Below, piece by piece: positions 1 to 64,000 of a DNA stretch of 64,000 nt. The notes under the pieces were generated by a model. That model was not told where the DNA came from. It saw nothing but the letters and a program-made list of their open reading frames with translations, and did no database searches. Both the position numbers and the translations under genes were made by a program. The stretch lies in contig JAKQEE010000052.1 in NCBI GenBank assembly GCA_029558635.1, forward strand, positions 62,001 through 126,000. The letters are read 5' to 3'. The first letter of the stretch is position 1; each line of letters begins with the position of its first letter. Source of the DNA: Pseudomonadota bacterium. Its GTDB lineage: Bacteria > Pseudomonadota > Alphaproteobacteria > Micavibrionales > Micavibrionaceae.

Positions 1-246
1 AAAAGCTCTGTGAATCGTTCTGGTGCGTTTCCACATTCTTATAAATATTTATGCCGCACGGTCATGTAAAGTATTAATATTCACAAATTTACCTATTTCA
101 ATCTTTCCTTTTTCATTTTGAATTTCAGCGGGTTAGCTGTTGGTGCGACCGTTTAGCATTTGTCGTCTCTTGTTTTTTTCTGGACAAAGATTTGGAGGGC
201 TGATAAATCTCTGCCCGCTATGCACAACGACGAAAGAACACGTGGC

Positions 247-1764
247 ATGCGACCTGCTGTTTTGGCTGTCGTATGTCTCTTGAGCGGTGTGGTGTGTGGA
301 GCTGCAAATGTCGGTTCGACGACGGTGGGAGATATTGTCCTCCCTCTCAAGAAACCGGACCTGATCCGCAAGGATAATGCGGAGAGGTCATTACAGGCAG
401 CCACAGAACCGTCCACTTCCGAAACCGAGATTACCCTGCCGGAGGAGCTTCCGGCAGAGGCCAGTCTGTCTGGCGGCTATCATCTGGTCACCAAGGCGGT
501 GCGCGCTCAATTGCGCCAAGGCCGCCCAACCTATGCCCTCAAGCTTCTGGCAAAAGATCCGGTGGCCCAAAAACTCAAAAATTCCGAATTCGACCGTATC
601 AAGGCCCAGATCGCCCAGTCCTATCTGATCGAAGGTAAAATCGACCGTGCCGCGCAGGTGGCTGAAGAAGTTGTCAAGCGTTCCGGAAAATCTGTACCTC
701 TGGCGGGCTGGGTTGCCGGACAGGCGGCTTGGCGTCAGGGCGATTATGGACGTTCCGCCGATATGTTTGCTTTGACCGCACGGTCCAAGGTGTCGTCGGC
801 GTGGCTGGTGTCCGGTGCTTCGTTCTGGGCTGCCCGCGCCTCTTTTAAAGCCGGACGGTTTGAAGAGGTTCATCACTGGCATGAAAAAGCTGCCGCCTAT
901 CCGCGCACGTTCTACGGTCTGGTGGCACTTAAGGCACTAGGGCGCGGCTATGAGTTTAACTGGGATCAACCGGATCTCGGTTTTTCCGATAGGGACGCTC
1001 TCGATAAATCTCCCGCCATTCAGGATGCTTTGCGTCTGGCCAAGGGCGGGCGCGTGTCGGGGGCCATTACCGCTTTGGCAAAATCGGGATGGCTTTCCAC
1101 CAATGACAAGCGCGAAGTTCTGCTGGCTTATATGATCCAGAAGAAGGTTCCGTCGCTGGTGCTGTATCTGGCGCGCAAAACCAAAAATTCCGAGGGCCGT
1201 TTCTATGATCTGGCCCTTTATCCTGAAAGCCCGTGGGAGCCGCATTCGGGTTACAAGGTGGACAAGGCCATCGTTCATGCACTGATCCGCCAAGAGTCGC
1301 GTTTCAATCCCCATGCGACCAGCCATCTGGGGGCCACAGGTTTGATGCAGCTTTTACCATCCACTGCCAAATTTGTCGCTGGCAGTGAAGAGATTGCGCT
1401 CACCGATCCCAAAACCAATATCGAAATTGGTCAGAAATATGTCGGGCAATTGCTCCGTGATCCGTCAGTTAACAACGATCTGTTCAAGCTGGCAGTTGCT
1501 TATAATGCCGGTCCGGGCAATCTGGCCAAGTGGAAGAAAAAACTGAATAACATGGACGATCCGTTGTTGTTTATCGAAAGCATCCCGTCGGGCGAAACCC
1601 GCGCCTTTGTCGAGCGGGTGATGGTCAATTACTGGATCTACCGGATGCGTATGGGCCAAGACTCGCCGTCGCTCGATATGGTGGCATCGCTCGACAAGGC
1701 AGACGGCATCCAAGTGGCTAGTGCGATCAGTTCCAATCTTGTCGCGATGGCTATGGGCCGTTAA
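247..1764 (+). CDS. slt: Soluble lytic murein transglycosylase (Slt70-like)
   Basis: Periplasmic enzyme that cleaves the MurNAc-GlcNAc bond of peptidoglycan to form 1,6-anhydro-muropeptides. The C-terminal third carries a goose-lysozyme/SLT catalytic domain: ALIRQESRFNP with the catalytic Glu, then GATGLMQLLPSTA and AYNAGPGN. The preceding ~350 residues are alpha-helical and TPR-like, as in the Slt70 superhelical ring. The ORF track opens at a TTG at 160. I prefer the ATG at 247, because MRPAVLAVVCLLSGVVCG then forms a clean signal peptide; the ATG at 220 is the alternative, and neither has a strong Shine-Dalgarno. The stop codon directly abuts the stop of the convergent hisN gene. Family assignment is firm; the start is less so. 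Confidence 0.88.
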   Translation: MRPAVLAVVCLLSGVVCGAANVGSTTVGDIVLPLKKPDLIRKDNAERSLQAATEPSTSETEITLPEELPAEASLSGGYHLVTKAVRAQLRQGRPTYALKLLAKDPVAQKLKNSEFDRIKAQIAQSYLIEGKIDRAAQVAEEVVKRSGKSVPLAGWVAGQAAWRQGDYGRSADMFALTARSKVSSAWLVSGASFWAARASFKAGRFEEVHHWHEKAAAYPRTFYGLVALKALGRGYEFNWDQPDLGFSDRDALDKSPAIQDALRLAKGGRVSGAITALAKSGWLSTNDKREVLLAYMIQKKVPSLVLYLARKTKNSEGRFYDLALYPESPWEPHSGYKVDKAIVHALIRQESRFNPHATSHLGATGLMQLLPSTAKFVAGSEEIALTDPKTNIEIGQKYVGQLLRDPSVNNDLFKLAVAYNAGPGNLAKWKKKLNNMDDPLLFIESIPSGETRAFVERVMVNYWIYRMRMGQDSPSLDMVASLDKADGIQVASAISSNLVAMAMGR

Positions 1765-2529
1765 TCAGAGCAAATCCAGCATTTTTGAATGAAGCGCAGG
1801 ATCGCCGCAGGCGAGAAGCGTTGGGTCGCCGTGCAGTGTTTTGGGGTGGCCTTGCCAGTCGGTGATTTTTCCGCCTGCGCCTTCGATAATCGGAACAAGG
1901 GCAATAAAATCATAGATGCCCAGTTGGTCTTCGACGATCACATCGATAAATCCGTTTGCCATCAATCCGTAGAAATAACAATCGCCTTGAAAGACCGGAT
2001 AACGTGTGGCCTGTTCGATACGGGTGAAACGGTTTTTGTCACTATCAGAGATTTGCGAGGGTGAGCCAGTGCCAAAGATCGCCTGTTTCAATTCGGGGCA
2101 GGGGCAGCAGGTGACAGGTTTACCGTTATAGAGTGTCGGTTGTCTTTGTTGTCCGACCCAGCGTTGGTTCAGGATGGGTTGGTCGATGATGCCGAGAATT
2201 GGAGTCTCATCCCGGCATAGGCCGATCAGTGTGCCGAAGGTCGGGCGGCCAATGGTGAATGATTTCGTACCGTCGATCGGGTCGATAACCCATGTCAGGC
2301 CGTTTTTGGTTTCTTTTGTCCCGAATTCTTCGCCCAAGATACCGTCGTCGGGGCGTTCCGTTTCGATGATGGTGCGCAGAGTTTTTTCTATTTCCTTATC
2401 GGCGCGAGTGACGGGTGTATCATCACTTTTGCATTCAATATCGAGCGGAGTGCCGAAATACTTGCGCGCAATCTCTCCGGCAGCGTCGGCGAGTTCAAGG
2501 GCAAAGGGGAGTATGGTGTTAGTCGTCAT
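1765..2529 (-). CDS. hisN: Inositol monophosphatase-family phosphatase, probable histidinol-phosphatase HisN
   Basis: 254-residue Mg-dependent phosphatase of the IMPase fold. Visible metal-site motifs are GILGEEFG (Glu), then WVIDPIDGTKSF, the family signature DPxDGTxxF, and near the C-terminus GAGGKITDWQG. In alphaproteobacteria and actinobacteria this subgroup is the histidinol-phosphatase of histidine biosynthesis, removing phosphate from L-histidinol phosphate. An inositol- or PAP-phosphatase role cannot be excluded from sequence alone. ATAGGAC lies just before the ATG. The gene follows the terminator of the upstream minus-strand gene, so it probably has its own promoter, and it ends convergently against slt with no gap. 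Confidence 0.8.
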   Translation of the reverse strand: MTTNTILPFALELADAAGEIARKYFGTPLDIECKSDDTPVTRADKEIEKTLRTIIETERPDDGILGEEFGTKETKNGLTWVIDPIDGTKSFTIGRPTFGTLIGLCRDETPILGIIDQPILNQRWVGQQRQPTLYNGKPVTCCPCPELKQAIFGTGSPSQISDSDKNRFTRIEQATRYPVFQGDCYFYGLMANGFIDVIVEDQLGIYDFIALVPIIEGAGGKITDWQGHPKTLHGDPTLLACGDPALHSKMLDLL

Positions 2530-2573
2530 GTCCTATTTATAGGAGAGGATGGTCCTGCTTGCTATGCAAAAAT

Positions 2574-2601
2574 AAAACGCCGGAATATTCCGGCGTTTTT
2601 T
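2574..2601 (-). terminator. Rho-independent terminator of the RelA/SpoT-like gene
   Basis: Perfect inverted repeat AACGCCGGAAT/ATTCCGGCGTT with flanking A and T runs. On the minus strand the hairpin is followed by TTTTATTTTT, just past the stop of the gene ending at 2604. It separates that gene from hisN. Confidence 0.85.
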
Positions 2602-2603
2602 GT

Positions 2604-3563
2604 TTAGTGAAGGTGAGGGGCTTCTTCGGCTCCGGTTTGGGGAAGTCGCCATTTCCCGATGTAGGATGCGTGCAGTTCTTTTTCACGTGCGTGGGTTTTA
2701 GAGTAATGATCCATTGCTTTTTTGTATTCCAGATCGGGATTAATATCGGAATCAAGCATGGTGTTGAAACCACCCCGTTTTGCAATGTCGTAATTCATAG
2801 CGCGTCTTAAGGACTCCAGTGCGGGTGCAAGAGTTGTACAAAGTCCGGCAAGAATGTTCATGTGGTTGGATAGCGCTCCGGCAGTTTTTCCGATTTTATG
2901 GGCGCTTGTTTTTAGGTGGCGTTCGAGATCGCGCACTTGTTTGGGGCCAGTGGCCATTTCCATTTCTTTGTGGCCGATCTGTACTTCAGCCAACATAGCC
3001 TCTTCACCGTTTTGAACCAGCCAGTGCATTTTCAAGGCGCGGTGACCACCCTCGGGACAAGGGCGACGAAACTGGTCTTTGTGTGCCTTCACCATAATTC
3101 CTGTTGGGGGATCATCGGCAAGAAGGGCGTTTCTTAAAATGGCAGCCTCTTGTGGGGTGCTGATCAAAATCTGGCACCGAATGTAGTCACAAATTCGCGC
3201 GGGGTTCTGATTAATGTTGTGGTCCAGAAGTTTGCGTTCAGAAGATTTTCTTCCTTTCAGGAAACGAATATCATCAGGGTTTGCTTCAAGCTCTTCAATC
3301 AGGGCGGGCAAGTCTTCGAGTCTGTATTCTCTTCCCTGGTCATCCTTCAGGCGTGCGGTGGGAACCAATAACAGAAGTTTTTCCGCATCCCGCAACATTT
3401 CGACACGAAGCCTGCGGCCCGAATCGCGGTATCCGTCCGTGGCTTTAATTGTTGGTTGTGTATCGGTATCCCAGTTCCATTCCCATGGAACACCCTCGGG
3501 TGGCGCCAGAGCAGCGCGGTCGAATTTGGCTGTCGTTTCGGAAATTTTCTTGGAGTTAGTCAC
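2604..3563 (-). CDS. RelA/SpoT-fold (nucleotidyltransferase-like) protein, function unknown
   Basis: 319 residues with no hydrophobic segment. The middle resembles the RelA/SpoT synthetase fold: ICDYIRCQILIS (about 124-135, matching the D-x-x-G-x-R strand), KAHKDQFRRPCPEGGHRALKMHWLV (159-183, matching the kDyi..pk.nGYrSlH segment, with His replacing Tyr) and LAEVQIGHKEME (191-202, matching the E-x-Q-I metal strand). Asp126, Arg129, Glu193 and Gln195 would be the key positions. No HD hydrolase, TGS or ACT domain is present, so it is not a long RSH enzyme. It could be a small alarmone synthetase, a toxin-type pyrophosphokinase, or an inactive relative. It is monocistronic, with its own promoter and terminator. 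The fold call is inference from motif spacing. Confidence 0.5.
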   Translation of the reverse strand: MTNSKKISETTAKFDRAALAPPEGVPWEWNWDTDTQPTIKATDGYRDSGRRLRVEMLRDAEKLLLLVPTARLKDDQGREYRLEDLPALIEELEANPDDIRFLKGRKSSERKLLDHNINQNPARICDYIRCQILISTPQEAAILRNALLADDPPTGIMVKAHKDQFRRPCPEGGHRALKMHWLVQNGEEAMLAEVQIGHKEMEMATGPKQVRDLERHLKTSAHKIGKTAGALSNHMNILAGLCTTLAPALESLRRAMNYDIAKRGGFNTMLDSDINPDLEYKKAMDHYSKTHAREKELHASYIGKWRLPQTGAEEAPHLH

Positions 3564-3609
3564 TTTCTTGAATTTTTCCCTGATTTAATCTTTTCTCTTT
3601 ATTATAGAA

Positions 3610-3639
3610 ATTGTACGCGTTGTTTCTTGAATTCGTCAA
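3610..3639 (-). promoter_or_regulatory. Sigma70-type promoter for the RelA/SpoT-like gene
   Basis: On the minus strand TTGACG, an 18-base spacer, then TACAAT, about 50 bases before the ATG at 3563. Both hexamers differ from consensus at one position. Confidence 0.5.
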
Positions 3640-3761
3640 TGTTTTTTCAAACTTAACCTTTAGATTTTGCGCCGTTTTTTGCTCAAGTCAAGCAGATTAT
3701 GTGTAATTTAATTACAAGCTGTGCGTAAAACGCATAGCTTGTGCGGGAGCGGGAATTGGGC

Positions 3762-3790
3762 TTGTCTTTTCGAGGGGGACTCCTTATAAG
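3762..3790 (+). promoter_or_regulatory. Sigma70-type promoter for ndk
   Basis: TTGTCT, a 17-base spacer, then TATAAG. It lies about 40 bases before the ndk ATG, with AAAGAGAG as ribosome-binding site. Confidence 0.55.
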
Positions 3791-3828
3791 CGGGGCAGTT
3801 TCAAACGATTTAAAGAGAGATTTTATCT

Positions 3829-4251
3829 ATGACCACGCAACGTACTTTTTCGATCATCAAACCCGATGCGACCCGTCGTAACCTGACCGGTGCTATCAAC
3901 GCCCGTTTTGAAGAAAACGGCTTGCGCATCGTCGCCCAGAAACGCATCCAGATGACCGAAACCCAAGCCAAGAAATTCTATGAAGTTCATGCGGCCCGTC
4001 CATTCTATAACGATCTGGTCAGCTTTATGATTTCCGGTCCGGTTGTCGTTCAGGTTCTGGAAGGCGAAAACGCCGTGGCCAAAAACCGCGAGATCATGGG
4101 GGCCACCAATCCTGCTGACGCTGCTGCCGGTACGATCCGCAAGGATTTCGCAGAGAGCATCGAAGCCAACTCGGTTCACGGGTCGGATAGCGCTGAAAAT
4201 GCCGCAATTGAGATTGCTTACTTCTTTAGTGGGACCGAAATCGTCGGCTAG
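3829..4251 (+). CDS. ndk: Nucleoside diphosphate kinase
   Basis: 140 residues, the normal length for the family. It transfers the gamma-phosphate from ATP to NDPs through a phosphohistidine intermediate. The start [18 protein letters not shown] is the canonical N-terminus, [17 protein letters not shown] is the Kpn-loop region, and [20 protein letters not shown] contains the catalytic His (NxxHGSDS). Cytoplasmic housekeeping enzyme. It has its own promoter and a strong terminator downstream, so it is monocistronic. Confidence 0.98.
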
Positions 4252-4282
4252 GCCGTCGATTTTTTAACATAAAGTTTGACGG

Positions 4283-4310
4283 GGGATGGCTCTTTGAGCT
4301 ATCCCTTTTT
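4283..4310 (+). terminator. Rho-independent terminator of ndk
   Basis: GGGATGGCTC, loop TTT, GAGCTATCCC, then TTTTT. The 10-bp stem contains one G-U pair. Confidence 0.9.
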
Positions 4311-4351
4311 CTATTAATCAAAAAATAAAAATCTGTTTGTCGAGGTGTGTG

Positions 4352-4717
4352 ATGTCGGAAGAGCTTTATCGAGCGAAAGCGCGATTGGAAGATGCCAAGC
4401 GGTACTGGCGCTATGTGCGCTGTGATGCTTTGCCTAGAGGACGTATGGCACTTTCGAGTTTTTCTGCCGCGGCTTCCTATATGGTTCCATCAGATACGTT
4501 GAAAGTTGTTTTCGGAGCTGTGGCCGTTCTTTCCGGAGCCAGCGCTGCAAAAGAGTATTTTATCCGCGATACATGGCATATGAGCGGTCTTTCACGGACT
4601 TTGGGGGCTGCAAAAATTCTTCGTGAGGCGAAGAGTGCTCTTAATAATCTCGAAGAAAACAACAGAGAGCATCCAGCGAGCGATAAAAGCGAGTTGTTTA
4701 AGTCTCCCTTACCTTGA
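4352..4717 (+). CDS. Small hypothetical protein with hydrophobic central segment
   Basis: 121 residues from the ATG at 4352. The track start is a TTG five codons earlier, but GAGGT at 4342-4346 is well spaced for the ATG. The N-terminus is charged (EELYRAKARLEDAKRYWRYVR). It is followed by two moderately hydrophobic stretches, MALSSFSAAASYMV and LKVVFGAVAVLSGASAAKEYF, which may form one or two membrane passes, and a hydrophilic tail. I do not recognise a family. It lies in the same direction as ndk but beyond the ndk terminator, and converges on the RNase H-like gene. Confidence 0.5.
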   Translation: MSEELYRAKARLEDAKRYWRYVRCDALPRGRMALSSFSAAASYMVPSDTLKVVFGAVAVLSGASAAKEYFIRDTWHMSGLSRTLGAAKILREAKSALNNLEENNREHPASDKSELFKSPLP

Positions 4718-4723
4718 AAAATT

Positions 4724-5233
4724 TCAGGTGATGATGTTTTGCAGGTAGCTGCGGATATCGTAGCCTTTGAAATCCATTGCGCCTGTGCGGATTTCCATCC
4801 CACGTGATGCCATGTTCGAGAGTGCGTCCGCCAAGGGCATGAACTCTCTGGTTCTTTTGCGGTGCTCGATGCCGGAAAAATGGCCGACAAGCGAGTCATT
4901 GTTGTTTTTGGCGGGGCGTGCGTTTCCGGAGTTTTCCTTCAGATGCCTTTTGACCAAATCTCCCACGACGCGGATACAATCGCTGAATAATATCACACTG
5001 GATTCTGAAAGTTCAATCTGACCCGTTTTGGGGAGGTGAGCGGCCAGATACCCTCCGAAGCGGACGGCCTCTTTCTCGGCATTCAGTGCGCGTCTGCCAT
5101 AGTCGCCGTCAAGGGACAGCGGACGGGAGTAAAGCTGGATCTTTGCCGCCTCTTCAAAATATATAACGCAGCCCAGTCCGGATGATCCATCCGGTTTCGC
5201 GCAGCCATCTGTGTAGAATAGAATTCTTCCCAT
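4724..5233 (-). CDS. Divergent RNase H-like fold protein
   Basis: 169 residues. The N-terminus LFYTDGCAKPDGSSGLGCVIYF matches the first RNase HI strand pair with Asp9. NAEKEAVRFG provides Glu53, VILFSDCIRVV provides Asp85, and MPLADALSNMA provides Asp136. This is the DEDD set in the expected order and spacing. The region between strands 4 and 5 is longer and more charged than in classical RNase HI, and the usual basic handle is not recognisable. It may degrade RNA in RNA-DNA hybrids or act on another nucleic acid; a separate canonical rnhA could exist elsewhere. It ends 6 bases from the convergent upstream ORF. Confidence 0.55.
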   Translation of the reverse strand: MGRILFYTDGCAKPDGSSGLGCVIYFEEAAKIQLYSRPLSLDGDYGRRALNAEKEAVRFGGYLAAHLPKTGQIELSESSVILFSDCIRVVGDLVKRHLKENSGNARPAKNNNDSLVGHFSGIEHRKRTREFMPLADALSNMASRGMEIRTGAMDFKGYDIRSYLQNIIT

Positions 5234-5312
5234 AATGCGAGATTATTGCATGATTATGAAAATAATAGCAAGTTTTTTGATTAGGGTTTATCTTGAGGCC
5301 TTTATGCGAAAG

Positions 5313-5332
5313 CGGCCCCCGTCGGGGCCGCC
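5313..5332 (-). terminator. Terminator of the pnt operon
   Basis: GCGGCCCC, loop CGTC, GGGGCCGC, just past the pntB stop on the minus strand and followed there by TTTCGC. Very GC-rich stem with a short, imperfect T tract. Confidence 0.65.
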
Positions 5333-5356
5333 TTAACGGGGGAAGTATGCCAGTAT

Positions 5357-6751
5357 TTAAGCTTCCATCGCCTTGACGATTTCTTCGGTCATTTTCTTGG
5401 CGTCGCCCAAGAGCATCAGCGTATTGTCCGCAAAGAAAAGCGGGTTATCGACACCGGCATAACCAGAGCCCATCGAGCGTTTCACAAACAGAACCGTTTT
5501 CGCGCGTTCAACGTCCAAGACCGGCATGCCGTAAATCGGCGATGACGAGTCGTTACGGGCGGCGGGGTTGGTGATGTCGTTCGCACCGATCACATAGGCC
5601 ACGTCGGCTTGAGCGAAGTCGCGGTTGATGTCCTCAAGTTCAAACACTTCATCATACGGGACGTTGGCTTCGGCCAAGAGCACGTTCATGTGGCCGGGCA
5701 TACGGCCCGCGACAGGGTGGATCGCGTATTTGACTTCGACGCCGTGGGATTTGAGCGTGTCCGCCATTTCGCGCAGGACGTGTTGGGCCTGTGCCACCGC
5801 CATCCCGTAACCGGGGACGATGATAACTTTGGCGGCGTTTTTCATGATGAAAGCTGCGTCTTCGGCGGAACCGATCTTTGCGGCTTTGTCTGAGTAGTCT
5901 GCTCCAGCGGCGCTTGACGAGCCTTCGGCGCCGAAGCCCCCTAAGATCACGTTGAGGAAGGAGCGGTTCATGCCCTTGCACATGATATAAGAAAGGATTG
6001 CGCCCGACGCCCCGACCAATGCACCCGTGATAATCAGAAGCGGGTTTTGAAGCGTGAAGCCGATACCTGCCGCGGCCCAACCGGAATAGGAGTTGAGCAT
6101 TGAGACGATCACCGGCATATCCGCGCCGCCAATCGGAATGATGAGCAACACGCCGAGTGCCAGAGAGAGGAAGATGATTGTCCAGAAGACCGAGACGCTT
6201 CCGGTGATGCAGAGCAGGACGATTAGAGCGATCAGGCCAAGACCTAATGCGGCGTTGAACATATGTTGTCCGGCAAAGGTGACGGGCTTACCAGAGATCA
6301 CGCCCTGAAGCTTGCCCCATGCGATGATGGACCCCGTAAAGGTGATGGCCCCGATTGCGACACCCAGCGACATTTCGATGAGAGACGACATATGAATGTC
6401 GCCCAGCGTGCCGATGCCGTAGGCTTCGGGATTGTGGAACGCGGCCACGGCCACGCATACGGCCGCGAGGCCCACGAGCGAGTGGAAGGCCGCAACCAAT
6501 TGGGGGAGGGCCGTCATCTGGATTTTCACGGCGGTGACTGCGCCGATGGTTCCACCGACGATGATACCCGCGATAATCAGTCCGTAAGATTGAACGGCGG
6601 GCGTGGCGAGCGTGGTGGCCACGGCCAGACCCATGCCGATCATGCCGAAATTCAATCCCTGACGGGCGCTTTCGGGGTGGGACAATCCGCGCAGGGCCAA
6701 GATAAACAGCACAGAGGAGGCGAGATAAAGAAGCGGTGCAAATTCGGTCAT
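5357..6751 (-). CDS. pntB: NAD(P) transhydrogenase subunit beta
   Basis: 464 residues, the usual length. Inner-membrane proton channel plus the NADP(H)-binding domain III of the proton-translocating transhydrogenase, which makes NADPH from NADH using proton-motive force. About nine hydrophobic segments occupy the first ~280 residues. The C-terminal domain has the NADP-binding motif VIIVPGYGMAVAQAQH, then GRMPGHMNVLLAEANVPYDEVFELEDIN and VAYVIGANDITNPAA. It is third in the operon pntAA-pntAB-pntB, 18 bases after pntAB, and is followed by a terminator. Confidence 0.97.
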   Translation of the reverse strand: MTEFAPLLYLASSVLFILALRGLSHPESARQGLNFGMIGMGLAVATTLATPAVQSYGLIIAGIIVGGTIGAVTAVKIQMTALPQLVAAFHSLVGLAAVCVAVAAFHNPEAYGIGTLGDIHMSSLIEMSLGVAIGAITFTGSIIAWGKLQGVISGKPVTFAGQHMFNAALGLGLIALIVLLCITGSVSVFWTIIFLSLALGVLLIIPIGGADMPVIVSMLNSYSGWAAAGIGFTLQNPLLIITGALVGASGAILSYIMCKGMNRSFLNVILGGFGAEGSSSAAGADYSDKAAKIGSAEDAAFIMKNAAKVIIVPGYGMAVAQAQHVLREMADTLKSHGVEVKYAIHPVAGRMPGHMNVLLAEANVPYDEVFELEDINRDFAQADVAYVIGANDITNPAARNDSSSPIYGMPVLDVERAKTVLFVKRSMGSGYAGVDNPLFFADNTLMLLGDAKKMTEEIVKAMEA

Positions 6752-6769
6752 TTTTTTGTCTTTCTTCTT

Positions 6770-7180
6770 TTAAGCTTTTTTCTTGAACATCGCGAGCATG
6801 CGGCGGGTCACGATAAAGCCGCCGAAGATGTTGATCGATACCAGTACCACGGCGAGGAAGCCCATGATCTTCGAGAAGCTGGTGTCTTGCGGACCTGCGG
6901 CAATCAGGGCGCCGACGATAATCACCGACGAGATTGCGTTGGTAATCGCCATGAGCGGCGAGTGGAGAGCAGGGGTCACGCGCCAGACGACGTAGTAGCC
7001 GACGAAGCAGGCGAGAACGAAAATCGTCAGGCCCATGGTCAGGAAGTCGCCGCCATGTCCGGTGGCGAAGCTGAAGGACGTCACGTCGTTGGCCAGACGG
7101 TCGGCCTGTGCCGAGAGTTGCTGGGCCATGCTCGACATTTGATGAGCCTGATTGGCGATGGTGCTTTGTGGATCTGCCAT
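6770..7180 (-). CDS. pntAB: NAD(P) transhydrogenase subunit alpha, membrane part (alpha-2)
   Basis: 136-residue membrane subunit that forms part of domain II of the transhydrogenase. [23 protein letters not shown], an [20 protein letters not shown] segment and [22 protein letters not shown] give three to four membrane helices; this is the normal conserved core. The separate alpha-2 gene is the Rhodospirillum-type split arrangement, whereas enterobacteria fuse it to PntA. The first ~40 residues are a hydrophilic, Gln/Ser-rich extension. It sits between pntAA (19-base gap) and pntB. Confidence 0.95.
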
Positions 7181-7199
7181 TTTGAAACCTCTTTAGTCT

Positions 7200-8324
7200 C
7201 TATTGGAAATTGGGGTGGATGATCTGGCCGTCTTTGGTCAGAACGGTGGATTTAACAATGTCGTCTTCCATGTTGAGTTCGATTGCGCCTTCTTTGTTCA
7301 TCAGAATGCCGATGAGGTTCAGAAGATTGCGCGCATATAGGGCCGAGGCGTCCGTTGCAATCCGTGACGGAATGTTACGCAGGCCCATGATTTTGACGCC
7401 GTTCACTTCGACGATTTCGCCCGCCTTCGACAGGGCGCAGTTGCCGCCCATTTCAACCGCAAGGTCAACAATGACCGAGCCGGGTTTCATGGAGCGAACC
7501 ATTTCTTCGGTGATGAGTTTCGGCGCGGGGCGTCCGGGGATCAGTGCGGTGGTGATGACAATATCTTGTTTCACCAATGTTTCGGCGACGAGCTTCGCTT
7601 GTTTTTGTTTGAAGTCGTCGGACATTTCCTTGGCGTAGCCGCCCGCGGTTTCGGCCTGTTTGACTTCGTCGCTCTCAACCATCACGAAGGAAGCACCCAA
7701 GGATTGCACCTGTTCTTTCGCGGCGGGGCGAACGTCGGTGGCCGAGACAATCGCGCCCAGACGTTTGGCGGTGGCGATGGCCTGAAGTCCCGCGACGCCT
7801 GCGCCCATCACGAAGACGCGTGCGGGCGGAACCGTTCCGGCGGCGGTCATCATCATCGGGAAGGCTTTGGTGTAAGTGGCGGCGGCGTCGAGCACGGCTT
7901 TGTATCCGGCCAAGTTCGATTGCGAGGAGAGCACATCCATCGCTTGTGCACGCGTGATACGGGGCACGAGTTCCATCGCAATCGCCGTCACGTTTTCTTT
8001 GGCGTAATTTTCAAGACGGGCTTTATCGCCGTAGGGAGCAAGAAGGCCGATCAGCAGCGCGTCTTTTTTCATGTCGGGAAGTGACACAGGAGACTGGACG
8101 CAGAGAATGATGTCGGCGTCTTTTGCTGCTTTGTTATTGTCGGACGCTAAAGTTGCGCCAGCCGATTCATAATCGGCGTCGGGGTAGGACGCGGCAGTTC
8201 CCGCTCCGCTCACAATGGTTACGGAGAAGCCTTTGCCCAAATATTTTTTGACCATTTCGGGGGTCGCGGCGACACGCGCTTCGAATTCAGCAGTTTCTTT
8301 CAATACGGCGATCTTTATAGCCAT
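7200..8324 (-). CDS. pntAA: NAD(P) transhydrogenase subunit alpha, NAD-binding part (alpha-1)
   Basis: 374-residue peripheral domain I, which binds NAD(H) on the cytoplasmic face and delivers hydride to PntB. It belongs to the alanine dehydrogenase/PNT family: the N-terminal half has KETAEFEARVAATPEMVKKYL, and the Rossmann nucleotide fold has RVFVMGAGVAGLQAIATAKRLGA followed by VSATDVRPA. The ending TKDGQIIHPNFQ is the short-form C-terminus of split alpha-1 subunits. It is the first gene of the pnt operon. Confidence 0.96.
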   Translation of the reverse strand: MAIKIAVLKETAEFEARVAATPEMVKKYLGKGFSVTIVSGAGTAASYPDADYESAGATLASDNNKAAKDADIILCVQSPVSLPDMKKDALLIGLLAPYGDKARLENYAKENVTAIAMELVPRITRAQAMDVLSSQSNLAGYKAVLDAAATYTKAFPMMMTAAGTVPPARVFVMGAGVAGLQAIATAKRLGAIVSATDVRPAAKEQVQSLGASFVMVESDEVKQAETAGGYAKEMSDDFKQKQAKLVAETLVKQDIVITTALIPGRPAPKLITEEMVRSMKPGSVIVDLAVEMGGNCALSKAGEIVEVNGVKIMGLRNIPSRIATDASALYARNLLNLIGILMNKEGAIELNMEDDIVKSTVLTKDGQIIHPNFQ

Positions 8325-8457
8325 CTTGTCCTCATTTCAGGTTTCTTTTCTGAGACGGGCAGAGTGCCTTATTCCAATCGATTTGAAAAGGCTTTAATCG
8401 TGCTTTATCAACAGGGTAGGGTTTCAGAGCTGTGCGGCTTTCAGCCGCGCATATTAT

Positions 8458-8504
8458 GACTGGATTCCCGCCTGCGCGGGGATGACAGGGGGGCGGGGAT
8501 GACA
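8458..8504. repeat. Dispersed palindromic intergenic repeat, copy 1
   Basis: CTGGATTCCCGCCTGCGCGGGGATGACA with a partly repeated right half (GGCGGGGATGACAGG). It matches the type of palindromic repeat often seen between alphaproteobacterial genes. A related but longer version occurs at 28972-29032. It lies between the EAL gene and pntAA, beside a second hairpin (GCGGCT-TTC-AGCCGC at 8434-8448). Confidence 0.6.
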
Positions 8505-8531
8505 GGAAGAGTGAGGATAACGGAAATTCGG

Positions 8532-9380
8532 TTATTTCAGGCGGTCGCTGAAGGCGCTGATTTGCAGGAGGAGGGTGGTCAGTTCGCGTTCCGGCAGAGG
8601 TTTGGTGAAATAATAGCCCTGACCGTAGCGGCAGCCCAGTTCGCGGAGTTTCAGGGCTTCTTCTTTGTGTTCCACCCCTTCGGCAATAATGTCTATGTTC
8701 CGTTCCTTGGCGCGGCCAATAATGTCGGTAATTAAGGCCAGAGCTCCTTCGACTTTCAGCATGTCTTTCACAACAAGATGGTCGATCTTGACGGTGCTGA
8801 TTGGGAAATCATCCATGTATTTGAAGAAATCTGCTGGATCGCCCAGACCATAGTCGTCGATGGCGATTTTCAGGCCTGTTTTGCGGCACAGGCCCAGAAT
8901 CGTTTTTGAATTTTCGCGCTGGTTTTTCAGTAGGTCACCGGTGATTTCAAGTTGAACCTGGGCCGGACGCACGTCGCTTGCGCTAATCACGTTATACATT
9001 TCATCGAGGAAGCTTTCATCCGCCAGATCGCTGGGGCTGAAATTCACGCTCATATAAATATGTTCGTTGTGGCCGACGTGGCTTTCCAGACGTTTCAGCG
9101 CACGAATCGCCTCTTTCAAGGCCCATTTACTGGCCTCGACGATCAGGCCAGTCTGTTCGGCCACCGGAATGAAAATACCCGGGGAAATCATCCCGCGGTC
9201 AGGGTGGTGCCAGCGCATCAGCGTTTCAAACCCCGCAACGAGACCCGTTTTCAGGTGAACAATCGGCTGGTAATTCAAGGACAATTGGTGGTCCAGCATG
9301 GCATGCTGGAATTCTTTGGCCAGTTGGGGGGCAGGGATTTGCTCCGGCGGGATGTTTTCTGGTGAAGTTGTTGTATTCAT
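8532..9380 (-). CDS. EAL-domain protein (c-di-GMP phosphodiesterase-like)
   Basis: 282 residues, essentially a lone EAL domain after a ~35-residue leader, with no GGDEF, PAS or membrane segment. Metal and substrate positions are mostly kept: ETLMRW (for EALLRW), VNFSPSDL, LEITG, IAIDDYG, TVKIDH, IIAEGVE and GQGYYFTKPLP. Loop 6, normally DFGTGYSSL, reads DDYGLGDPADFF. The two Asp remain but the rest of the dimer-control loop has changed, so activity may be reduced or altered. It would hydrolyse c-di-GMP to pGpG in the cytoplasm, or act as a c-di-GMP receptor. A c-di-GMP effect on the nearby pilus locus is plausible but unproven. Confidence 0.85.
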   Translation of the reverse strand: MNTTTSPENIPPEQIPAPQLAKEFQHAMLDHQLSLNYQPIVHLKTGLVAGFETLMRWHHPDRGMISPGIFIPVAEQTGLIVEASKWALKEAIRALKRLESHVGHNEHIYMSVNFSPSDLADESFLDEMYNVISASDVRPAQVQLEITGDLLKNQRENSKTILGLCRKTGLKIAIDDYGLGDPADFFKYMDDFPISTVKIDHLVVKDMLKVEGALALITDIIGRAKERNIDIIAEGVEHKEEALKLRELGCRYGQGYYFTKPLPERELTTLLLQISAFSDRLK

Positions 9381-9508
9381 TGAGAAAATCCGAATTTTGA
9401 GATCGTGACCACGTTCATAAGTCTGCCTGAAAGGCCTTAGGGAAGAGTTAACACCATCGGGATTTGTGAGGAAAGCCTAAAAAATCGGGAAAAATCGGTT
9501 TTATCTCC

Positions 9509-9538
9509 TTGACAGGCGGGCGTTCAAACTTGTAGTGT
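9509..9538 (+). promoter_or_regulatory. Probable promoter of rpmJ
   Basis: Perfect TTGACA, an 18-base spacer and a weak -10 TAGTGT, 45 bases before the rpmJ start codon. The -10 is poor, so only the -35 is convincing. Confidence 0.4.
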
Positions 9539-9583
9539 CCGGCTTCCTAAGGAATAAGAATATTTAAGTTAAGGATTTTAGCG

Positions 9584-9709
9584 ATGAAAGTCGTCAATTC
9601 ACTCAAAACACTCAAAACCCGCGACCGTAACTGCCGCGTTGTTCGCCGCAAAGGACGCGTCTATGTCATTAACAAGAAAAACCCTCGTATGAAGGCTCGT
9701 CAGGGCTAA
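9584..9709 (+). CDS. rpmJ: 50S ribosomal protein bL36
   Basis: 41 codons, too short for the ORF track. The translation begins [17 protein letters not shown] and continues [24 protein letters not shown], a recognisable bL36. It has one Cys and lacks the four-ligand zinc ribbon, so it is the zinc-independent (C-minus) form common in alphaproteobacteria. AAGGA lies 9 bases before the ATG. Flanked by its own promoter and terminator, so monocistronic and outside the ribosomal protein operons. Confidence 0.95.
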
Positions 9710-9785
9710 TTCCGGTTCAGGTTTCTCCGATCTGGCCTGTTGCCAGCGGACCCGAGTTTAGTGTACATCTTATAAAGCTTTGTCG

Positions 9786-9822
9786 CTTCCCGCACTTCAA
9801 GATAGAGGCGGGAAGTTTGTTA
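9786..9822 (+). terminator. Terminator of rpmJ
   Basis: CTTCCCGC, 14-base loop, GCGGGAAG, then TTTGTT. Eight-bp perfect stem in the gap between rpmJ and mreB. Confidence 0.7.
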
Positions 9823-9832
9823 TCGCCCTTAG

Positions 9833-10897
<1,065 letters not shown>

Positions 10898-11205
10898 TTT
10901 ATTTTTCCGAGTTTTTTGCTTGTTTCTCAAAAAAAAAATTTAATTTTCCAATTTACTCATCGAAAAGAGCTCTCGCGATTCGTGATTTTTCGCGAAAATA
11001 TTTTCTATAAAATTTTAGGCAAATTTTGGGAAAATTGTTAGCGGGTTGATTTCACACGGTTTTTGCAGCGCACTGGCTAAGTATTTGTAATTTATATGTA
11101 AATTGAAATATCATTAACTGCCCGTTAACGCTTTTTTTCTATTCTGAGAGGGTAAGGGTTGAGCTTTACATAAGATCTTGCTGGAAACCAAAAAGGAGAA
11201 AAAAC
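10898..11205. other. AT-rich intergenic region between mreB and the Flp pilin gene
   Basis: 308 bases without a credible gene. The first part is markedly A/T-rich, with A and T runs and a TCGCGA inverted pair around 10973-10995. The last part holds the CtrA-type site at 11114 and the pilin leader, ending with an AAGGAG ribosome-binding site at about 11191. I see no clear rho-independent terminator for mreB. Confidence 0.6.
11114..11129 (+). promoter_or_regulatory. Candidate CtrA-binding site upstream of the Flp pilin gene
   Basis: TTAACTGCCCGTTAAC, an exact TTAA-N7-TTAA match to the CtrA recognition motif, about 77 bases before the pilin ATG. In Caulobacter CtrA directly activates pilA, so position and target agree. 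Binding here is inference. Confidence 0.55.
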
Positions 11206-11391
11206 ATGGTTAAACTTATTGCTCTTTTGCAATCCTATAAATCTCAAGAAGACGGCGCGACCGCGATTGAATATGCGCTGATCGCTGCCGGTATCGCTCT
11301 CGCGATTGCTGCTGCCGTCTATGCATTCGGTGATGTTCTGATCGGTCAGTTCGAGACCATGGGCGACACGCTCGAAAACGGTCCTTCGTAA
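11206..11391 (+). CDS. flp: Flp/Fap-type type IVb pilin
   Basis: 61 residues, the classic size. Structural subunit of the tight-adherence pilus. A short charged leader ends at Gly17; the mature chain would start ATAIEYALIAAGIALAIAAAVYAF. It carries the conserved Glu at +5, next to Tyr (Flp motif), and a ~20-residue hydrophobic helix. The prepilin peptidase CpaA encoded next would cut after Gly17. AAGGAG is well placed before the ATG. A terminator follows, so the pilin can be made in excess over the assembly proteins. It is preceded by a CtrA-type site. Confidence 0.95.
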   Translation: MVKLIALLQSYKSQEDGATAIEYALIAAGIALAIAAAVYAFGDVLIGQFETMGDTLENGPS

Positions 11392-11430
11392 TCGTCGGCC
11401 TGACATTTCATTACCTATCTATTTGCGGAA

Positions 11431-11455
11431 GCCCGCCCATAAGGGTGGGCTTTTT
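11431..11455 (+). terminator. Terminator/attenuator between flp and cpaA
   Basis: GCCCGCCC, loop ATAA, GGGTGGGC, then TTTTT. Eight-bp stem with one G-U pair. It covers the GTG used as the cpaA start in the ORF track, which argues for the later ATG. Confidence 0.85.
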
Positions 11456-11498
11456 CAATTTCAAGCGTATCGTCAATTTCCTTTCAGAAAAAATTTCA

Positions 11499-12044
11499 AT
11501 GGTTGGTTTTGTCTTTTATTTGTTCGGGGTTCTCGTGACCCTTGCGATGTGCGGAATGGCGGCGTGGTCGGATTTTCGCGGGTTCCGTATTCCCAATATC
11601 GTGTCGCTGGTGATCCTTGGCGCGTTTGTCGTGGCTTATGGCGTTCTTTTCCTTACGGGGCAGAATGACGTGATGTTTCTTTCGGTGACCTCCCATTTGA
11701 GTGCTGCCGCAATTGTTCTGGCGCTTTCCGGATTTCTGTTTGCTCTCAAACAACTCGGCGCCGGAGATTCAAAATTCGCAACGGTCATTGCGCTGTGGGT
11801 TGGCTTGCCGGGTTTGGTTCCGTTCCTGTTTTATATGGCGATGTCGGGCGGTGTTGTCGCTGCGTTGTCGCTGGTTCTCAAAAAATGGAAGCCTGTCAAA
11901 AATCCTCCCGAGGGGAGCTGGATTGCCAAGGCGCAGGAGGGGCATCCTTCTGTCCCTTACGGAATTGCTTTGGCAATTGGTGCGCTGGCGGCATTTTTAT
12001 TTCAAGGATATCTCAGTCCTGAAAAGTGGAGCGAGATGTTCTGA
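11499..12044 (+). CDS. cpaA: Prepilin peptidase CpaA/TadV
   Basis: About 181 residues from the ATG at 11499. The track GTG at 11445 lies inside the pilin terminator hairpin and is unlikely. Polytopic inner-membrane aspartic protease of the type IV prepilin peptidase family that removes the leader of the Flp prepilin. The two active-site Asp motifs are visible: WSDFRGFRIPN and LGAGDSKF. Roughly five to six hydrophobic segments surround them. No N-methylation cysteine domain is present, as is normal for TadV. The Shine-Dalgarno is weak, so readthrough past the attenuator may limit its expression. Confidence 0.92.
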   Translation: MVGFVFYLFGVLVTLAMCGMAAWSDFRGFRIPNIVSLVILGAFVVAYGVLFLTGQNDVMFLSVTSHLSAAAIVLALSGFLFALKQLGAGDSKFATVIALWVGLPGLVPFLFYMAMSGGVVAALSLVLKKWKPVKNPPEGSWIAKAQEGHPSVPYGIALAIGALAAFLFQGYLSPEKWSEMF

Positions 12045-12153
12045 AAAACACGTTGATATTTTATTAAGGGATCTCGCGTAAGTGTAAGGGTGGCCGACTC
12101 TTTTTCGGTTTGTGTGTTTTGTTTGTTAAAAATTTTTCGAGACGGATCGTATC

Positions 12154-12999
12154 ATGAATAAGAATATCTTGATCGTTATGGGGGGCGGATTTCTGGTGGC
12201 GCTGTTGGTGGCGATCATCGTTCAGGCCAGTTTTGGTTCGAAAAAAGAGGGCATGGTCGAGCTTGCCGTTGCGACGCGAAGCCTTAAGGCTGGTGACCCT
12301 GTCAATGAGGCCAATTTCAAATGGCAGGAGTGGCCGGAAGAATCGGTTTTTCAAGGTGCTGTCCTGCGCGAGAAAAATAAAAAAGTGACCGATATCGCCA
12401 AAGGGCGTTTGCGCCGGAACATGGAAAGTGGCGAGCCGTTGTTGCAGGCTTCCCTGACAACGGCCGGTAAAACAAATATTCTGGCTGCGGCGATGGACCC
12501 CGGAATGCGCGCCATGGCGATCAAAGTTTCTGCTGAATCCATGGTGGGCGGGTTTATTTCCCCCGGTGACCGTGTGGATGTAATTCTGACCTATCAGGTT
12601 AAAGTGTCCGCCGATGCGCGGGACGAAGTGGCCGATAAAGTCAGTCGTCATGCTACCCAAACCGTTCTGGAAAATGTCAAGGTTTTGGCGATTGACCAGA
12701 ATGCGTCCAAGGAGGATGCCAATAAGGCCAAGGTTGGTCGTACAGTCACGCTTGAAGTCGATACCAAGGCTGCCGAACGTTTGGCGCTGGCCAGCGAGAT
12801 GGGTGATTTGTCGCTGGTGCTGCGCGCACTGGGTGACGATCAGGTGACTGACCCCAAAGAGAAGAGTTTTACCACCGATGTTGAGGTCAGTGATGTCCTT
12901 CAGGAAATAGGTAAAATCAAAAAGAGTTCTGGCGGAAGTTCGAATATTGTGCGAGTCTATAACGGACAAAATGTCGAAAACGTCAATGTTCGTCACTGA
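12154..12999 (+). CDS. cpaB: Flp pilus assembly protein CpaB (RcpC)
   Basis: 281 residues. An N-terminal membrane anchor (ILIVMGGGFLVALLVAIIVQASF) is followed by a SAF domain (LAVATRSLKAGDPVNEANFKWQEWPE) and the CpaB core (MRAMAIKVSAESMVGGFISPGDRVDVILTYQV). In Tad systems it works in the periplasm with the secretin CpaC, probably in gating or stabilising the channel. The C-terminal tail is Ser/Gly-rich and short. Second assembly gene after cpaA, 69 bases before cpaC. Confidence 0.93.
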   Translation: MNKNILIVMGGGFLVALLVAIIVQASFGSKKEGMVELAVATRSLKAGDPVNEANFKWQEWPEESVFQGAVLREKNKKVTDIAKGRLRRNMESGEPLLQASLTTAGKTNILAAAMDPGMRAMAIKVSAESMVGGFISPGDRVDVILTYQVKVSADARDEVADKVSRHATQTVLENVKVLAIDQNASKEDANKAKVGRTVTLEVDTKAAERLALASEMGDLSLVLRALGDDQVTDPKEKSFTTDVEVSDVLQEIGKIKKSSGGSSNIVRVYNGQNVENVNVRH

Positions 13000-13067
13000 T
13001 TCCCTTCTGAGTTTCATGTGGGTTCCCCGCAAACCGTACTAATACACTGAAAAGAAAGCGTAAGCAC

Positions 13068-14663
13068 ATGTTGTCCACAAGCTTATTCACAAGATTGGCC
13101 TCACGAATCAGGCTCTGGTCTTTTATTGCTGTTTTTCTGGTTACCGTCTTTGCTGGACTGTCTATGCCTGTTCAATCCGCGCCGTCGGATATGATGAAGC
13201 TGACCGTCGGTAAAGCCGAAGTGATCAGTGTAAACGGTCCGGTTGCCGATATCATGGTTGCGGACCCCAAAATTGCAGATGTATCCGCCCTGCAGAGCAA
13301 CAAGCTGTATGTGGTCGGTGTGTCTTTGGGCGATACCAACATCATTGCGCTGGATGCTCAGGGTAATGTTCTACGTAAAATCGACCTGCATGTGTCGATT
13401 GATACCAAGTCCATTGAGGCGATGATCGCTGATTTGTTCCCGCAGGAAAAAGATGTGCGGGTCAGAATGATCGGCGATCAGGCTGCACTGACCGGTGTTG
13501 TGTCTACGCCAAGTGTGGCCCAGAAAATTTCCCGTCTTGTGGCCGCACATATCGGCGAAGTCCAGAACAAAGACATGAAAATCGACGAGGCAATTGAAAA
13601 CCTTCTGGAAGTTCGTGGCGAGCAACAGGTGACTTTGCGTGTCCGCATTCTTGAAGTGTCACGCGATGTTTTGAAAGAATTCGGGCTTGAAACCAGCGCT
13701 AACGATCCGAATGAAGCCGGATCTTCGCTGTTCGGGCGTCTTCCTCCATCGGCCACTAACGGTTTGATGGGGAGTGTCGGGGTCAATACCAAAACCGGTC
13801 TGACCGAAGATCCGTTCGGTGTCGGCAGCCTGATTTTCGATTCGGGGATTAATGGTCTTGGGGATATCCAATTGTTGCTGAATGCTCTTGAGCGTGACAA
13901 CCTCGCCAATGTTCTGGCCGAACCAAACCTGACCGCTGTGTCGGGCGAACAGGCCGGCTTCCTTGCCGGTGGCGAGTTTCCAGTCCCAATCGGTCGTGAT
14001 CGCGACGGCAATATTGTGATCGAATACAAGCAATTCGGTGTGTCGCTCAACTTCAAACCGATTGTGCTTTCTGAAGACCGGATCAGTTTGCAGATGAATA
14101 CCGAAGTGTCTTCGCTGGATCCAGGGAAGGGGATTACGCTCTCCGATATCCAGATTCCAGGGCTTGACGTGCGTCGCGCATCGACCACGGTCGAGATCAA
14201 TTCCGGCGGCTCTTTGATGATGGCCGGTTTGCTGAAGTCCGAAAACCTCAAAGGGATGTCCGGTTTGCCGGGTGTCAAGGATACTCCGGTGATCGGCGAT
14301 CTGATTTCTTCGAAAAGTTTCGAGCGTCAGGAAACCGAACTGGTCGTGATTGTGACCCCTTACCTGGTCCAGCCTTATGCCGATACAACGCAGGCCAAAC
14401 CCGTGTTCGAGAGCAAGTCGATGAAACTGCCTCCACCACCACCGACAGCCGCGATGGCTCCGGGCGACAAGGGTAAAACCGAGCCGCTTTACACGCAGGA
14501 ACAGGCCGCCGAAGTGGTCGATGTTGAACAGGAAGAATTGTTACCGCCAATCGTCACCAGCCCGATGACCAAAGTATTTTCACGCAATATGCGCAAAATC
14601 TACGGCGACCGAATTAAAGATATGCCGGATGGCGATCAGGCATTCGGTTACATGTTGGACTAG
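13068..14663 (+). CDS. cpaC: Tad pilus outer-membrane secretin CpaC (RcpA)
   Basis: 531 residues. A signal peptide (LWSFIAVFLVTVFAGLSMPVQSA) leads to the pilus-N domain (KLTVGKAEVISVNGPVADIMVADPKIADVSAL), a BON-like middle and the secretin domain from about residue 195. The secretin part includes QVTLRVRILEVSRDVLKEFGL, LLLNALERDNLANVLAEPNLTAVSGEQAGFLAGGEFPVP and VVIVTPYLVQP. It forms the outer-membrane pore for the pilus. The tail after residue ~440 contains a Pro-rich stretch and ends EELLPPIVTSPM and beyond. It is 12 bases upstream of cpaD. Confidence 0.95.
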   Translation: MLSTSLFTRLASRIRLWSFIAVFLVTVFAGLSMPVQSAPSDMMKLTVGKAEVISVNGPVADIMVADPKIADVSALQSNKLYVVGVSLGDTNIIALDAQGNVLRKIDLHVSIDTKSIEAMIADLFPQEKDVRVRMIGDQAALTGVVSTPSVAQKISRLVAAHIGEVQNKDMKIDEAIENLLEVRGEQQVTLRVRILEVSRDVLKEFGLETSANDPNEAGSSLFGRLPPSATNGLMGSVGVNTKTGLTEDPFGVGSLIFDSGINGLGDIQLLLNALERDNLANVLAEPNLTAVSGEQAGFLAGGEFPVPIGRDRDGNIVIEYKQFGVSLNFKPIVLSEDRISLQMNTEVSSLDPGKGITLSDIQIPGLDVRRASTTVEINSGGSLMMAGLLKSENLKGMSGLPGVKDTPVIGDLISSKSFERQETELVVIVTPYLVQPYADTTQAKPVFESKSMKLPPPPPTAAMAPGDKGKTEPLYTQEQAAEVVDVEQEELLPPIVTSPMTKVFSRNMRKIYGDRIKDMPDGDQAFGYMLD

Positions 14664-14674
14664 AAAAGGATTAG

Positions 14675-15340
14675 ATGATGAAATTGTCTGTTTGTTTGGT
14701 GGCTCTTCTGGCTTTGGCTCCGGCGCTGTCGGGTTGTTCGGTTGATTCCGAGACATGGGTTAACCAGAACCGTCTGGAAGTTCATGAAGACCAGTTTACC
14801 GATACGCTTGAAACCAGCAAAATCGACGATGGAATGTTGCATGCTATCGGTGTGTATTATTATCGCTTCGGCAACGGGACATTGACAGGAGCCGTGTCTT
14901 ACGATCCGAAATCGTCCAAAAATAATCTGGCGCGCGCTAAGGCAGAGGCTGCGCGCATTACGGACGGTTTGCATCGCAATGGTGTCAAAGATGTCCAGAT
15001 TACCACCACTCCGGCTCCCGGAACCGGTAATGTTTCGACGACTGTTCTTACATTTCCTGCGCTTACGGCACATTCCCCGACCGGATGCGGTATGATGCCA
15101 GGATATGACAGCCCAATTCCTGCGCCGAAAACGGGAGACGGGATGTCGGATTACGGTTATGGCTGTACGGTCGAGACGCTGCTTTCAAGGCAAGTTTCCC
15201 GTCCTTCAGATATGCTTGGCAAGCCTGGATTCGATTCAAATGCCAATGGTCGCCGTCAGGCGGATGTGGTTGAAATGCGCGGTTATTACAGCGAGAAATC
15301 CAATCCTCCGCTGGAAGGGGAAGCGGCCTCGAAAAACTAG
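14675..15340 (+). CDS. cpaD: Pilus assembly lipoprotein CpaD
   Basis: 221 residues. A type II signal peptide ends in the lipobox LSGC (Cys at about 21), so it is predicted to be an outer-membrane lipoprotein. CpaD proteins are thought to help the CpaC secretin assemble. The C-terminal half shows the family's weakly conserved Cys-containing region (GCGMM and YGYGCTVETLLSRQVSRPSDML). Order and spacing within the cpa operon support the call more than sequence strength does. Confidence 0.85.
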   Translation: MMKLSVCLVALLALAPALSGCSVDSETWVNQNRLEVHEDQFTDTLETSKIDDGMLHAIGVYYYRFGNGTLTGAVSYDPKSSKNNLARAKAEAARITDGLHRNGVKDVQITTTPAPGTGNVSTTVLTFPALTAHSPTGCGMMPGYDSPIPAPKTGDGMSDYGYGCTVETLLSRQVSRPSDMLGKPGFDSNANGRRQADVVEMRGYYSEKSNPPLEGEAASKN

Positions 15341-15447
15341 ATTTTCCTAGGTTTTTTGCGGGTTTTATTAACCTTCGATTTATACTCCGACCCTATAATG
15401 GAACCTAGAAAAAACTATAATTCCATAGGGTACATCAGGTCTAAATT

Positions 15448-16698
15448 ATGTCCGACACACAAGACGTCGTTACGAATATTTTATTGCCGACTGCGCAAGT
15501 GGCCTTGTTCGTTTTGGACAAGGATATACGCGATGCCGTTGCGGAACTTCGCAATGATTGGCGCTTTGCCCGTGTGACTTTCGATATTCGCGAAGGTGAT
15601 GTTGCCTCTGCGATTGAAACTTACAAAGGGCATATGTCTCCCAATCTGGTGATTGTCGAGACTCCTGAAATCGGTGAAGGCTTTACCAGCCGTCTTGAAA
15701 TTCTGGCCGATAGTTGTTCCGAGAATACGGCGGCTGTCGTTGTCGGTCCGGTCAATGACGTTTATCTCTATCGCAAGTTGATTGATATGGGTGTTAGCGA
15801 TTATCTGGTGCGGCCCATCGAGAAAAAAATTCTTAGTGATCTGATTGCCAAAATCCTGATCGAGAAACTTGGCGTTTCCGAAAGCCGTCTGGTTGCCTAT
15901 GTAGGGGCCAAGGGCGGATGCGGAACATCGTGGGTGGCGCAGGCTTCGGCGATGGTTTTGGCGAACGAGCTTAACGAGAAAACCGTCATTCTTGATGCCG
16001 CCGGTGGAAGTTCTTATCTCAGCGTTGCAATGGGAACCGATGTGGTGACGACACTCCATGAAGCGGCGCGGGCGTGCGTTTCCTCCGATCAGGACGCGTT
16101 CCGGCGTATGGTTGTCAAAGTGTCCGAGAATTTGTCCGTTCTGGCGACGGGGGCCGAGGCTATTCTTGACGACATGATTTCGGCGGAACAATTTGAAGCG
16201 ATTATCAACAAGCTGATGGTTTCCTATCCGGTGGTGATTGTTGATTTGTCGGCAGCACCTGTTTCTATTGCGCGGTCCGTGATTGTGCGGGCCAACGATG
16301 TTGTGGTTGTTACCGCACCGACGCTTCCGGCGCTTCGTTCCGCGCGCGGTTTGTTGCAGGAAATCAAGACGCTACGCGGCGGTGTCGATCAGGGCATCCA
16401 TTTGACGCTCAATCAAAAAGGTGCGACGCAAGGGTTTGACGTTTCCGATGCCGATATTGTGAATGCACTCAAGGTTGCCCCTGAAATGGTTTTGAACTGG
16501 AATCCGAAAATTTTTGCGGCCGCTGAAAGTTCAGGAAAGCCGTTGTCCGACATGGTCAATGCCAAAGAGGTTCTGGTTCAGGTGCGCAAGTTTTTGATCG
16601 AAAAACTGAGATTGTCCGGAGAAACTCCGACCGAGAAAGCGGATGGAAAGCAGCCCTCGCTGATTGGCGGTTTTTTGGGCAAGATGAAATCGAAATAG
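15448..16698 (+). CDS. cpaE: Pilus localisation ATPase-like protein CpaE/TadZ
   Basis: 416 residues. The N-terminal ~135 residues form a receiver-like domain without a convincing phospho-acceptor site (YRKLIDMGVSDYLVRPIEKK resembles the end of a REC fold). A MinD/ParA-type ATPase follows, starting at AYVGAKGGCGTSWVAQA, a deviant Walker A (KGGxGxS) at about 150-160. VVIVDLSAAP is the Walker B region. TadZ/CpaE proteins place the Tad machine at the cell pole. A 107-base gap precedes it, so an extra promoter is possible. Confidence 0.93.
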   Translation: MSDTQDVVTNILLPTAQVALFVLDKDIRDAVAELRNDWRFARVTFDIREGDVASAIETYKGHMSPNLVIVETPEIGEGFTSRLEILADSCSENTAAVVVGPVNDVYLYRKLIDMGVSDYLVRPIEKKILSDLIAKILIEKLGVSESRLVAYVGAKGGCGTSWVAQASAMVLANELNEKTVILDAAGGSSYLSVAMGTDVVTTLHEAARACVSSDQDAFRRMVVKVSENLSVLATGAEAILDDMISAEQFEAIINKLMVSYPVVIVDLSAAPVSIARSVIVRANDVVVVTAPTLPALRSARGLLQEIKTLRGGVDQGIHLTLNQKGATQGFDVSDADIVNALKVAPEMVLNWNPKIFAAAESSGKPLSDMVNAKEVLVQVRKFLIEKLRLSGETPTEKADGKQPSLIGGFLGKMKSK

Positions 16699-16711
16699 GG
16701 ATGTGCTGTAG

Positions 16712-18238
16712 ATGGCGTTTGGTAAAAAAGGATCATCTCAAGATACTGTAAAGAAGCCGGTTGCTCCGCCACCGCCGCCACCACCTGCGCCTGCACCCCA
16801 GCTTTCCGCTGCGCCGCCATCCCAAGCTGCTCATAAGCCTGTTGCCGAGGTCAAGGTCGCAGCGGATGAGTCGTCTGTCAAAAAGTCGATTGATGAAGGA
16901 TTTGTCGAGGATGTCGCTGAGGAAATTCATGTGACATCGTCGGGCGGTGAAGGGGATTCAATGACGGCCCTTCGTTTGCAACGCGCGCGTAACCGGATTT
17001 GGGCCGACCTTCGCGACGGGATTGATCTGAAAGCTCTTGCGCGGATGGATGCCAAGGCTGCGCGCGAGGAAGTTAAAACCGCGGTCGAGGAAATTGCACG
17101 GTTCCGGAATCTCGACTTGACGCCAATGGAAATGGGGCAGATCGCCAAGGAATGCGGCGACGATATGTTGGGCTATGGCCCGCTTGAAACCCTTTTGGCC
17201 GAAGACGGTATCGCCGATATCATGATCAACGGACCGGAAACGGTTTATGTCGAACGTAAGGGTAAGATCCAGAAAACCGATATCAAATTTCGCGACAACC
17301 AGCATCTGGTGACGATCTGTCAGCGGATTGTGGGCGCGATTGGCCGCCGTGTTGATGAATCTTCGCCAATATGCGACGCGCGTTTACCAGATGGGTCGCG
17401 TGTGAACGTCATTATTCCGCCGCTGGCCGTTGACGGCGCGTGCATGACCATTCGTAAATTTGCCAAGGACAAGCTCACGCTTGAAAAATTGTTGGAATTC
17501 GGAGCGATGACGCCGTCTTGTGCCAAGCTGATCATGGCAATCGGGCGATGCCGCGTGAATGCGTTGATTTCCGGCGGTACGGGTTCCGGTAAAACCACGA
17601 TGCTCAACTGTTTGACTCGCTATATCGAGCAAGGCGAGCGCGTGATTACCTGTGAAGATGCGTGCGAACTTCAATTGCAGCAGCCGCACGTCGTGCGTCT
17701 CGAAACCCGTCCCGCCAACCTTGAAGGCGTCGGGGAAGTTACGATGCGCGATCTGGTCAAGAACTGTCTGCGTATGCGTCCCGAACGTATTATCGTCGGT
17801 GAGGTTCGTGGCCCCGAAGCATTTGACTTGCTCCAGGCCATGAACACCGGTCACGACGGGTCGATGGGAACGGTTCACGCCAATAACCCGCGTGAGGCAT
17901 TGTCCCGTATGGAGAACATGATCGCGATGGGGAACCTCAATATTCCGACCGTCGCGGTGCGCGAACAGATTGCCTCGGCAGTTAACGTCATTATTCAGGT
18001 TCAGCGTTTGCGCGACGGGTCGCGTAAAGTTACCCATGTGACCGAGATTACGGGGATGGAAGGTGAAGTCGTCTCCATGCAGGATTTGTTCATCCTTGAA
18101 ATCATCGGCGAGGATGAGGACGGAAAACTGATTACCCAACTGAAATCGACCGGAATGCGGCCGAAATTCTGGGATAAAGCCCGCGCCTTCGGTGTCGAGA
18201 AACTGGTTCTCGATGCGATGGAAGAGGCTTACGGTTAA
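16712..18238 (+). CDS. cpaF: Tad secretion ATPase CpaF/TadA
   Basis: 508 residues. Hexameric GspE-family ATPase driving pilus extension, and probably retraction, at the cytoplasmic face. A low-complexity N-terminus ([13 protein letters not shown]) is followed by the NTD ([31 protein letters not shown]). The motor has Walker [15 protein letters not shown] at about 286-300, an Asp-box region [23 protein letters not shown], Walker [30 protein letters not shown] and His-box [18 protein letters not shown]. It is 13 bases after cpaE and 22 before tadB. Confidence 0.97.
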
Positions 18239-18260
18239 AGAATACTGACAGAGGAAAACT

Positions 18261-19238
18261 ATGCCTTCTGCACTTATAATCTTTCTGGTGGCGTTGGTGG
18301 TGTCGGTCATTCTCGGGATGATCGCGGCGTTGATGATGTCTACCCGCAAGGACCAGCAAAAACGCGCTTTGTCTATTATCGCCGGTGAGGCGGTGGTTTC
18401 GGGCGAGGATGCGGAACGGAACAGCCGTGATAAGCGCCGCGCGGATCTGGCCAAAAAACTTCAGGATAGCAATGCCACGAAATCCAAGAAATCCGCGGAA
18501 ATCAAGGATAAGTTACAGCAGGCGGGATTTGCCAATGTGCCGGTCAAGAATTTCTGGATCGCCTCTATTCTGAGCGGCACGATTGTGACGTTATTGCTGT
18601 TGTCGCTTTCTTTGTCCAAAGTGATTGTCGTTCTGGGCGCTTTTGTCGGTTTTTTCGGATTGCCGCGATTGTTTCTGAAATTCAAAATCAAGCGGCGGCA
18701 GAAAAAATTTCTGGAAGATTTTCCGGATGCACTTGAGGCTATGGTGCGTTTGCTTAAAGCCGGTATGCCGGTGGGCGAGGCGATTTCAATGGTGTCGCGC
18801 GAGTTTACCGGTCCGGTGGGCGAGGAAATGGCCCGCGTCTATGACGAACAGAAAATCGGAATTACCATGGCTGATGCTTGTCTTCACGCCGCAGAGCGGA
18901 TGCCGATTACCGAGATGCAGATGTTTGCCACGGGGATTGCCATTCAGCAGCAGACCGGGTCCTCGTTATCTGAAATCCTGACGAACCTTGCGCGGGTGAT
19001 CCGTGCGCGTTTCCGCTTGAAACGGAAAGTTCAGGCCTTGTCTTCGGAAGCCAAGTCCTCGGCGATGATTATCGGGTCGTTGCCTATTCTGGTGGCGTCG
19101 GGTCTTTATGCGATCAATCCCGAATATATGTATCCGTTGTTTTATACGCTCAAGGGAAAGTTCTTTCTTGGTGGAGCGATTTTCTGGATGTCGGTCGGCG
19201 GGATTATTATGCGGCAAATGATTAACTTCAAGGTGTAG
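18261..19238 (+). CDS. tadB: Tad inner-membrane platform protein TadB
   Basis: 325 residues. GspF/T2SSF-family membrane protein: N-terminal helix (LIIFLVALVVSVILGMIAALMM), a second pair near 95-140 (SILSGTIVTLLLLSLSLSKVIVVLGAFVGFFGLP), and the cytoplasmic T2SSF domain FLEDFPDALEAMVRLLKAGMPVGEAI and beyond, ending in two more helices. With TadC it forms the platform that couples CpaF to pilin polymerisation. AGAGGA precedes the ATG. Confidence 0.95.
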   Translation: MPSALIIFLVALVVSVILGMIAALMMSTRKDQQKRALSIIAGEAVVSGEDAERNSRDKRRADLAKKLQDSNATKSKKSAEIKDKLQQAGFANVPVKNFWIASILSGTIVTLLLLSLSLSKVIVVLGAFVGFFGLPRLFLKFKIKRRQKKFLEDFPDALEAMVRLLKAGMPVGEAISMVSREFTGPVGEEMARVYDEQKIGITMADACLHAAERMPITEMQMFATGIAIQQQTGSSLSEILTNLARVIRARFRLKRKVQALSSEAKSSAMIIGSLPILVASGLYAINPEYMYPLFYTLKGKFFLGGAIFWMSVGGIIMRQMINFKV

Positions 19239-19243
19239 GCAAG

Positions 19244-20218
19244 ATGTTTTCCGAAGAAATAGACCAAATGATTATTCTGATTGTGGTCTCTTTGGGGGCG
19301 ATGCTGACCTTTGTGGCGGTGGCGCTGCCCTTGCTCAATCGCACCGAAAAGAAAGAGCGCTATACGAACGTCATCGAGAAAAAGCGAAAAACTCTTTTCG
19401 ATCAGGCCAAAGAGCAGGTCTATAACAAGAAGCCTACGGTGAAGGAAGAAAAATCCCTTTCTACCCGCGAGTCTCTGGCCTTTTTCTTCAAAGTTCAGGA
19501 GCGGTTCGGGAAGATGGGGGAAAAGGTCCGCGAGCAGATGTTGCAGGCCGGTATCCGTGATCCGAAAGCACCGATGATTTACCTGATGGCACGTGGCGCC
19601 ATTCCAATCGTTCTGATGGCTTTGGCGTGGCTGGTTCTGGCCAATGGCGAGAAGGAACTTCAACCTTTTACGATTTTCTTTATTGTCGTAGCGATTGGCG
19701 CGGCGGGGTTCTTTTTGCCGCGCGTTCTGATGAAGAACCATATCATCAAACGCCAGCAGGAAATCAATCTGGTCTTTCCTGATGCGCTCGACATGATGCT
19801 GATTTGCGTTCAGGGCGGGATCGGTCTGGAACAAACCGTTCACCGTGTCGGTGACGAGATTGCCGAGCATAGTCCGATTCTGGCCGAAGAGCTCGGTATT
19901 CTGAGCGCCGAAATGGGGATGCTTAATGACCGCCGACGCGCTTTGCAGGATTTTGCCCGTCGCGTGGGGAGCGGGGCGGCCAAATCTTTTGCGACTGCTA
20001 TGATTCAGGCCGAGCAATACGGGACGTCGATTTCAAGTGCGATGCGGGTGATTGCCGACGAGCTGCGTGACATGCGTATGGCCGAAGCTGAACGGAAAGC
20101 GGCCGCACTTCCGCCAAAGCTGACGGTGCCGATGATTTTATTCTTTCTGCCGGCTTTGTTTATCGTGATTCTGGTGCCGGCGTTTCTGGCGGCCAAGGAT
20201 GCCGGAGTTGGTGGCTAA
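19244..20218 (+). CDS. tadC: Tad inner-membrane platform protein TadC
   Basis: 324 residues, paralogous to TadB. It has an N-terminal helix (IILIVVSLGAMLTFVAVALPLL), then LREQMLQAGIRDPKAPMIYLMARGAIPIVLMALAWL and the T2SSF domain (INLVFPDALDMMLICVQGGIGLEQTVHRVGDEI), ending in a C-terminal helix (LTVPMILFFLPALFIVILVPAFL). It starts 5 bases after tadB, so translation is probably coupled. Last gene of the plus-strand cpa/tad run, followed by a strong terminator. Confidence 0.95.
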   Translation: MFSEEIDQMIILIVVSLGAMLTFVAVALPLLNRTEKKERYTNVIEKKRKTLFDQAKEQVYNKKPTVKEEKSLSTRESLAFFFKVQERFGKMGEKVREQMLQAGIRDPKAPMIYLMARGAIPIVLMALAWLVLANGEKELQPFTIFFIVVAIGAAGFFLPRVLMKNHIIKRQQEINLVFPDALDMMLICVQGGIGLEQTVHRVGDEIAEHSPILAEELGILSAEMGMLNDRRRALQDFARRVGSGAAKSFATAMIQAEQYGTSISSAMRVIADELRDMRMAEAERKAAALPPKLTVPMILFFLPALFIVILVPAFLAAKDAGVGG

Positions 20219-20221
20219 TAG

Positions 20222-20247
20222 AAAACCCCGCAATCGCGGGGTTTTTA
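20222..20247. terminator. Bidirectional terminator between tadC and tadD
   Basis: AAAACCCCGC, loop AATC, GCGGGGTTTTT. A and T runs on opposite sides let it serve both convergent operons. Confidence 0.9.
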
Positions 20248-20257
20248 TTTCTTTGCA

Positions 20258-20983
20258 TCATTCTTTCGGAGGTTTGTTTTCAGGGAGGGGTTTCTTTTCC
20301 CCCTTATATTCCGGCGGCTCGTTGAGCGTGCGAATGATACGGATGTTACGTTCGATCTCGATACGCTTCGGGTCCATTCTTTGGGCATCGTAGAGCATGT
20401 TGAGCGCTTGGTCTGTGTAGCCTTGCGCGGCTAGGTTCAGCGCCAGATTGTTCATGACGGGAACTTTGTCTTCTCCACCCCACAATTCCAGTGCCTTGCG
20501 GAATGCTTCTTCGCCTTCCTTGTATTTTTCCTGAGCGTCTAGCGCGTTGCCGAGGTTTCTCCATGCGCGGTAGTTTTTCTCGTCAGCTTTGACGCCCTTA
20601 CGTGCGTAGGTTTCGGCTTTGTCGAAATTGGCTTCGGAGAGATAAACAGCGGAGAGTTCCGTGTTGGCCATGGTTGCCACGTCCGAGTCGTTTGACAGCG
20701 GCATCAGAATTGATTTGGCGGATTTGTATTGTCCGGCTTCGCGCAGCGCCTTGCCGTAGCGGGCGGCGAGCAGCTTGTCTTTCGGATTTCTGTTGTATTG
20801 CGCTTCGATCGAGCCGAGCTTGTCGCGGCGTTCGCCATAAAGAGTCATGTTTTCAGACGAAATGGAGGACACGGATGGTCCTGACGATTCTCCGTCCGGC
20901 GTGGCGCAACCGCTTAACGCAGCGGATGCAAGGCACAGCAACGTCAGCGACAATAAAGCGGGGCTTTTGCTTTGTGTGGTCAT
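20258..20983 (-). CDS. tadD: TPR lipoprotein TadD
   Basis: 241 residues. A type II signal peptide with lipobox ALSGC (Cys near 26) precedes at least three tetratricopeptide repeats, for example AARYGKALREAGQYKSAKSIL, AWRNLGNALDAQEKYKEGEEAFRKAL and NNLALNLAAQGYTDQALNML. In Tad systems TadD is an outer-membrane pilotin-like protein supporting secretin assembly. It runs convergent to the main operon and 13 bases after the pilus-N-domain gene, so the two form a small second pilus operon. Confidence 0.9.
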   Translation of the reverse strand: MTTQSKSPALLSLTLLCLASAALSGCATPDGESSGPSVSSISSENMTLYGERRDKLGSIEAQYNRNPKDKLLAARYGKALREAGQYKSAKSILMPLSNDSDVATMANTELSAVYLSEANFDKAETYARKGVKADEKNYRAWRNLGNALDAQEKYKEGEEAFRKALELWGGEDKVPVMNNLALNLAAQGYTDQALNMLYDAQRMDPKRIEIERNIRIIRTLNEPPEYKGEKKPLPENKPPKE

Positions 20984-20996
20984 GATCAGATCAATC

Positions 20997-21689
20997 TTAT
21001 TCGGTTACAGGTTCGTCGTTGGGTGATCCGGCTGGAACATTCGATGTTTCCGTCGGAGCGGGCTGATCGGCTCCCAGGTTCTTTTCATCCTGCATGACTT
21101 CGACTTCGTGGCAGGCGTCAGGGCAATAGAAAAGGCTGTATTGTTTGCAGCCATCTTCTCCATTGGCGCAAGCACGACGGATGCGGATATATTCGCTTTT
21201 GGCGGCGCCGATAATGACGTGGCGTTGCATGATGGTATTACCATTAGCGTCCAGAGCTTTGAAATAAGTCGCACCGGGTTTTTTCGGGATCAGGATGATC
21301 GTGCGGTTGGTGTCGGGAATAGCGCGAAGATGTTCGTCACTTCCAACCAAAACGTTGGCGGCTTCACGAGAGAGGGTGACAATTTCGGGTTTGTCCGGCG
21401 TGATACGCAATGGTGCCATTTCCTGTTCGCTCGGCTTCAGGTCGGCAATCGGCGGTGCGTCGATAATGTCTTTCTCATCAATTGCGGGAACGGAATCGCT
21501 CATTTCGATCTGGGCCATTTGCATCTCGCCTTCGGCACCTGCTGCAGGTTCAACCGATGAGTAACCAGCAGGAACTCCAGCCGTTCCGTTCGGGATCAGG
21601 CCAGTGGCACCCCAGACTCCGAATCCGACCATGGTCAGATAAGCAATGGGGAAAAGGAATTTTTTTCGAAACTGTTCTTTTTCAATCAT
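20997..21689 (-). CDS. Membrane-anchored protein with a lone pilus-N (CpaC N-terminal-like) domain
   Basis: 230 residues. One N-terminal membrane helix (FLFPIAYLTMVGFGVWGATGLI) is followed by an acidic, low-complexity stretch. A domain at about 110-180 (EIVTLSREAANVLVGSDEHLRAIPDTNRTIILIPKKPGATYFKALDANGNTIM) resembles the T2SS/T3SS pilus-N domain that opens CpaC: a beta-rich unit with x-PG-x-T-x-x-x-x-x-D-x-x-G-N. Two Cys pairs follow (RRACANGEDGCKQYSLFYCPDACHEVEVM), suggesting periplasmic disulfides. There is no secretin domain. Co-transcribed with tadD, so probably an accessory pilus protein; an interaction with CpaC is inference. Confidence 0.6.
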   Translation of the reverse strand: MIEKEQFRKKFLFPIAYLTMVGFGVWGATGLIPNGTAGVPAGYSSVEPAAGAEGEMQMAQIEMSDSVPAIDEKDIIDAPPIADLKPSEQEMAPLRITPDKPEIVTLSREAANVLVGSDEHLRAIPDTNRTIILIPKKPGATYFKALDANGNTIMQRHVIIGAAKSEYIRIRRACANGEDGCKQYSLFYCPDACHEVEVMQDEKNLGADQPAPTETSNVPAGSPNDEPVTE

Positions 21690-21802
21690 TTGGAAAACCC
21701 GTTGGGTTGAAGGGGATAAGGAATATTGTTTTGCCGAAACAGTATAAAGCCAGAGTGCCCGTCCGTCACGGAGTTTTTGCTGCCTGTTATGGTAAAGTGT
21801 TG

Positions 21803-23134
21803 TCAGTCAAATTTTTCCATGACCGATTCCGCCAGCATTCCCAGTTGCGCCAGATAATTGTCGTAGTCGCCTAGGCCCGGCATGGGAAGGTGTGAAAGGC
21901 GGTCTATCGGCGAGGCGGTCTTAAGGTTCTCGTTTTTTATTGCATTTGCAATCAAGGCCGACCAGATGTGCGTTTGGTTGACGCCATGCCCCGAATAGCC
22001 ACCCATATAATAGATTTTGCCGTCCTTCGATCCTGCATAAGGCAGGTAATTGGACGTGATGCCGATATATCCTCCCCATACGTATGAAATCGGTATCCCG
22101 GCGATTTGCGGAAAAATGTCGGCAATCGAATTTTGGCACAATTCGACGATATGTTTTCTGGTGTCTTTCGGATCGTTGTTGGGGCGGATCGTATCTCCGC
22201 CGCCGATGATCAATCTGTTGTCTGCTGTCTTACGGTAGTACATCAGTTTGCCTTTGTTTTCACTGACGCAGACTCCGGACGGAAGAATGTTGTCCGTATC
22301 CGGTAACGGTTCGGTGGCAATCATGGCGTTGCGGATCAGAACATATTTGCGGCGCAAATGCGGAACCAGCGTTCCCAAATAGGAATCGCCGCACAGAACC
22401 AATTTGCGCGCTCTGAGATTGCCTTTCGGAGTCAGGATGTTCAGTCCGTCATTTTCGTTTTCGAAATGGATGCAGGGGGTTTCTTCGTATATCGAGACAC
22501 CTTGTTTAAGGAGATAGTCTTTTAAACCATAAAGATATTTGAGCGGATGGAAGTGAAAAGCATCGGTGTAGTGCAATCCCGCTTTGTAGTATCCGTCCTT
22601 GCAGCCGAGCATTGCACACGTTTGTTGCGAGGATTTGAAAGTCTTTGCGTGACCTATTTTTTCGAGAATATCCAGTTCGGATTCAACCGATTTCTGATTG
22701 TACCCTTCGGGTTCCATGGCAAGGACGTAGCCCGGGCGCAAGTCGCAATCAATGTCGAGTTCGTTGATTGTTTTTACGACGTCTGCGACCCCTTTGGTCG
22801 AGAGGTCCCACATGGATTTGGTGAATTCAAGGCCGTATCTACGGGCCATGCGCGTGACGGGGGCTGTAAACCCAGGCAAAATTTCTCCGCCGTTTCTTCC
22901 CGATGCCCCCCAGCCGACAAAATGGCGTTCGATAATGGCAATGTTTTTGATGCCGACATTCAGCAGGTGCTTTGCCGTGGCCAGACCGGAAAGGCCGCCG
23001 CCGACGATCACGATGTCGTAGGATTTGTCGGTTTCAAGACGCGGGCAAGGCTTGTTGGCAGCGGTGGCGCGATAATAATTTTTATCCGATGCGAAGATGT
23101 CGTCGTAGACGAGTTGGGGCCAGAATTTCGACAC
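21803..23134 (-). CDS. FAD-dependent oxidoreductase (DAO family, PuuB/OrdL-like)
   Basis: 443 residues from the GTG at 23134; the track shows 469 from a GTG at 23212. I prefer the inner start because AAAGG is correctly spaced before it, whereas the outer start lies inside the 52-bp att-like repeat and has no Shine-Dalgarno. The nucleotide site is YDIVIVGGGLSGLATAKHLLN followed by IIERHFVGWGASGRNGGEILPGF, typical of D-amino-acid/gamma-glutamylputrescine oxidases. The C-terminus has YYMGGYSGHGVNQTHIWSALIA, which closes the FAD site. It would oxidise an amine or amino acid. The substrate is unknown, and no polyamine genes lie nearby. Confidence 0.85.
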   Translation of the reverse strand: MSKFWPQLVYDDIFASDKNYYRATAANKPCPRLETDKSYDIVIVGGGLSGLATAKHLLNVGIKNIAIIERHFVGWGASGRNGGEILPGFTAPVTRMARRYGLEFTKSMWDLSTKGVADVVKTINELDIDCDLRPGYVLAMEPEGYNQKSVESELDILEKIGHAKTFKSSQQTCAMLGCKDGYYKAGLHYTDAFHFHPLKYLYGLKDYLLKQGVSIYEETPCIHFENENDGLNILTPKGNLRARKLVLCGDSYLGTLVPHLRRKYVLIRNAMIATEPLPDTDNILPSGVCVSENKGKLMYYRKTADNRLIIGGGDTIRPNNDPKDTRKHIVELCQNSIADIFPQIAGIPISYVWGGYIGITSNYLPYAGSKDGKIYYMGGYSGHGVNQTHIWSALIANAIKNENLKTASPIDRLSHLPMPGLGDYDNYLAQLGMLAESVMEKFD

Positions 23135-23202
23135 GAAAATACCTTTGAGTTTTTTCCATGCTAGCTTACGGAGAAGTGGGTCGGCAATATGCCCAATTAA
23201 CC

Positions 23203-23254
23203 AAAAAGCCACCTGACGGTGGCATCTTTATTAAATGGTGGGCAATACTGGATT
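23203..23254 (-). repeat. Distal copy of a 52-bp direct repeat carrying the tRNA-Val 3' end (att-like)
   Basis: Identical over 52 bases to 23388-23439. The repeat comprises the last ~19 bases of the tRNA-Val gene (with CCA), the spacer and the tRNA terminator hairpin. This copy has no functional tRNA attached. It lies 133 bases beyond the first copy on the 3' side of the tRNA, the usual arrangement of a tRNA-targeted integration site. Confidence 0.85.
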
Positions 23255-23386
23255 GTAAAAATCGCGCGGGGCGCATTTTTATCCCTCAGCCTGCGGCTTC
23301 AGGACCGCCTCGCAGGGCTTCGGCGTCCAAAACGCCTTTGCCGTTTTGTCGAACCAACTGGTTCTCTCCAGCTTGCCACACTTAAT

Positions 23387-23408
23387 AAAAAAGCCACCTG
23401 ACGGTGGC
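23387..23408 (-). terminator. Terminator of tRNA-Val
   Basis: On the minus strand GCCACC, loop GTCA, GGTGGC, then TTTTTT, 13 bases past the tRNA CCA end. Part of the duplicated 52-bp unit. Confidence 0.85.
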
Positions 23409-23439
23409 ATCTTTATTAAATGGTGGGCAATACTGGATT
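23388..23439 (-). repeat. tRNA-proximal copy of the 52-bp direct repeat
   Basis: Covers the 3' part of tRNA-Val (second half of the T-arm, acceptor strand, CCA) plus its terminator. Identical to 23203-23254. Sequence flanking the two copies on the tRNA side diverges at once (CGAACC here, GTAAAA in the distal copy). Confidence 0.85.
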
Positions 23440-23497
23440 CGAACCAGTGACCTCTACCATGTCAAGATAGCGCTCTAACCAACTGAGCTAATTGCCC
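23421..23497 (-). tRNA. tRNA-Val (GAC anticodon)
   Basis: Minus-strand GGGCAATTAGCTCAGTTGG and onward fold into a full cloverleaf. Acceptor GGGCAAT/ATTGCCC, D-arm GCTC/GAGC, anticodon stem CTATC/GGTAG with loop TTGACAT (anticodon GAC), and T-arm ending in GGTTCGAATCC. CCA is encoded. 77 bases including CCA. Confidence 0.95.
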
Positions 23498-23526
23498 TGT
23501 ATTGCCGTTCATGCAAACAGGCGGGT

Positions 23527-23555
23527 TTTTTAGCGGGAACAGAAATGGATTGCAA
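23527..23555 (-). promoter_or_regulatory. Probable promoter of tRNA-Val
   Basis: On the minus strand TTGCAA, a 17-base spacer and TAAAAA, 30 bases before the mature 5' end of the tRNA. Confidence 0.4.
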
Positions 23556-23679
23556 GATTTATTTGGCTTTGCGTTTCCTTCAGATCATTCAGGGTTGTTT
23601 TTCCGGTCTTTTTTTGTTATTTTTCCCAAACTTATGACAATAATTGTTTTTGATTTATAGAGTGAGAAAGGTACGCGTT

Positions 23680-24084
23680 GTGATTAAGGAATTGCTTGGT
23701 GGGTTGGCCGGTTTTTTTAAATCAAAAGCGGATGGCAGCCCTCAAAAGAATTCTGGTTCCGCAGGGGATGCCGATGTTTATCTTGACGGTGAACGTCGTC
23801 AGGTTCCGCCAATCGAGATGAAGGTTCTGAAGGCCATGTTCGAAAAAGGTGGGCACGGTTTGATGGTTTCTTCCGTGGCAAGGCATCTTGGCTGGAATAC
23901 AGGTTACGGCGGGGTGTTGAATGCCTTTAACGGTTTGAGTTCCCGCGGATTGATTCATTCCAGAGTCGACAATGTCTTGTTGGGATCTACCCACCGGCAA
24001 GTGCGTGTCTATGACGTTGTCGCGGGATGCGAATTGCGTTTTCCTGAAGAGAATGCTGTGGAGATTAAAACTCCGGCCCCTTAG
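23680..24084 (+). CDS. Hypothetical protein, possible winged-helix DNA-binding domain
   Basis: 134 residues from the GTG at 23680. The track TTG start at 23644 has no Shine-Dalgarno, while GAAAGG lies about 9 bases before the GTG. The N-terminus (KELLGGLAGFFKSKADG) is followed by a helix-turn-helix-like stretch: VPPIEMKVLKAMFEKGGHGLMVSSVARHLGWNTGYGGVLNAFNGLSSRGLIHSR. This reads like a winged-helix unit that could recognise DNA, with a beta-wing after it. No family is recognised with confidence. Its stop overlaps the stop of convergent cpdR by four bases. Confidence 0.5.
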   Translation: MIKELLGGLAGFFKSKADGSPQKNSGSAGDADVYLDGERRQVPPIEMKVLKAMFEKGGHGLMVSSVARHLGWNTGYGGVLNAFNGLSSRGLIHSRVDNVLLGSTHRQVRVYDVVAGCELRFPEENAVEIKTPAP

Positions 24085-24467
24085 GTGGCTTGGGACTCCG
24101 GCGGTTTTTCAAGGAGTTCCGTGACCTGTGCCACCAGATCGTTCAGATGAAACGGTTTTGACAGTACGCGGGCGGGAGAGCCCGTATCCGCTGTTTTGTC
24201 CATCGCCACCGCTGAAAATCCTGTAATGAACAGAATTTTGATATGCGGGTGCATTTTGGCGGTTTTCTGGGAGAGTTCGATCCCGTCCATGCCAGGCATC
24301 ACAATATCTGCTAGGAGCAAATCAATCGTCTCGCCGATGGCTTCAACCGCGTAAAAAGCGGCCAGCCCGTCGGCGCAGCTCGTGACGTAGTGTCCGGCTT
24401 TTTCCAGCGCCATCGTTAAAAATTGGCGCATCGACTCGTCGTCTTCGGCAATCAGAATATGTGACAT
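24081..24467 (-). CDS. cpdR: CpdR-like single-domain response regulator
   Basis: About 128 residues from the ATG at 24467; the longer track start adds residues that overlap the upstream gene. Stand-alone receiver: SHILIAEDDESMRQFLTMALEKAGH holds the acidic pair, LLLADIVMPGMDGIEL the phospho-acceptor Asp, FITGFSA the Thr switch and VLSKPF the Lys. The wording AEDDxSMRxFLxxALxxAGHxV is characteristic of CpdR, which when unphosphorylated primes ClpXP for degradation of CtrA-pathway substrates and is inactivated through the CckA-ChpT relay. It starts 8 bases after the glycosyltransferase stop, so they probably share a transcript. Confidence 0.8.
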   Translation of the reverse strand: MSHILIAEDDESMRQFLTMALEKAGHYVTSCADGLAAFYAVEAIGETIDLLLADIVMPGMDGIELSQKTAKMHPHIKILFITGFSAVAMDKTADTGSPARVLSKPFHLNDLVAQVTELLEKPPESQAT

Positions 24468-24475
24468 GGGGCCTT

Positions 24476-25510
24476 TTAACCATAATCTGGGGCGGCTTCC
24501 AAGAACTGTTTTGCCGTTTTTCCCCAAGAATAAAGGTTAGTGGCGTGCGCGGCCCGTTCTTCGCGGGTTCCGGGGGCGTTCAGAGCCTTTTGCAAAGCGG
24601 TTGCAAAGTCATCATCCATTGCGCCCAACATAGGGTCGGCAATCACGGTGCGTGCGCCGTCGGCGTTAAAGGCGGCGATGGGCAAGCCGCAGGCCAGTGC
24701 CTCGATCATTACGATGCCGAATGTGTCGAATTTGGACGGGAAGGTGAACACATCGGCCGAGCGGAAACAATCGCCCAGTTCCTTGCCTTCCTTGCGGCCT
24801 AGAAAACGGGCTTCGGGGTATTTCTTTTTCAGGCGTTCGAGATCGGCGCCGTCGCCCACCACGACTTTTGTCCCTTCCCACGCGGCGGAGAGAAACGAGT
24901 CGATGTTTTTTTCTTTTGAAACGCGCCCGACGTAAAGAGCAATTGGTTGCGGTAAATCCTGAAAGAGAGTCTTTTCGCCGACATAAAAAAAGCGGCTGTC
25001 CATGCCGCGGGTCATGGGAAGGAAGGGGCCTTTGAATCCCTGATTCTTTAATTGGTTCGCTAGGTCTTCGGTGGCGACAAAAATGCCGTGGCCCTGATTG
25101 TGAAAGTTGCGCAGAGCTTCATAGGCTTTGGAGTAAACCGGATCGGCAAAGTGTTTGAACGGGCCGCGCAGATGGCTGACCAGAAAGACTGGAAAATTCG
25201 TGTGAAAGCAGGTTGAAAAGGGAATATTCCGTTTGCGGCAGATTTTGATGGCGTTGCGGCCCATCGGACCTTCGACCGCGATATGGATGCGGTCGGGCTT
25301 GAACTCGTCGATGGTTTTTTCGATTTTGCTGCGGGTGAAAAAAGCCAATTCGACGTCCCATGGCGAGGAAATGCGGAACTTAAAATCGCGAGGACCAAGA
25401 ATTTTGACTTCGTGGCCCAGTTTTTCAAGTTCGGGGATCAGATTCTGATACGTCCTGACCACGCCATTGAGTTGAGGGAGCCAAGCATCGGAAATAATCA
25501 GAATTTTCAT
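24476..25510 (-). CDS. Family 4 glycosyltransferase (GT-B fold)
   Basis: 344 residues. The N-terminal fold begins MKILIISDAWLPQLNGVVRTYQNLIPELEKLGHEV, typical of GT4 enzymes such as plant SQD2-like and mannosyltransferases. The C-terminal nucleotide-sugar half has IALYVGRVSKEKNIDSFL, KVVVGDGADLERLKKKYP, VFTFPSKFDTFGIVMIEALACGLPIAAF, with the E-x7-E pair. It is probably a cytoplasmic or membrane-associated sugar transferase to a lipid or diacylglycerol. The acceptor cannot be read from sequence. It is upstream of cpdR in the same direction. Confidence 0.88.
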   Translation of the reverse strand: MKILIISDAWLPQLNGVVRTYQNLIPELEKLGHEVKILGPRDFKFRISSPWDVELAFFTRSKIEKTIDEFKPDRIHIAVEGPMGRNAIKICRKRNIPFSTCFHTNFPVFLVSHLRGPFKHFADPVYSKAYEALRNFHNQGHGIFVATEDLANQLKNQGFKGPFLPMTRGMDSRFFYVGEKTLFQDLPQPIALYVGRVSKEKNIDSFLSAAWEGTKVVVGDGADLERLKKKYPEARFLGRKEGKELGDCFRSADVFTFPSKFDTFGIVMIEALACGLPIAAFNADGARTVIADPMLGAMDDDFATALQKALNAPGTREERAAHATNLYSWGKTAKQFLEAAPDYG

Positions 25511-25563
25511 GGTGGTCGTTCCTTGTGGGTTCGGCTATGGTAGTGTGACGAGGTTTTTTGGGA

Positions 25564-26892
25564 ATGACCAGACGACAAATATTGTTTCTCACAGGTTTTT
25601 TAGCAAGTGCAGCATTCACGGGAGCGGTGCAGGCCGAGAACAAGCTTGCCTATAAGCCGTCCTGTACGCCGGTTTATGAGGAAATCGTTCCGCTGCGCGT
25701 GCCCAATTTCGATCAGGCCGCGATGTGGAAGAAAACCGTGGGCGTGCAGGGGATCGACCGTCCGCGCGCGCTGATGCGGGTGGCCGATGGCGGGACGATT
25801 GCTGTCGGGGAGAGTCTGTCTTACGACGAGAAAGAAGGATTGAAGCCGGCGCGTCTACAGATGATTCGTCAGGACAAGACCGGAAAAGTGACTGTCGAAG
25901 CCTATAATGATGTCAAAAATCTCGATCATGTTGTCGATGCGGTTCTCAAAAAGACGGCAGTGGTCGTTTTGTCGTCGTTGTCCGGTGGAGATATGGTGCT
26001 GACTTCTCTGAATGGGGCGGGCGCGAAAAAAGACGAAAAGGTTTTGCATGATCCGAAGCGCAATTTGATGCCGATGAATTTTGTCGCGCTGAAGGCGGGT
26101 GGGTTTATCATTCTGGCGCAAGGGACAGGGCGAAACAGTAAAGGCGAACCATATACGGCATTACTGTGGGTGGATGAGAATGGAAAAATTACGCATGTGA
26201 AAGAATATATGCCGGGTGTCAAATCGTTGCCGTGGTCGGTGCGCAAGACGGACGACGGCGCGTTACTGGTCGCTGGACGCGTGGAAACCGAGAACGGGAA
26301 CGATGCCGGATGGTTAATCAAGGCTGGAACGGACGGCGAGTTAATATTCCAACGCCCTTATCAACGCGGGGCGGATGCGACGTTGCGTTATGCCGCGGCG
26401 ACCAAGGATGGCGGCGTGATCGCTATCGGCGATGCCATTCCGGCCGGAGAGGGCGACAAGGCGGCATGGGTTCTTAAAACCGATGCTTCGGGCAATGTTG
26501 TGTGGCAGAAATATCTGACGGGGAAATACTCCTACGCGGCGGTCGATCTTGATGTGATGGAGGACGGACGAATTGAGACCGTGTGGGCAGCGTCCCCCAC
26601 CAGTTTTGGCGGGCGAAAATTCGCGCGTGCGGTGACACTCACCAATGAAGGTTATTTGCTTGGTGATGAATCATTTCTCGAAGGGTCGAATGCTATTCCG
26701 TTTCGCGTGATTCAAACAGGGGACAAGCGCGTGATGCTGGGCATGGCGGAGACAGGGTTCTCGCAAGAAAAACGCGAGGATGAATTGCAATATGTGACGT
26801 ACGACACATGGATTATGGGGATGCCGGAATTGCCCGCGTTTAAAAATCCGTGCGCATCGGCGGGCGAAAAAAAACTGGATGATTTGCCATGA
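25564..26892 (+). CDS. Exported repeat protein, probable beta-propeller, function unknown
   Basis: 442 residues from the ATG at 25564. The start MTRRQILFLTGFLASAAFTGAVQA is a signal peptide with a twin-Arg-like TRRQILF motif. The mature part has repeated blades of the type RVADGGTIAVGESL, KTDDGALLVAGRVE, TKDGGVIAIGDAI and WLIKAGTDGELIFQRPY, in which DGG/DDG followed by a hydrophobic strand and a turn recurs. This matches delta-60-type secreted propellers. Two Cys (SCTPVY and NPCASAGE) may pair. It overlaps rluD by four bases (ATGA), so translation is coupled, although no functional link is evident. Confidence 0.6.
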   Translation: MTRRQILFLTGFLASAAFTGAVQAENKLAYKPSCTPVYEEIVPLRVPNFDQAAMWKKTVGVQGIDRPRALMRVADGGTIAVGESLSYDEKEGLKPARLQMIRQDKTGKVTVEAYNDVKNLDHVVDAVLKKTAVVVLSSLSGGDMVLTSLNGAGAKKDEKVLHDPKRNLMPMNFVALKAGGFIILAQGTGRNSKGEPYTALLWVDENGKITHVKEYMPGVKSLPWSVRKTDDGALLVAGRVETENGNDAGWLIKAGTDGELIFQRPYQRGADATLRYAAATKDGGVIAIGDAIPAGEGDKAAWVLKTDASGNVVWQKYLTGKYSYAAVDLDVMEDGRIETVWAASPTSFGGRKFARAVTLTNEGYLLGDESFLEGSNAIPFRVIQTGDKRVMLGMAETGFSQEKREDELQYVTYDTWIMGMPELPAFKNPCASAGEKKLDDLP

Positions 26893-27905
26893 ATAATACC
26901 CAGCAAGACGATACAATTGGTGATACGCTTCATGCTGTGATTGGCGAGGCGGAGAGCGGGATGCGGCTCGACAAGGCGGTGGCTCAATTGTTGCCTGATT
27001 TTTCGCGCACACGGTTGCAAGGTTTGATTGAAGGCGGAGAATGTCTGATCGACGGTGTGCCGTGCGAAACCCCATCACGCAAGGTGAAAGCGGGGGAGCA
27101 GATTGTTTTGGCGTTGCCGCCGCTGGAAGATGCGCAGCCGGAGCCTGAAAATATTCCGCTTGATGTTTTGTTTGAAGATGACGATGTGCTGGTGATTAAC
27201 AAGCCTGCGGGATTGGTGGTGCATCCGGCGGTGGGGCATGCGACGGGGACGCTTGTGAATGCTTTGCTCTATCATTGCGGGGATACGCTCTCGGGGATTA
27301 ATGGCGTGCGGCGTCCGGGGATTGTGCATCGTCTTGATAAAGATACGTCGGGGCTGATGATGGTCGCCAAAAACGATTTCGCGCATCATCATCTTTCGGA
27401 ACAGTTGCAGGATCGGTCACTGTCGCGGGTTTATTATGCGCTCGTTCTCGGTGTGCCGTTTCCGTACAAGGGCCGCGTCGAGACGCTGATCGGACGGCAT
27501 CCGTCGAACCGTCTTAAAATGGCGGTGGTGAAAGGCGGCGGGAAAGACGCCGCGACGAATTATGCGGTACTGGAACATTACAACGATGCGTTGGCGCTGG
27601 TGGAATGTCATCTGGAGTCAGGGCGCACGCACCAGATCAGGGTGCATATGCAACATCTCGGGTTTCCACTGGTGGGGGATGAACTCTACGGGGCGCAGGT
27701 CACTAAGGCACGGTCGATTTTAAGAAAAGGCGGGTATGGTGAAGAGGTCATGGCGGCGGTTTTGAATTTTCCGCGTCAGGCCCTCCATGCTGCCGAAATT
27801 TCCTTTATCCATCCGCGCAGTGAAGAAGAAATGCATTTTGAAGCGCCGTTGCCAGATGATTTTGCCAAGCTGCTTTCCTTGATTGAAAAAGAAAACCCCT
27901 CGTGA
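26889..27905 (+). CDS. rluD: 23S rRNA pseudouridine synthase RluD
   Basis: 338 residues. It isomerises U1911, U1915 and U1917 (E. coli numbering) of 23S rRNA helix 69. An N-terminal S4 RNA-binding domain (MRLDKAVAQLLPDFSRTRLQGLIEGGECLIDG) precedes the catalytic domain, with LVINKPAGLVVHPAVGHATGTLVNALLYH and the active-site motif GIVHRLDKDTSGLMMVAK (catalytic Asp in HRLDKDTSG). GRTHQIRVHMQHLGFPLVGDELYG completes the RluA/RluD signature. The start overlaps the preceding stop. A terminator hairpin overlaps the stop codon. Confidence 0.95.
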   Translation: MNNTQQDDTIGDTLHAVIGEAESGMRLDKAVAQLLPDFSRTRLQGLIEGGECLIDGVPCETPSRKVKAGEQIVLALPPLEDAQPEPENIPLDVLFEDDDVLVINKPAGLVVHPAVGHATGTLVNALLYHCGDTLSGINGVRRPGIVHRLDKDTSGLMMVAKNDFAHHHLSEQLQDRSLSRVYYALVLGVPFPYKGRVETLIGRHPSNRLKMAVVKGGGKDAATNYAVLEHYNDALALVECHLESGRTHQIRVHMQHLGFPLVGDELYGAQVTKARSILRKGGYGEEVMAAVLNFPRQALHAAEISFIHPRSEEEMHFEAPLPDDFAKLLSLIEKENPS

Positions 27906-27913
27906 GAGGGGTT
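27894..27913 (+). terminator. Terminator of rluD, overlapping its stop codon
   Basis: AACCCCTC, loop GTGA, GAGGGGTT. The rluD TGA lies in the loop. The T tract is interrupted (TTCGTCCTTT), so efficiency is uncertain. Confidence 0.6.
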
Positions 27914-27919
27914 CGTCCT

Positions 27920-28570
27920 TTAGATTCCAAGTTTTCTCGGAAGAGAATCTGAGGGGTCAATACCGTAAGGTATGCGTTTCAGTTCCGTTTCCGGTTTTGG
28001 TGTCGGCGAGGCTTCAGGCGCGGGTGCTTTTTTTGCTTCGGATTTGACGGTCGGGATGTGCCCCTTGAGAATGCATTCCATCATGGCGCCGTTCTGGGCT
28101 TTCAGTGTGGCTGTCGTCAGATTGTTGCCGTAGATTTCGGATCTGCCGCCCTGTGCTGCGGCATCAGTCAGAAGTTCTCGAAGAATAAGGACATTGTTTT
28201 TGCTGGCTGTCCAGAATCTGAAATCCTCGGTGACGGATATACAGGTGCCGACTTCAACAGACTTGCTTTTTTTGTCGATGAAAAATGTGGTCACTACACC
28301 TTCGTCTGAAACGCCGTAACCGGTCGTGATTTGATCTTCCTTGTTTGGGCCGAATTCGCCGACCGTCATAAAATTCTGGATCGGGCGGATTTCCCATGCA
28401 CCTTTTTTGTCTTTGCAAGCGACAATCGGTTTGTGGTGTTTGACGCCGTTCTTGTCGACGATGGTTTGCATGACAACGTTGCAATTTTCGGCCGGAGCGG
28501 CAAAGGCAGGGTTGAGAGCTGCGGTAGAAAAAATCAGGCCAAGGGTTGTGGCAAAATTTTTAGGGGTCAT
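27920..28570 (-). CDS. Hypothetical secreted protein
   Basis: 216 residues from the second in-frame Met; GGAGGAG is ideally spaced before the ATG at 28570. The signal peptide MTPKNFATTLGLIFSTAALNPAFA is followed by a compact domain with paired Cys (ENCNVVMQTIV, PIVACKDKKGAWEIRPI, VGTCISVTEDF, MMECILKGH) and a Pro/Lys-rich C-terminal tail (APAPEASPTPKPE). Probably periplasmic. No family recognised. A TTGACATAT promoter element lies upstream. Confidence 0.55.
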   Translation of the reverse strand: MTPKNFATTLGLIFSTAALNPAFAAPAENCNVVMQTIVDKNGVKHHKPIVACKDKKGAWEIRPIQNFMTVGEFGPNKEDQITTGYGVSDEGVVTTFFIDKKSKSVEVGTCISVTEDFRFWTASKNNVLILRELLTDAAAQGGRSEIYGNNLTTATLKAQNGAMMECILKGHIPTVKSEAKKAPAPEASPTPKPETELKRIPYGIDPSDSLPRKLGI

Positions 28571-28649
28571 AAAAAACACTCCTCCTATGCGGGGTTCAAT
28601 GGAGGAGTGTTTAACAGTTTTTTTATTAATATGTCAATTATTAGCAGGT

Positions 28650-28823
28650 TTAGGCCATTCCTGCTTCGCAGGGGCGGTGGGTTAGGTCCACCCGAGGGGA
28701 GGGCGGTAGCTCTTTTTGCTGAGGTTCTTCGTTGATGCTGGCCAGCAAGTAGGCTGCCATCAGCGTTGTTTTCTGCGCGCCTTCGGGCATTTGGTCTTCG
28801 GTGGTGATGGTCAGATTTTTCAT
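28650..28823 (-). CDS. Small ORF downstream of tandem Fur-like boxes
   Basis: 57 codons, below the ORF-track cutoff. The translation starts MKNLTITTEDQMPEGAQKTT and continues LMAAYLLASINEEPQQKEL; after that it becomes Pro/Arg/His-rich and less protein-like. GAGAG lies about 6 bases before the ATG. Two Fur-like sites lie 50-88 bases upstream on the same strand. It may be a genuine iron-regulated small protein, or the leader of an RNA. No family recognised. Confidence 0.35.
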   Translation of the reverse strand: MKNLTITTEDQMPEGAQKTTLMAAYLLASINEEPQQKELPPSPRVDLTHRPCEAGMA

Positions 28824-28872
28824 TTTTTCTCTCTATTATCGGAGTTGTCCGGAGAGGGGAAGTTGCCCTAGA

Positions 28873-28887
28873 TGAGAATGATTGTCA
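28873..28887 (-). promoter_or_regulatory. Fur-like box 1
   Basis: TGAGAATGATTGTCA matches the 7-1-7 Fur consensus TGATAATNATTATCA at 12 of 14 informative positions. It is paired with a second site centred 23 bases away. Confidence 0.5.
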
Positions 28888-28895
28888 ACCGCAAT

Positions 28896-28910
28896 TAAGA
28901 ATTATTCTCA
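28896..28910 (-). promoter_or_regulatory. Fur-like box 2
   Basis: TAAGAATTATTCTCA matches TGATAATNATTATCA at 11 of 14 informative positions. Together with box 1 it also builds the outer inverted repeat TGAGAATGATT...AATTATTCTCA. Confidence 0.5.
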
Positions 28911-28971
28911 ATAAAGTTTATCAGGGGGATAGTAAAGAGGGGATAAGGCGGGCAGCCCTTTGGGCTGTGCA

Positions 28972-29032
28972 TGTCATGCTGGATCCCCGACCTGCGGTCA
29001 GCTGGGGCCTCCTTTGTCGGGGATGACGGGGG
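28972..29032. repeat. Dispersed palindromic intergenic repeat, copy 2
   Basis: GTCATGCTGGATCCCCGACC, a 24-base middle, then GTCGGGGATGACGGGG. The arms are complementary and related to copy 1 at 8458-8504 (CTGGATTCCCG and GGGGATGAC shared). It lies upstream of ddl. Confidence 0.65.
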
Positions 29033-29113
29033 GCTTATTTCAAAAGGGTTATATGAAACTTCTGGCTTTTTTGGGGCGGGGGCCGCATACTTTGCTATGT
29101 AGTCCGATTTGGT

Positions 29114-29133
29114 CCGCACGAAGCCTCGTGCGG
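29114..29133 (+). promoter_or_regulatory. Perfect hairpin in the ddl leader
   Basis: CCGCACGA, loop AGCC, TCGTGCGG, ending about 7 bases before the GAGGAGAG ribosome-binding site. No T tract, so not a simple terminator; it could affect translation or RNA stability. Confidence 0.4.
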
Positions 29134-29153
29134 CGTATCCGAGGAGAGTAAAT

Positions 29154-30125
29154 ATGGCGAAATCCGTGGCATTGCTGGTGGGCGGCTGGTCCGCCGAACG
29201 TGACGTATCCCTTGAAAAAGGTAAAGCTGTCGAGGCGGCGCTGATCGAGGCGGGATATGACGTTCGGACCATTGATGTTCGCAAGAATTTGCCCGCGCTG
29301 ATTGAGGCTTTGACGCCGCGTCCCGATGCCATTTTCAACAATCTGCATGGACGGGGCGGGGAAGACGGCATTATTCAGGGCGTTCTGGAAATGATTGGCG
29401 TTCCCTATACCCATTCGGGCGTTCTGGCGTCCGCTATCGGCATGAATAAAGCGATGTCGCGCGCGATTGTAGCGTCGGTCGGCGTTCCGATTGCCAAAGG
29501 CGGTGTTTTCTCTGTGAAAGATATTGTGGCCGGCAAAGCTTTGCCGCGGCCGTTTGTGGTTAAGCCCGTTCAGGAAGGGTCGAGCGTCGGGGTTAAAATC
29601 GTGCGCGAGATGGACAATTCCCCGCCGATTGATATGTCGGATTGGGCTTTTGGGGATATGGCTTTGGTCGAGCAATATATTCCCGGAAAAGAGCTGACGG
29701 TGGCGGTCCTTGACGGCAAGGCGCAGGCCGTGACCGAGATTATTTCCCACACCGGATTCTTCGATTATGAAGCCAAATACAAGGATGTCCGCACCGAGAC
29801 GGTTTGCCCCGCAAAAATTCCGCAAGATGTGTACAATAAAGCCTTGGAATATGCCGAGGCTGTGTATAAAGTGTGCGGCTGTCAGGGGTTGGCCCGCTGT
29901 GATTTCCGGTTCGACGATACCAAAGGCGTGAATGGTCTTTGCTTCCTCGAAATCAATACGCAGCCGGGATGTACTCCGCAATCCATCGGCCCCTCACAGG
30001 TCATCACTAACGGTCTGTCCTTTTCAGGACTTTGTGCTCACTTGGTAGAAACTGCAAAATGTCTCGATCCGGTACCCGCAGAACCAGCATCCTTAACCGA
30101 CGCGCAGGACAAAAAGCGCGCCTGA
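29154..30125 (+). CDS. ddl: D-alanine--D-alanine ligase
   Basis: 323 residues from the ATG at 29154, which has a strong GAGGAGAG upstream; the track GTG at 29109 is unlikely. ATP-grasp enzyme joining two D-Ala for peptidoglycan precursors. Motifs: VALLVGGWSAERDVSLEKG (N-terminal loop), NNLHGRGGEDGIIQGVLEMIGVPYTHSGV, FVVKPVQEGSSVGVKIV (ATP-binding), and ARCDFRFDD with FLEINTQPGCTPQS (metal-binding). First gene of the ddl-ftsQ-ftsA-ftsZ division block, overlapping ftsQ. Confidence 0.96.
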   Translation: MAKSVALLVGGWSAERDVSLEKGKAVEAALIEAGYDVRTIDVRKNLPALIEALTPRPDAIFNNLHGRGGEDGIIQGVLEMIGVPYTHSGVLASAIGMNKAMSRAIVASVGVPIAKGGVFSVKDIVAGKALPRPFVVKPVQEGSSVGVKIVREMDNSPPIDMSDWAFGDMALVEQYIPGKELTVAVLDGKAQAVTEIISHTGFFDYEAKYKDVRTETVCPAKIPQDVYNKALEYAEAVYKVCGCQGLARCDFRFDDTKGVNGLCFLEINTQPGCTPQSIGPSQVITNGLSFSGLCAHLVETAKCLDPVPAEPASLTDAQDKKRA

Positions 30126-30913
30126 GTTTTTGGATGAAACGTATTGCTCTGAGTGCTGCCCTGTTGGCAGCGCTCGGTGGTGCTTATGCTTATGCAGAGA
30201 AAAGCGGATGGGTCGCCGAAACGCAAATCCGTGCGACGGAGACTTTTCATGTCTCCATGCAAAGCAACGGGTTTGCCGTGTCGCGCTTGTTGATTGACGG
30301 GCGGGACAATGTTGACCGCGATGAGTTGAGATCCATTCTGGGCGTCGGGCGCGGGCAATCCGTCTTCGAACCCGATCTTGCTGCGATGAAAATGCGTCTT
30401 GAGGCTTTGTCGTGGGTCAAGGCAGCGGTGGTAGAGCGTCATCTTCCCGATACAATTTATGTGCGTCTCACTGAGCGCCAGCCGATGGCGTTGTGGCAAC
30501 GGCAGAACAAGCTCGCGGTTGTGGACCGCGATGGGACGGTATTGACCGAAAACGGTTTGTCGAAGTTTAAAAATCTTTTGATTATCGTCGGAAACGATGC
30601 GCCTAAATTCGCGCCGGATCTGGTGGCGATGCTTGAAGCAGAACCGGATTTCGAGAAGCGGGTTGAGTCGGCCAAATGGATCGGCGACCGCCGTTGGGAT
30701 TTATTTTTGAAGAACGGCGTTGAAGTCCGTTTGCCGGAAGAAGATATGGGGCAGGCGATCAAAAGACTGGCCGATGCCCAGCGCGAGGCGCAGTTGATGG
30801 ACCGGAACGTTCAGGCGATTGATCTGCGCGATCCTTTGCGGATTGTGGTGCAGACAGCGCCGGGGACTGCCGAGGAATATCAGGCGTCGTTCAAGCGCCA
30901 GAAGAATATTTGA
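30059..30913 (+). CDS. ftsQ: Cell division protein FtsQ
   Basis: About 284 residues if the ATG at 30059 is used, overlapping ddl by 67 bases; a GTG at 30032 is possible. Bitopic divisome protein: basic cytoplasmic tail (SRSGTRRTSILNRRAGQKARLSFW), one membrane helix (RIALSAALLAALGGAYAYA), then the POTRA domain (FAVSRLLIDGRDNVDRDELRSILGVGRGQSVFEPDLAAMKMRLEALSWVKAAVVERHLPDTIYVRLTERQP) and the FtsQ beta domain. It connects the early FtsZ/FtsA ring with the late septal synthases. 10 bases before ftsA. Confidence 0.93.
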   Translation: MSRSGTRRTSILNRRAGQKARLSFWMKRIALSAALLAALGGAYAYAEKSGWVAETQIRATETFHVSMQSNGFAVSRLLIDGRDNVDRDELRSILGVGRGQSVFEPDLAAMKMRLEALSWVKAAVVERHLPDTIYVRLTERQPMALWQRQNKLAVVDRDGTVLTENGLSKFKNLLIIVGNDAPKFAPDLVAMLEAEPDFEKRVESAKWIGDRRWDLFLKNGVEVRLPEEDMGQAIKRLADAQREAQLMDRNVQAIDLRDPLRIVVQTAPGTAEEYQASFKRQKNI

Positions 30914-30923
30914 GGCATCGCCG

Positions 30924-32192
30924 ATGGCCGGAAGCATTTATTCCAAAGGTTCTGTAATTGCCGCGCTCGATATCGGGTCGAGCAAGATTGCCTGTTTTAT
31001 CGCGCAGGTTCGCGATGATAATGGCAATATCGACGTGATCGGTATCGGACATCAGGCGTCGCACGGGATCAAGTCCGGCACGGTGGTCGATCTGGACAGT
31101 GCCGAGGCTGCTATCCGTCAGGCGGTTCATGCCGCCGAGAAAATGGCGTCCGACATCACAAAGGGCTATCCGTTGCGCGAAGTGATCGTCAATGTTCCGG
31201 CGATTCATACCCATTCCAAATTGATGAGCATGGGCGTGCAGATTATGGGCGAGGCCGTCACCGACAACGATATTCGCCGTGCGCTGGCCAAGGCACAGGG
31301 TCAGGCCATCGGTCATGAGGTCGAGTTGATTCATACCATTCCGACAGCTTACCGGATTGACGGACATGAAGGTATTCGCGAACCGCGCGGATTGTTCGGG
31401 CAACACCTGGATGTCGATGTGCATATGGTCACTGGAGATATGGGGCCATTGCGCAATATGGCGAGTTGTATCCAAAGTTCCCACCTTGATATTACTGCGC
31501 TGTGTTCCGCGCCATATGCATCGGGGCTTGCGTGCCTTGTCGAAGACGAGATGGATATGGGATGTACTGTTGTCGATATGGGCGGCGGGACCACTTCGAT
31601 TGCCGTCTTTTATGGCAAGGAGCTGATTTTCACCGATGCGATCCCCGTTGGCGGCCAGCATGTGACCAGCGATATCGCCAGAGGGTTGACGACTTCGCTT
31701 CATGCCGCCGAGCGGATGAAGGCGCTGTACGGGTCGGCGATTGCTACCGCAACGGACGACAAGGATCTGATTGATGTCCAGCCTTTGGGCGAAGAAGACC
31801 ATATCCAGCCCAATCATGTGCCACGCTCTTATCTGGTGAGTATTATCGCCCCGCGTTTGGAAGAAACTCTCGAACTCGTTCGGGCGCGGCTTAACGATTC
31901 AGGTCTGGGCGCGGTCGCGGGGCGGCGCGTGGTGCTGACCGGTGGGGCCAGCCAGATTCCGGGGCTTCGCGAATTGGCCCAGAAATATCTGGAAAAACAG
32001 GTGCGGCTGGGACGTCCGATTCGGTTGCCGGGGTTGGCTGATGCTGTGTCCGGTCCCGCATTCTCCACCACGGCGGGTTTGCTTCATTATGTGATGGAGC
32101 GCGCCGACGAGATGCCCGCCGAGATCATGGCCAACGCTGAAGCCGGAAATGTCTGGCAACGGGTGCAAATGTGGCTCAGGGAAAATTGGTAA
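30924..32192 (+). CDS. ftsA: Cell division protein FtsA
   Basis: 422 residues from the ATG at 30924, with GAGG 8 bases upstream; the track extends 35 codons further into ftsQ. Actin-family ATPase that tethers FtsZ filaments to the membrane. VIAALDIGSSKIACFIAQ (phosphate 1), the 1C domain around the 130s, GCTVVDMGGGTTSIAVFYG (phosphate 2) and VVLTGGASQIPGLRELA (adenosine) are seen. The C-terminal NVWQRVQMWLRENW is the amphipathic membrane-targeting helix. It lies between ftsQ and ftsZ, with a 211-base leader before ftsZ. Confidence 0.97.
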   Translation: MAGSIYSKGSVIAALDIGSSKIACFIAQVRDDNGNIDVIGIGHQASHGIKSGTVVDLDSAEAAIRQAVHAAEKMASDITKGYPLREVIVNVPAIHTHSKLMSMGVQIMGEAVTDNDIRRALAKAQGQAIGHEVELIHTIPTAYRIDGHEGIREPRGLFGQHLDVDVHMVTGDMGPLRNMASCIQSSHLDITALCSAPYASGLACLVEDEMDMGCTVVDMGGGTTSIAVFYGKELIFTDAIPVGGQHVTSDIARGLTTSLHAAERMKALYGSAIATATDDKDLIDVQPLGEEDHIQPNHVPRSYLVSIIAPRLEETLELVRARLNDSGLGAVAGRRVVLTGGASQIPGLRELAQKYLEKQVRLGRPIRLPGLADAVSGPAFSTTAGLLHYVMERADEMPAEIMANAEAGNVWQRVQMWLRENW

Positions 32193-32403
32193 TTCTCTTT
32201 GTGGATTCTTTTTTTCTCTGCTTTTCTTTTCCTTTGCAAATTGATGAATCGTCGGTTTAGACTGGTTGTGTGATTCGTTGTTGTCTCTCAGTGACGGATC
32301 GGAAGCGCAGCGCACATTTCCTCCAATAAAAATCAAAATTATAAAACCCTGTCCTATTGGCGGGGATGCAACTGGAACACTACCTCGGAAGGAGCTCCTT
32401 TCA

Positions 32404-34143
32404 ATGATCAACATTCGGATGAACAACGTGGACTATTCTTCAAAGAACAAACTTTCTCCCAAAATTACCGTTATCGGTGTCGGCGGTGCCGGATCAAATG
32501 CCGTTAACAACATGATCACCACCAATCTGAACGGTGTTGATTTCGTCGTGTGCAATACCGACTCGCAGGCTTTGAACGGCAATCTGGCCGAACACAAGGT
32601 CCAGCTGGGCGCAACGCTGACCGAAGGTCTCGGTGCGGGTGCCAATCCGGAAGTCGGGAAAGCTGCGGCTGAAGAAAGTCTCGACGATGTCATGCAATAT
32701 CTGGAAGATGCCAATATGGCCTTTATCACTGCCGGTATGGGCGGCGGGACCGGAACGGGTGCTGCGGCTGTTATTGCCAAGGCTTGCCGCGAACGCGGAA
32801 TCCTGACCGTCGGTGTCGTGACCAAGCCGTTCCATTTCGAGGGCACGCGCCGGATGCGCATGGCCGAGCAAGGTCTGGAAGAGCTTCAGAATTATGTTGA
32901 TACGCTCATCGTTATTCCGAACCAGAATCTGTTCCGTGTTGTCAACGACAAAACTACGTTTGCCGACGGGTTCAAAATGGCCGACAGCGTGTTGCAATCT
33001 GCCGTGCGCGGCGTGACCGATCTGATCGTTATGCCCGGCCTCATCAACCTCGACTTTGCTGACATCCGCTCGGTGATGCAGGAAATGGGCAAGGCCGTGA
33101 TGGGAACCGGTGAGGCAACGGGCGGCGACCGTGCGACCGAAGCGGCTGAAAAAGCTATCAGCAATCCGTTGCTTGATGATATTTCGATGAAAGGCGCCAA
33201 GGGCGTGATCGTCAATATCACCGGCGGGTATGATATGACCCTGTTCGAAGTTGACGAAGCCTGTAACCGCATCCGCGACGAAGTTGATGCCGATGCCAAC
33301 ATCATCTTCGGTTCGACATTTGACGAATCCATGGACGGCACGATGCGCGTTTCTGTTGTGGCCACCGGTATTGACGCTGCCGAGGCCGCCAAGAAGCCTG
33401 TGACGGGTCGCGGGTCGGTTGGCGGATTTTCCGTCGAGCGTCCTTCGAAGCCTGTCACTGTTTCCCGTCCAATCAACCAACAGCCGACCTCGATTGCAAC
33501 GGCAGCGCGCAGCGCCTATACGCCTGCAGCTTCCGCTCCTGCGCGTTCTTACATCCAGCAGGAGTTGGAAGTCGAGGCCGCTCCGATGAAAGTCGCAGTG
33601 GGGGCCGAGTCTGCTGGTATGCGTGGAATGCGGATGGGTGAGTCCTATATTCCTCCGCAAGCTGTTGAAGCTCCGGTATCCGGTTATGGCGCCGATCTTT
33701 ATCAGCAGGCTGCCGAAGTTGCTCCGCAACCTCAGCCACAGCGTTTCTTCCATCAGGCCGCTCCGGTTGCTGCTGCGCCCCAGTCGTATGCCCCGCAACA
33801 GCCGGTTTACGTGCCTGAAGCTCCGCAAGCTCCGGCTTATGCCGAAGCTCCAGCCGCCAAGAAAAAATCGCCGTCGCTGTTCGAGCGGATCACCGGCGGG
33901 TATCGCCGTATGGAAGCCAGCATCGAATCTTTTACCGGTGCCGATGAGGAAGGGTTCCAGTCCGAGGCTCCGGTCCAGCAGCAGCCCCAGTCCGCGCCTG
34001 TCGGCGGTTTGGGATTGCGTGCACCGCAACGTCCGGTTTCGGCTTCTCCGGCCCAGGGTCGTCTTAATATCGACTCGCCTTCGGCTAAAGCGGAAGAGGA
34101 CGAGTTGGATATACCTGCGTTCCTGCGTCGTCAAACCAGCTAA
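32404..34143 (+). CDS. ftsZ: Cell division protein FtsZ
   Basis: 579 residues from the ATG at 32404 with GGAAGGAG upstream. Tubulin-like GTPase forming the Z ring. [18 protein letters not shown], the tubulin signature [14 protein letters not shown], the T7-loop region [11 protein letters not shown] and a conserved GTPase core to about residue 330 are seen. A ~235-residue linker rich in Ala, Pro and Gln follows (for example [24 protein letters not shown]). The end [14 protein letters not shown] is the conserved peptide that binds FtsA and other partners. The linker is long but within the alphaproteobacterial range. Confidence 0.98.
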
Positions 34144-34162
34144 GGGACATTCTTCGCCTTTT

Positions 34163-34250
34163 GGGTTGCAAACCGCACTTTTCTGCGCTTCCGGTCCTCA
34201 CGTATCTATAAGTACGCTGCGGTCCGGTTCTCGAAAAGCGTGATTTTCGC
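34163..34250. repeat. Dispersed imperfect-hairpin repeat, copy A (after ftsZ)
   Basis: GGGTTGCAAACCGCACTTTT, then TCTGCGCTTCCGGTCC, an extra 28-base segment bounded by GGTCC, then GGTTCTCGAAAAGCGTGATTTTCGC. It aligns with copy B at 59871-59931. The arms are complementary to each other. It starts 20 bases past the ftsZ stop, between convergent genes. Confidence 0.7.
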
Positions 34251-34291
34251 TCCAAAATTCTTTGAATGTCAAAAGAGTTGTGATTGGAATT

Positions 34292-34323
34292 AAAAAGAAG
34301 CCCCGTTTTGCGGGGCTTTTTGT
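34292..34323. terminator. Bidirectional terminator between ftsZ and the convergent gene
   Basis: AAAAAG, AGCCCCG, loop TTTTG, CGGGGCT, TTTT. Serves ftsZ on the plus strand and the gene ending at 34347 on the minus strand. Confidence 0.88.
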
Positions 34324-34346
34324 TGTTTTGAGTTTGTCCGCGTTGC

Positions 34347-34871
34347 TTAGATAAAGCACAGGGAAATGGGGTGGCCCAGATCTTTTTGTAACCAGAGCGG
34401 GAGTCTGTTAAATGCAACTTCGTAATTTGTCGAGATGTGTTCTTGAAATCCTTCTCTGCCGGCTACGGTGGCGCCGACCGTTGCAACACTCGCGTCCGGA
34501 GAAACGGTTTCGACAAGGTATTTGGCCGCGGCAAAGGCCTGATCGTTGGTTGCATCCAGACGGTTACCTATAAAAGGAGCTTTGCCGACCGCAACCGCAA
34601 AAACAAAGCGCATATCGTTTTTGTCATCAACCAGAATAAAAGGGTTGCTGGCTTCCTTTTCGTGAACAGAGTAAACGGCTTGGTCTACAGCCTTTAGCTT
34701 CGGCTTTCCTGTGCGCGCGTTCCTATCCTGATTTTCCGGAAGAGTTGCGATGTAAACAATCAGAGGGGAGACGTGTTTCTCCATAAATCCTCCGCCATCA
34801 CCGTAGCTTCTTAATGTGGAAAGCCTGAATTTATCTGTTAGCGGAATGATTTTGTATTCTTCTTTTGACAT
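34347..34871 (-). CDS. Hypothetical protein
   Basis: 174 residues, no signal peptide or membrane helix. Contains SPLIVYIATLPENQDRNARTGKPKLKAVDQAVYSVHEKEASNPFILVDDKNDMRFVFAVAVG and ends in a hydrophobic GHPISLCFI. No family recognised. GGAGG lies before the ATG. The upstream TTGACATATTCCTGAT on the minus strand is shared, with one gap, by the promoter region of the hypothetical gene at 35895, so the two may be co-regulated. Confidence 0.55.
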   Translation of the reverse strand: MSKEEYKIIPLTDKFRLSTLRSYGDGGGFMEKHVSPLIVYIATLPENQDRNARTGKPKLKAVDQAVYSVHEKEASNPFILVDDKNDMRFVFAVAVGKAPFIGNRLDATNDQAFAAAKYLVETVSPDASVATVGATVAGREGFQEHISTNYEVAFNRLPLWLQKDLGHPISLCFI

Positions 34872-34951
34872 AGGTGGCCCTCCGTTATTTAAAGAAGGGA
34901 GTTAATGGCTTTATCAGGAATATGTCAACAATATTTATGTCTTTGTCGGAA

Positions 34952-35755
34952 TTATTTCCACGGTTCCAGAAGGGCGTAAAGGCAGATGCCGGTGGCAACA
35001 GAAAGATTGAGGCTATCGGCGCGGCCGTTCATCGGCAGGCGGATGCAGGTGGTGGCGATCCCGCGGAGGTCTTCGGAGAGTCCGGCCTGTTCGTTGCCCA
35101 TCATTAGCAGGAGCGGTTTTTTCGGAGTGACTTCGCGGAAATCGATCGAAGATTGGAGGGTGGTTCCGATGATGTCACCTGTCCAGTCTTTGGCCCACGA
35201 TTTGAATTCATCCAGAGTGGCGGTGAAAATGGGAACCGAGAAGGTTGACCCCATGGTGGCGCGGATGCATTCGACGGAGTAGGGGTCGCAACACTGGTCA
35301 ATGAGGATGACTCCGTCTGCGCCGACCGCGTCAATGGTGCGGATGATGGTTCCCAAATTGCCCGGATCGCGGACTTGTTCCAGAACAATATAGCTACGAT
35401 TCGTATCGTTTTTATTTATCTCTGACAGTTTATGGAATTTCTGTTCGAAGACCCCGATGACCGATTGGGGGTTGTCCTTACGGGAGATTTTCTCCAAGAC
35501 CAGATCGTTTACTTCGAGGGCCAAACCCCCACAGTTATTGCAGTACGATACGCAACGTTTTATATCTTCTTTTTCTTTACTATCAGTGTGATAGGCGATG
35601 TATTTCAGGCTTGCTCCCAGCTCCATCCCCTCGATCACCGAGCGTAAACCCTCGACCAGAAACAGGCCTGTTTCCTTCCGGCGCTTCCGCTGGTCGAGCG
35701 ATTTTATGTCTTTAATAATCGGATTTGACGGCGAGGTGATGAGTTTGGGGTGCAT
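34952..35755 (-). CDS. TrmH/SpoU-family RNA 2'-O-methyltransferase
   Basis: 267 residues. An N-terminal RNA-binding domain (SNPIIKDIKSLDQRKRRKETGLFLVEGLRSVIEGMELG) joins a SPOUT knot domain with all three motifs: VRDPGNLGTIIRTIDAVGADGVILID (motif 1), LLLMMGNEQAGLSEDL (motif 2) and CIRLPMNGRADSLNLSVATGICLYAL (motif 3, the SAM-binding knot). Most like 23S rRNA methyltransferases of the RlmB/YsgA type; the exact nucleotide cannot be told from sequence. Monocistronic. Confidence 0.9.
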   Translation of the reverse strand: MHPKLITSPSNPIIKDIKSLDQRKRRKETGLFLVEGLRSVIEGMELGASLKYIAYHTDSKEKEDIKRCVSYCNNCGGLALEVNDLVLEKISRKDNPQSVIGVFEQKFHKLSEINKNDTNRSYIVLEQVRDPGNLGTIIRTIDAVGADGVILIDQCCDPYSVECIRATMGSTFSVPIFTATLDEFKSWAKDWTGDIIGTTLQSSIDFREVTPKKPLLLMMGNEQAGLSEDLRGIATTCIRLPMNGRADSLNLSVATGICLYALLEPWK

Positions 35756-35894
35756 GGCTAGTCAGTTTGTTCGATCCATATGTTTCTTTGTTCCCAATTC
35801 TCTGGAAACCCCATTTGATGTAGCCATTCCCCATTTTTAAGCAAGATGTTTTTTTTATGCATCAAAAGTTTATTTTAAAAATCGGCAGATCGTA

Positions 35895-36212
35895 TTATGC
35901 CACAATTCGAAAGGCGTACTCCTTTTGGGGGCCATACTCTGGCGGCAATTCTTCGCCGTTATGCTCCAATATAATATCGTGCATAGAAACGGTATGGCGA
36001 CGATTGGCATTAACGGGGTCGCTAAGAGAATGGCTGTACATAGAAAAAATCCATGCAAGATCATCTCCCTCTTGTTTGTTGATTGTATAGCGTTGAGCTA
36101 TCTCATCTTGTGTAAGTTCAACTTCGAGGCCACCTTCCTGAATAGTGACGATGCCAGAAAACTCTTGGCAGAGCGCCCATGCTTCCAGTGGAGAAATTTC
36201 TATAATATCCAT
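35895..36212 (-). CDS. Small hypothetical protein
   Basis: 105 residues from the ATG at 36212, which is preceded by CTGAGAGAAAAA; the track start is 9 codons longer. Acidic soluble protein: MDIIEISPLEAWALCQEFSG, then VELTQDEIAQRYTINKQEGDDLAWIFSMYSHSL and a C-terminal strand YAFRIVA. No family recognised. Its promoter region shares ATCAGG-ATATGTCAACAA with that of the gene at 34347. Confidence 0.5.
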   Translation of the reverse strand: MDIIEISPLEAWALCQEFSGIVTIQEGGLEVELTQDEIAQRYTINKQEGDDLAWIFSMYSHSLSDPVNANRRHTVSMHDIILEHNGEELPPEYGPQKEYAFRIVA

Positions 36213-36331
36213 ATTTTTTCTCTCAGGCGTAGAAATCACAATTTAGTCTTACGTAAACACCCGATCAGGATATGTCAACAAAAAAGACCGGAAATGGCCC
36301 TATCTTTGGATAGGTTTAGATGCGCCCTCAT

Positions 36332-37234
36332 TCATTTCAATTCCCACCGTGCGAAGAGGGAGGTGGAGAGGAAGCGGTTGCCGTTGACTTGTTCGATCAG
36401 GAGTTCGCCCGAATCTATTTTTCCGCCTTTGTCTTTGAGGACGTCGGACAGGGTGGCAGCGAGGGAGACGGAAGATAGTCGCATGGCATAGGCGGTTAAA
36501 ATCATAAAAGAGGGCGTGTCGGAGAGGAGCGCGGCGCAATTTGCCAGAAGGTCGGGCAAATCTTCTTCGATCTGCCAACGCTCGCCGTCCGGTCCGCGGC
36601 CAAATTTCGGTGGGTCGAGGATAATGCCGTCATATTTACGGCCTCGGCGGATTTCCCTTGCCACAAATGCCTTGGCATCGTCGCAGATCCAACGGATGGG
36701 GGCTTCGGTCAGGCCGCTGGCGGCTTGGTTGTCTTTGCCCCACTGGATGGCCTTTTTCGAGGCGTCAAGGTGGGTCACCTGTGCTCCGTCCTTCGCGGCG
36801 GCCAAGGTGGCGGCCCCCGTGTAGGCGAAGAGATTGAGGATGTTCAGTTGGCGGTCCGCCGATTTGATCTTATTCGAGACCCAGTTCCAGTGCGTTAATT
36901 GTTCGGGGAACAGGCCCATATGCCGGAACGACATCAAGCGGCAGATAAATTTCACCCCTTCCCAGTTCACTTCCCAGCTTTCGGGGCAGTCTTTGTTCAA
37001 CACCCATTTGCCCGAGTCGCCGTCTTCGTCGCCTGTATTGGTAAAGCGGGCGTGAGCTTTGTCCCATTCGCTTTGCGGGAGGGTGGGTGACCACAGGGCT
37101 TGCGGTTCGGGGCGGTCGACGGTTACTTTTCCATATTTCTCAAGCTTGCGGCCGTGGCCCGAATCGAGCAGCGCGTACCCGTCCCATGGACGGGTCACCA
37201 AAGGCGTGATGGAGGGGGTAATGCTTGCATTCAT
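36332..37234 (-). CDS. Class I SAM-dependent methyltransferase (RlmI/RlmK-like)
   Basis: About 300 residues from the inner Met at 37234; the longer track start would overlap coaD. A small N-terminal domain (WDGYALLDSGHGRKLEKYGKVTVDRPEPQALW) precedes a Rossmann methyltransferase: LNLFAYTGAATLAAAKDGAQVTHLDASKKAIQWGKDN (SAM motifs I and II) and YDGIILDPPKFGRGPDGERW. The DPPKFG motif is that of COG1092-type rRNA cytosine/guanine methyltransferases. The PUA domain of RlmI is not obvious. Probably methylates 23S rRNA; target unknown. Divergent from coaD. Confidence 0.85.
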   Translation of the reverse strand: MNASITPSITPLVTRPWDGYALLDSGHGRKLEKYGKVTVDRPEPQALWSPTLPQSEWDKAHARFTNTGDEDGDSGKWVLNKDCPESWEVNWEGVKFICRLMSFRHMGLFPEQLTHWNWVSNKIKSADRQLNILNLFAYTGAATLAAAKDGAQVTHLDASKKAIQWGKDNQAASGLTEAPIRWICDDAKAFVAREIRRGRKYDGIILDPPKFGRGPDGERWQIEEDLPDLLANCAALLSDTPSFMILTAYAMRLSSVSLAATLSDVLKDKGGKIDSGELLIEQVNGNRFLSTSLFARWELK

Positions 37235-37286
37235 CGTCAATGACTTATAGATAGGGGACGAGCAAAACACAAGAACAGGATTATAA

Positions 37287-37790
37287 ATGGCCGAACGGAT
37301 TGGCATTTACCCGGGAACTTTTGACCCAATGACCAAAGGGCACCTGCATATTATCAAGCGGGCCAGTCGCTTGGTTGATCGTTTGATTATCGCGGTTGCG
37401 GATAACCCGAAGAAGAATCCCCTCTTTACCACCGAGGAACGGTTGGCGTTGGTCCGGACCGATATTGAGAACCTTCATGACAAGGCCTGCCCGATCGAGG
37501 TTGAGGCATTCAGCGAGCTTTTGATCCATTATGCCCACAAGAAAGGGGGGACCTGCTTGTTTCGCGGGCTTCGCGCCGTGTCCGACTTCGAATTCGAATT
37601 CCAGATGACGGGGATGAATGCCAAACTCGCCCCTGATATCGAGACCGTGTTCCTCATGGCGTCGGACAAGTGGCAATTTGTCTCGTCTTCCTTTATCAAG
37701 GAAATTTGTTCGCTAGGCGGGAATGTGGCGGAATTCGTGACCCCCAACGTCGAAAAGCAGCTTTTGGAAAAATTTAAAATCTCTGCTTGA
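37287..37790 (+). CDS. coaD: Phosphopantetheine adenylyltransferase
   Basis: 167 residues, normal length. Penultimate step of coenzyme A synthesis: 4'-phosphopantetheine plus ATP gives dephospho-CoA. GIYPGTFDPMTKGHLHIIKRAS holds the (T/H)xGH nucleotidyl-transfer motif, FRGLRAVSDFEFEFQM the substrate loop and FVSSSFIKEI the ISSTxxR-like ATP motif with Ser/Lys changes. The stop codon overlaps the -35 element of the tRNA-Lys promoter. Confidence 0.96.
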   Translation: MAERIGIYPGTFDPMTKGHLHIIKRASRLVDRLIIAVADNPKKNPLFTTEERLALVRTDIENLHDKACPIEVEAFSELLIHYAHKKGGTCLFRGLRAVSDFEFEFQMTGMNAKLAPDIETVFLMASDKWQFVSSSFIKEICSLGGNVAEFVTPNVEKQLLEKFKISA

Positions 37791-37815
37791 CGGCGACGGA
37801 GTCTTTCCGTATTTT
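37787..37815 (+). promoter_or_regulatory. Promoter of tRNA-Lys
   Basis: TTGACG, a 17-base spacer, TATTTT, 29 bases before the mature tRNA. It overlaps the coaD stop codon. Confidence 0.55.
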
Positions 37816-37844
37816 GCCGCCCTATGCCGTTTCTCAAGGCAAAT

Positions 37845-37920
37845 GACCGCGTAGCTCAGCTGGTAGAGCAACTGACTTTTAATCAGTAGGTCCAGGGTTC
37901 GAATCCCTGCGCGGTCACCA
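37845..37920 (+). tRNA. tRNA-Lys (TTT anticodon)
   Basis: 76 bases, CCA encoded. Acceptor GACCGCG/CGCGGTC, D-arm GCTC/GAGC, anticodon stem ACTGA/TCAGT with loop CTTTTAA (anticodon TTT), and T-arm CAGGGTTCGAATCCCTG. Complete cloverleaf. Confidence 0.97.
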
Positions 37921-37931
37921 TTAAATCCAAG

Positions 37932-37949
37932 CCCCCGACAGGGGGTTTT
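37932..37949 (+). terminator. Terminator of tRNA-Lys
   Basis: CCCCC, loop GACA, GGGGG, TTTT, 11 bases after the CCA end. Confidence 0.8.
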
Positions 37950-38012
37950 CCATTTCCTTTATTTCTTTCGGCTTTATGTTATGCTCCCGTGTATTTCTGG
38001 CGAGAGGTAGTT

Positions 38013-38696
38013 ATGGCCGAGCAACAAGACGTTCCCGAACCTAAAAAAGAATCCAAGTTTTTTTCCGCAATGCGCGGGTATTTCCTGACCGGTCTGGTTG
38101 TGACTGCGCCGGTGGGCTTGTCGCTTTATATCGTGTGGTCGGTTCTGGCGTGGATCGACGAAAAGGTCGGCGATATTCTTCCCGTTCGATTCACTGACGA
38201 CAAGGATATTCCGGGTCTCGGCGTTGTCGTTGCGGTGGTGTTCTTTATCGTGGTCGGGATGTTTACCCGCAATTTTATCGGGCGGATGCTCCTTAAACTT
38301 TCGCACTATATCATGGAGCGTTTGCCGATTGTCAAAACCGTTTATGGGGCGCTCAAACAAGTTGTCGATATGGTGATGGGGCAGCAGGCACAGGCGTTTC
38401 GCGATGTGGTGATGATCGAATATCCGCGTAAGGGCGTTTATATGCTCGGCTTCCTCACGGGGAAAACCGAAGGCGAGGTGCAGGCATTGACCGATCACGA
38501 AGTGGTCAATGTGTTTATTCCAACTACGCCCAACCCGACATCGGGTTTTCTTGCGTTCGTTCCGGCGGAAGACGTGATCGATCTTGAAATGTCGGTGGAT
38601 GACGGGCTCAAAATGATTATTTCCGGCGGCATGATTACGCCGAAATTTATCGAAGACAAGGCAAAAAAGAAGCCTAGCCCGAGCGCAGATAACTGA
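38013..38696 (+). CDS. DUF502-family inner-membrane protein
   Basis: 227 residues from the ATG at 38013 (GAGAGGTAG upstream). Two membrane hairpins: GYFLTGLVVTAPVGLSLYIVWSVLAWI and VVVAVVFFIVVGMFTRNFIGRMLL. The hallmark IMERLPIVKTVYGALKQVVDMVM and the TSGFLAFVPAEDVIDLEMSVDDGLKMIISGGMI region identify the DUF502 family (PF04367), present in many bacteria and plant chloroplasts (COV/LCV). Molecular role unknown. It overlaps the convergent recG end by 23 bases. Confidence 0.88.
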   Translation: MAEQQDVPEPKKESKFFSAMRGYFLTGLVVTAPVGLSLYIVWSVLAWIDEKVGDILPVRFTDDKDIPGLGVVVAVVFFIVVGMFTRNFIGRMLLKLSHYIMERLPIVKTVYGALKQVVDMVMGQQAQAFRDVVMIEYPRKGVYMLGFLTGKTEGEVQALTDHEVVNVFIPTTPNPTSGFLAFVPAEDVIDLEMSVDDGLKMIISGGMITPKFIEDKAKKKPSPSADN

Positions 38697-40758
38697 TCGC
38701 CTGATCGCGTTCGAAGAGGTAGAGGAGCGTTCTAAGGGCCTGACCGCGCGGGGATTCAAGGTCGGGGTCTTTGTACAAGAAGAGGACCGCGTCCTGACGG
38801 GCGGAGAGCAAAAGGTCGCCGTGAGCGGCGACATCGGCCAGACGGAAATTTTCCAGTCCGCTTTGTTTGGTTCCCAATACTTCGCCGCTGCCGCGTAACT
38901 CTAAATCTTTTTCGGCGATGATAAATCCGTCTTCGGTGGAGCGGAGCGTTTTCAGGCGTTCTTTGGCCGTCTCGCCCAGTGGCGCTGCGTAGACCAGAAA
39001 GCAATAGGATTGATCGCCGCCGCGGCCTACACGTCCACGGAGTTGGTGGAGTTGCGCGAGGCCAAAACGTTCGGCGTGCTCGATAATCATGACGGTGGCT
39101 TCGGGGACGTTGACGCCCACTTCGATAACCGTGGTTGCTACCAGAATTGAAATTTCGCCGCGTGAGAACTTGCCCATCACATCGTCTTTGTCTTTCGGTT
39201 TCATGCGCCCGTGAATGAGGCCGACTTTGTCCCCGAAAAGTTGCTGTAAAATAAGATAGCGTTCTTCGGCGGCGGCGAGATCCAGAATTTCCGATTCCTC
39301 GACCAGCGGGCAGACCCAGTAAATGCGGACACCCTTTTTGATTTGGTCGCCCAGACGCTGTATCATGTCTTCGACCTGATCTTGGGGGAGGAGGCGCGTA
39401 TCCACGGGTTTGCGGCCCGGTGGTTTGCCGGTGATGCGCGAGATATCCATATCGCCATAGGCGGTGAGCGCCAGCGTGCGCGGGATGGGGGTTGCGGTCA
39501 TCACCAGAATATCGACGCCTTTCCCCTTGCCTGACAGTTGCAACCGCTGGTGCACGCCGAAGCGGTGTTGTTCGTCGATGACCGCGAGGCCCAGATCGGC
39601 GAATTCCACCCCTTCCTGAAACAGCGCGTGTGTACCGATGACGATTTTGGCTTTGCCTGACGAAATATCATCCAGAATTTCCTGTTTGATTTTTCCTTTG
39701 TCGCGGCCTGTTAGGGTCACGAAATGGATGCCAATTGATTCCAGATGGGGGCGGAGCGTTTCTGCATGTTGGCGCGCCAAAATTTCCGTCGGGGCCATGA
39801 AGGCGGCTTGGGCACCGCTGTCAATCGCGTTCATCATGGCCAGCGCGGCAACGATGGTTTTTCCAGAGCCGACATCGCCCTGCAGCAGGCGCAGCATCCG
39901 GTTTTTGGACGCCATGTCTTCGTCGATTTCGTCCAACACTTCGGTTTGATAGGGCGTGAGTTGCCACGGGAGCGATTTCATCAATTTCTGGCGCAGTTTT
40001 CCGTTCACGGGGAAGATGCGGCCATTCAGTTTTTTCTGTTTCATGCGGACAATCGCCAGCGTCAACTGGTTGGCGAGGAGTTCGTCATAGGCCAGACGTA
40101 TGCGGGCGCGGGTAGATGGCTCAAGGTCTTTGGGCGTTTTGGGATTGTGAAGTTCGGTGATGGACGTTTTCCAGTCGGGCCATTTCTGGAGCGCCTTTTG
40201 TGTGTCGTCCAGCCACTCGGGAAGCGCAGGCGCTTGGTCGAGTGCGGCATGGATGGCTTTGCGTAATGGCTTGGTGGTGAGGCCTGCGGTTAGGGGATAG
40301 ATGATTTCGTTGGCGTCTTTGCTCGCGTCTTCAATCGGTTCGGGGTGGATGATTTGTTTCTGGCCACGGAAATCTTCGATCTTGCCGCAGATGGTGACCT
40401 CTTTATTCAGCGGGAATTGGGCTTCGATCCATTTTCCTTGCGCGTTGAAAAAGACGAGATCGATAAATCCTGTCACGTCGCGGGCGCGGATATGGTAGGG
40501 TTGCGAGCGGCGGGGTGGGAGCGTGTGTTTGTCTATGGTGACTTTGACAATCACCGTTTCGCCGAAATTTGCGTGGGCGACATCGGGAACCGGGTGACGG
40601 ATGACCATTTGCACGGGTTTGTGAAACAGAAGATCGAGAAGTTTCGTGCCGCCCAGCAATTTCTCGTAGAGTTTTAAATATTTTGGCCCGACGCCGGAGA
40701 GTACTCCGATCGAGCGGAACAGCGGATCCAAAACAAACGGGCGGTGGGTGGTGGTCAT
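38674..40758 (-). CDS. recG: ATP-dependent DNA helicase RecG
   Basis: About 694 residues from the ATG at 40758. Remodels stalled forks and Holliday junctions. The N-terminal wedge/OB domain (KPVQMVIRHPVPDVAHANFGETVIVKVTIDKHTLPP) precedes SF2 helicase motifs: LLQGDVGSGKTIVALAMM (Walker A), AVIDEQHRFGVHQR (DEQH), [54 protein letters not shown]. The C-terminus (GSGEVLGTKQSGLENFRLADVAAHGDLL) is the TRG/RecG hook. The two residue-level hallmarks separating it from Mfd (wedge, no UvrB part) are clear. Confidence 0.97.
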   Translation of the reverse strand: MTTTHRPFVLDPLFRSIGVLSGVGPKYLKLYEKLLGGTKLLDLLFHKPVQMVIRHPVPDVAHANFGETVIVKVTIDKHTLPPRRSQPYHIRARDVTGFIDLVFFNAQGKWIEAQFPLNKEVTICGKIEDFRGQKQIIHPEPIEDASKDANEIIYPLTAGLTTKPLRKAIHAALDQAPALPEWLDDTQKALQKWPDWKTSITELHNPKTPKDLEPSTRARIRLAYDELLANQLTLAIVRMKQKKLNGRIFPVNGKLRQKLMKSLPWQLTPYQTEVLDEIDEDMASKNRMLRLLQGDVGSGKTIVAALAMMNAIDSGAQAAFMAPTEILARQHAETLRPHLESIGIHFVTLTGRDKGKIKQEILDDISSGKAKIVIGTHALFQEGVEFADLGLAVIDEQHRFGVHQRLQLSGKGKGVDILVMTATPIPRTLALTAYGDMDISRITGKPPGRKPVDTRLLPQDQVEDMIQRLGDQIKKGVRIYWVCPLVEESEILDLAAAEERYLILQQLFGDKVGLIHGRMKPKDKDDVMGKFSRGEISILVATTVIEVGVNVPEATVMIIEHAERFGLAQLHQLRGRVGRGGDQSYCFLVYAAPLGETAKERLKTLRSTEDGFIIAEKDLELRGSGEVLGTKQSGLENFRLADVAAHGDLLLSARQDAVLFLYKDPDLESPRGQALRTLLYLFERDQAISYLRSG

Positions 40759-40797
40759 AAGGTTTTTTACCACTAAGGGGCGTGGGGGCCAAGGGGA

Positions 40798-41298
40798 TTA
40801 TGGGGTCAGGTCCATGCGCATCAGAACGCAAGGCAGCTCAAGGCCGGACGGGAGTTTGGCGTGCATGGGGCTGATTGTTTTGAATCCAAGTGATGCATAG
40901 AATTTTTTAGCGTTTATGGTCGAGAAACATTCAAATTTAGAAATTTTTTCATTTAAGGCCTGTTTCTGGCAGATTTCAAAAATTTTTCGTCCGATGCCTT
41001 GCCGTGTGTGGTCAACATGCGTTGCAAAATGGCGAAGATGTCCTGTCCCTGTTTGAACATCTTTGGTGTCAGGATTTTCTTTGGTCCAGCCGCCGCAACC
41101 GATGATTTTTTCTTGATCGTCGGTGGCGACATAGTATGTGCCAGATGATAATAATTCTGGTCGGGATTTGGAAATGAATTGCAATGCTTCTTGCAAAACT
41201 TCAGGATCATAATGGCTTTTCATCAGTGCCGGAAAAGTCTTTCCTAGCAATTCATCAATTCCGTCTTTGTCCGTCAGGTTTGCCGTGCGGACTTTCAT
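40798..41298 (-). CDS. GNAT-family N-acetyltransferase
   Basis: 166 residues, a single GNAT domain. VRTANLTDKDGIDELLGKTFPAL is the N-terminal strand/helix. YYVATDDQEKIIGCGGWT and HLRHFATHVDHTRQGIGRKIFEICQKQA form the acetyl-CoA-binding R/Q-x-x-G-x-G/A motif (RQGIGR). FYASLGFKTI closes the fold. Substrate unknown. Its ATG overlaps the stop of the membrane-protein gene upstream (ATGA), so translation is coupled. Confidence 0.85.
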   Translation of the reverse strand: MKVRTANLTDKDGIDELLGKTFPALMKSHYDPEVLQEALQFISKSRPELLSSGTYYVATDDQEKIIGCGGWTKENPDTKDVQTGTGHLRHFATHVDHTRQGIGRKIFEICQKQALNEKISKFECFSTINAKKFYASLGFKTISPMHAKLPSGLELPCVLMRMDLTP

Positions 41299-42236
41299 GT
41301 CGAGACGCTGCTCTTGATTTTTTTGCCCAGTTTCACGGCAAAAATGCTGATCCCGATCATGATTAAGCCCAAAACGATGAGCGCAATCGGCCAGCCGACG
41401 ATGTTTTTGAAATATTCATCGGTGAAATAGCCAAGATAGGCCAGAAGCGAGATAACGCCCACGGTCAGTAGGGTGCGGCTCGCGGCCAGTGTGCTGAGAT
41501 AGATGATGGCGGCCGAGACGCCGATGAGCAGCACGTCGGCGGGTGTGTCTTCCAACAGGTCGAACGCGGCGGCGGCGGTGAAGGTGGCTCCCCAAAAATA
41601 ATAAAAGGCGGAAGTCACGGCGTGTTGTGTTTTTCCGATGCCCCATGCGACCATCAGGCCGCTTAGCCCCAAGGTTAGCGCGCCGTATTCTTCATCGACT
41701 TCGACCCATGACATTAATGAGTGGAGGAATGCGAAAAAGAAAAAGGTGGTGAAAAATAGCAGCGAGGTTTTGTTGGTCGCGATGAGTGCCACAGCCATTT
41801 GTAGCAGCATAAAGAGGAAGACGACGGTCGAGGCTTTGGCAATATTGCCTGATGGGGGGAGATATTCATCCATAAAGACAAACAGGCCCGTGGGTTCGAG
41901 TGCCGAAGCGATCAGGAACAGAGGTGTTGCAGCTTTGACAAATTTCTGGTCGCCCATGGTGAAGAGGCCGAGGATGAAGGCGATAAAGCCGCTGCCCAGA
42001 GAAACGATGACGCGCGAGAGGCTGTCGAGATCGTCCCAGATCATGCCGATATAGACGCAGATGCCCATAAACACAAACGCGCCGCCGATATAGATCATCA
42101 CGCGTTGGAGGAGGTTGCCGGACTCTTCCGTGGAGGGAAGGGCAGTAAACAGAGAGATCAAATCATGTTGTGTGAATTTGTGTTCGGCAATTAATGTTTT
42201 GATTTGGCCCAAGGCTTCTTCGCGTGTCATGGTCAT
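41295..42236 (-). CDS. Polytopic membrane protein (DUF2157-like)
   Basis: 313 residues. A ~45-residue cytoplasmic N-terminus (REEALGQIKTLIAEHKFTQHDLISLFTALP) is followed by about nine hydrophobic segments arranged as paired helices. The layout, with an N-terminal helical start and then an even ladder of short helices, resembles DUF2157/DUF4401-type proteins, but I cannot confirm a named family. It forms a unit with the downstream GNAT gene (4-base overlap) and the upstream single-pass protein (3-base gap). Confidence 0.6.
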   Translation of the reverse strand: MTMTREEALGQIKTLIAEHKFTQHDLISLFTALPSTEESGNLLQRVMIYIGGAFVFMGICVYIGMIWDDLDSLSRVIVSLGSGFIAFILGLFTMGDQKFVKAATPLFLIASALEPTGLFVFMDEYLPPSGNIAKASTVVFLFMLLQMAVALIATNKTSLLFFTTFFFFAFLHSLMSWVEVDEEYGALTLGLSGLMVAWGIGKTQHAVTSAFYYFWGATFTAAAAFDLLEDTPADVLLIGVSAAIIYLSTLAASRTLLTVGVISLLAYLGYFTDEYFKNIVGWPIALIVLGLIMIGISIFAVKLGKKIKSSVST

Positions 42237-42239
42237 GCT

Positions 42240-42827
42240 CTATTTTCCTTCTGCGGTGATCCAGCCAACAAATTCAATGTTGCCGCTGTAATATATGGAA
42301 GGAGCCGGCAGACGGATGATCCGCGATTTTTTGGTCAGGACGGGCGTGTTATAGCTGCGGTTGCTGATAAAAATATCGGTGACCAGTGAGTGGTTCCGGT
42401 AATGGTAGGGTTCGAACAGGTAATCGTCCGGCGCGGTGGTTTTTGACGATAAGGTCAGTTTGTCCAGTTCGGGCAGGGCATCGACTGTGACCGTGCCATC
42501 CGCTTCGGTGAGTTTGATTTCGATTTCTTCGTTGGTTTGGGTTGCGGGATCATAAATGAAAATCCGCGCCTTTGGCAGGTCGGTTTCAGGTGTCGGGGTG
42601 TCGTGTTTTTTATAGGAAACGGTCAGGCGGCCATTATTGTCGATGTCTGTTTTGATTTGGCCCTGGCCGCTCCAGCCTTGGGTCATGTAGGCCGCTTTGT
42701 ATTGCGGGTCGGGAATTGTGCGGTCGGGAATGGTTTTGGCGTAGGCCAAGAGGCCTACCAGCAGCAAAGGCAGGGTGAAACCCGCGACCAGAACACGATT
42801 TTCCTTGATGAATGGTAAAAGTTTCAT
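42240..42827 (-). CDS. Hypothetical membrane-anchored protein
   Basis: 195 residues. The N-terminus has one membrane helix (VLVAGFTLPLLLVGLLAYAKTI); the rest is probably periplasmic and beta-rich, with ARIFIYDPATQTNEEIEIKLTEADGTVTVDAL and a C-terminal FVGWITAEGK. The position beside a DUF2157-like gene is similar to loci where DUF2157 is paired with small membrane-anchored proteins, but no family motif is seen. First gene of the three-gene minus-strand group that includes the GNAT gene. Confidence 0.5.
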   Translation of the reverse strand: MKLLPFIKENRVLVAGFTLPLLLVGLLAYAKTIPDRTIPDPQYKAAYMTQGWSGQGQIKTDIDNNGRLTVSYKKHDTPTPETDLPKARIFIYDPATQTNEEIEIKLTEADGTVTVDALPELDKLTLSSKTTAPDDYLFEPYHYRNHSLVTDIFISNRSYNTPVLTKKSRIIRLPAPSIYYSGNIEFVGWITAEGK

Positions 42828-42859
42828 AAAGTACCCCTTGAATAAATTTTGGAGATATT

Positions 42860-43150
42860 ATGACTGAAGCCGAAGTCCGAGTCGAGAGCGAAGAACCTAC
42901 CGAGAACTGGCGGAAACGCCTGACTTTTCGCGCGTGGCACCGCGGGACGAGGGAAATGGATTTGTTAATCGGGTCTTTTGCCGAGAAATATATTAACGGG
43001 TTTGACCGTGCGGATTTGGCGATTTTTGAAGAGATTCTGATAAACAATGATCCGGACGTCTATGACTGGATCACGGGGCGGAAAAATCCGCCGGAGGAGT
43101 TAAAATCCCGCGTTCTGGACTTGCTTTTATCGCACAGCTTTGCCAAGTAA
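42860..43150 (+). CDS. sdhE: FAD assembly factor SdhE
   Basis: 96 residues, typical. Small helical protein that promotes covalent flavinylation of the succinate dehydrogenase flavoprotein. The RLTFRAWHRGTREMDLLIGSFA segment contains the conserved RGxxE motif, and DPDVYDWITGR the C-terminal helix motif. GGAGAT precedes the ATG. It starts 6 bases before mfd, so the two are co-transcribed, a pairing common in alphaproteobacteria. Confidence 0.94.
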   Translation: MTEAEVRVESEEPTENWRKRLTFRAWHRGTREMDLLIGSFAEKYINGFDRADLAIFEEILINNDPDVYDWITGRKNPPEELKSRVLDLLLSHSFAK

Positions 43151-43156
43151 TCGGGC

Positions 43157-46100
43157 ATGGACGCCCAGACACAAAATTCCGTTTCTTCGCATTCTTCCTT
43201 TTCTGTCCGCTATGGTTTTCCGGAGGGGCAGGATGCGCGCTTTCTGGCGGAACGGGCGCTTGAGGCTTCGCGGCAGAAACAAATTGTCGTTCATATCGCG
43301 CTGGACGATGTGCGCCTGTCTGCCTTGTCCGAGTTGATTTCGTTTTTTGCGCCTGATGTCGAGGTTCTGAATTTTCCCGCATGGGATTGTTTGCCGTATG
43401 ACCGTGTGTCGCCGCACGCCGATATTGTGGCGGCGCGCGTTACTGCGCTTGGGCGGATGCTGGAGTGGAAAGAAGACGGGCTTTACAAGCCGCGCATTGT
43501 GTTGACAACGGTGGGTGCGGCGATCCAGCGCGTAATGGCGACCGGGAGTGTCGCGTCGGCGCAATTGGTCGCGAAAAAAGGCGGGTGTCTTAAAGAGCAG
43601 GAATTATTTTCCTTTCTGGCGGGGAATGGATATTTGCGAACCGATACGGTCCGCGAGGCGGGCGAGTTTGCGGTGCGCGGCGGGATCATCGACATTTTTC
43701 CGAGCGGATACGAGCAGCCGGTGCGGATTGATCTGTTTGGCGATGAAGTTGAAAGCATTCGGAGTTTTGATCCATCGACGCAGGTGACGACGGGCATTCT
43801 GGAGCGGTTCGAGTTACGGCCTGTTACCGAATTTTTTCTGGATGAGGACTCCATTGCGCGGTTCCGTTCCGGTTATCGTGATTTGTTCGGGGTGACTGTG
43901 GCGAATGATCCTTTGTACGAGGCGGTTTCCGCAGGACGCAAGCATGCGGGGATGGAGCATTGGTTGCCGCTGTTCCATTCAAAAATGGCGACTTTGTTCG
44001 ATTATATCGCGGAGCCTGTTGTGTCATTCGATGCGCAGGCCGAACAAGCGCGCGCGGAACGGCTGGTGCAGATCAGTGATTTTTATCAGGCACGGTTGAC
44101 GCTTGATGACTCTTTTAAAACAAAAAGTAAAAAGAAAAGCGATGTGAGTTTGACGGGCGTTGCGTATCATCCTTTGCCGCCTGAAAAATTGTATTTGTTC
44201 GAAGATGAGTTTCTGGCGGCGGTTTCCAAGTTTGATCCCGTTGTGGTGCAGCCGTTTGCGTCGCATGATGATGAAGAGCCGATTGCCAAGCGGGTGCGGG
44301 ATTTTGTAGATATCCGCGCCTTGCCTGACGGGAATTTGTTCGGCGAGGTCGGGAAATACCTGACCAGTCTGCAACAAGGCGGGCGAAAAATTCTGGTGGC
44401 GTGTTATTCGCAAGGGTCACGCGACCGGATGAAAGTGATGATGGAGGAAGGCGGTGCGGGGCTTCCCTATCCGGTTGATACATGGCATCAGGTGACGCGC
44501 CTTAAACCGAACCAGATTGGTGCGGTGATTTTGCCGCTGGAACACGGGTTTATTGCCGAAGACCTCGCGGTGATTTCCGAGCAGGATATTCTGGGGGACC
44601 GTCTGTCGCGCAAGCAAGGCAAGCGCAAGAAGGCCGATAATTTCCTGCGTGAAGTGTCTTCGCTGGCAGTTGGCGATTTGGTGGTGCATGTCGATCACGG
44701 GGTCGGGCGATTCGAGGGGTTGGAGACGCTCAAAGCCGGTGGGCTCTTGCATGATTGTTTGAAGATCACCTATGCGGGTGGGGATCGTCTTTTTGTTCCG
44801 GTTGAGAATATTGATTTGCTCTCTCGCTTTGGCAGTGAAGGGGCGGAGCTGGATAAGCTTGGCGGGGCGGGGTGGCAGGCGCGGAAAGCGCGAGTCAAAA
44901 AAGATTTGATGGTGATGGCCGAAGGGTTGCTGTCGATTGCAGCACAGCGTTTGCTTCATCATGCGGACCGTCTGGAAATCGACCTTGGTCATTATAATGA
45001 ATTTGTGTCGCGCTTTCCGTATCAGGAAACGGAAGACCAGCTTCGCGCGATTGAAGACGTGCTGGCCGATATTAAATCCGGCAAGCCGATGGATCGTTTG
45101 GTGTGCGGGGATGTGGGGTTTGGCAAGACGGAAGTGGCTCTCCGTGCCGCGTATGTCGCCGCGATGTCAGGGGTTCAGGTCGCGATTGTCGCGCCGACGA
45201 CGCTTTTGGTGCGGCAACATTTTGCCAATTTCCGCGCGCGCTTTGCCGAGATGGGATTGCGGGTCGAGCATCTCTCACGATTGGTGTCTGCGCGTGAATC
45301 CAAGACTGTCAAAGAAGGGCTTGCCGATGGATCGGTACGGGTAGTGATAGGAACGCATGCGTTGTTGGCCAAGGATTTGAAATTTGCCAATTTGGGTTTG
45401 GTGATTGTTGATGAAGAGCAGCGCTTTGGCGTCAAACAAAAAGAGCGTTTGAAGGATCTTAAAAATTCGGTTCATGTTCTGACGCTTTCGGCGACACCTA
45501 TTCCGCGGACGTTGCAATTGGCCCTGACCGGTGTGCGGGATATGAGTCTGATTGCCACGCCGCCCGTTGATCGTTTGGCCATTCGTACCTTTGTGATGCC
45601 TTATGATCCTCTGGTTATTCGCGAGGCGATTTTACGCGAGCATTATCGCGGCGGGCAGAGTTTTTATGTGTGCCCGCGCATTGCGGATATGGAAGAGTTG
45701 GAACAGCAATTGAAAGAGTTGGTGCCGGAGGTTAAAGTGATTTCCGCGCACGGGCAGATGACGCCGACAGACCTTGAAGACCGCATGAATGCGTTTTATG
45801 ACCGTCAATATGATGTATTGCTCGCGACCAACATTATTGAATCGGGTCTTGATATTCCTTCGGCCAATACGATGATTGTTCACCGTGCGGATATGTTTGG
45901 TCTCTCGCAACTCTACCAAATCCGCGGGCGGGTGGGGCGTTCCAAGGTGAGGGCTTATGCCTATCTCACCTATCCGGCGAATATACGATTGACCGAAGAC
46001 GCGATGAAGCGTCTGGAGATTTTCGAGACGCTGGACAGTCTCGGCGCGGGTTTCCAATTGGCGTCGCATGATCTTGATATTCGCGGGGCGGGGAATTTAC

Positions 46101-46666
46101 TGGGTGACGCGCAATCGGGCCATATTCGCGAGGTCGGGATCGAGCTGTATCAGCAAATGCTGGAAGATGCTGTCGCTGTGGTGCGCACGGGCGAGGGGCA
46201 TAAAGTTGACGTGCCGGATGAATGGAGCCCGACGTTGAACCTTGGGATGTCGGTCTTGATCCCTGAAAATTTTGTGAGCGACCTGAGCACGCGGATGAGC
46301 CTTTATCGGCGGTTGGGTGATCTGGACTCGGATGAGGATATTGATTCCTTTGGCGCCGAGATGATCGACCGGTTCGGGTCGTTGCCGGAAGAGGTGAATA
46401 ACCTTTTGGAGATCGTGCGGATCAAGATGTATTGCAAACGGGCGGGTATTATGCAGTTCGATGCGGGACCGAAGGGGGCGATCATCCGGTTTTATAAAGA
46501 CCAGCCACCAAACCCAGAGAAACTTTTTACATGGATTGCTGGGAAGCCCGGAACGGTCAAGGTCCGGCCGGACCAGAAGATTTCGGTTCTCAAGAGCTGG
46601 GACAGTCTTGCGGACCGTGTAAAAGGGGCGCGGAGTCTGGCTTTTGACTTAGCGAACTGCGCCTGA
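43157..46666 (+). CDS. mfd: Transcription-repair coupling factor Mfd
   Basis: 1169 residues, expected length. It removes RNA polymerase stalled at DNA lesions and recruits UvrA. The N-terminal UvrB-homology module ([45 protein letters not shown]), the RID/CarD-like domain ([22 protein letters not shown]) and the RecG-like translocase follow in order: [35 protein letters not shown] (DEEQ), [51 protein letters not shown]. The C-terminal TRCF domain is present. Reads open throughout. Confidence 0.98.
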
Positions 46667-46728
46667 TTTTATCCTTTGCCATCTTTTGCTCCCGTGTTAC
46701 CATATTCTGGTAACCGGAGAGTCGCCTT

Positions 46729-47142
46729 ATGACCCAGTCCTATTTGCAAGATTGCATTCTCGATGCTTTGGCCAATGCCAAGGGCAATCAGAATAAAGCG
46801 CAGAAGATCATTGCACTCAAAGCCATGGAAGACCCGCAATTGTTGATGGCTTTGGCCAAGCCCCATTTGACGGGGATTGTGGCTCATGCGGTCGGGCGGA
46901 TCGCCATTCAGGAGAATGCCAAAAAAGCGGCCGAGCGCAACAAACCTTCGAAGCCTGTGGTCGATAACATTCCTGATGACCAGACTGGGTTTGCTCTTGA
47001 TATTCTCAAAGCGCTGGGCGGCCCTAATGTTCCGAAATTCGGGATGGAAGATGCAGCACCGCGTCTGGGCAAGAAGCAAGCTTCGCAGCAGCATGTCAAC
47101 GCTTTGAAGTTGATGGCCAATAAAAGCAAGACCAAAAAGTAA
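46729..47142 (+). CDS. Hypothetical protein
   Basis: 137 residues, soluble, basic and largely helical. MTQSYLQDCILDALANAKGNQNKAQKIIALKAMEDPQLLMALAKPHLTGIVAHAVGRIA is followed by a Lys/Ala-rich helix and a basic C-terminus (LMANKSKTKK). The N-terminal part is reminiscent of short regulator-type helix bundles found in alphaproteobacteria, but no family is named here. It is 11 bases before the AmgK-like kinase and 62 bases after mfd. Confidence 0.6.
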   Translation: MTQSYLQDCILDALANAKGNQNKAQKIIALKAMEDPQLLMALAKPHLTGIVAHAVGRIAIQENAKKAAERNKPSKPVVDNIPDDQTGFALDILKALGGPNVPKFGMEDAAPRLGKKQASQQHVNALKLMANKSKTKK

Positions 47143-47153
47143 GGCGGGGCAAT

Positions 47154-48212
47154 ATGCCGTTGTCGGTTTTCGAGCGGGCGGAGTTCCTGAAAAATGCCGG
47201 ATGGAGTGGCGCGACGATCTCTCAGGTTGGTGAGGATTGGTCACAGCGCCAGATATTCCGTATTGAGAAAAGTGCGCGCACGGCCATTCTAATTCACGGT
47301 GTTCACGATAATGATCCGCGCGCGGTGCCGGGGCATAAGCTGCGTGATTTTCTGGATATCGGACGGTATCTGGAGTCGATTGAAGTTTCTGTTCCCAAAA
47401 TTTATTCTTATGACCTTGCTCATGGGCTGATGTTGGTCGAGGATTTCGGGAACGAAGATTTTTCGTCCCTGATCGAAGGAAGCGGCCCGCGCGCCAGAGA
47501 TATGTACCGGATTGCGGTCCAGTGTTTGGTGCATCTTTACAATAAAACCGAATATGTTGCTGTCGATCTTCCCGATTATACCAAAAGCCACGTCCATAAG
47601 GGGCGGCAGCGCGTCATTGACTGGTATGTTCCGGCTGTTCTGGGGCGGAAAAATCCGGACGGTCTGGTTGACGAATATCTGGGCGTGTGGGCGGAGATAG
47701 AGCGTAAATTGCCCCGCGCTCCGCGGCGGTTTTTGCATGGGGATTTTCATCCAGGCAATTTGATGTATCTCGCTGACCGCGCCGGATACCGGCAGGTTGG
47801 CCTCCTCGATTTTCAAGGCGCGATGATGGGGCCTGCGCCTTATGATCTGGTGAACTTACTCGAGGATGCGCGGCGAATTGTTCCGGATGAAACCAGGGGA
47901 GAGTGTCTTGATCTCTTTTCTTCCCAATTGAGTGGCGAGAGTAAAGAAGCCTTTCTGGCGTGGTATCCGGTTCTGGCGGCTCAATTCCATTTCCGTGTGA
48001 TCGGTCAGGCGATCAAACTGGCGGTGCGGGACAAAAAGACGCGTTTGATGACTCTGGTTCCGACTTTGCAGACGCATATTCTCAGAGACTTCGAACATCC
48101 AGTTCTTTTGCCGATGAAACAGTGGTTTGACAGGCTGGGCGTTGACTTTTCTGTCCCGTTTTTGCCCGAAATCGACCGGATTTCCGGTCTTATCCGCAGC
48201 GATGCGTTTTAA
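47154..48212 (+). CDS. amgK: Aminoglycoside-phosphotransferase-family kinase, AmgK-like
   Basis: 352 residues, protein-kinase-like fold. N-terminal lobe: WSQRQIFRIEKSARTAILIH. Catalytic loop FLHGDFHPGNLMY (HGDxHxxN) and metal loop VGLLDFQGAMMGPAPYDLVNLLEDARR (DFQxAxxGxxxYDLxxLLxD) fit the N-acetylmuramate/N-acetylglucosamine kinase AmgK, which salvages cell-wall sugars at the anomeric position. AmgK is often next to murU; no murU is seen here, so the symbol is tentative. The conserved ATP Lys of the N-lobe appears replaced. Confidence 0.72.
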   Translation: MPLSVFERAEFLKNAGWSGATISQVGEDWSQRQIFRIEKSARTAILIHGVHDNDPRAVPGHKLRDFLDIGRYLESIEVSVPKIYSYDLAHGLMLVEDFGNEDFSSLIEGSGPRARDMYRIAVQCLVHLYNKTEYVAVDLPDYTKSHVHKGRQRVIDWYVPAVLGRKNPDGLVDEYLGVWAEIERKLPRAPRRFLHGDFHPGNLMYLADRAGYRQVGLLDFQGAMMGPAPYDLVNLLEDARRIVPDETRGECLDLFSSQLSGESKEAFLAWYPVLAAQFHFRVIGQAIKLAVRDKKTRLMTLVPTLQTHILRDFEHPVLLPMKQWFDRLGVDFSVPFLPEIDRISGLIRSDAF

Positions 48213-48249
48213 ACCCTCTTGCCGTGGCGGGCGATTTTTTCTAGGTTAA

Positions 48250-50756
<2,507 letters not shown>

Positions 50757-50800
50757 TGTGTGGGGTGATTCTGTTTTTCTTATCGTACCCAAAAGGCGGA

Positions 50801-50826
50801 CAAAAAAAAACCGGGCTATTGCCCGG
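50801..50826 (-). terminator. Terminator of the trxB-lysR unit
   Basis: On the minus strand CCGGGC, loop AATA, GCCCGG, then nine T. Textbook structure, about 160 bases past the lysR stop. Confidence 0.85.
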
Positions 50827-50843
50827 CGAGTTGAACAGGGAGG

Positions 50844-50879
50844 TTTACGTCCCGAGGGACGTAAAGAACCAAAAGGTTC
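50844..50879. repeat. Two adjacent perfect inverted repeats
   Basis: TTTACGTCCC-GA-GGGACGTAAA (50844-50865) followed directly by GAACC-AAAA-GGTTC (50866-50879), in the intergenic space between the lysR stop and its terminator. No gene overlaps them. Confidence 0.7.
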
Positions 50880-50984
50880 TGCGGGGGGTTATATGCTTCG
50901 TTGAAATAAAATGCCAATGTTTTGTTAGAATGTTAGTCATGCGCTTTATGCATGGCTTAATATGATTTATTATCAGAGGGATAG

Positions 50985-51875
50985 CTAAAAACCCGATTTT
51001 TCAATGCGGTCGATCAGGAAATCGCGGAAGAGGGCAATTCGCTTCGAGTGGCGGCGTTCTTCGGGGTAAACGAAGAAAATTTCCACAGGATCGCAAGATA
51101 TATCGGGGAGAATCACTTCGATTTCAGGGGCCGATTTGGCCATAAAGCTTGGAACGACTCCGATGCCGGCTCCGTTTTTGATGGCGCCGAACATGGTCGA
51201 GACCGAATTGATGAGAATCAGGTTCGGGTTGTTGCTCATCTCAATGCCGGCTTTGACCAGTACGCAGTTCGGGTTTTTATAGGGAACCAAGGCTTGATCG
51301 GGGAAAGCAACCAGTGTGTGGTCTTTAAGGTCTTTTACCGATTTTGGTGTACCAAATTTTTTGAGATAGGATTTGCCGGCGCAGACCGAGAAATTCATGT
51401 GCCCGAGGCTGCGCTGGATCAAATCCGATTGTTCGGGTTTGTGCAAGCGGATGGCGGCATCCGCCTCACGCATGCCCAAATTGAAAATCCGATCATCGAG
51501 AAGAAGCGAGATGTTGATTTCAGGATGGGCACGGTGAAAATCCGGCAGGTGCGGCGTGAGCCACGAAGTTGCCATGAATTCAACCATCGTCAATGTTAGC
51601 GGGCCTTCGGTAGAGTCGCGGGCGTCGCTCAGTTTGCCTTCGATCATCACCATCTTGGCAAAAATTTCGGAGGTGGTTTTGAAGAGAAGTTCGCCCTGTT
51701 CAGTCAGAAGCAATCCGCGTGCGTGGCGGTGAAAGAGTGTAATCCCCAGATCTTCTTCAAAAGAGGAAATATGGCGCGAGACAGCGGATTGGGAAAGGTT
51801 CAGCGTTTCTCCGGCGTGCGTGAAGCTTCCGGCCTTGGCCACCATGTGAAAAATGCGGAGTTTGTCCCAATCCAT
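50985..51875 (-). CDS. LysR-family transcriptional regulator
   Basis: 296 residues. N-terminal winged helix WDKLRIFHMVAKAGSFTHAGETLNLSQSAVSRHISSFEEDLGITLFHRHARGLLLTEQG, then a substrate-binding domain with two lobes (LTLMVEFMATSWLTPHLPDFHRAHPEI). It starts 15 bases after trxB on the same strand, so it is co-transcribed with thioredoxin reductase instead of divergent from a target, unlike most LysR genes. Ligand and targets unknown; a role in redox response is inferred only from the neighbour. Confidence 0.92.
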   Translation of the reverse strand: MDWDKLRIFHMVAKAGSFTHAGETLNLSQSAVSRHISSFEEDLGITLFHRHARGLLLTEQGELLFKTTSEIFAKMVMIEGKLSDARDSTEGPLTLTMVEFMATSWLTPHLPDFHRAHPEINISLLLDDRIFNLGMREADAAIRLHKPEQSDLIQRSLGHMNFSVCAGKSYLKKFGTPKSVKDLKDHTLVAFPDQALVPYKNPNCVLVKAGIEMSNNPNLILINSVSTMFGAIKNGAGIGVVPSFMAKSAPEIEVILPDISCDPVEIFFVYPEERRHSKRIALFRDFLIDRIEKSGF

Positions 51876-51890
51876 TTTCGGACCTGCTCT

Positions 51891-52889
<999 letters not shown>

Positions 52890-52917
52890 TTAATGTGAGA
52901 AAGAGGTTTGGTAAAGG

Positions 52918-53895
52918 TTATTTTACAAAGAGGCCACTTTTTTCACGGATGACGGCGGCAATGGCTGCCGAATCGTTCAAGGGCGGGTAGGTCCAGTGGT
53001 CGATTTTTCCCGAAAAGGGGCGGATGGCCCCGTAGCGTTCCAGATTGTCGACCAGCAGTTGCTGGCGGTAAGTGGTTTTGACCAGTGGCAGGACGTAAAC
53101 AGGTTTTCCGGTTGTGGCAGCGTCGGAGATCATAGAGGTGGAGTCGTTGGTCACTAAAATTACGTCGGCCCATGCGAGCATACCCATGTAGGGGTTTGGA
53201 TGGCCCCCATCCCAGAAATAAACGTGCGGAATGTCGAGTTTCTTTTTGAGCCGCGCCGTGTTGTCGTCCCCCGTGCGGCGCGAGGTCGAGATCATCAGGC
53301 TGTTTGCGCGGGAGAGCGGCAGAATGCGTCCCATTATGGTGTTTATATCGTCTTGCGTGATTTTGTATGTTTTGGTCGATCCGCCAATCATGACGGCGAT
53401 GCGTGTGGCGGGCAGTTTTTCAAACAGGTACGCAAATTCCTCTTTCGCGCGGGCGAGTTCTTTGGCTGTGATGCGGTTCGGGGTGGCGTTGGTGACGATC
53501 ACGTTTTCTCCGCGCGTTGGATCGTGTTCGGGAACTGCCACCAGATCAAACTGAGTGGGTGGGACGCGGGGGTCCTGAATCTGGACGGTAAAGGTCTTTC
53601 CACAGCTCTGTTTTTTGATATAGCGCGATGCAGCAATACTTTTGCGCCCCGATGCGATCAGCACATCCGGCCAAGGGGGAAGCAAGGGGGGGCAAAAAGT
53701 CGCGGACAGCTCCCATCCCAGCCAAGGTGAGAGAGCTTTCCATGGCTGATTCAGGGAAACTCTGTGGGTTGTAAAGGGGATCCCTAGGGATTCCGCCACT
53801 CCCAAACACTGGTTTTCGGTTCCGGCCATCCCTTCCGTTATAACCCACACTCGTGGGTTTTCTTTCAAATCGGGGGGTGAGGAGGGGTGTGTCAT
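52918..53895 (-). CDS. ELM1-family protein (DUF1022), GT-B-like fold
   Basis: About 325 residues from the ATG at 53895. WVITEGMAGTENQCLGVAESLG, DVLIASGRKSIAASRYIKKQSCGKTFTVQIQDPRVPPTQFDLVAVPEHD, IAVMIGGSTKTYKIT and ADVILVTNDSTSMISDAATTGKPVYVLPL are typical of the mitochondrial-fission ELM1 family, widely conserved in alphaproteobacteria and plants. The fold resembles GT-B nucleotide-sugar transferases. The bacterial role is unknown; a link to envelope lipid A sugar chemistry has been proposed for related proteins, but I cannot test it here. Divergent from the Lrp-type regulator. Confidence 0.88.
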   Translation of the reverse strand: MTHPSSPPDLKENPRVWVITEGMAGTENQCLGVAESLGIPFTTHRVSLNQPWKALSPWLGWELSATFCPPLLPPWPDVLIASGRKSIAASRYIKKQSCGKTFTVQIQDPRVPPTQFDLVAVPEHDPTRGENVIVTNATPNRITAKELARAKEEFAYLFEKLPATRIAVMIGGSTKTYKITQDDINTIMGRILPLSRANSLMISTSRRTGDDNTARLKKKLDIPHVYFWDGGHPNPYMGMLAWADVILVTNDSTSMISDAATTGKPVYVLPLVKTTYRQQLLVDNLERYGAIRPFSGKIDHWTYPPLNDSAAIAAVIREKSGLFVK

Positions 53896-53971
53896 TTCAA
53901 CCAATTGTAAAAAAGTTTCATTTTCTTAAAATATTGTATATAAACGCCACCGGAAAAAAGGAATACAAAAA

Positions 53972-54499
53972 ATGAAGTCACCCGAAGACGTTAAACTATT
54001 CGATAAATCTGTGAAACAGACACGTGTTGTCAAGCTCGATAAAATCGACCAGCGCATCCTGAGCGATTTGCAAAAGGACGGGCGGATGACCAATGTCGAT
54101 CTGGCCAAGCGTGCCGGAATTTCCGCGCCGCCTTGTTTGCGCCGTGTGCGCAATCTGGAAGAGGCCGGATTGATTAAATCATACCATGCTTGCGTCAATC
54201 ATGCCGCTTTGGGGTATCCTGTGACGGTGTTTACGATGGTTAAACTCAATTCCGTAGGTGAAGGCGAGTTGCGCCGCTTCGAAGGTCAGCTCGAGCAATG
54301 GCCGCTGGTTCGTGAAGCCTATGTCATGACGGGGGAAAGCGATTTTCTTTTGAAGATCGTTGCCCGCGATTGGGACGATTATCAAGACTTCCTGACCAAT
54401 CAGTTGCTGGAAAGCCCCAATGTGGCATCCGTCAAATCCTCGCTGTCGGTTAAAACATCGAAGTTTAAGGCCGGTGTCCCCATTTTGGACGAATATTAA
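53972..54499 (+). CDS. Lrp/AsnC-family transcriptional regulator
   Basis: 175 residues. N-terminal HTH: LDKIDQRILSDLQKDGRMTNVDLAKRAGISAPPCLRRVRNLEEAGLIKSYHA. The C-terminal RAM effector-binding domain runs VTVFTMVKLNSVGEGELRRFEGQLEQWPLVREAYVMTGESDFLLKIVARDWDDYQDFL. The ~22-residue N-terminal extension is longer than usual. AAAAAAGGAA precedes the ATG. It ends convergently over the PfkB kinase stop (4-base overlap). Amino-acid ligand not predictable. Confidence 0.93.
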   Translation: MKSPEDVKLFDKSVKQTRVVKLDKIDQRILSDLQKDGRMTNVDLAKRAGISAPPCLRRVRNLEEAGLIKSYHACVNHAALGYPVTVFTMVKLNSVGEGELRRFEGQLEQWPLVREAYVMTGESDFLLKIVARDWDDYQDFLTNQLLESPNVASVKSSLSVKTSKFKAGVPILDEY

Positions 54500-55479
54500 A
54501 GCAGGGATTTAAGCGGTCGGACAGGTCGTGGGCCCATGTGGCTGATGACCTCGGATGCCGATAGCGATCCAAGCCGCCCGCACTCTGCGAGCGGCTTTCC
54601 TTCTGTCAGGCCGAACAAGAATCCAGCGGCGTATGCATCGCCTGCGCCGGTCGTGTCTACCAATTGCGCAGGAGGAATGGCGTCTACGTGGATGTATTCA
54701 TTTCCCGCAGCGATAGCCGAGCCGTTTTTCCCCAAGGTCACGATGCTGATGTCGCATTTTGCGGCGATGGATTTATGCGCTTGTTCCACATCGGAAATTT
54801 GGGCCAGTTCTTTGATTTCTTCTTCGTTTGCAAACAGGATGTCCACATGGTTGTCCACAAGTTTGCGGAAGTCGTCGCGGTGGCGGACGACGCAGAACGG
54901 GTCGGAGAGGGTGAGTGCCAGTTTTTTCCCGTGTTTTTTCACCAGTTCGGCGGCCTTGATAAAGGCAGCTTTGGCTTCTGGCTGGTCGAAGAGGTAGCCT
55001 TCGAGATAGGTGATTTCAGACGCGGCGATCAGCGATTCATCAATGTCGTCGGGTGTGAGTTGGGTGGAGGCCCCTAAAAAGGTGTTCATCGTGCGTTGCG
55101 CGTCGGGGGTTACCAAGATCAGGCATTGTGCAGTGGCGGGGCCATTGTGAAGCGAGGGCGTGTCGAAATGGACGCCGATGGCATTCATGTCGTGGGTGAA
55201 GACCTTTCCCAACTGGTCATTTGCCACTTTGCCCATGAAGGCTCCTTTGCCCCCCAGCGATGCGTAGGCTGCCATGGTGTTGCCGGCTGAGCCGCCGGAG
55301 ACTTCGGTGGCCGGACCCATCAATCCGTAGAGTTCCTTTGCGCGGTGTTCGTCGATCAGCGTCATTGCGCCGCGGGTCATGCCGAATTGCACCTGAGAGT
55401 CGATGAATTCGTCGGTGGTGGTAGCCAGAATGTCCACAATTGCGTTGCCAATCGCTGTTACGCCGTATTTGGAGGTCAT
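54496..55479 (-). CDS. PfkB-family carbohydrate/nucleoside kinase (adenosine kinase-like)
   Basis: 327 residues. PfkB signature 2 VDTTGAGDAYAAGFLFGL provides the anion hole and the catalytic Asp; N-terminal GNAIVDILA and VSGGSAGNTMAAYASLGGKGAFMGKVANDQLG are the sugar-binding motifs. The arrangement (VSGGSAGNT, LVTPDAQRTMNTFLGAS) is that of adenosine-kinase-like enzymes of alphaproteobacteria, more than of ribokinase. It would phosphorylate adenosine or another nucleoside. It converges on the Lrp gene. Confidence 0.88.
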   Translation of the reverse strand: MTSKYGVTAIGNAIVDILATTTDEFIDSQVQFGMTRGAMTLIDEHRAKELYGLMGPATEVSGGSAGNTMAAYASLGGKGAFMGKVANDQLGKVFTHDMNAIGVHFDTPSLHNGPATAQCLILVTPDAQRTMNTFLGASTQLTPDDIDESLIAASEITYLEGYLFDQPEAKAAFIKAAELVKKHGKKLALTLSDPFCVVRHRDDFRKLVDNHVDILFANEEEIKELAQISDVEQAHKSIAAKCDISIVTLGKNGSAIAAGNEYIHVDAIPPAQLVDTTGAGDAYAAGFLFGLTEGKPLAECGRLGSLSASEVISHMGPRPVRPLKSLL

Positions 55480-55536
55480 AATCCCTAATCCTTTTTGCCG
55501 ATTGAAAATTTAAATGTTTCGGATTAAGTCTCTAAC

Positions 55537-56130
55537 ATGTCCAAAGCCAAAGGCCAACACCCAAAACCCGACCGTCGCGCGCGCGTTATTAACGCCGCGT
55601 TGAGTGCGGCTGCACATGAGGCGTGGGAGTTTGTGTCATACGTGGATATTGCACAGCGCGCCACGATGGCGGTGGATGAGGTGTGCGATGTGTTCCCTGC
55701 AAAGGCCGATATCATCCGGCATATCGTGCGCGAGATGGATCATGAGGTTTTGAAAAATTACAAAGTCGATGCGCGTGCCTCGAAGCGGGATACGTTATTC
55801 GATGTTCTGATGGAGCGGTTCGACGCGATGAGCGAACATCGCGCGGCGCATGCATCTTTTATCAAATCGTTCGGCTGGAATCATTGCGAGAAATTTTCTG
55901 ATCTGAATTTCTATTTTTCTTCACTGGAAAATTATATGCGTGCGGCAGAGGTCGAGACGCGTGGTCTGAAGGGATTGGCGAACGTCTTGGCGCTCGGTGC
56001 CGGATATGGATGGGTTTTATACGTGTGGATGGGGGACCGGACGCACGACCTTACCAAGACCATGGCGGCGCTTGATAAAATGCTCGGGCGGTTGGAGTGG
56101 GCTAGGGATTATATCCGAACGAAATCCTAG
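55537..56130 (+). CDS. TetR/COQ9-like protein
   Basis: 197 residues. The N-terminus [63 protein letters not shown] is a TetR-type helix-turn-helix. The C-terminal half ([68 protein letters not shown]) resembles the COQ9 lipid-binding helices. COQ9 is needed for ubiquinone synthesis in mitochondria and alphaproteobacteria. It may therefore be a ubiquinone accessory protein or a transcriptional regulator. The stop overlaps the convergent hemA stop by 4 bases. Confidence 0.72.
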
Positions 56131-57353
56131 GCTACGCGCATATTGGTGATGACGCCGTGGTTGTCCGCCCAGAGTTGTTTTAGAACTCCGACCAGTTTCG
56201 AAATATGTTCCGGTTTATGGACTGCGGTGGCGGTGAGGCGCATCCGCTCTGTTCCGCGAGGTACAGTCGGATAGTTGATCGGCTGGATATAAATGTTATG
56301 CGCGTCCATCAGCCAGTCGGTAATGGCTTTGCAGCACACGGAATCCCCCACCAGTAATGGCGTGATGTGGCTTTCGCCTTTCATGTAGGTAAGACCAGCT
56401 TCGTCGAGGGATGATTTCAGAAGTTTGACGTTCGCGCGAATGGCTTGGCGTTCGACTTGCGAGGTTTTGAGATGTTCGACACTGGCCAATGCTCCGGCAC
56501 ACAAAGCGGGTGGCAGGGCAGTTGTAAAAATGAAATTGCCGGAGTAGGAGCGTACCGCGTCGATGATCGACGCATTGGCGGTGATGAATCCGCCCATCAA
56601 GCCGTAGGCTTTGCCGAAGGTTCCCTCCAGAATATCAATGCGATCCAACAGGCCGCGTTCGTCGGCGACACCGCCGCCGCGTTGTCCGTATACGCCCACG
56701 GCGTGAACTTCATCGAGGTAGGTCATCGCGCCGTAGCGTTCGGCGAGATCACAGATTGATTCAATCGGGGCGATGTCGCCTTCCATCGAATAGACCGATT
56801 CAAAGACAATCAATTTCGGCACGTTGGATGGTGCGTTTTTAAGTAGGTGTTCGAGGTGGCCCATATCGTTGTGGCGGTAGATGAATTTCTGGCAGTTGCC
56901 CTGACGAATTCCATGGATCATCGAGGCGTGGTTAAGCTCGTCGGAGAAGACCGCGCATTCGGGCAAGAGTCTCAGAATGGTCGAAAGTGCGCCTTCGTTG
57001 GCGGTGTAGCCTGAGGGGAAAACCAGCGAGGCTTCCTTGCGGTGGAGATCGCAGAGAGAGTCTTCAAGATCGACAACGTAGCGTGTTGTTCCCGAAATAT
57101 TGCGCGTGCCGCCGGCGCCTGCGCCGGAACGATCAATTGCGTCGTGCATGGCTTTCAAAACAACCGGGTGTTGCCCCATGCCGAGATAATCATTGTTGCA
57201 CCACACCGTGACTTCGCGGGTCGATCCGTCGGGGGAGCGGTAGAGCGCTTGGGGAAATTTTCCGGCAATCCTTTCCAGATCGGCAAAGATGCGGTAGCGG
57301 CCTTCGTTTTTCAAATCAGCGATGCGGCGGTCGAAATAGGTGCGGTAGTCCAT
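56127..57353 (-). CDS. hemA: 5-aminolevulinate synthase
   Basis: 408 residues. PLP enzyme of the Shemin pathway: glycine plus succinyl-CoA gives 5-aminolevulinate, the first step of haem and chlorophyll synthesis, used only by alphaproteobacteria and mitochondria. [63 protein letters not shown] and the Schiff-base Lys in [17 protein letters not shown] are diagnostic. A Fur/Irr-like palindrome lies 65-79 bases upstream of the start. Divergent from rbsK. Confidence 0.98.
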
Positions 57354-57417
57354 TCTTTACCCTCTTGGTTTCTGTTCTTTTATAAGGATGTTTGGACGCA
57401 AAACCAAATACAAGTTG

Positions 57418-57432
57418 TGAGAATTATTCTTA
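57418..57432 (-). promoter_or_regulatory. Fur/Irr-like box upstream of hemA
   Basis: TGAGAATTATTCTTA, a near-palindrome with core GAATTATTC. It matches the Fur 7-1-7 consensus at 11 of 14 positions and closely resembles Fur-like box 2 at 28896 (TAAGAATTATTCTCA). It also resembles the GAA-N3-TTC core of the Irr iron-control element. Confidence 0.5.
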
Positions 57433-57481
57433 ACTTCAATTTTAAGAGTGGGTCGTTAAGAGTTTTGTGTTATGATTCCTT

Positions 57482-58426
57482 ATGATTATCGTTTTTGGCT
57501 CCCTGAATATGGATTTTTCGATCTCGCTGGACAAATTGCCTGTCCCGGGCGAGACGGTGTTGTCTACGGATTATATTCTGACCCCCGGCGGGAAAGGGGC
57601 CAATCAGGCTTTGGCCGCCGCGCGTTATGGGGCCAAGGTTGCGCTGATTGGCCGTGTGGGCAATGACAATTACGGCAGGACGGTGCGCGACTCGCTCAAA
57701 GGTCAGGGCGTGATGGTGTCGGGTGTTGCCTATTCCGATACCCACCCGACCGGATGCGCGATGGTGGCCAAGGACAGTAAAGGTGAAAACCAGATCATCG
57801 TGATGTCCGGCGCCAACGTCGAAGCTATTCACGATCAGGTGCCCGATGAAATTCTGATCAAACAAAACGTTTTGCTGATGCAGATGGAATTGCCACTCGA
57901 CCAGACGATGACGCTTCTGGAACGTGCAGATGAGGCGGGGCTTATCACTATCCTCAATCTGGCTCCGGCTATCATGATTCCGAAGCGGGCGCTGGGGCAT
58001 CTCGATTACTTGATTGTGAACAGTATCGAGGCGCGGCAGATTGCTGAAAAATTGCAACTCCGCGTCGAGGGAAATGCCCTCAAGCTGGCACAGGCTTTGG
58101 CAGTCGAAGGGCAAATGACCTGTCTGATTACGCTGGGGTCCAAAGGCTCGGTGGCCGTGACCAAAGACGGCGAAGTCTGGGCCGTTCCAATTATGCCGCT
58201 TGAGCAAAGCGAGGTGGTCGATATTACCGGTGCGGGCGATGCCTATTGCGGGATGTTTGCCGCCGCGATTCATGACGGCAAATCCCTCCCCGAGGCGATG
58301 CGTATCGCCAGTGTGGCCGGAAGCCTGACCTGTCTCAAACGCGGAACACAGGCAGCTATGCCGTTTATCGACGACGTTCTGGCCCGACTGGACGAAATGC
58401 CGCAGGCCGAAAAGCTGACGATCTGA
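57482..58426 (+). CDS. rbsK: Ribokinase
   Basis: 314 residues. Phosphorylates ribose to ribose 5-phosphate. N-terminal IIVFGSLNMDFSISLDKLPVPGETVLSTDYILTPGGKGANQALAAARYGAKVALIGRVGNDNYG holds the sugar-binding GGKGAN motif, and VVDITGAGDAYCGMFAAAIHDG the ATP site and catalytic Asp. TLGSKGSVAVTKDG is the nucleotide-binding strand. No ribose transporter or regulator is adjacent, so the substrate could also be another furanose. Divergent from hemA across a 128-base gap. Confidence 0.9.
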   Translation: MIIVFGSLNMDFSISLDKLPVPGETVLSTDYILTPGGKGANQALAAARYGAKVALIGRVGNDNYGRTVRDSLKGQGVMVSGVAYSDTHPTGCAMVAKDSKGENQIIVMSGANVEAIHDQVPDEILIKQNVLLMQMELPLDQTMTLLERADEAGLITILNLAPAIMIPKRALGHLDYLIVNSIEARQIAEKLQLRVEGNALKLAQALAVEGQMTCLITLGSKGSVAVTKDGEVWAVPIMPLEQSEVVDITGAGDAYCGMFAAAIHDGKSLPEAMRIASVAGSLTCLKRGTQAAMPFIDDVLARLDEMPQAEKLTI

Positions 58427-58482
58427 TTTTTTTCTTGAAATTCCGAGCCTTGTGTATTATCGCAAATAAAACGGCGATGATA

Positions 58483-59367
58483 ATGAACGAATTGATTACA
58501 CACATACCAGAAACGGCTTTGGCAGAAGAACTTCTGGCCCAGCGTTTTTACACCGATGGCGGTTCGCCGGATTACGTTTCGGTTGAAGAGATTCACAGAA
58601 TTTTACAACGGGACAATGGTAAAGAGATACTTCAGCGCCGTTATCCTTTTTTGCTGCCAACTGCAATCTGGGCGGGCGAGGCATATGGAGAACAGAATCA
58701 AAAAAGACTCTTTGACTGGTTGCAAGAACGCTCCCAGCACCGTGTGAATTTAAAATTTGCTTTTGATGAAGCTGCCTATTCGGATCAAGGGCTTGCTTTT
58801 TTGCAGGATCAAGTCGGATTCGGTGTTGATTTTGAACAGATAGACGCTTCCACCAGAATACATCCGTCCTATGCCAAAAAGTTTTTTCATTGGATGCAGC
58901 AGGCTTCGGATATTGATTTCGTTCTTCTCGTCGAGCGGGACGGTAGTCCAATTTTCGGCAATCTTCACCGCGAGTTGTTAAGGCGGGAGCATTTGATTGA
59001 GAAGAAAAAGGCAGTCCCGTTTCCTGAAAAGATGCCGAAAGTGGTTGCCGTTTATTGGGGGGAAGGAGAGACCGAGGCTGTGCTAGCCAAACGGTTTAAT
59101 CGGTTAGTAACAGTTCTTTCAGGTATCGTGGCCGACCCGAATACGCGGATGGCATATGTGGAAAAGAAAGATCTTTATATATATCCCCGCCTTGAGGGGC
59201 ATGAGGGATATAAAAGCTTTATCAATATCTTCGGCGGCAAGCCGAGCTTGCTTCCTTTTGTATCGGCGTCAGGCCACCTCAATCCTTATGTACTTTCCGA
59301 TCAGTCTCATTCGGACAAGGAATTGCCGTTACCCGCAGGGCGGGGTTTGCATCTCCCCCCGGTTTGA
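58483..59367 (+). CDS. Hypothetical protein
   Basis: 294 residues from the ATG at 58483; an ATG at 58477 and a TTG at 58435 are alternatives. Soluble, mixed alpha/beta. Segments such as TDGGSPDYVSVEEIHRILQRDNGKEILQRRYPFLLP, RVNLKFAFDEAAYSDQGLAFLQDQVGFGVDFEQID and FVLLVERDGSPIFGNLHRELL show good codon use and protein-like periodicity, but no motif I can name. The C-terminus is Pro/Gly/Leu-rich (LPLPAGRGLHLPPV). First gene of a string of little-known genes that runs to the end of the window; 43 bases before the zincin-like gene. Confidence 0.6.
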   Translation: MNELITHIPETALAEELLAQRFYTDGGSPDYVSVEEIHRILQRDNGKEILQRRYPFLLPTAIWAGEAYGEQNQKRLFDWLQERSQHRVNLKFAFDEAAYSDQGLAFLQDQVGFGVDFEQIDASTRIHPSYAKKFFHWMQQASDIDFVLLVERDGSPIFGNLHRELLRREHLIEKKKAVPFPEKMPKVVAVYWGEGETEAVLAKRFNRLVTVLSGIVADPNTRMAYVEKKDLYIYPRLEGHEGYKSFINIFGGKPSLLPFVSASGHLNPYVLSDQSHSDKELPLPAGRGLHLPPV

Positions 59368-59410
59368 GTTAACCTCAGTCTATCAATTGATTCTTTGAGA
59401 AGGTTTAGTG

Positions 59411-59857
59411 ATGAGCGCAAAAGCCGCATCCAGACAGGAAATCATCATGAATTTTTCCACTCCGCCCAGTGCGGACGACCTTTCGGTTTTGGCTCGCCTG
59501 ATTATCGAGGCGCTCCCCGACGAGCTTGTTGAAAAATGTGAAGACCTCGAGGTTCAGATTGAAGAATTTCCCGATGAAGCGATGGAACAGGATATGGAGC
59601 TTGACTCTCCGTACGAGCTTTTGGCGTTTTATCACTCGGGCAAGGAAATTTCTCCGGGCGTTCAAAAGAAAGTTGCCAATGATGACGACCGGCTTCTGGT
59701 TTATCGCCGTCCGGTTCTTGATTTGTGGTGCGAGACGGGGGACGATCTCGGGTCTTTGTTGCGCGAAGTGGTTATTGAAGAAGTCGCCCGTGCGTTCGAA
59801 TTTTCCGAAGAAGATATTGCCGAGATGATTAAGCGTCATCATCAGGGGTTGTTTTAA
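59411..59857 (+). CDS. Zincin-fold protein (PF06262-type) with degenerate HExxH
   Basis: 148 residues from the ATG at 59411, with GAGAAGG 8 bases upstream. The layout matches the minimal gluzincin family PF06262: LARLIIEALPDELVEKCEDLEVQIEEFPDEA, SPYELLAFYHSG, then DRLLVYRRPVLDLWCE and REVVIEEVARAFEFSEEDIAEMIKR. In the active family this last segment reads HExxHHfG-x-s-d-e-d. Here the HExxH is EEVAR (about residues 124-128 in the track numbering): the first His is Glu and the second is Arg, with the Glu kept. Zinc binding is therefore unlikely, although the fold seems intact. Followed by repeat copy B. Confidence 0.65.
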   Translation: MSAKAASRQEIIMNFSTPPSADDLSVLARLIIEALPDELVEKCEDLEVQIEEFPDEAMEQDMELDSPYELLAFYHSGKEISPGVQKKVANDDDRLLVYRRPVLDLWCETGDDLGSLLREVVIEEVARAFEFSEEDIAEMIKRHHQGLF

Positions 59858-59870
59858 ACTCTACTCTGAT

Positions 59871-59931
59871 GGGCTGCAAATGGTGCTTTATCTGCGCTTC
59901 CGGTCCGGTTCTCGAAAAACACCATTTTCGC
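59871..59931. repeat. Dispersed imperfect-hairpin repeat, copy B
   Basis: GGGCTGCAAATGGTGCTTTA, then TCTGCGCTTCCGGTCC, GGTTCTCGAAAAACACCATTTTCGCC. It lacks the 28-base inner segment of copy A. Arms AAATGGTGCTTT and AAAACACCATTT are complementary, and the changed bases differ from copy A in a compensated way. It lies just after a stop codon between convergent genes, like copy A. Confidence 0.7.
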
Positions 59932-59952
59932 CACATCAGAGCGAGTTTAAGT

Positions 59953-60879
59953 TTATCTTTTTTGCTCTTTGAATTCGACGATTCCGTTTTCTTCCAGAAT
60001 TTTTTGTGCGGCAAATGAAGAGTCTTTTTTTGCTGATGACATTTCGCCGATGGCGAGTTTGTGCAGGTTTGCGCCGACGAAGTTGACCAGCTCGCGCGGG
60101 GTGGGAAGGGTCGAGACCCAGATTTGTCCGTCAATCAGTTTCAATCCGTGGCGGGCGGCTCCGAAGAGGAGGCGGCTTAATGGCTCTAAATAAAAATCGT
60201 ATTTTCCTTCCGTGTCCGGAGTGTCTCCCGAATAGCCGATGGCAGGGTGGGTCGAAGCGACAAGAGAAAATTTGCTTCCGTCTTTATCCGTTGCCAGAGC
60301 ACACCCCCACCGTTCGTGTTTGACATGAACAGAGTTGATAAGGGTCTGTAGATCTGTTGATCCGCCGGGTTTGATTTCAATCGGATTGTCTTCGGGTGGA
60401 ATATAGGACGAGTCCGGTTCGAAAATCGGGGCAAGGGTTTGTTCCTTGCGGTTGATTTTATAGATGGCAATGCCGGCATGGGCCATAATGCTCAGTGACA
60501 TGTCCTTGAACTCTTCTCCGCGGCGCGTGGCAAAATCTTTCTGGAAGCCTTTGTGGTCGATATAGAGTTTCTTGATGCCTGATTCCGCAATGGCTTTCGC
60601 GCAGTTCGGGCAGCAGGGATCAGTGATGGAAAGTGATGCTTTGTCTGTTTTCCCGCTAAAGTGGAGGATGCAATTCACTTCGGCGTGAAGCGTGCCGCTT
60701 GAATCCCCGATGCGGGTTTCGTGGCCGATATGTTTTGTAATGCTATCCGGCCATTCGTTGGTTCTGGCGACTTGCAACTTATCGGTGAACAGGCAGGCTG
60801 CCACTTTGTTGTCAGGGTGAGGGCTGGTGGACACGATGTCCACCGCGGACTGTGTGGCGGTAAAGGGAGGAGTCAACAT
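59953..60879 (-). CDS. Deaminase-fold protein with active first and degenerate second domain
   Basis: 308 residues. The first domain is a cytidine/deoxycytidylate-deaminase type: LHAEVNCILHF (HAE motif, His65 and Glu67) and SITDPCCPNCAKAIAESGIKKLYID (zinc Cys pair at about 90 and 93). The second half (about 185-275) has the same layout without the ligands: KYDFYLEPLSRLLFGAARHG sits where HAE would be, and WVSTLPTPRELVNFVGANLHKLAIG where the PCxxC helix would be. This looks like an ancient duplication with an inactive second copy. Substrate unknown: a free nucleotide, nucleoside or modified base. Divergently transcribed from the 978-residue LOG-like gene. Confidence 0.7.
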   Translation of the reverse strand: MLTPPFTATQSAVDIVSTSPHPDNKVAACLFTDKLQVARTNEWPDSITKHIGHETRIGDSSGTLHAEVNCILHFSGKTDKASLSITDPCCPNCAKAIAESGIKKLYIDHKGFQKDFATRRGEEFKDMSLSIMAHAGIAIYKINRKEQTLAPIFEPDSSYIPPEDNPIEIKPGGSTDLQTLINSVHVKHERWGCALATDKDGSKFSLVASTHPAIGYSGDTPDTEGKYDFYLEPLSRLLFGAARHGLKLIDGQIWVSTLPTPRELVNFVGANLHKLAIGEMSSAKKDSSFAAQKILEENGIVEFKEQKR

Positions 60880-60959
60880 GTTGTGAATGATGCCCGAGGT
60901 GTGACGTTATATACATTGTCTTTTTTGTCCGACTTTTTTAGGCTTGTGTCAAATTTATC

Positions 60960-60987
60960 TTGCCTTATCGGTTTGACATAGTGTAAT
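60960..60987 (+). promoter_or_regulatory. Possible promoter of the tandem LOG-like gene
   Basis: TTGCCT, a 16-base spacer, TGTAAT, 36 bases before the ATG at 61023. An alternative -35, TTGACA at 60973, lies inside the spacer but lacks a good -10. Confidence 0.35.
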
Positions 60988-61022
60988 AAGTTTGCACAGC
61001 AAAAAAACAGGGAGTTAAGTTT

Positions 61023-63959
61023 ATGCCTCGCATTAAGTTGCTAGAAAAGTTTAAACTTTACAGAGGGTTAGCTGGAGCGCTGCTTTCGGGGCAGAAGCTC
61101 GATTCGGCCATGATGCCAAGTGGTTTCGCCGAGACTCTGGTGGCTTTTTTGACCCGCATGCACGCGGGTTTTTTTACGGCTTATGAAGCGCAAAGTCTGA
61201 TCGAACTTCCTGAACATGAAGGGGTAAACAGGAAGTTTATGGGGAATTCCTCCATCCACGTGCCTTTCGAAGCTCTTTTCCAGCAAGCCGACGCTTTGAA
61301 GCGGGCCGTTCTCGATCAGGGAAAAAATGTTTGTGATTTTGAAGTTCTTGGTGTTCACCGCGAGCGTCGTCTCGATTGGCGCTGGGGAGAGTTTGCGAAT
61401 ATTCCGGACGGTAAGGTTGCTGTCCTGACAAAAGGCGATTTGGCTTCTTTGTGGCAAGCAATGGCCCTTTTGGCCGAGCGCATGGATGGTGAGTCTTCCT
61501 ATGTGGAAAGCCAGCGGCCTATTATTGTCCAGAATCCGGAGTTCTGGACGGAAATTTTCGGTGACGTATCTGACGACCTCGACATGCTGTCCTATCTTGA
61601 AGAATATGGGGTGCATTTTTCGCGGAATGCGTCGCAAACGGCAGAACTTCTTGCCGAGCTTGATTTCGGTTCCAAAATCAAACCAGCAGAGGTTTATTTG
61701 CCCCTATCCGATCAACAGGATGAAGTCTGTTCGGGAAATATCTTCGGTACTACGGATACGATCAAATCGGGGCAAATCAAAGAAGCTTCGGAGAGAAAAT
61801 TCGGTTTGCCGCTCAAGCTGGCGATGAACGTGATCGGCAGATATCTGATTCCTCCGGAAGAGCAATACTCCTATGCGGGGAATGCCTATATCAAAATGTC
61901 CAATATGTTGACGTTGCTCAAGAATATGGGCCGGAAGGATTTTGTTGAAAGGGCCGAGCGATTTGGTCTTGAGGATCCTTTGCATCTCAATGTCATGACC
62001 AACGATGGCGGCAATGCCTTTTTCATGGAAAATATGGAGGGCAGACGTTATATAGATTTCTTTTCGGGGACTTGTTTTCCGGAAACCGTTGATGTCATGA
62101 ATCCGATTCAGGCCGGACCGGGTGTTGAGTTGGCTCCCCTCAAGCAGGCGGTTGGCATGGATACTGCCGTTACCCGCGTCTTTAAAAAGGCCAGAGAAGT
62201 TTGCGAGAGTGACCCCGATTTCACGATCAATGATCTTTGTTCCTTTGATACTTCAATCAATATGAGTATCTCTGTCGGGAGCTTTTTCGATTTGTTCGAG
62301 GAAATGAAAGCGAGTGGCGAATTCGGGTCCGATGAGGATATCATACATGAAATTGCCGCCTATCATGTTTTTGCGGTCGGGTCGACTCAAAAACTCGGCC
62401 TGCTTGAAGACCCTCGATACCCGCCGAACACGATAGAGAAGGTCGCCGAAACAGATCATGTTCTTCTCGCTGATACTGAAAAAGGGTTGAGCCGTGCTGA
62501 AATTCCCGGATGGTATATGAGCGGCCCCAATGTGTTGAGTTTTAGCAGATTGATGGCGCAGGCGCATGGCGAGCTTCCCTCGGCGGAGTTGGGAGGTCCT
62601 GCGGACAAGCTACGCCGCATTATGATCGGTGTTCCGCAGATGTTAACTGGACCGAGCGGGACGGACCAATATTATACCATGCTCAAACATCTGAAGGATA
62701 TGGGTGTCCGTACCAGGCAAGGGCCGGACATCTGGTGGAAATTCCGTCCGGATTCTTTTGTTCCGGAGAAACGGGGAGGGCGTCACGCGGAATTAAGTCT
62801 TGTCCGGAGCTTTGATATGAGCGCCAGAGTTCATAGGGCAGGGGTTAAAAGACTGCTCGATGATTCCGATGTGCTTTATATTCCAGCCGATACGGAGTTG
62901 TCCGGCGGGACTGCCGAGCTTTACCATTATCTACTGACGTTCTCGGGTGCAGTCAGGCGTCAGCTTCTTTTGGAATCCGCTCCGCTGGTTATTATGGAGC
63001 GCGGACCTTTTGCCGACAAATTTATCGAGGTCGTGAAGTCCTTAAAGAGTGTCGGGCTGGTTGGACAAAAAATTGAAGATATTGTGACTTTGACAAACGG
63101 ACCTGAAGAGTCCGCGGATGCCATCGGCAAGTATTTTGAAAGGTTCAGACCCCATAAAATCGAATACAAAGAGGAAAAAAGAAGAAGGAGCCGCAAGCAC
63201 GAGCATAGAGGCCCTTATATGGTTACCGGATTCGGCTCGGCAAAGAGTACCCATAAAGAGTTTATCGAGAAAGCCTATCAATCCGCGTATCTGTTTGCCA
63301 TTAACGGAATGTCCTTAAAAGTCGGGGGCGGCAATGATGGTGTTATGCGCGCTCTGGCCGAAGGGTTCCTGCGTGGAAAGCAGGTCTTGCGCGAGAGAGG
63401 GCATATGTTCCCCAACCAGATTATCCTGATCCAGTGTCATGAAACAGAATCTATTGAAGGGAAGTATATTCCTTCTTCCGATATTCAGGTTTTGAAGCGC
63501 GATGTCATACATTACTCCTATCCCAATATCGAAGGGCGTCGTTACGATCTGGTGCAGACAAATCTGGCGGTCGATTTCGGCGGCGGAATAGGAACCTGTG
63601 AAGAGGATCTGGATGTCCAGATTGATGTGGCATCCAATAGCTCGAATAGTGCAAAGAAGAAAACCCGCAGAATGATCTTTAACCAGATGGTTAAGGGAAA
63701 CAATGGGGGGCAAGTGGGTATTTGGGATGCGTATATCGAGCATTTCGGACATCTGTCTTCTCTTGATACGTCGAGTGTCGTTATGACTGTTGGCGAACTT
63801 GTTACGCAGGCCGATTGGCATCGTCGTTCAATCAATGACGAGAGGATCAGCAAGCGGCATTTATTTGTGCCGTCCTTCCCCCTGATTACGGACCCCAAAG
63901 AACTGCCGCCATTTGCCGCGCAAAATGTTGTTTCCATTCGGCTCCCCAAAGTCGCATAA
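61023..63959 (+). CDS. Large protein with two C-terminal LOG/SLOG-type Rossmann domains, N-terminal half unknown
   Basis: 978 residues, soluble. GGGAG precedes the ATG. Residues 1 to about 520 match nothing I recognise. From about 530 there is a first nucleotide-binding domain: RRIMIGVPQMLTGPSGTDQYYTMLKHLKDMGV, DVLYIPADTELSGGTAELYHYLLTF (about 620-640, a GGTxE loop as in LOG or nucleoside-deoxyribosyltransferase-type enzymes) and APLVIMERGPFADKFIEVVKSLKSVGL. From about 735 a second, more canonical LOG domain follows: YMVTGFGSAKSTHKEFIEKAYQSAYLFAINGMSLKVGGGNDGVMRALAEGFLRGK (GGGxxGxM at 768) and VDFGGGIGTCEEDLDVQIDV (GGxGTxxE at 852). LOG enzymes split nucleotide 5'-monophosphates into base and ribose 5-phosphate; SLOG relatives sense nucleotide signals. 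A role in nucleotide processing is inferred; the substrate is unknown. Confidence 0.65.
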   Translation: MPRIKLLEKFKLYRGLAGALLSGQKLDSAMMPSGFAETLVAFLTRMHAGFFTAYEAQSLIELPEHEGVNRKFMGNSSIHVPFEALFQQADALKRAVLDQGKNVCDFEVLGVHRERRLDWRWGEFANIPDGKVAVLTKGDLASLWQAMALLAERMDGESSYVESQRPIIVQNPEFWTEIFGDVSDDLDMLSYLEEYGVHFSRNASQTAELLAELDFGSKIKPAEVYLPLSDQQDEVCSGNIFGTTDTIKSGQIKEASERKFGLPLKLAMNVIGRYLIPPEEQYSYAGNAYIKMSNMLTLLKNMGRKDFVERAERFGLEDPLHLNVMTNDGGNAFFMENMEGRRYIDFFSGTCFPETVDVMNPIQAGPGVELAPLKQAVGMDTAVTRVFKKAREVCESDPDFTINDLCSFDTSINMSISVGSFFDLFEEMKASGEFGSDEDIIHEIAAYHVFAVGSTQKLGLLEDPRYPPNTIEKVAETDHVLLADTEKGLSRAEIPGWYMSGPNVLSFSRLMAQAHGELPSAELGGPADKLRRIMIGVPQMLTGPSGTDQYYTMLKHLKDMGVRTRQGPDIWWKFRPDSFVPEKRGGRHAELSLVRSFDMSARVHRAGVKRLLDDSDVLYIPADTELSGGTAELYHYLLTFSGAVRRQLLLESAPLVIMERGPFADKFIEVVKSLKSVGLVGQKIEDIVTLTNGPEESADAIGKYFERFRPHKIEYKEEKRRRSRKHEHRGPYMVTGFGSAKSTHKEFIEKAYQSAYLFAINGMSLKVGGGNDGVMRALAEGFLRGKQVLRERGHMFPNQIILIQCHETESIEGKYIPSSDIQVLKRDVIHYSYPNIEGRRYDLVQTNLAVDFGGGIGTCEEDLDVQIDVASNSSNSAKKKTRRMIFNQMVKGNNGGQVGIWDAYIEHFGHLSSLDTSSVVMTVGELVTQADWHRRSINDERISKRHLFVPSFPLITDPKELPPFAAQNVVSIRLPKVA

Positions 63960-64000
63960 GCATCTTGCCAAAAAGCTCTCCTTTGAATAGGCTTAGCGAG
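63960..64000. other. Window end, no feature
   Basis: 41 bases after the LOG-like gene stop. No terminator hairpin or start codon with ribosome-binding site is seen within them. Confidence 0.5.

Follow-up and report, generated by a model that had tools for sequence, protein, structure and literature searches.

The window, i.e., the whole 64,000-nucleotide stretch of Micavibrionaceae DNA analyzed here, contains an open reading frame (ORF) for a predicted RSH protein consisting of a SYNTH domain only, which is divergent from ndk and is followed by a hisN-like gene (Table 1). The ORF called in the first-pass annotation was confirmed, as were the residues listed there, i.e., D126 and R129 in ICDYIRCQI, G172-G173-H174-R175, and E193-V-Q195. 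With a promoter-like site of its own and a terminator-like hairpin, the RSH gene is a predicted single-gene unit in the window. The hisN-like gene occupies the position of alaS in most relatives. While the RSH gene is followed directly by hisN in the window (1765-3563), several relatives have alaS between the two, and alaS has, therefore, presumably been moved or lost in the window genome.

By inspection, we found no signal peptide, transmembrane segment, or delivery domain in the RSH protein of the window (from here on, the window protein). An ordinary long RSH is also encoded in the window genome on a different contig (727-aa ORF; PF04607, 149.9 bits). At 3.65 Mb, the assembly of this genome (G000; 439 contigs, 5.9% contamination) exceeds the ~2 Mb of relatives and may be mixed. 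A 169-aa ORF on the minus strand of the window (4724-5233) had a sub-threshold RNase H match (13.5 bits versus a cut-off of 25.8) and may encode a divergent RNase H-like protein.

TABLE 1 Features of the RSH locus in the window and residues of the window protein
Feature	Position	Strand	Basis or remark
Predicted RSH SYNTH-only protein	2604..3563	-	GTG start, 319 aa; family profile versus PDB RSH enzymes and AlphaFold/Foldseek
Sigma70-like promoter, TTGACG-18-TACAAT	3610..3639	-	Upstream of RSH gene; consensus match only
Intrinsic terminator-like hairpin	2574..2599	-	11 pairs and T tail; directly 3' of RSH gene
ndk, nucleoside diphosphate kinase	3829..4251	+	Divergent neighbor and slot marker; PF00334, 1e-56
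hisN-like inositol-monophosphatase family gene	1765..2529	-	PF00459, 2.4e-50; TIGR02067, 1.7e-80, 270.1 bits, just under cut-off
K103, RelP Lys80 equivalent (ATP phosphates)	3255..3257	-	Invariant, 53/53
K111, RelP Lys88 equivalent (ATP phosphates)	3231..3233	-	Invariant, 53/53
D126, RelP Asp107 equivalent (Mg2+)	3186..3188	-	Invariant, 53/53
E193, RelP Glu174 equivalent (Mg2+)	2985..2987	-	Invariant, 54/54
R129 at D+3, Apk/Tas1-like syn2 motif	3177..3179	-	R in 43/53, G in 8, A in 2; Tas1 KDLAR alignment
G-loop G173-H174-R175, His at RelP Tyr151 acceptor-base position	3039..3047	-	Family counts at the His174 position (see text)

Family and fold of the window protein

Searched alone, the window protein had no Pfam or NCBIfam domain even at E = 1, and a phmmer search of the PDB with it as the single query returned nothing. 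HD, TGS, and ACT domains were absent in the Pfam and NCBIfam searches, and the protein does not have the makeup of a long RSH (Rel/RelA/SpoT). PF04607, the profile named in the first-pass annotation, scored 13.0 bits with the window protein in a search of the window genome (E = 0.285; cut-off, 27 bits) and 15.4 bits with its ortholog in G002, but matched 14 of 53 syntenic relatives (best E-value, 4.4e-9). Neither of the relatives L110 and L104, used singly as phmmer queries against the PDB, had a significant match, and family membership, therefore, needs a family profile. While a profile of 3 orthologs had no RSH match in the PDB, a 14-member profile with the window protein as its first sequence matched Staphylococcus aureus RelP (4.7e-11) and Tas1 (4.5e-8). 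A 53-member profile matched YwaC (1.5e-15), followed by RelP, RelQ, Tas1, RelSeq, SaEAS, and CapRel, as well as FaRel2 weakly; counts based on the family profile are partly circular. All 53 ORFs formed one cluster by single-linkage phmmer (E<1e-4, within the 53-sequence set).

An AlphaFold model based on a 14-row alignment had a mean pLDDT of 81, with values of 85 to 98 over most of the core. In Foldseek, the top 33 PDB matches of this model were all RSH synthetases (CapRel, 1.7e-4); their TM-scores were modest (mostly 0.4 to 0.5 by target length), and details of the geometry call for caution. For the window sequence by itself, the RSH assignment is weak; it appears to be more than chance once the relatives are included. 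Based on homology at the level of the family profile and on the modeled fold, the window protein is a predicted member of the RSH synthetase superfamily (SYNTH domain). The description in the first-pass annotation of a lone RelA/SpoT fold without hydrolase or regulatory domains is, thus, supported, and the combination of a different fold and no relation to PF04607 was not what we observed.

Outside the family, single-sequence searches of Pfam, NCBIfam, PADLOC, PDB, phages, plasmids, and viral and genome contigs identified no close relatives, and PHROGs gave chance-level matches only. Profiles of the window type and of the partner domain p2 (see below) had no match outside the window genome among 399 genomes from across the phylum. 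In PADLOC, PDC-S33 was matched by 5 of the 53 relatives (best, 6.7e-7), while the window protein had no match. We found no literature linking Micavibrio with alarmones.

The slot next to ndk and its alleles

Within the genus, only two further genomes had an ortholog of the window protein (47 to 49% identity). With the profile of the three orthologs, eight additional genomes of the family yielded weaker relatives, several of which are ~20% identical yet map to the same address, i.e., between ndk and alaS. For a census, we pulled the ndk locus of ~97 genomes and inspected the ndk-alaS gap. Both genes were in view at 61 loci, of which 46 had an RSH-like ORF, 9 were empty (77 to 451 bp), and 6 had other content; at 7 more loci, including the window, an RSH gene adjoins ndk with no alaS in view. 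The RSH gene in the slot is divergent from ndk, and its start is usually ~100 to 290 bp away. No such gene was found at 31 ndk loci from other families of the order; in these families, the gap is usually 82 to 272 bp where alaS adjoins ndk. Slot members are often <20% identical to each other. These comparisons support that the slot next to ndk is fixed in the Micavibrionaceae and that it holds divergent, putative SYNTH proteins. This conserved slot with its swapped alleles is the main point, and the first-pass annotation missed it.

The ndk proteins of G002 and G005 are identical, the C-terminal parts of their alaS proteins are 99% identical, and the flanking DNA on the two sides shows identities of 96.3% (3205 bp) and 95.0% (2135 bp). 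Between these flanks, exactly over the RSH gene, we found no similarity. The similarity breaks off immediately beyond the stop codon, following a terminator that both genomes share, and immediately beyond the start codon; the two RSH proteins are of different classes. Within genus g1, there are at least four allele classes. Genus labels need 20 changes on the alaS tree, which is the minimum, and 25 on the RSH tree, on which the non-monophyly of g35, g28, g1, and g5 is forced by starred branches. Within allele classes, dN/dS is 0.02 to 0.24, with values near those of alaS in several pairs and a few-fold above them in others; based on these values, the proteins are likely functional and constrained. 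The diversity between classes is probably mostly due to whole-gene replacement. Fast point evolution was considered as the main cause and rejected, since proteins of one class change at a rate similar to, or a few-fold above, that of alaS, and the step from class to class represents replacement.

Active-site residues and the partner domain p2

Residues were compared by alignment to the family HMM, and the equivalences with RelP were taken from the profile alignment to RelP and from PMC5794853. Only four positions are invariant, i.e., K103, K111, D126, and E193, while the next best columns reach 87% and the median column majority is 26%, with the caveat that an alignment of this type can flatter conserved residues. 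The corresponding residues in RelP, Lys80, Lys88, Asp107, and Glu174, hold the ATP phosphates and Mg2+ (PMC5794853); the window protein, thus, has both the Lys pair for the ATP phosphates and the Asp/Glu pair for Mg2+. That the catalytic quartet is fixed on so divergent a background speaks for a functional ATP pyrophosphokinase whose acceptor sites have been re-tuned.

At the position of the G-loop Tyr, the window protein has His174, as noted in the first-pass annotation, and this His is kept in both close orthologs. Among 54 relatives, the position is occupied by Y (21), F (13), L (9), H (3), M (3), and others. The replacement of Tyr lowers the claim of a (p)ppGpp synthetase and leaves that of a SYNTH fold untouched; the altered base specificity proposed in the first-pass annotation is plausible at such a variable position. 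Arg is present at position 175 in 28/54, with R175A in both window orthologs, and position 195 is Gln in 36/54 and Lys in 11/54; some classes lack R129 or Q195. The motifs of the RSH synthetase core are present, with the correction that the Arg of the DxxR motif is at D+3, as in Tas1/Apk, and not at D+5. The syn2 motif of Apk is RYT, with the Arg at D+3 like R129 (PMC12226406). From the (p)ppApp signature of Apk/Tas1, the window protein has this Arg in syn2, while GxN in syn3 is replaced by A-L-K; one member (L066) has the guanosine-type SxH in syn3. Arg78 and Arg112 of RelP, which stack the donor adenine (PMC5794853), have no equivalents in the window protein (F101 and Q131). The positions predicted to contact the acceptor or the adenine vary among the alleles.

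Many alleles are followed by one to two small genes before alaS. Among their products, p2 (roughly 85 aa) forms a coherent family with matches to the C-terminal part of class-4 RSHs, which are fusions (hhalign E-value, 1.1e-5; probability, 82%), as well as to the 115-aa partner of class 5 (1.1e-9). A family-wide search identified 16 p2 matches in 14 genomes, all of which are beside an RSH gene in the ndk slot or elsewhere. p2 had no Pfam match and no PDB fold match, and it did not match the pseudo-zinc-finger antitoxin. A second small partner family, p1 (~120 to 176 aa), lies between the RSH gene and p2 at L109, L110, L097, and L101 and had no Pfam family above the cut-off.

In G011 (L005:393-2742), p2 is the C terminus of an HD_4 hydrolase, and the hydrolase gene immediately precedes that of a 489-aa RSH containing a Gly-zipper region, an arrangement resembling that of a synthetase toxin and a hydrolase antitoxin. 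A 489-aa RSH-like protein with a Gly-zipper region is also encoded at L013:1330-2799 (G134), which, like L005, is outside the ndk slot. On contig C113 of G037 (L151:1397-4696), we found the order RSH fragment, p2, RSH fragment, p2, and a full 580-aa RSH with a Gly-rich region, and this tandem p2 array adjoins a ParA-like gene. Alternating fragments and small genes are typical of toxin cassettes with immunity genes, and the G037 array looks like orphan toxin cassettes of this type.

From these comparisons, many alleles are predicted to have a small RSH-associated partner domain that occurs as a separate protein, in fused form, or joined to an HD hydrolase, and p2 appears to be a previously undescribed domain of this kind. 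We found neither a p2 gene in the window genome nor a p2-like C terminus fused to the window protein, and the orthologs likewise lack a partner. The adjacent or fused antitoxin expected for a toxSAS is, thus, seen in relatives and not in the window, and a toxin-antitoxin reading rests on these relatives. Accordingly, the suggestion of a toxin-like protein made in the first-pass annotation is supported for the family by the partner genes and fusions, while for the partnerless window allele it is an extrapolation.

Interpretation and comparison with known systems

We suggest, with about an even chance of being right, that the window protein is catalytically active, serving as the pyrophosphokinase in a toxSAS-like module for conflict or growth arrest, and represents one allele of a multi-allelic ndk-alaS locus. 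As a single-domain, SYNTH-only, ATP-dependent 3'-pyrophosphokinase, it would transfer pyrophosphate from ATP to a 3'-OH acceptor, i.e., a nucleotide or a tRNA 3' end, which would differ between alleles. Acceptors known for toxSASs are tRNA CCA ends or adenine nucleotides (PMC11782079, PMC11559606). The modules may function as conditional growth-arrest or conflict effectors, possibly against phages, a use known for CapRel (PMC9712102). That wildly different versions are swapped whole in one slot suggests a role in conflict or defense rather than routine housekeeping, and an arms race may keep the allele diversity. The window allele would be a solo version lacking the partner domain; it would have to be restrained in some other way, e.g., by low expression, substrate-limited activity, an outside trigger, or low toxicity.

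The protein might instead be an ordinary regulatory small alarmone synthetase that makes (p)ppGpp or (p)ppApp for stress or life cycle control, with alleles arising by drift and recombination and the slot being an old insertion site. The missing partner gene in the window, purifying selection like that on alaS in some pairs, the long RSH of the window genome, which could degrade the product, and the SxH signature kept in L066 are all in agreement with this possibility. It is, however, rather unlikely, because whole-gene replacement between near-identical genomes is not expected for a housekeeping enzyme, most members have lost the G-loop Tyr, the slot is empty at nine loci, and p2 is found joined to a hydrolase or alternating with pieces of RSHs. 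The RSH fold could also have lost catalysis and been co-opted to sense or bind nucleotides; this reading, which would correspond to the inactive relative considered in the first-pass annotation, could account for His174, R175A in both orthologs, the missing Arg residues for the donor adenine, and the loss of R129 or Q195 in some classes. We nevertheless regard it as quite improbable because both phosphate-binding Lys residues and both Mg2+ ligands are invariant in 53 to 54 proteins that have hardly anything else in common, and dN/dS is 0.02 to 0.24.

Epibiotic predators belong to the host family, some alarmone synthetases are known to be exported (PMC12691689), and the sister RSH proteins outside the slot (L005, L013, and L151) carry Gly-zipper C-terminal regions, all of which would fit a secreted effector against prey or competitors. 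Yet, the ndk-slot members lack the Gly-zipper part and the window protein has none of the export features sought by inspection, making this explanation very doubtful. Finally, it is hardly credible that the gap between ndk and alaS serves as a hot spot for insertions in general and captured the RSH fold repeatedly by coincidence: the 15 intervals without an RSH gene (6 with other content and 9 empty, of 61) could be read in this way, but the other 46 share the fold, the orientation, and a similar distance to ndk, and all RSH ORFs in the slot are linked by phmmer at E<1e-4.

Returning to the pyrophosphokinase module, we propose more tentatively, and with less than an even chance, that a single slot beside ndk, with a promoter and a terminator, accommodates interchangeable pyrophosphokinases, which have only the ATP/Mg2+ machinery in common and differ in their acceptors, together with p2 as a new RSH-associated control domain that is separate, fused, attached to a hydrolase, or absent. 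If this is right, the alleles represent a natural series of enzymes in which the donor chemistry is fixed and the choice of acceptor has been re-tuned many times, offering a direct route to what sets the substrate specificity of RSH enzymes. It would also add a new protein family that partners with RSH enzymes and, in a bacterial family with obligate predators among its members, a locus at which alleles are swapped. What deserves to be kept from this analysis is the slot at ndk with its multiple alleles, along with the new partner domain of RSHs.

The window protein has features of several known systems. Like the RelP/RelQ small alarmone synthetases (PMC5794853), it has equivalents of Lys80, Ser84, Lys88, Asp107, and Glu174; in contrast to them, it has His instead of Tyr in the G-loop, lacks the equivalents of Arg78 and Arg112, and has longer N- and C-terminal parts. 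The Arg at D+3 also sets it apart from RelA and from RelP, in the latter of which this Arg is at D+5 (Arg112). With the exported alarmone synthetases (EAS; PMC12691689), it shares the SYNTH-only architecture, and SaEAS (8vx3) is among the profile and fold matches; unlike for these proteins, we saw no export signal. The Tas1/Apk toxins (PDB 6OX6; PMC12226406) have the same SYNTH fold and the Arg at D+3, Tas1 matches the 14-member profile (E = 4.5e-8), and their P-x-K...A..K...DY.G.....D..R signature is found in relatives of the window protein, which differs from them in lacking a secretion or MuF domain, the GxN of syn3 (AxK instead), and an adjacent immunity gene. CapRel and the toxSASs FaRel2 and PhRel2 (PMC9712102, PMC11782079) likewise have a lone or partnered SYNTH domain (Foldseek match to CapRel, 1.7e-4) and an antitoxin domain that can be split or fused. 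Here, by contrast, the window protein has no antitoxin domain and lacks R95 of FaRel2 (D+5), p2 does not match the pseudo-zinc-finger antitoxin, and the alleles are swapped in a fixed chromosomal slot.
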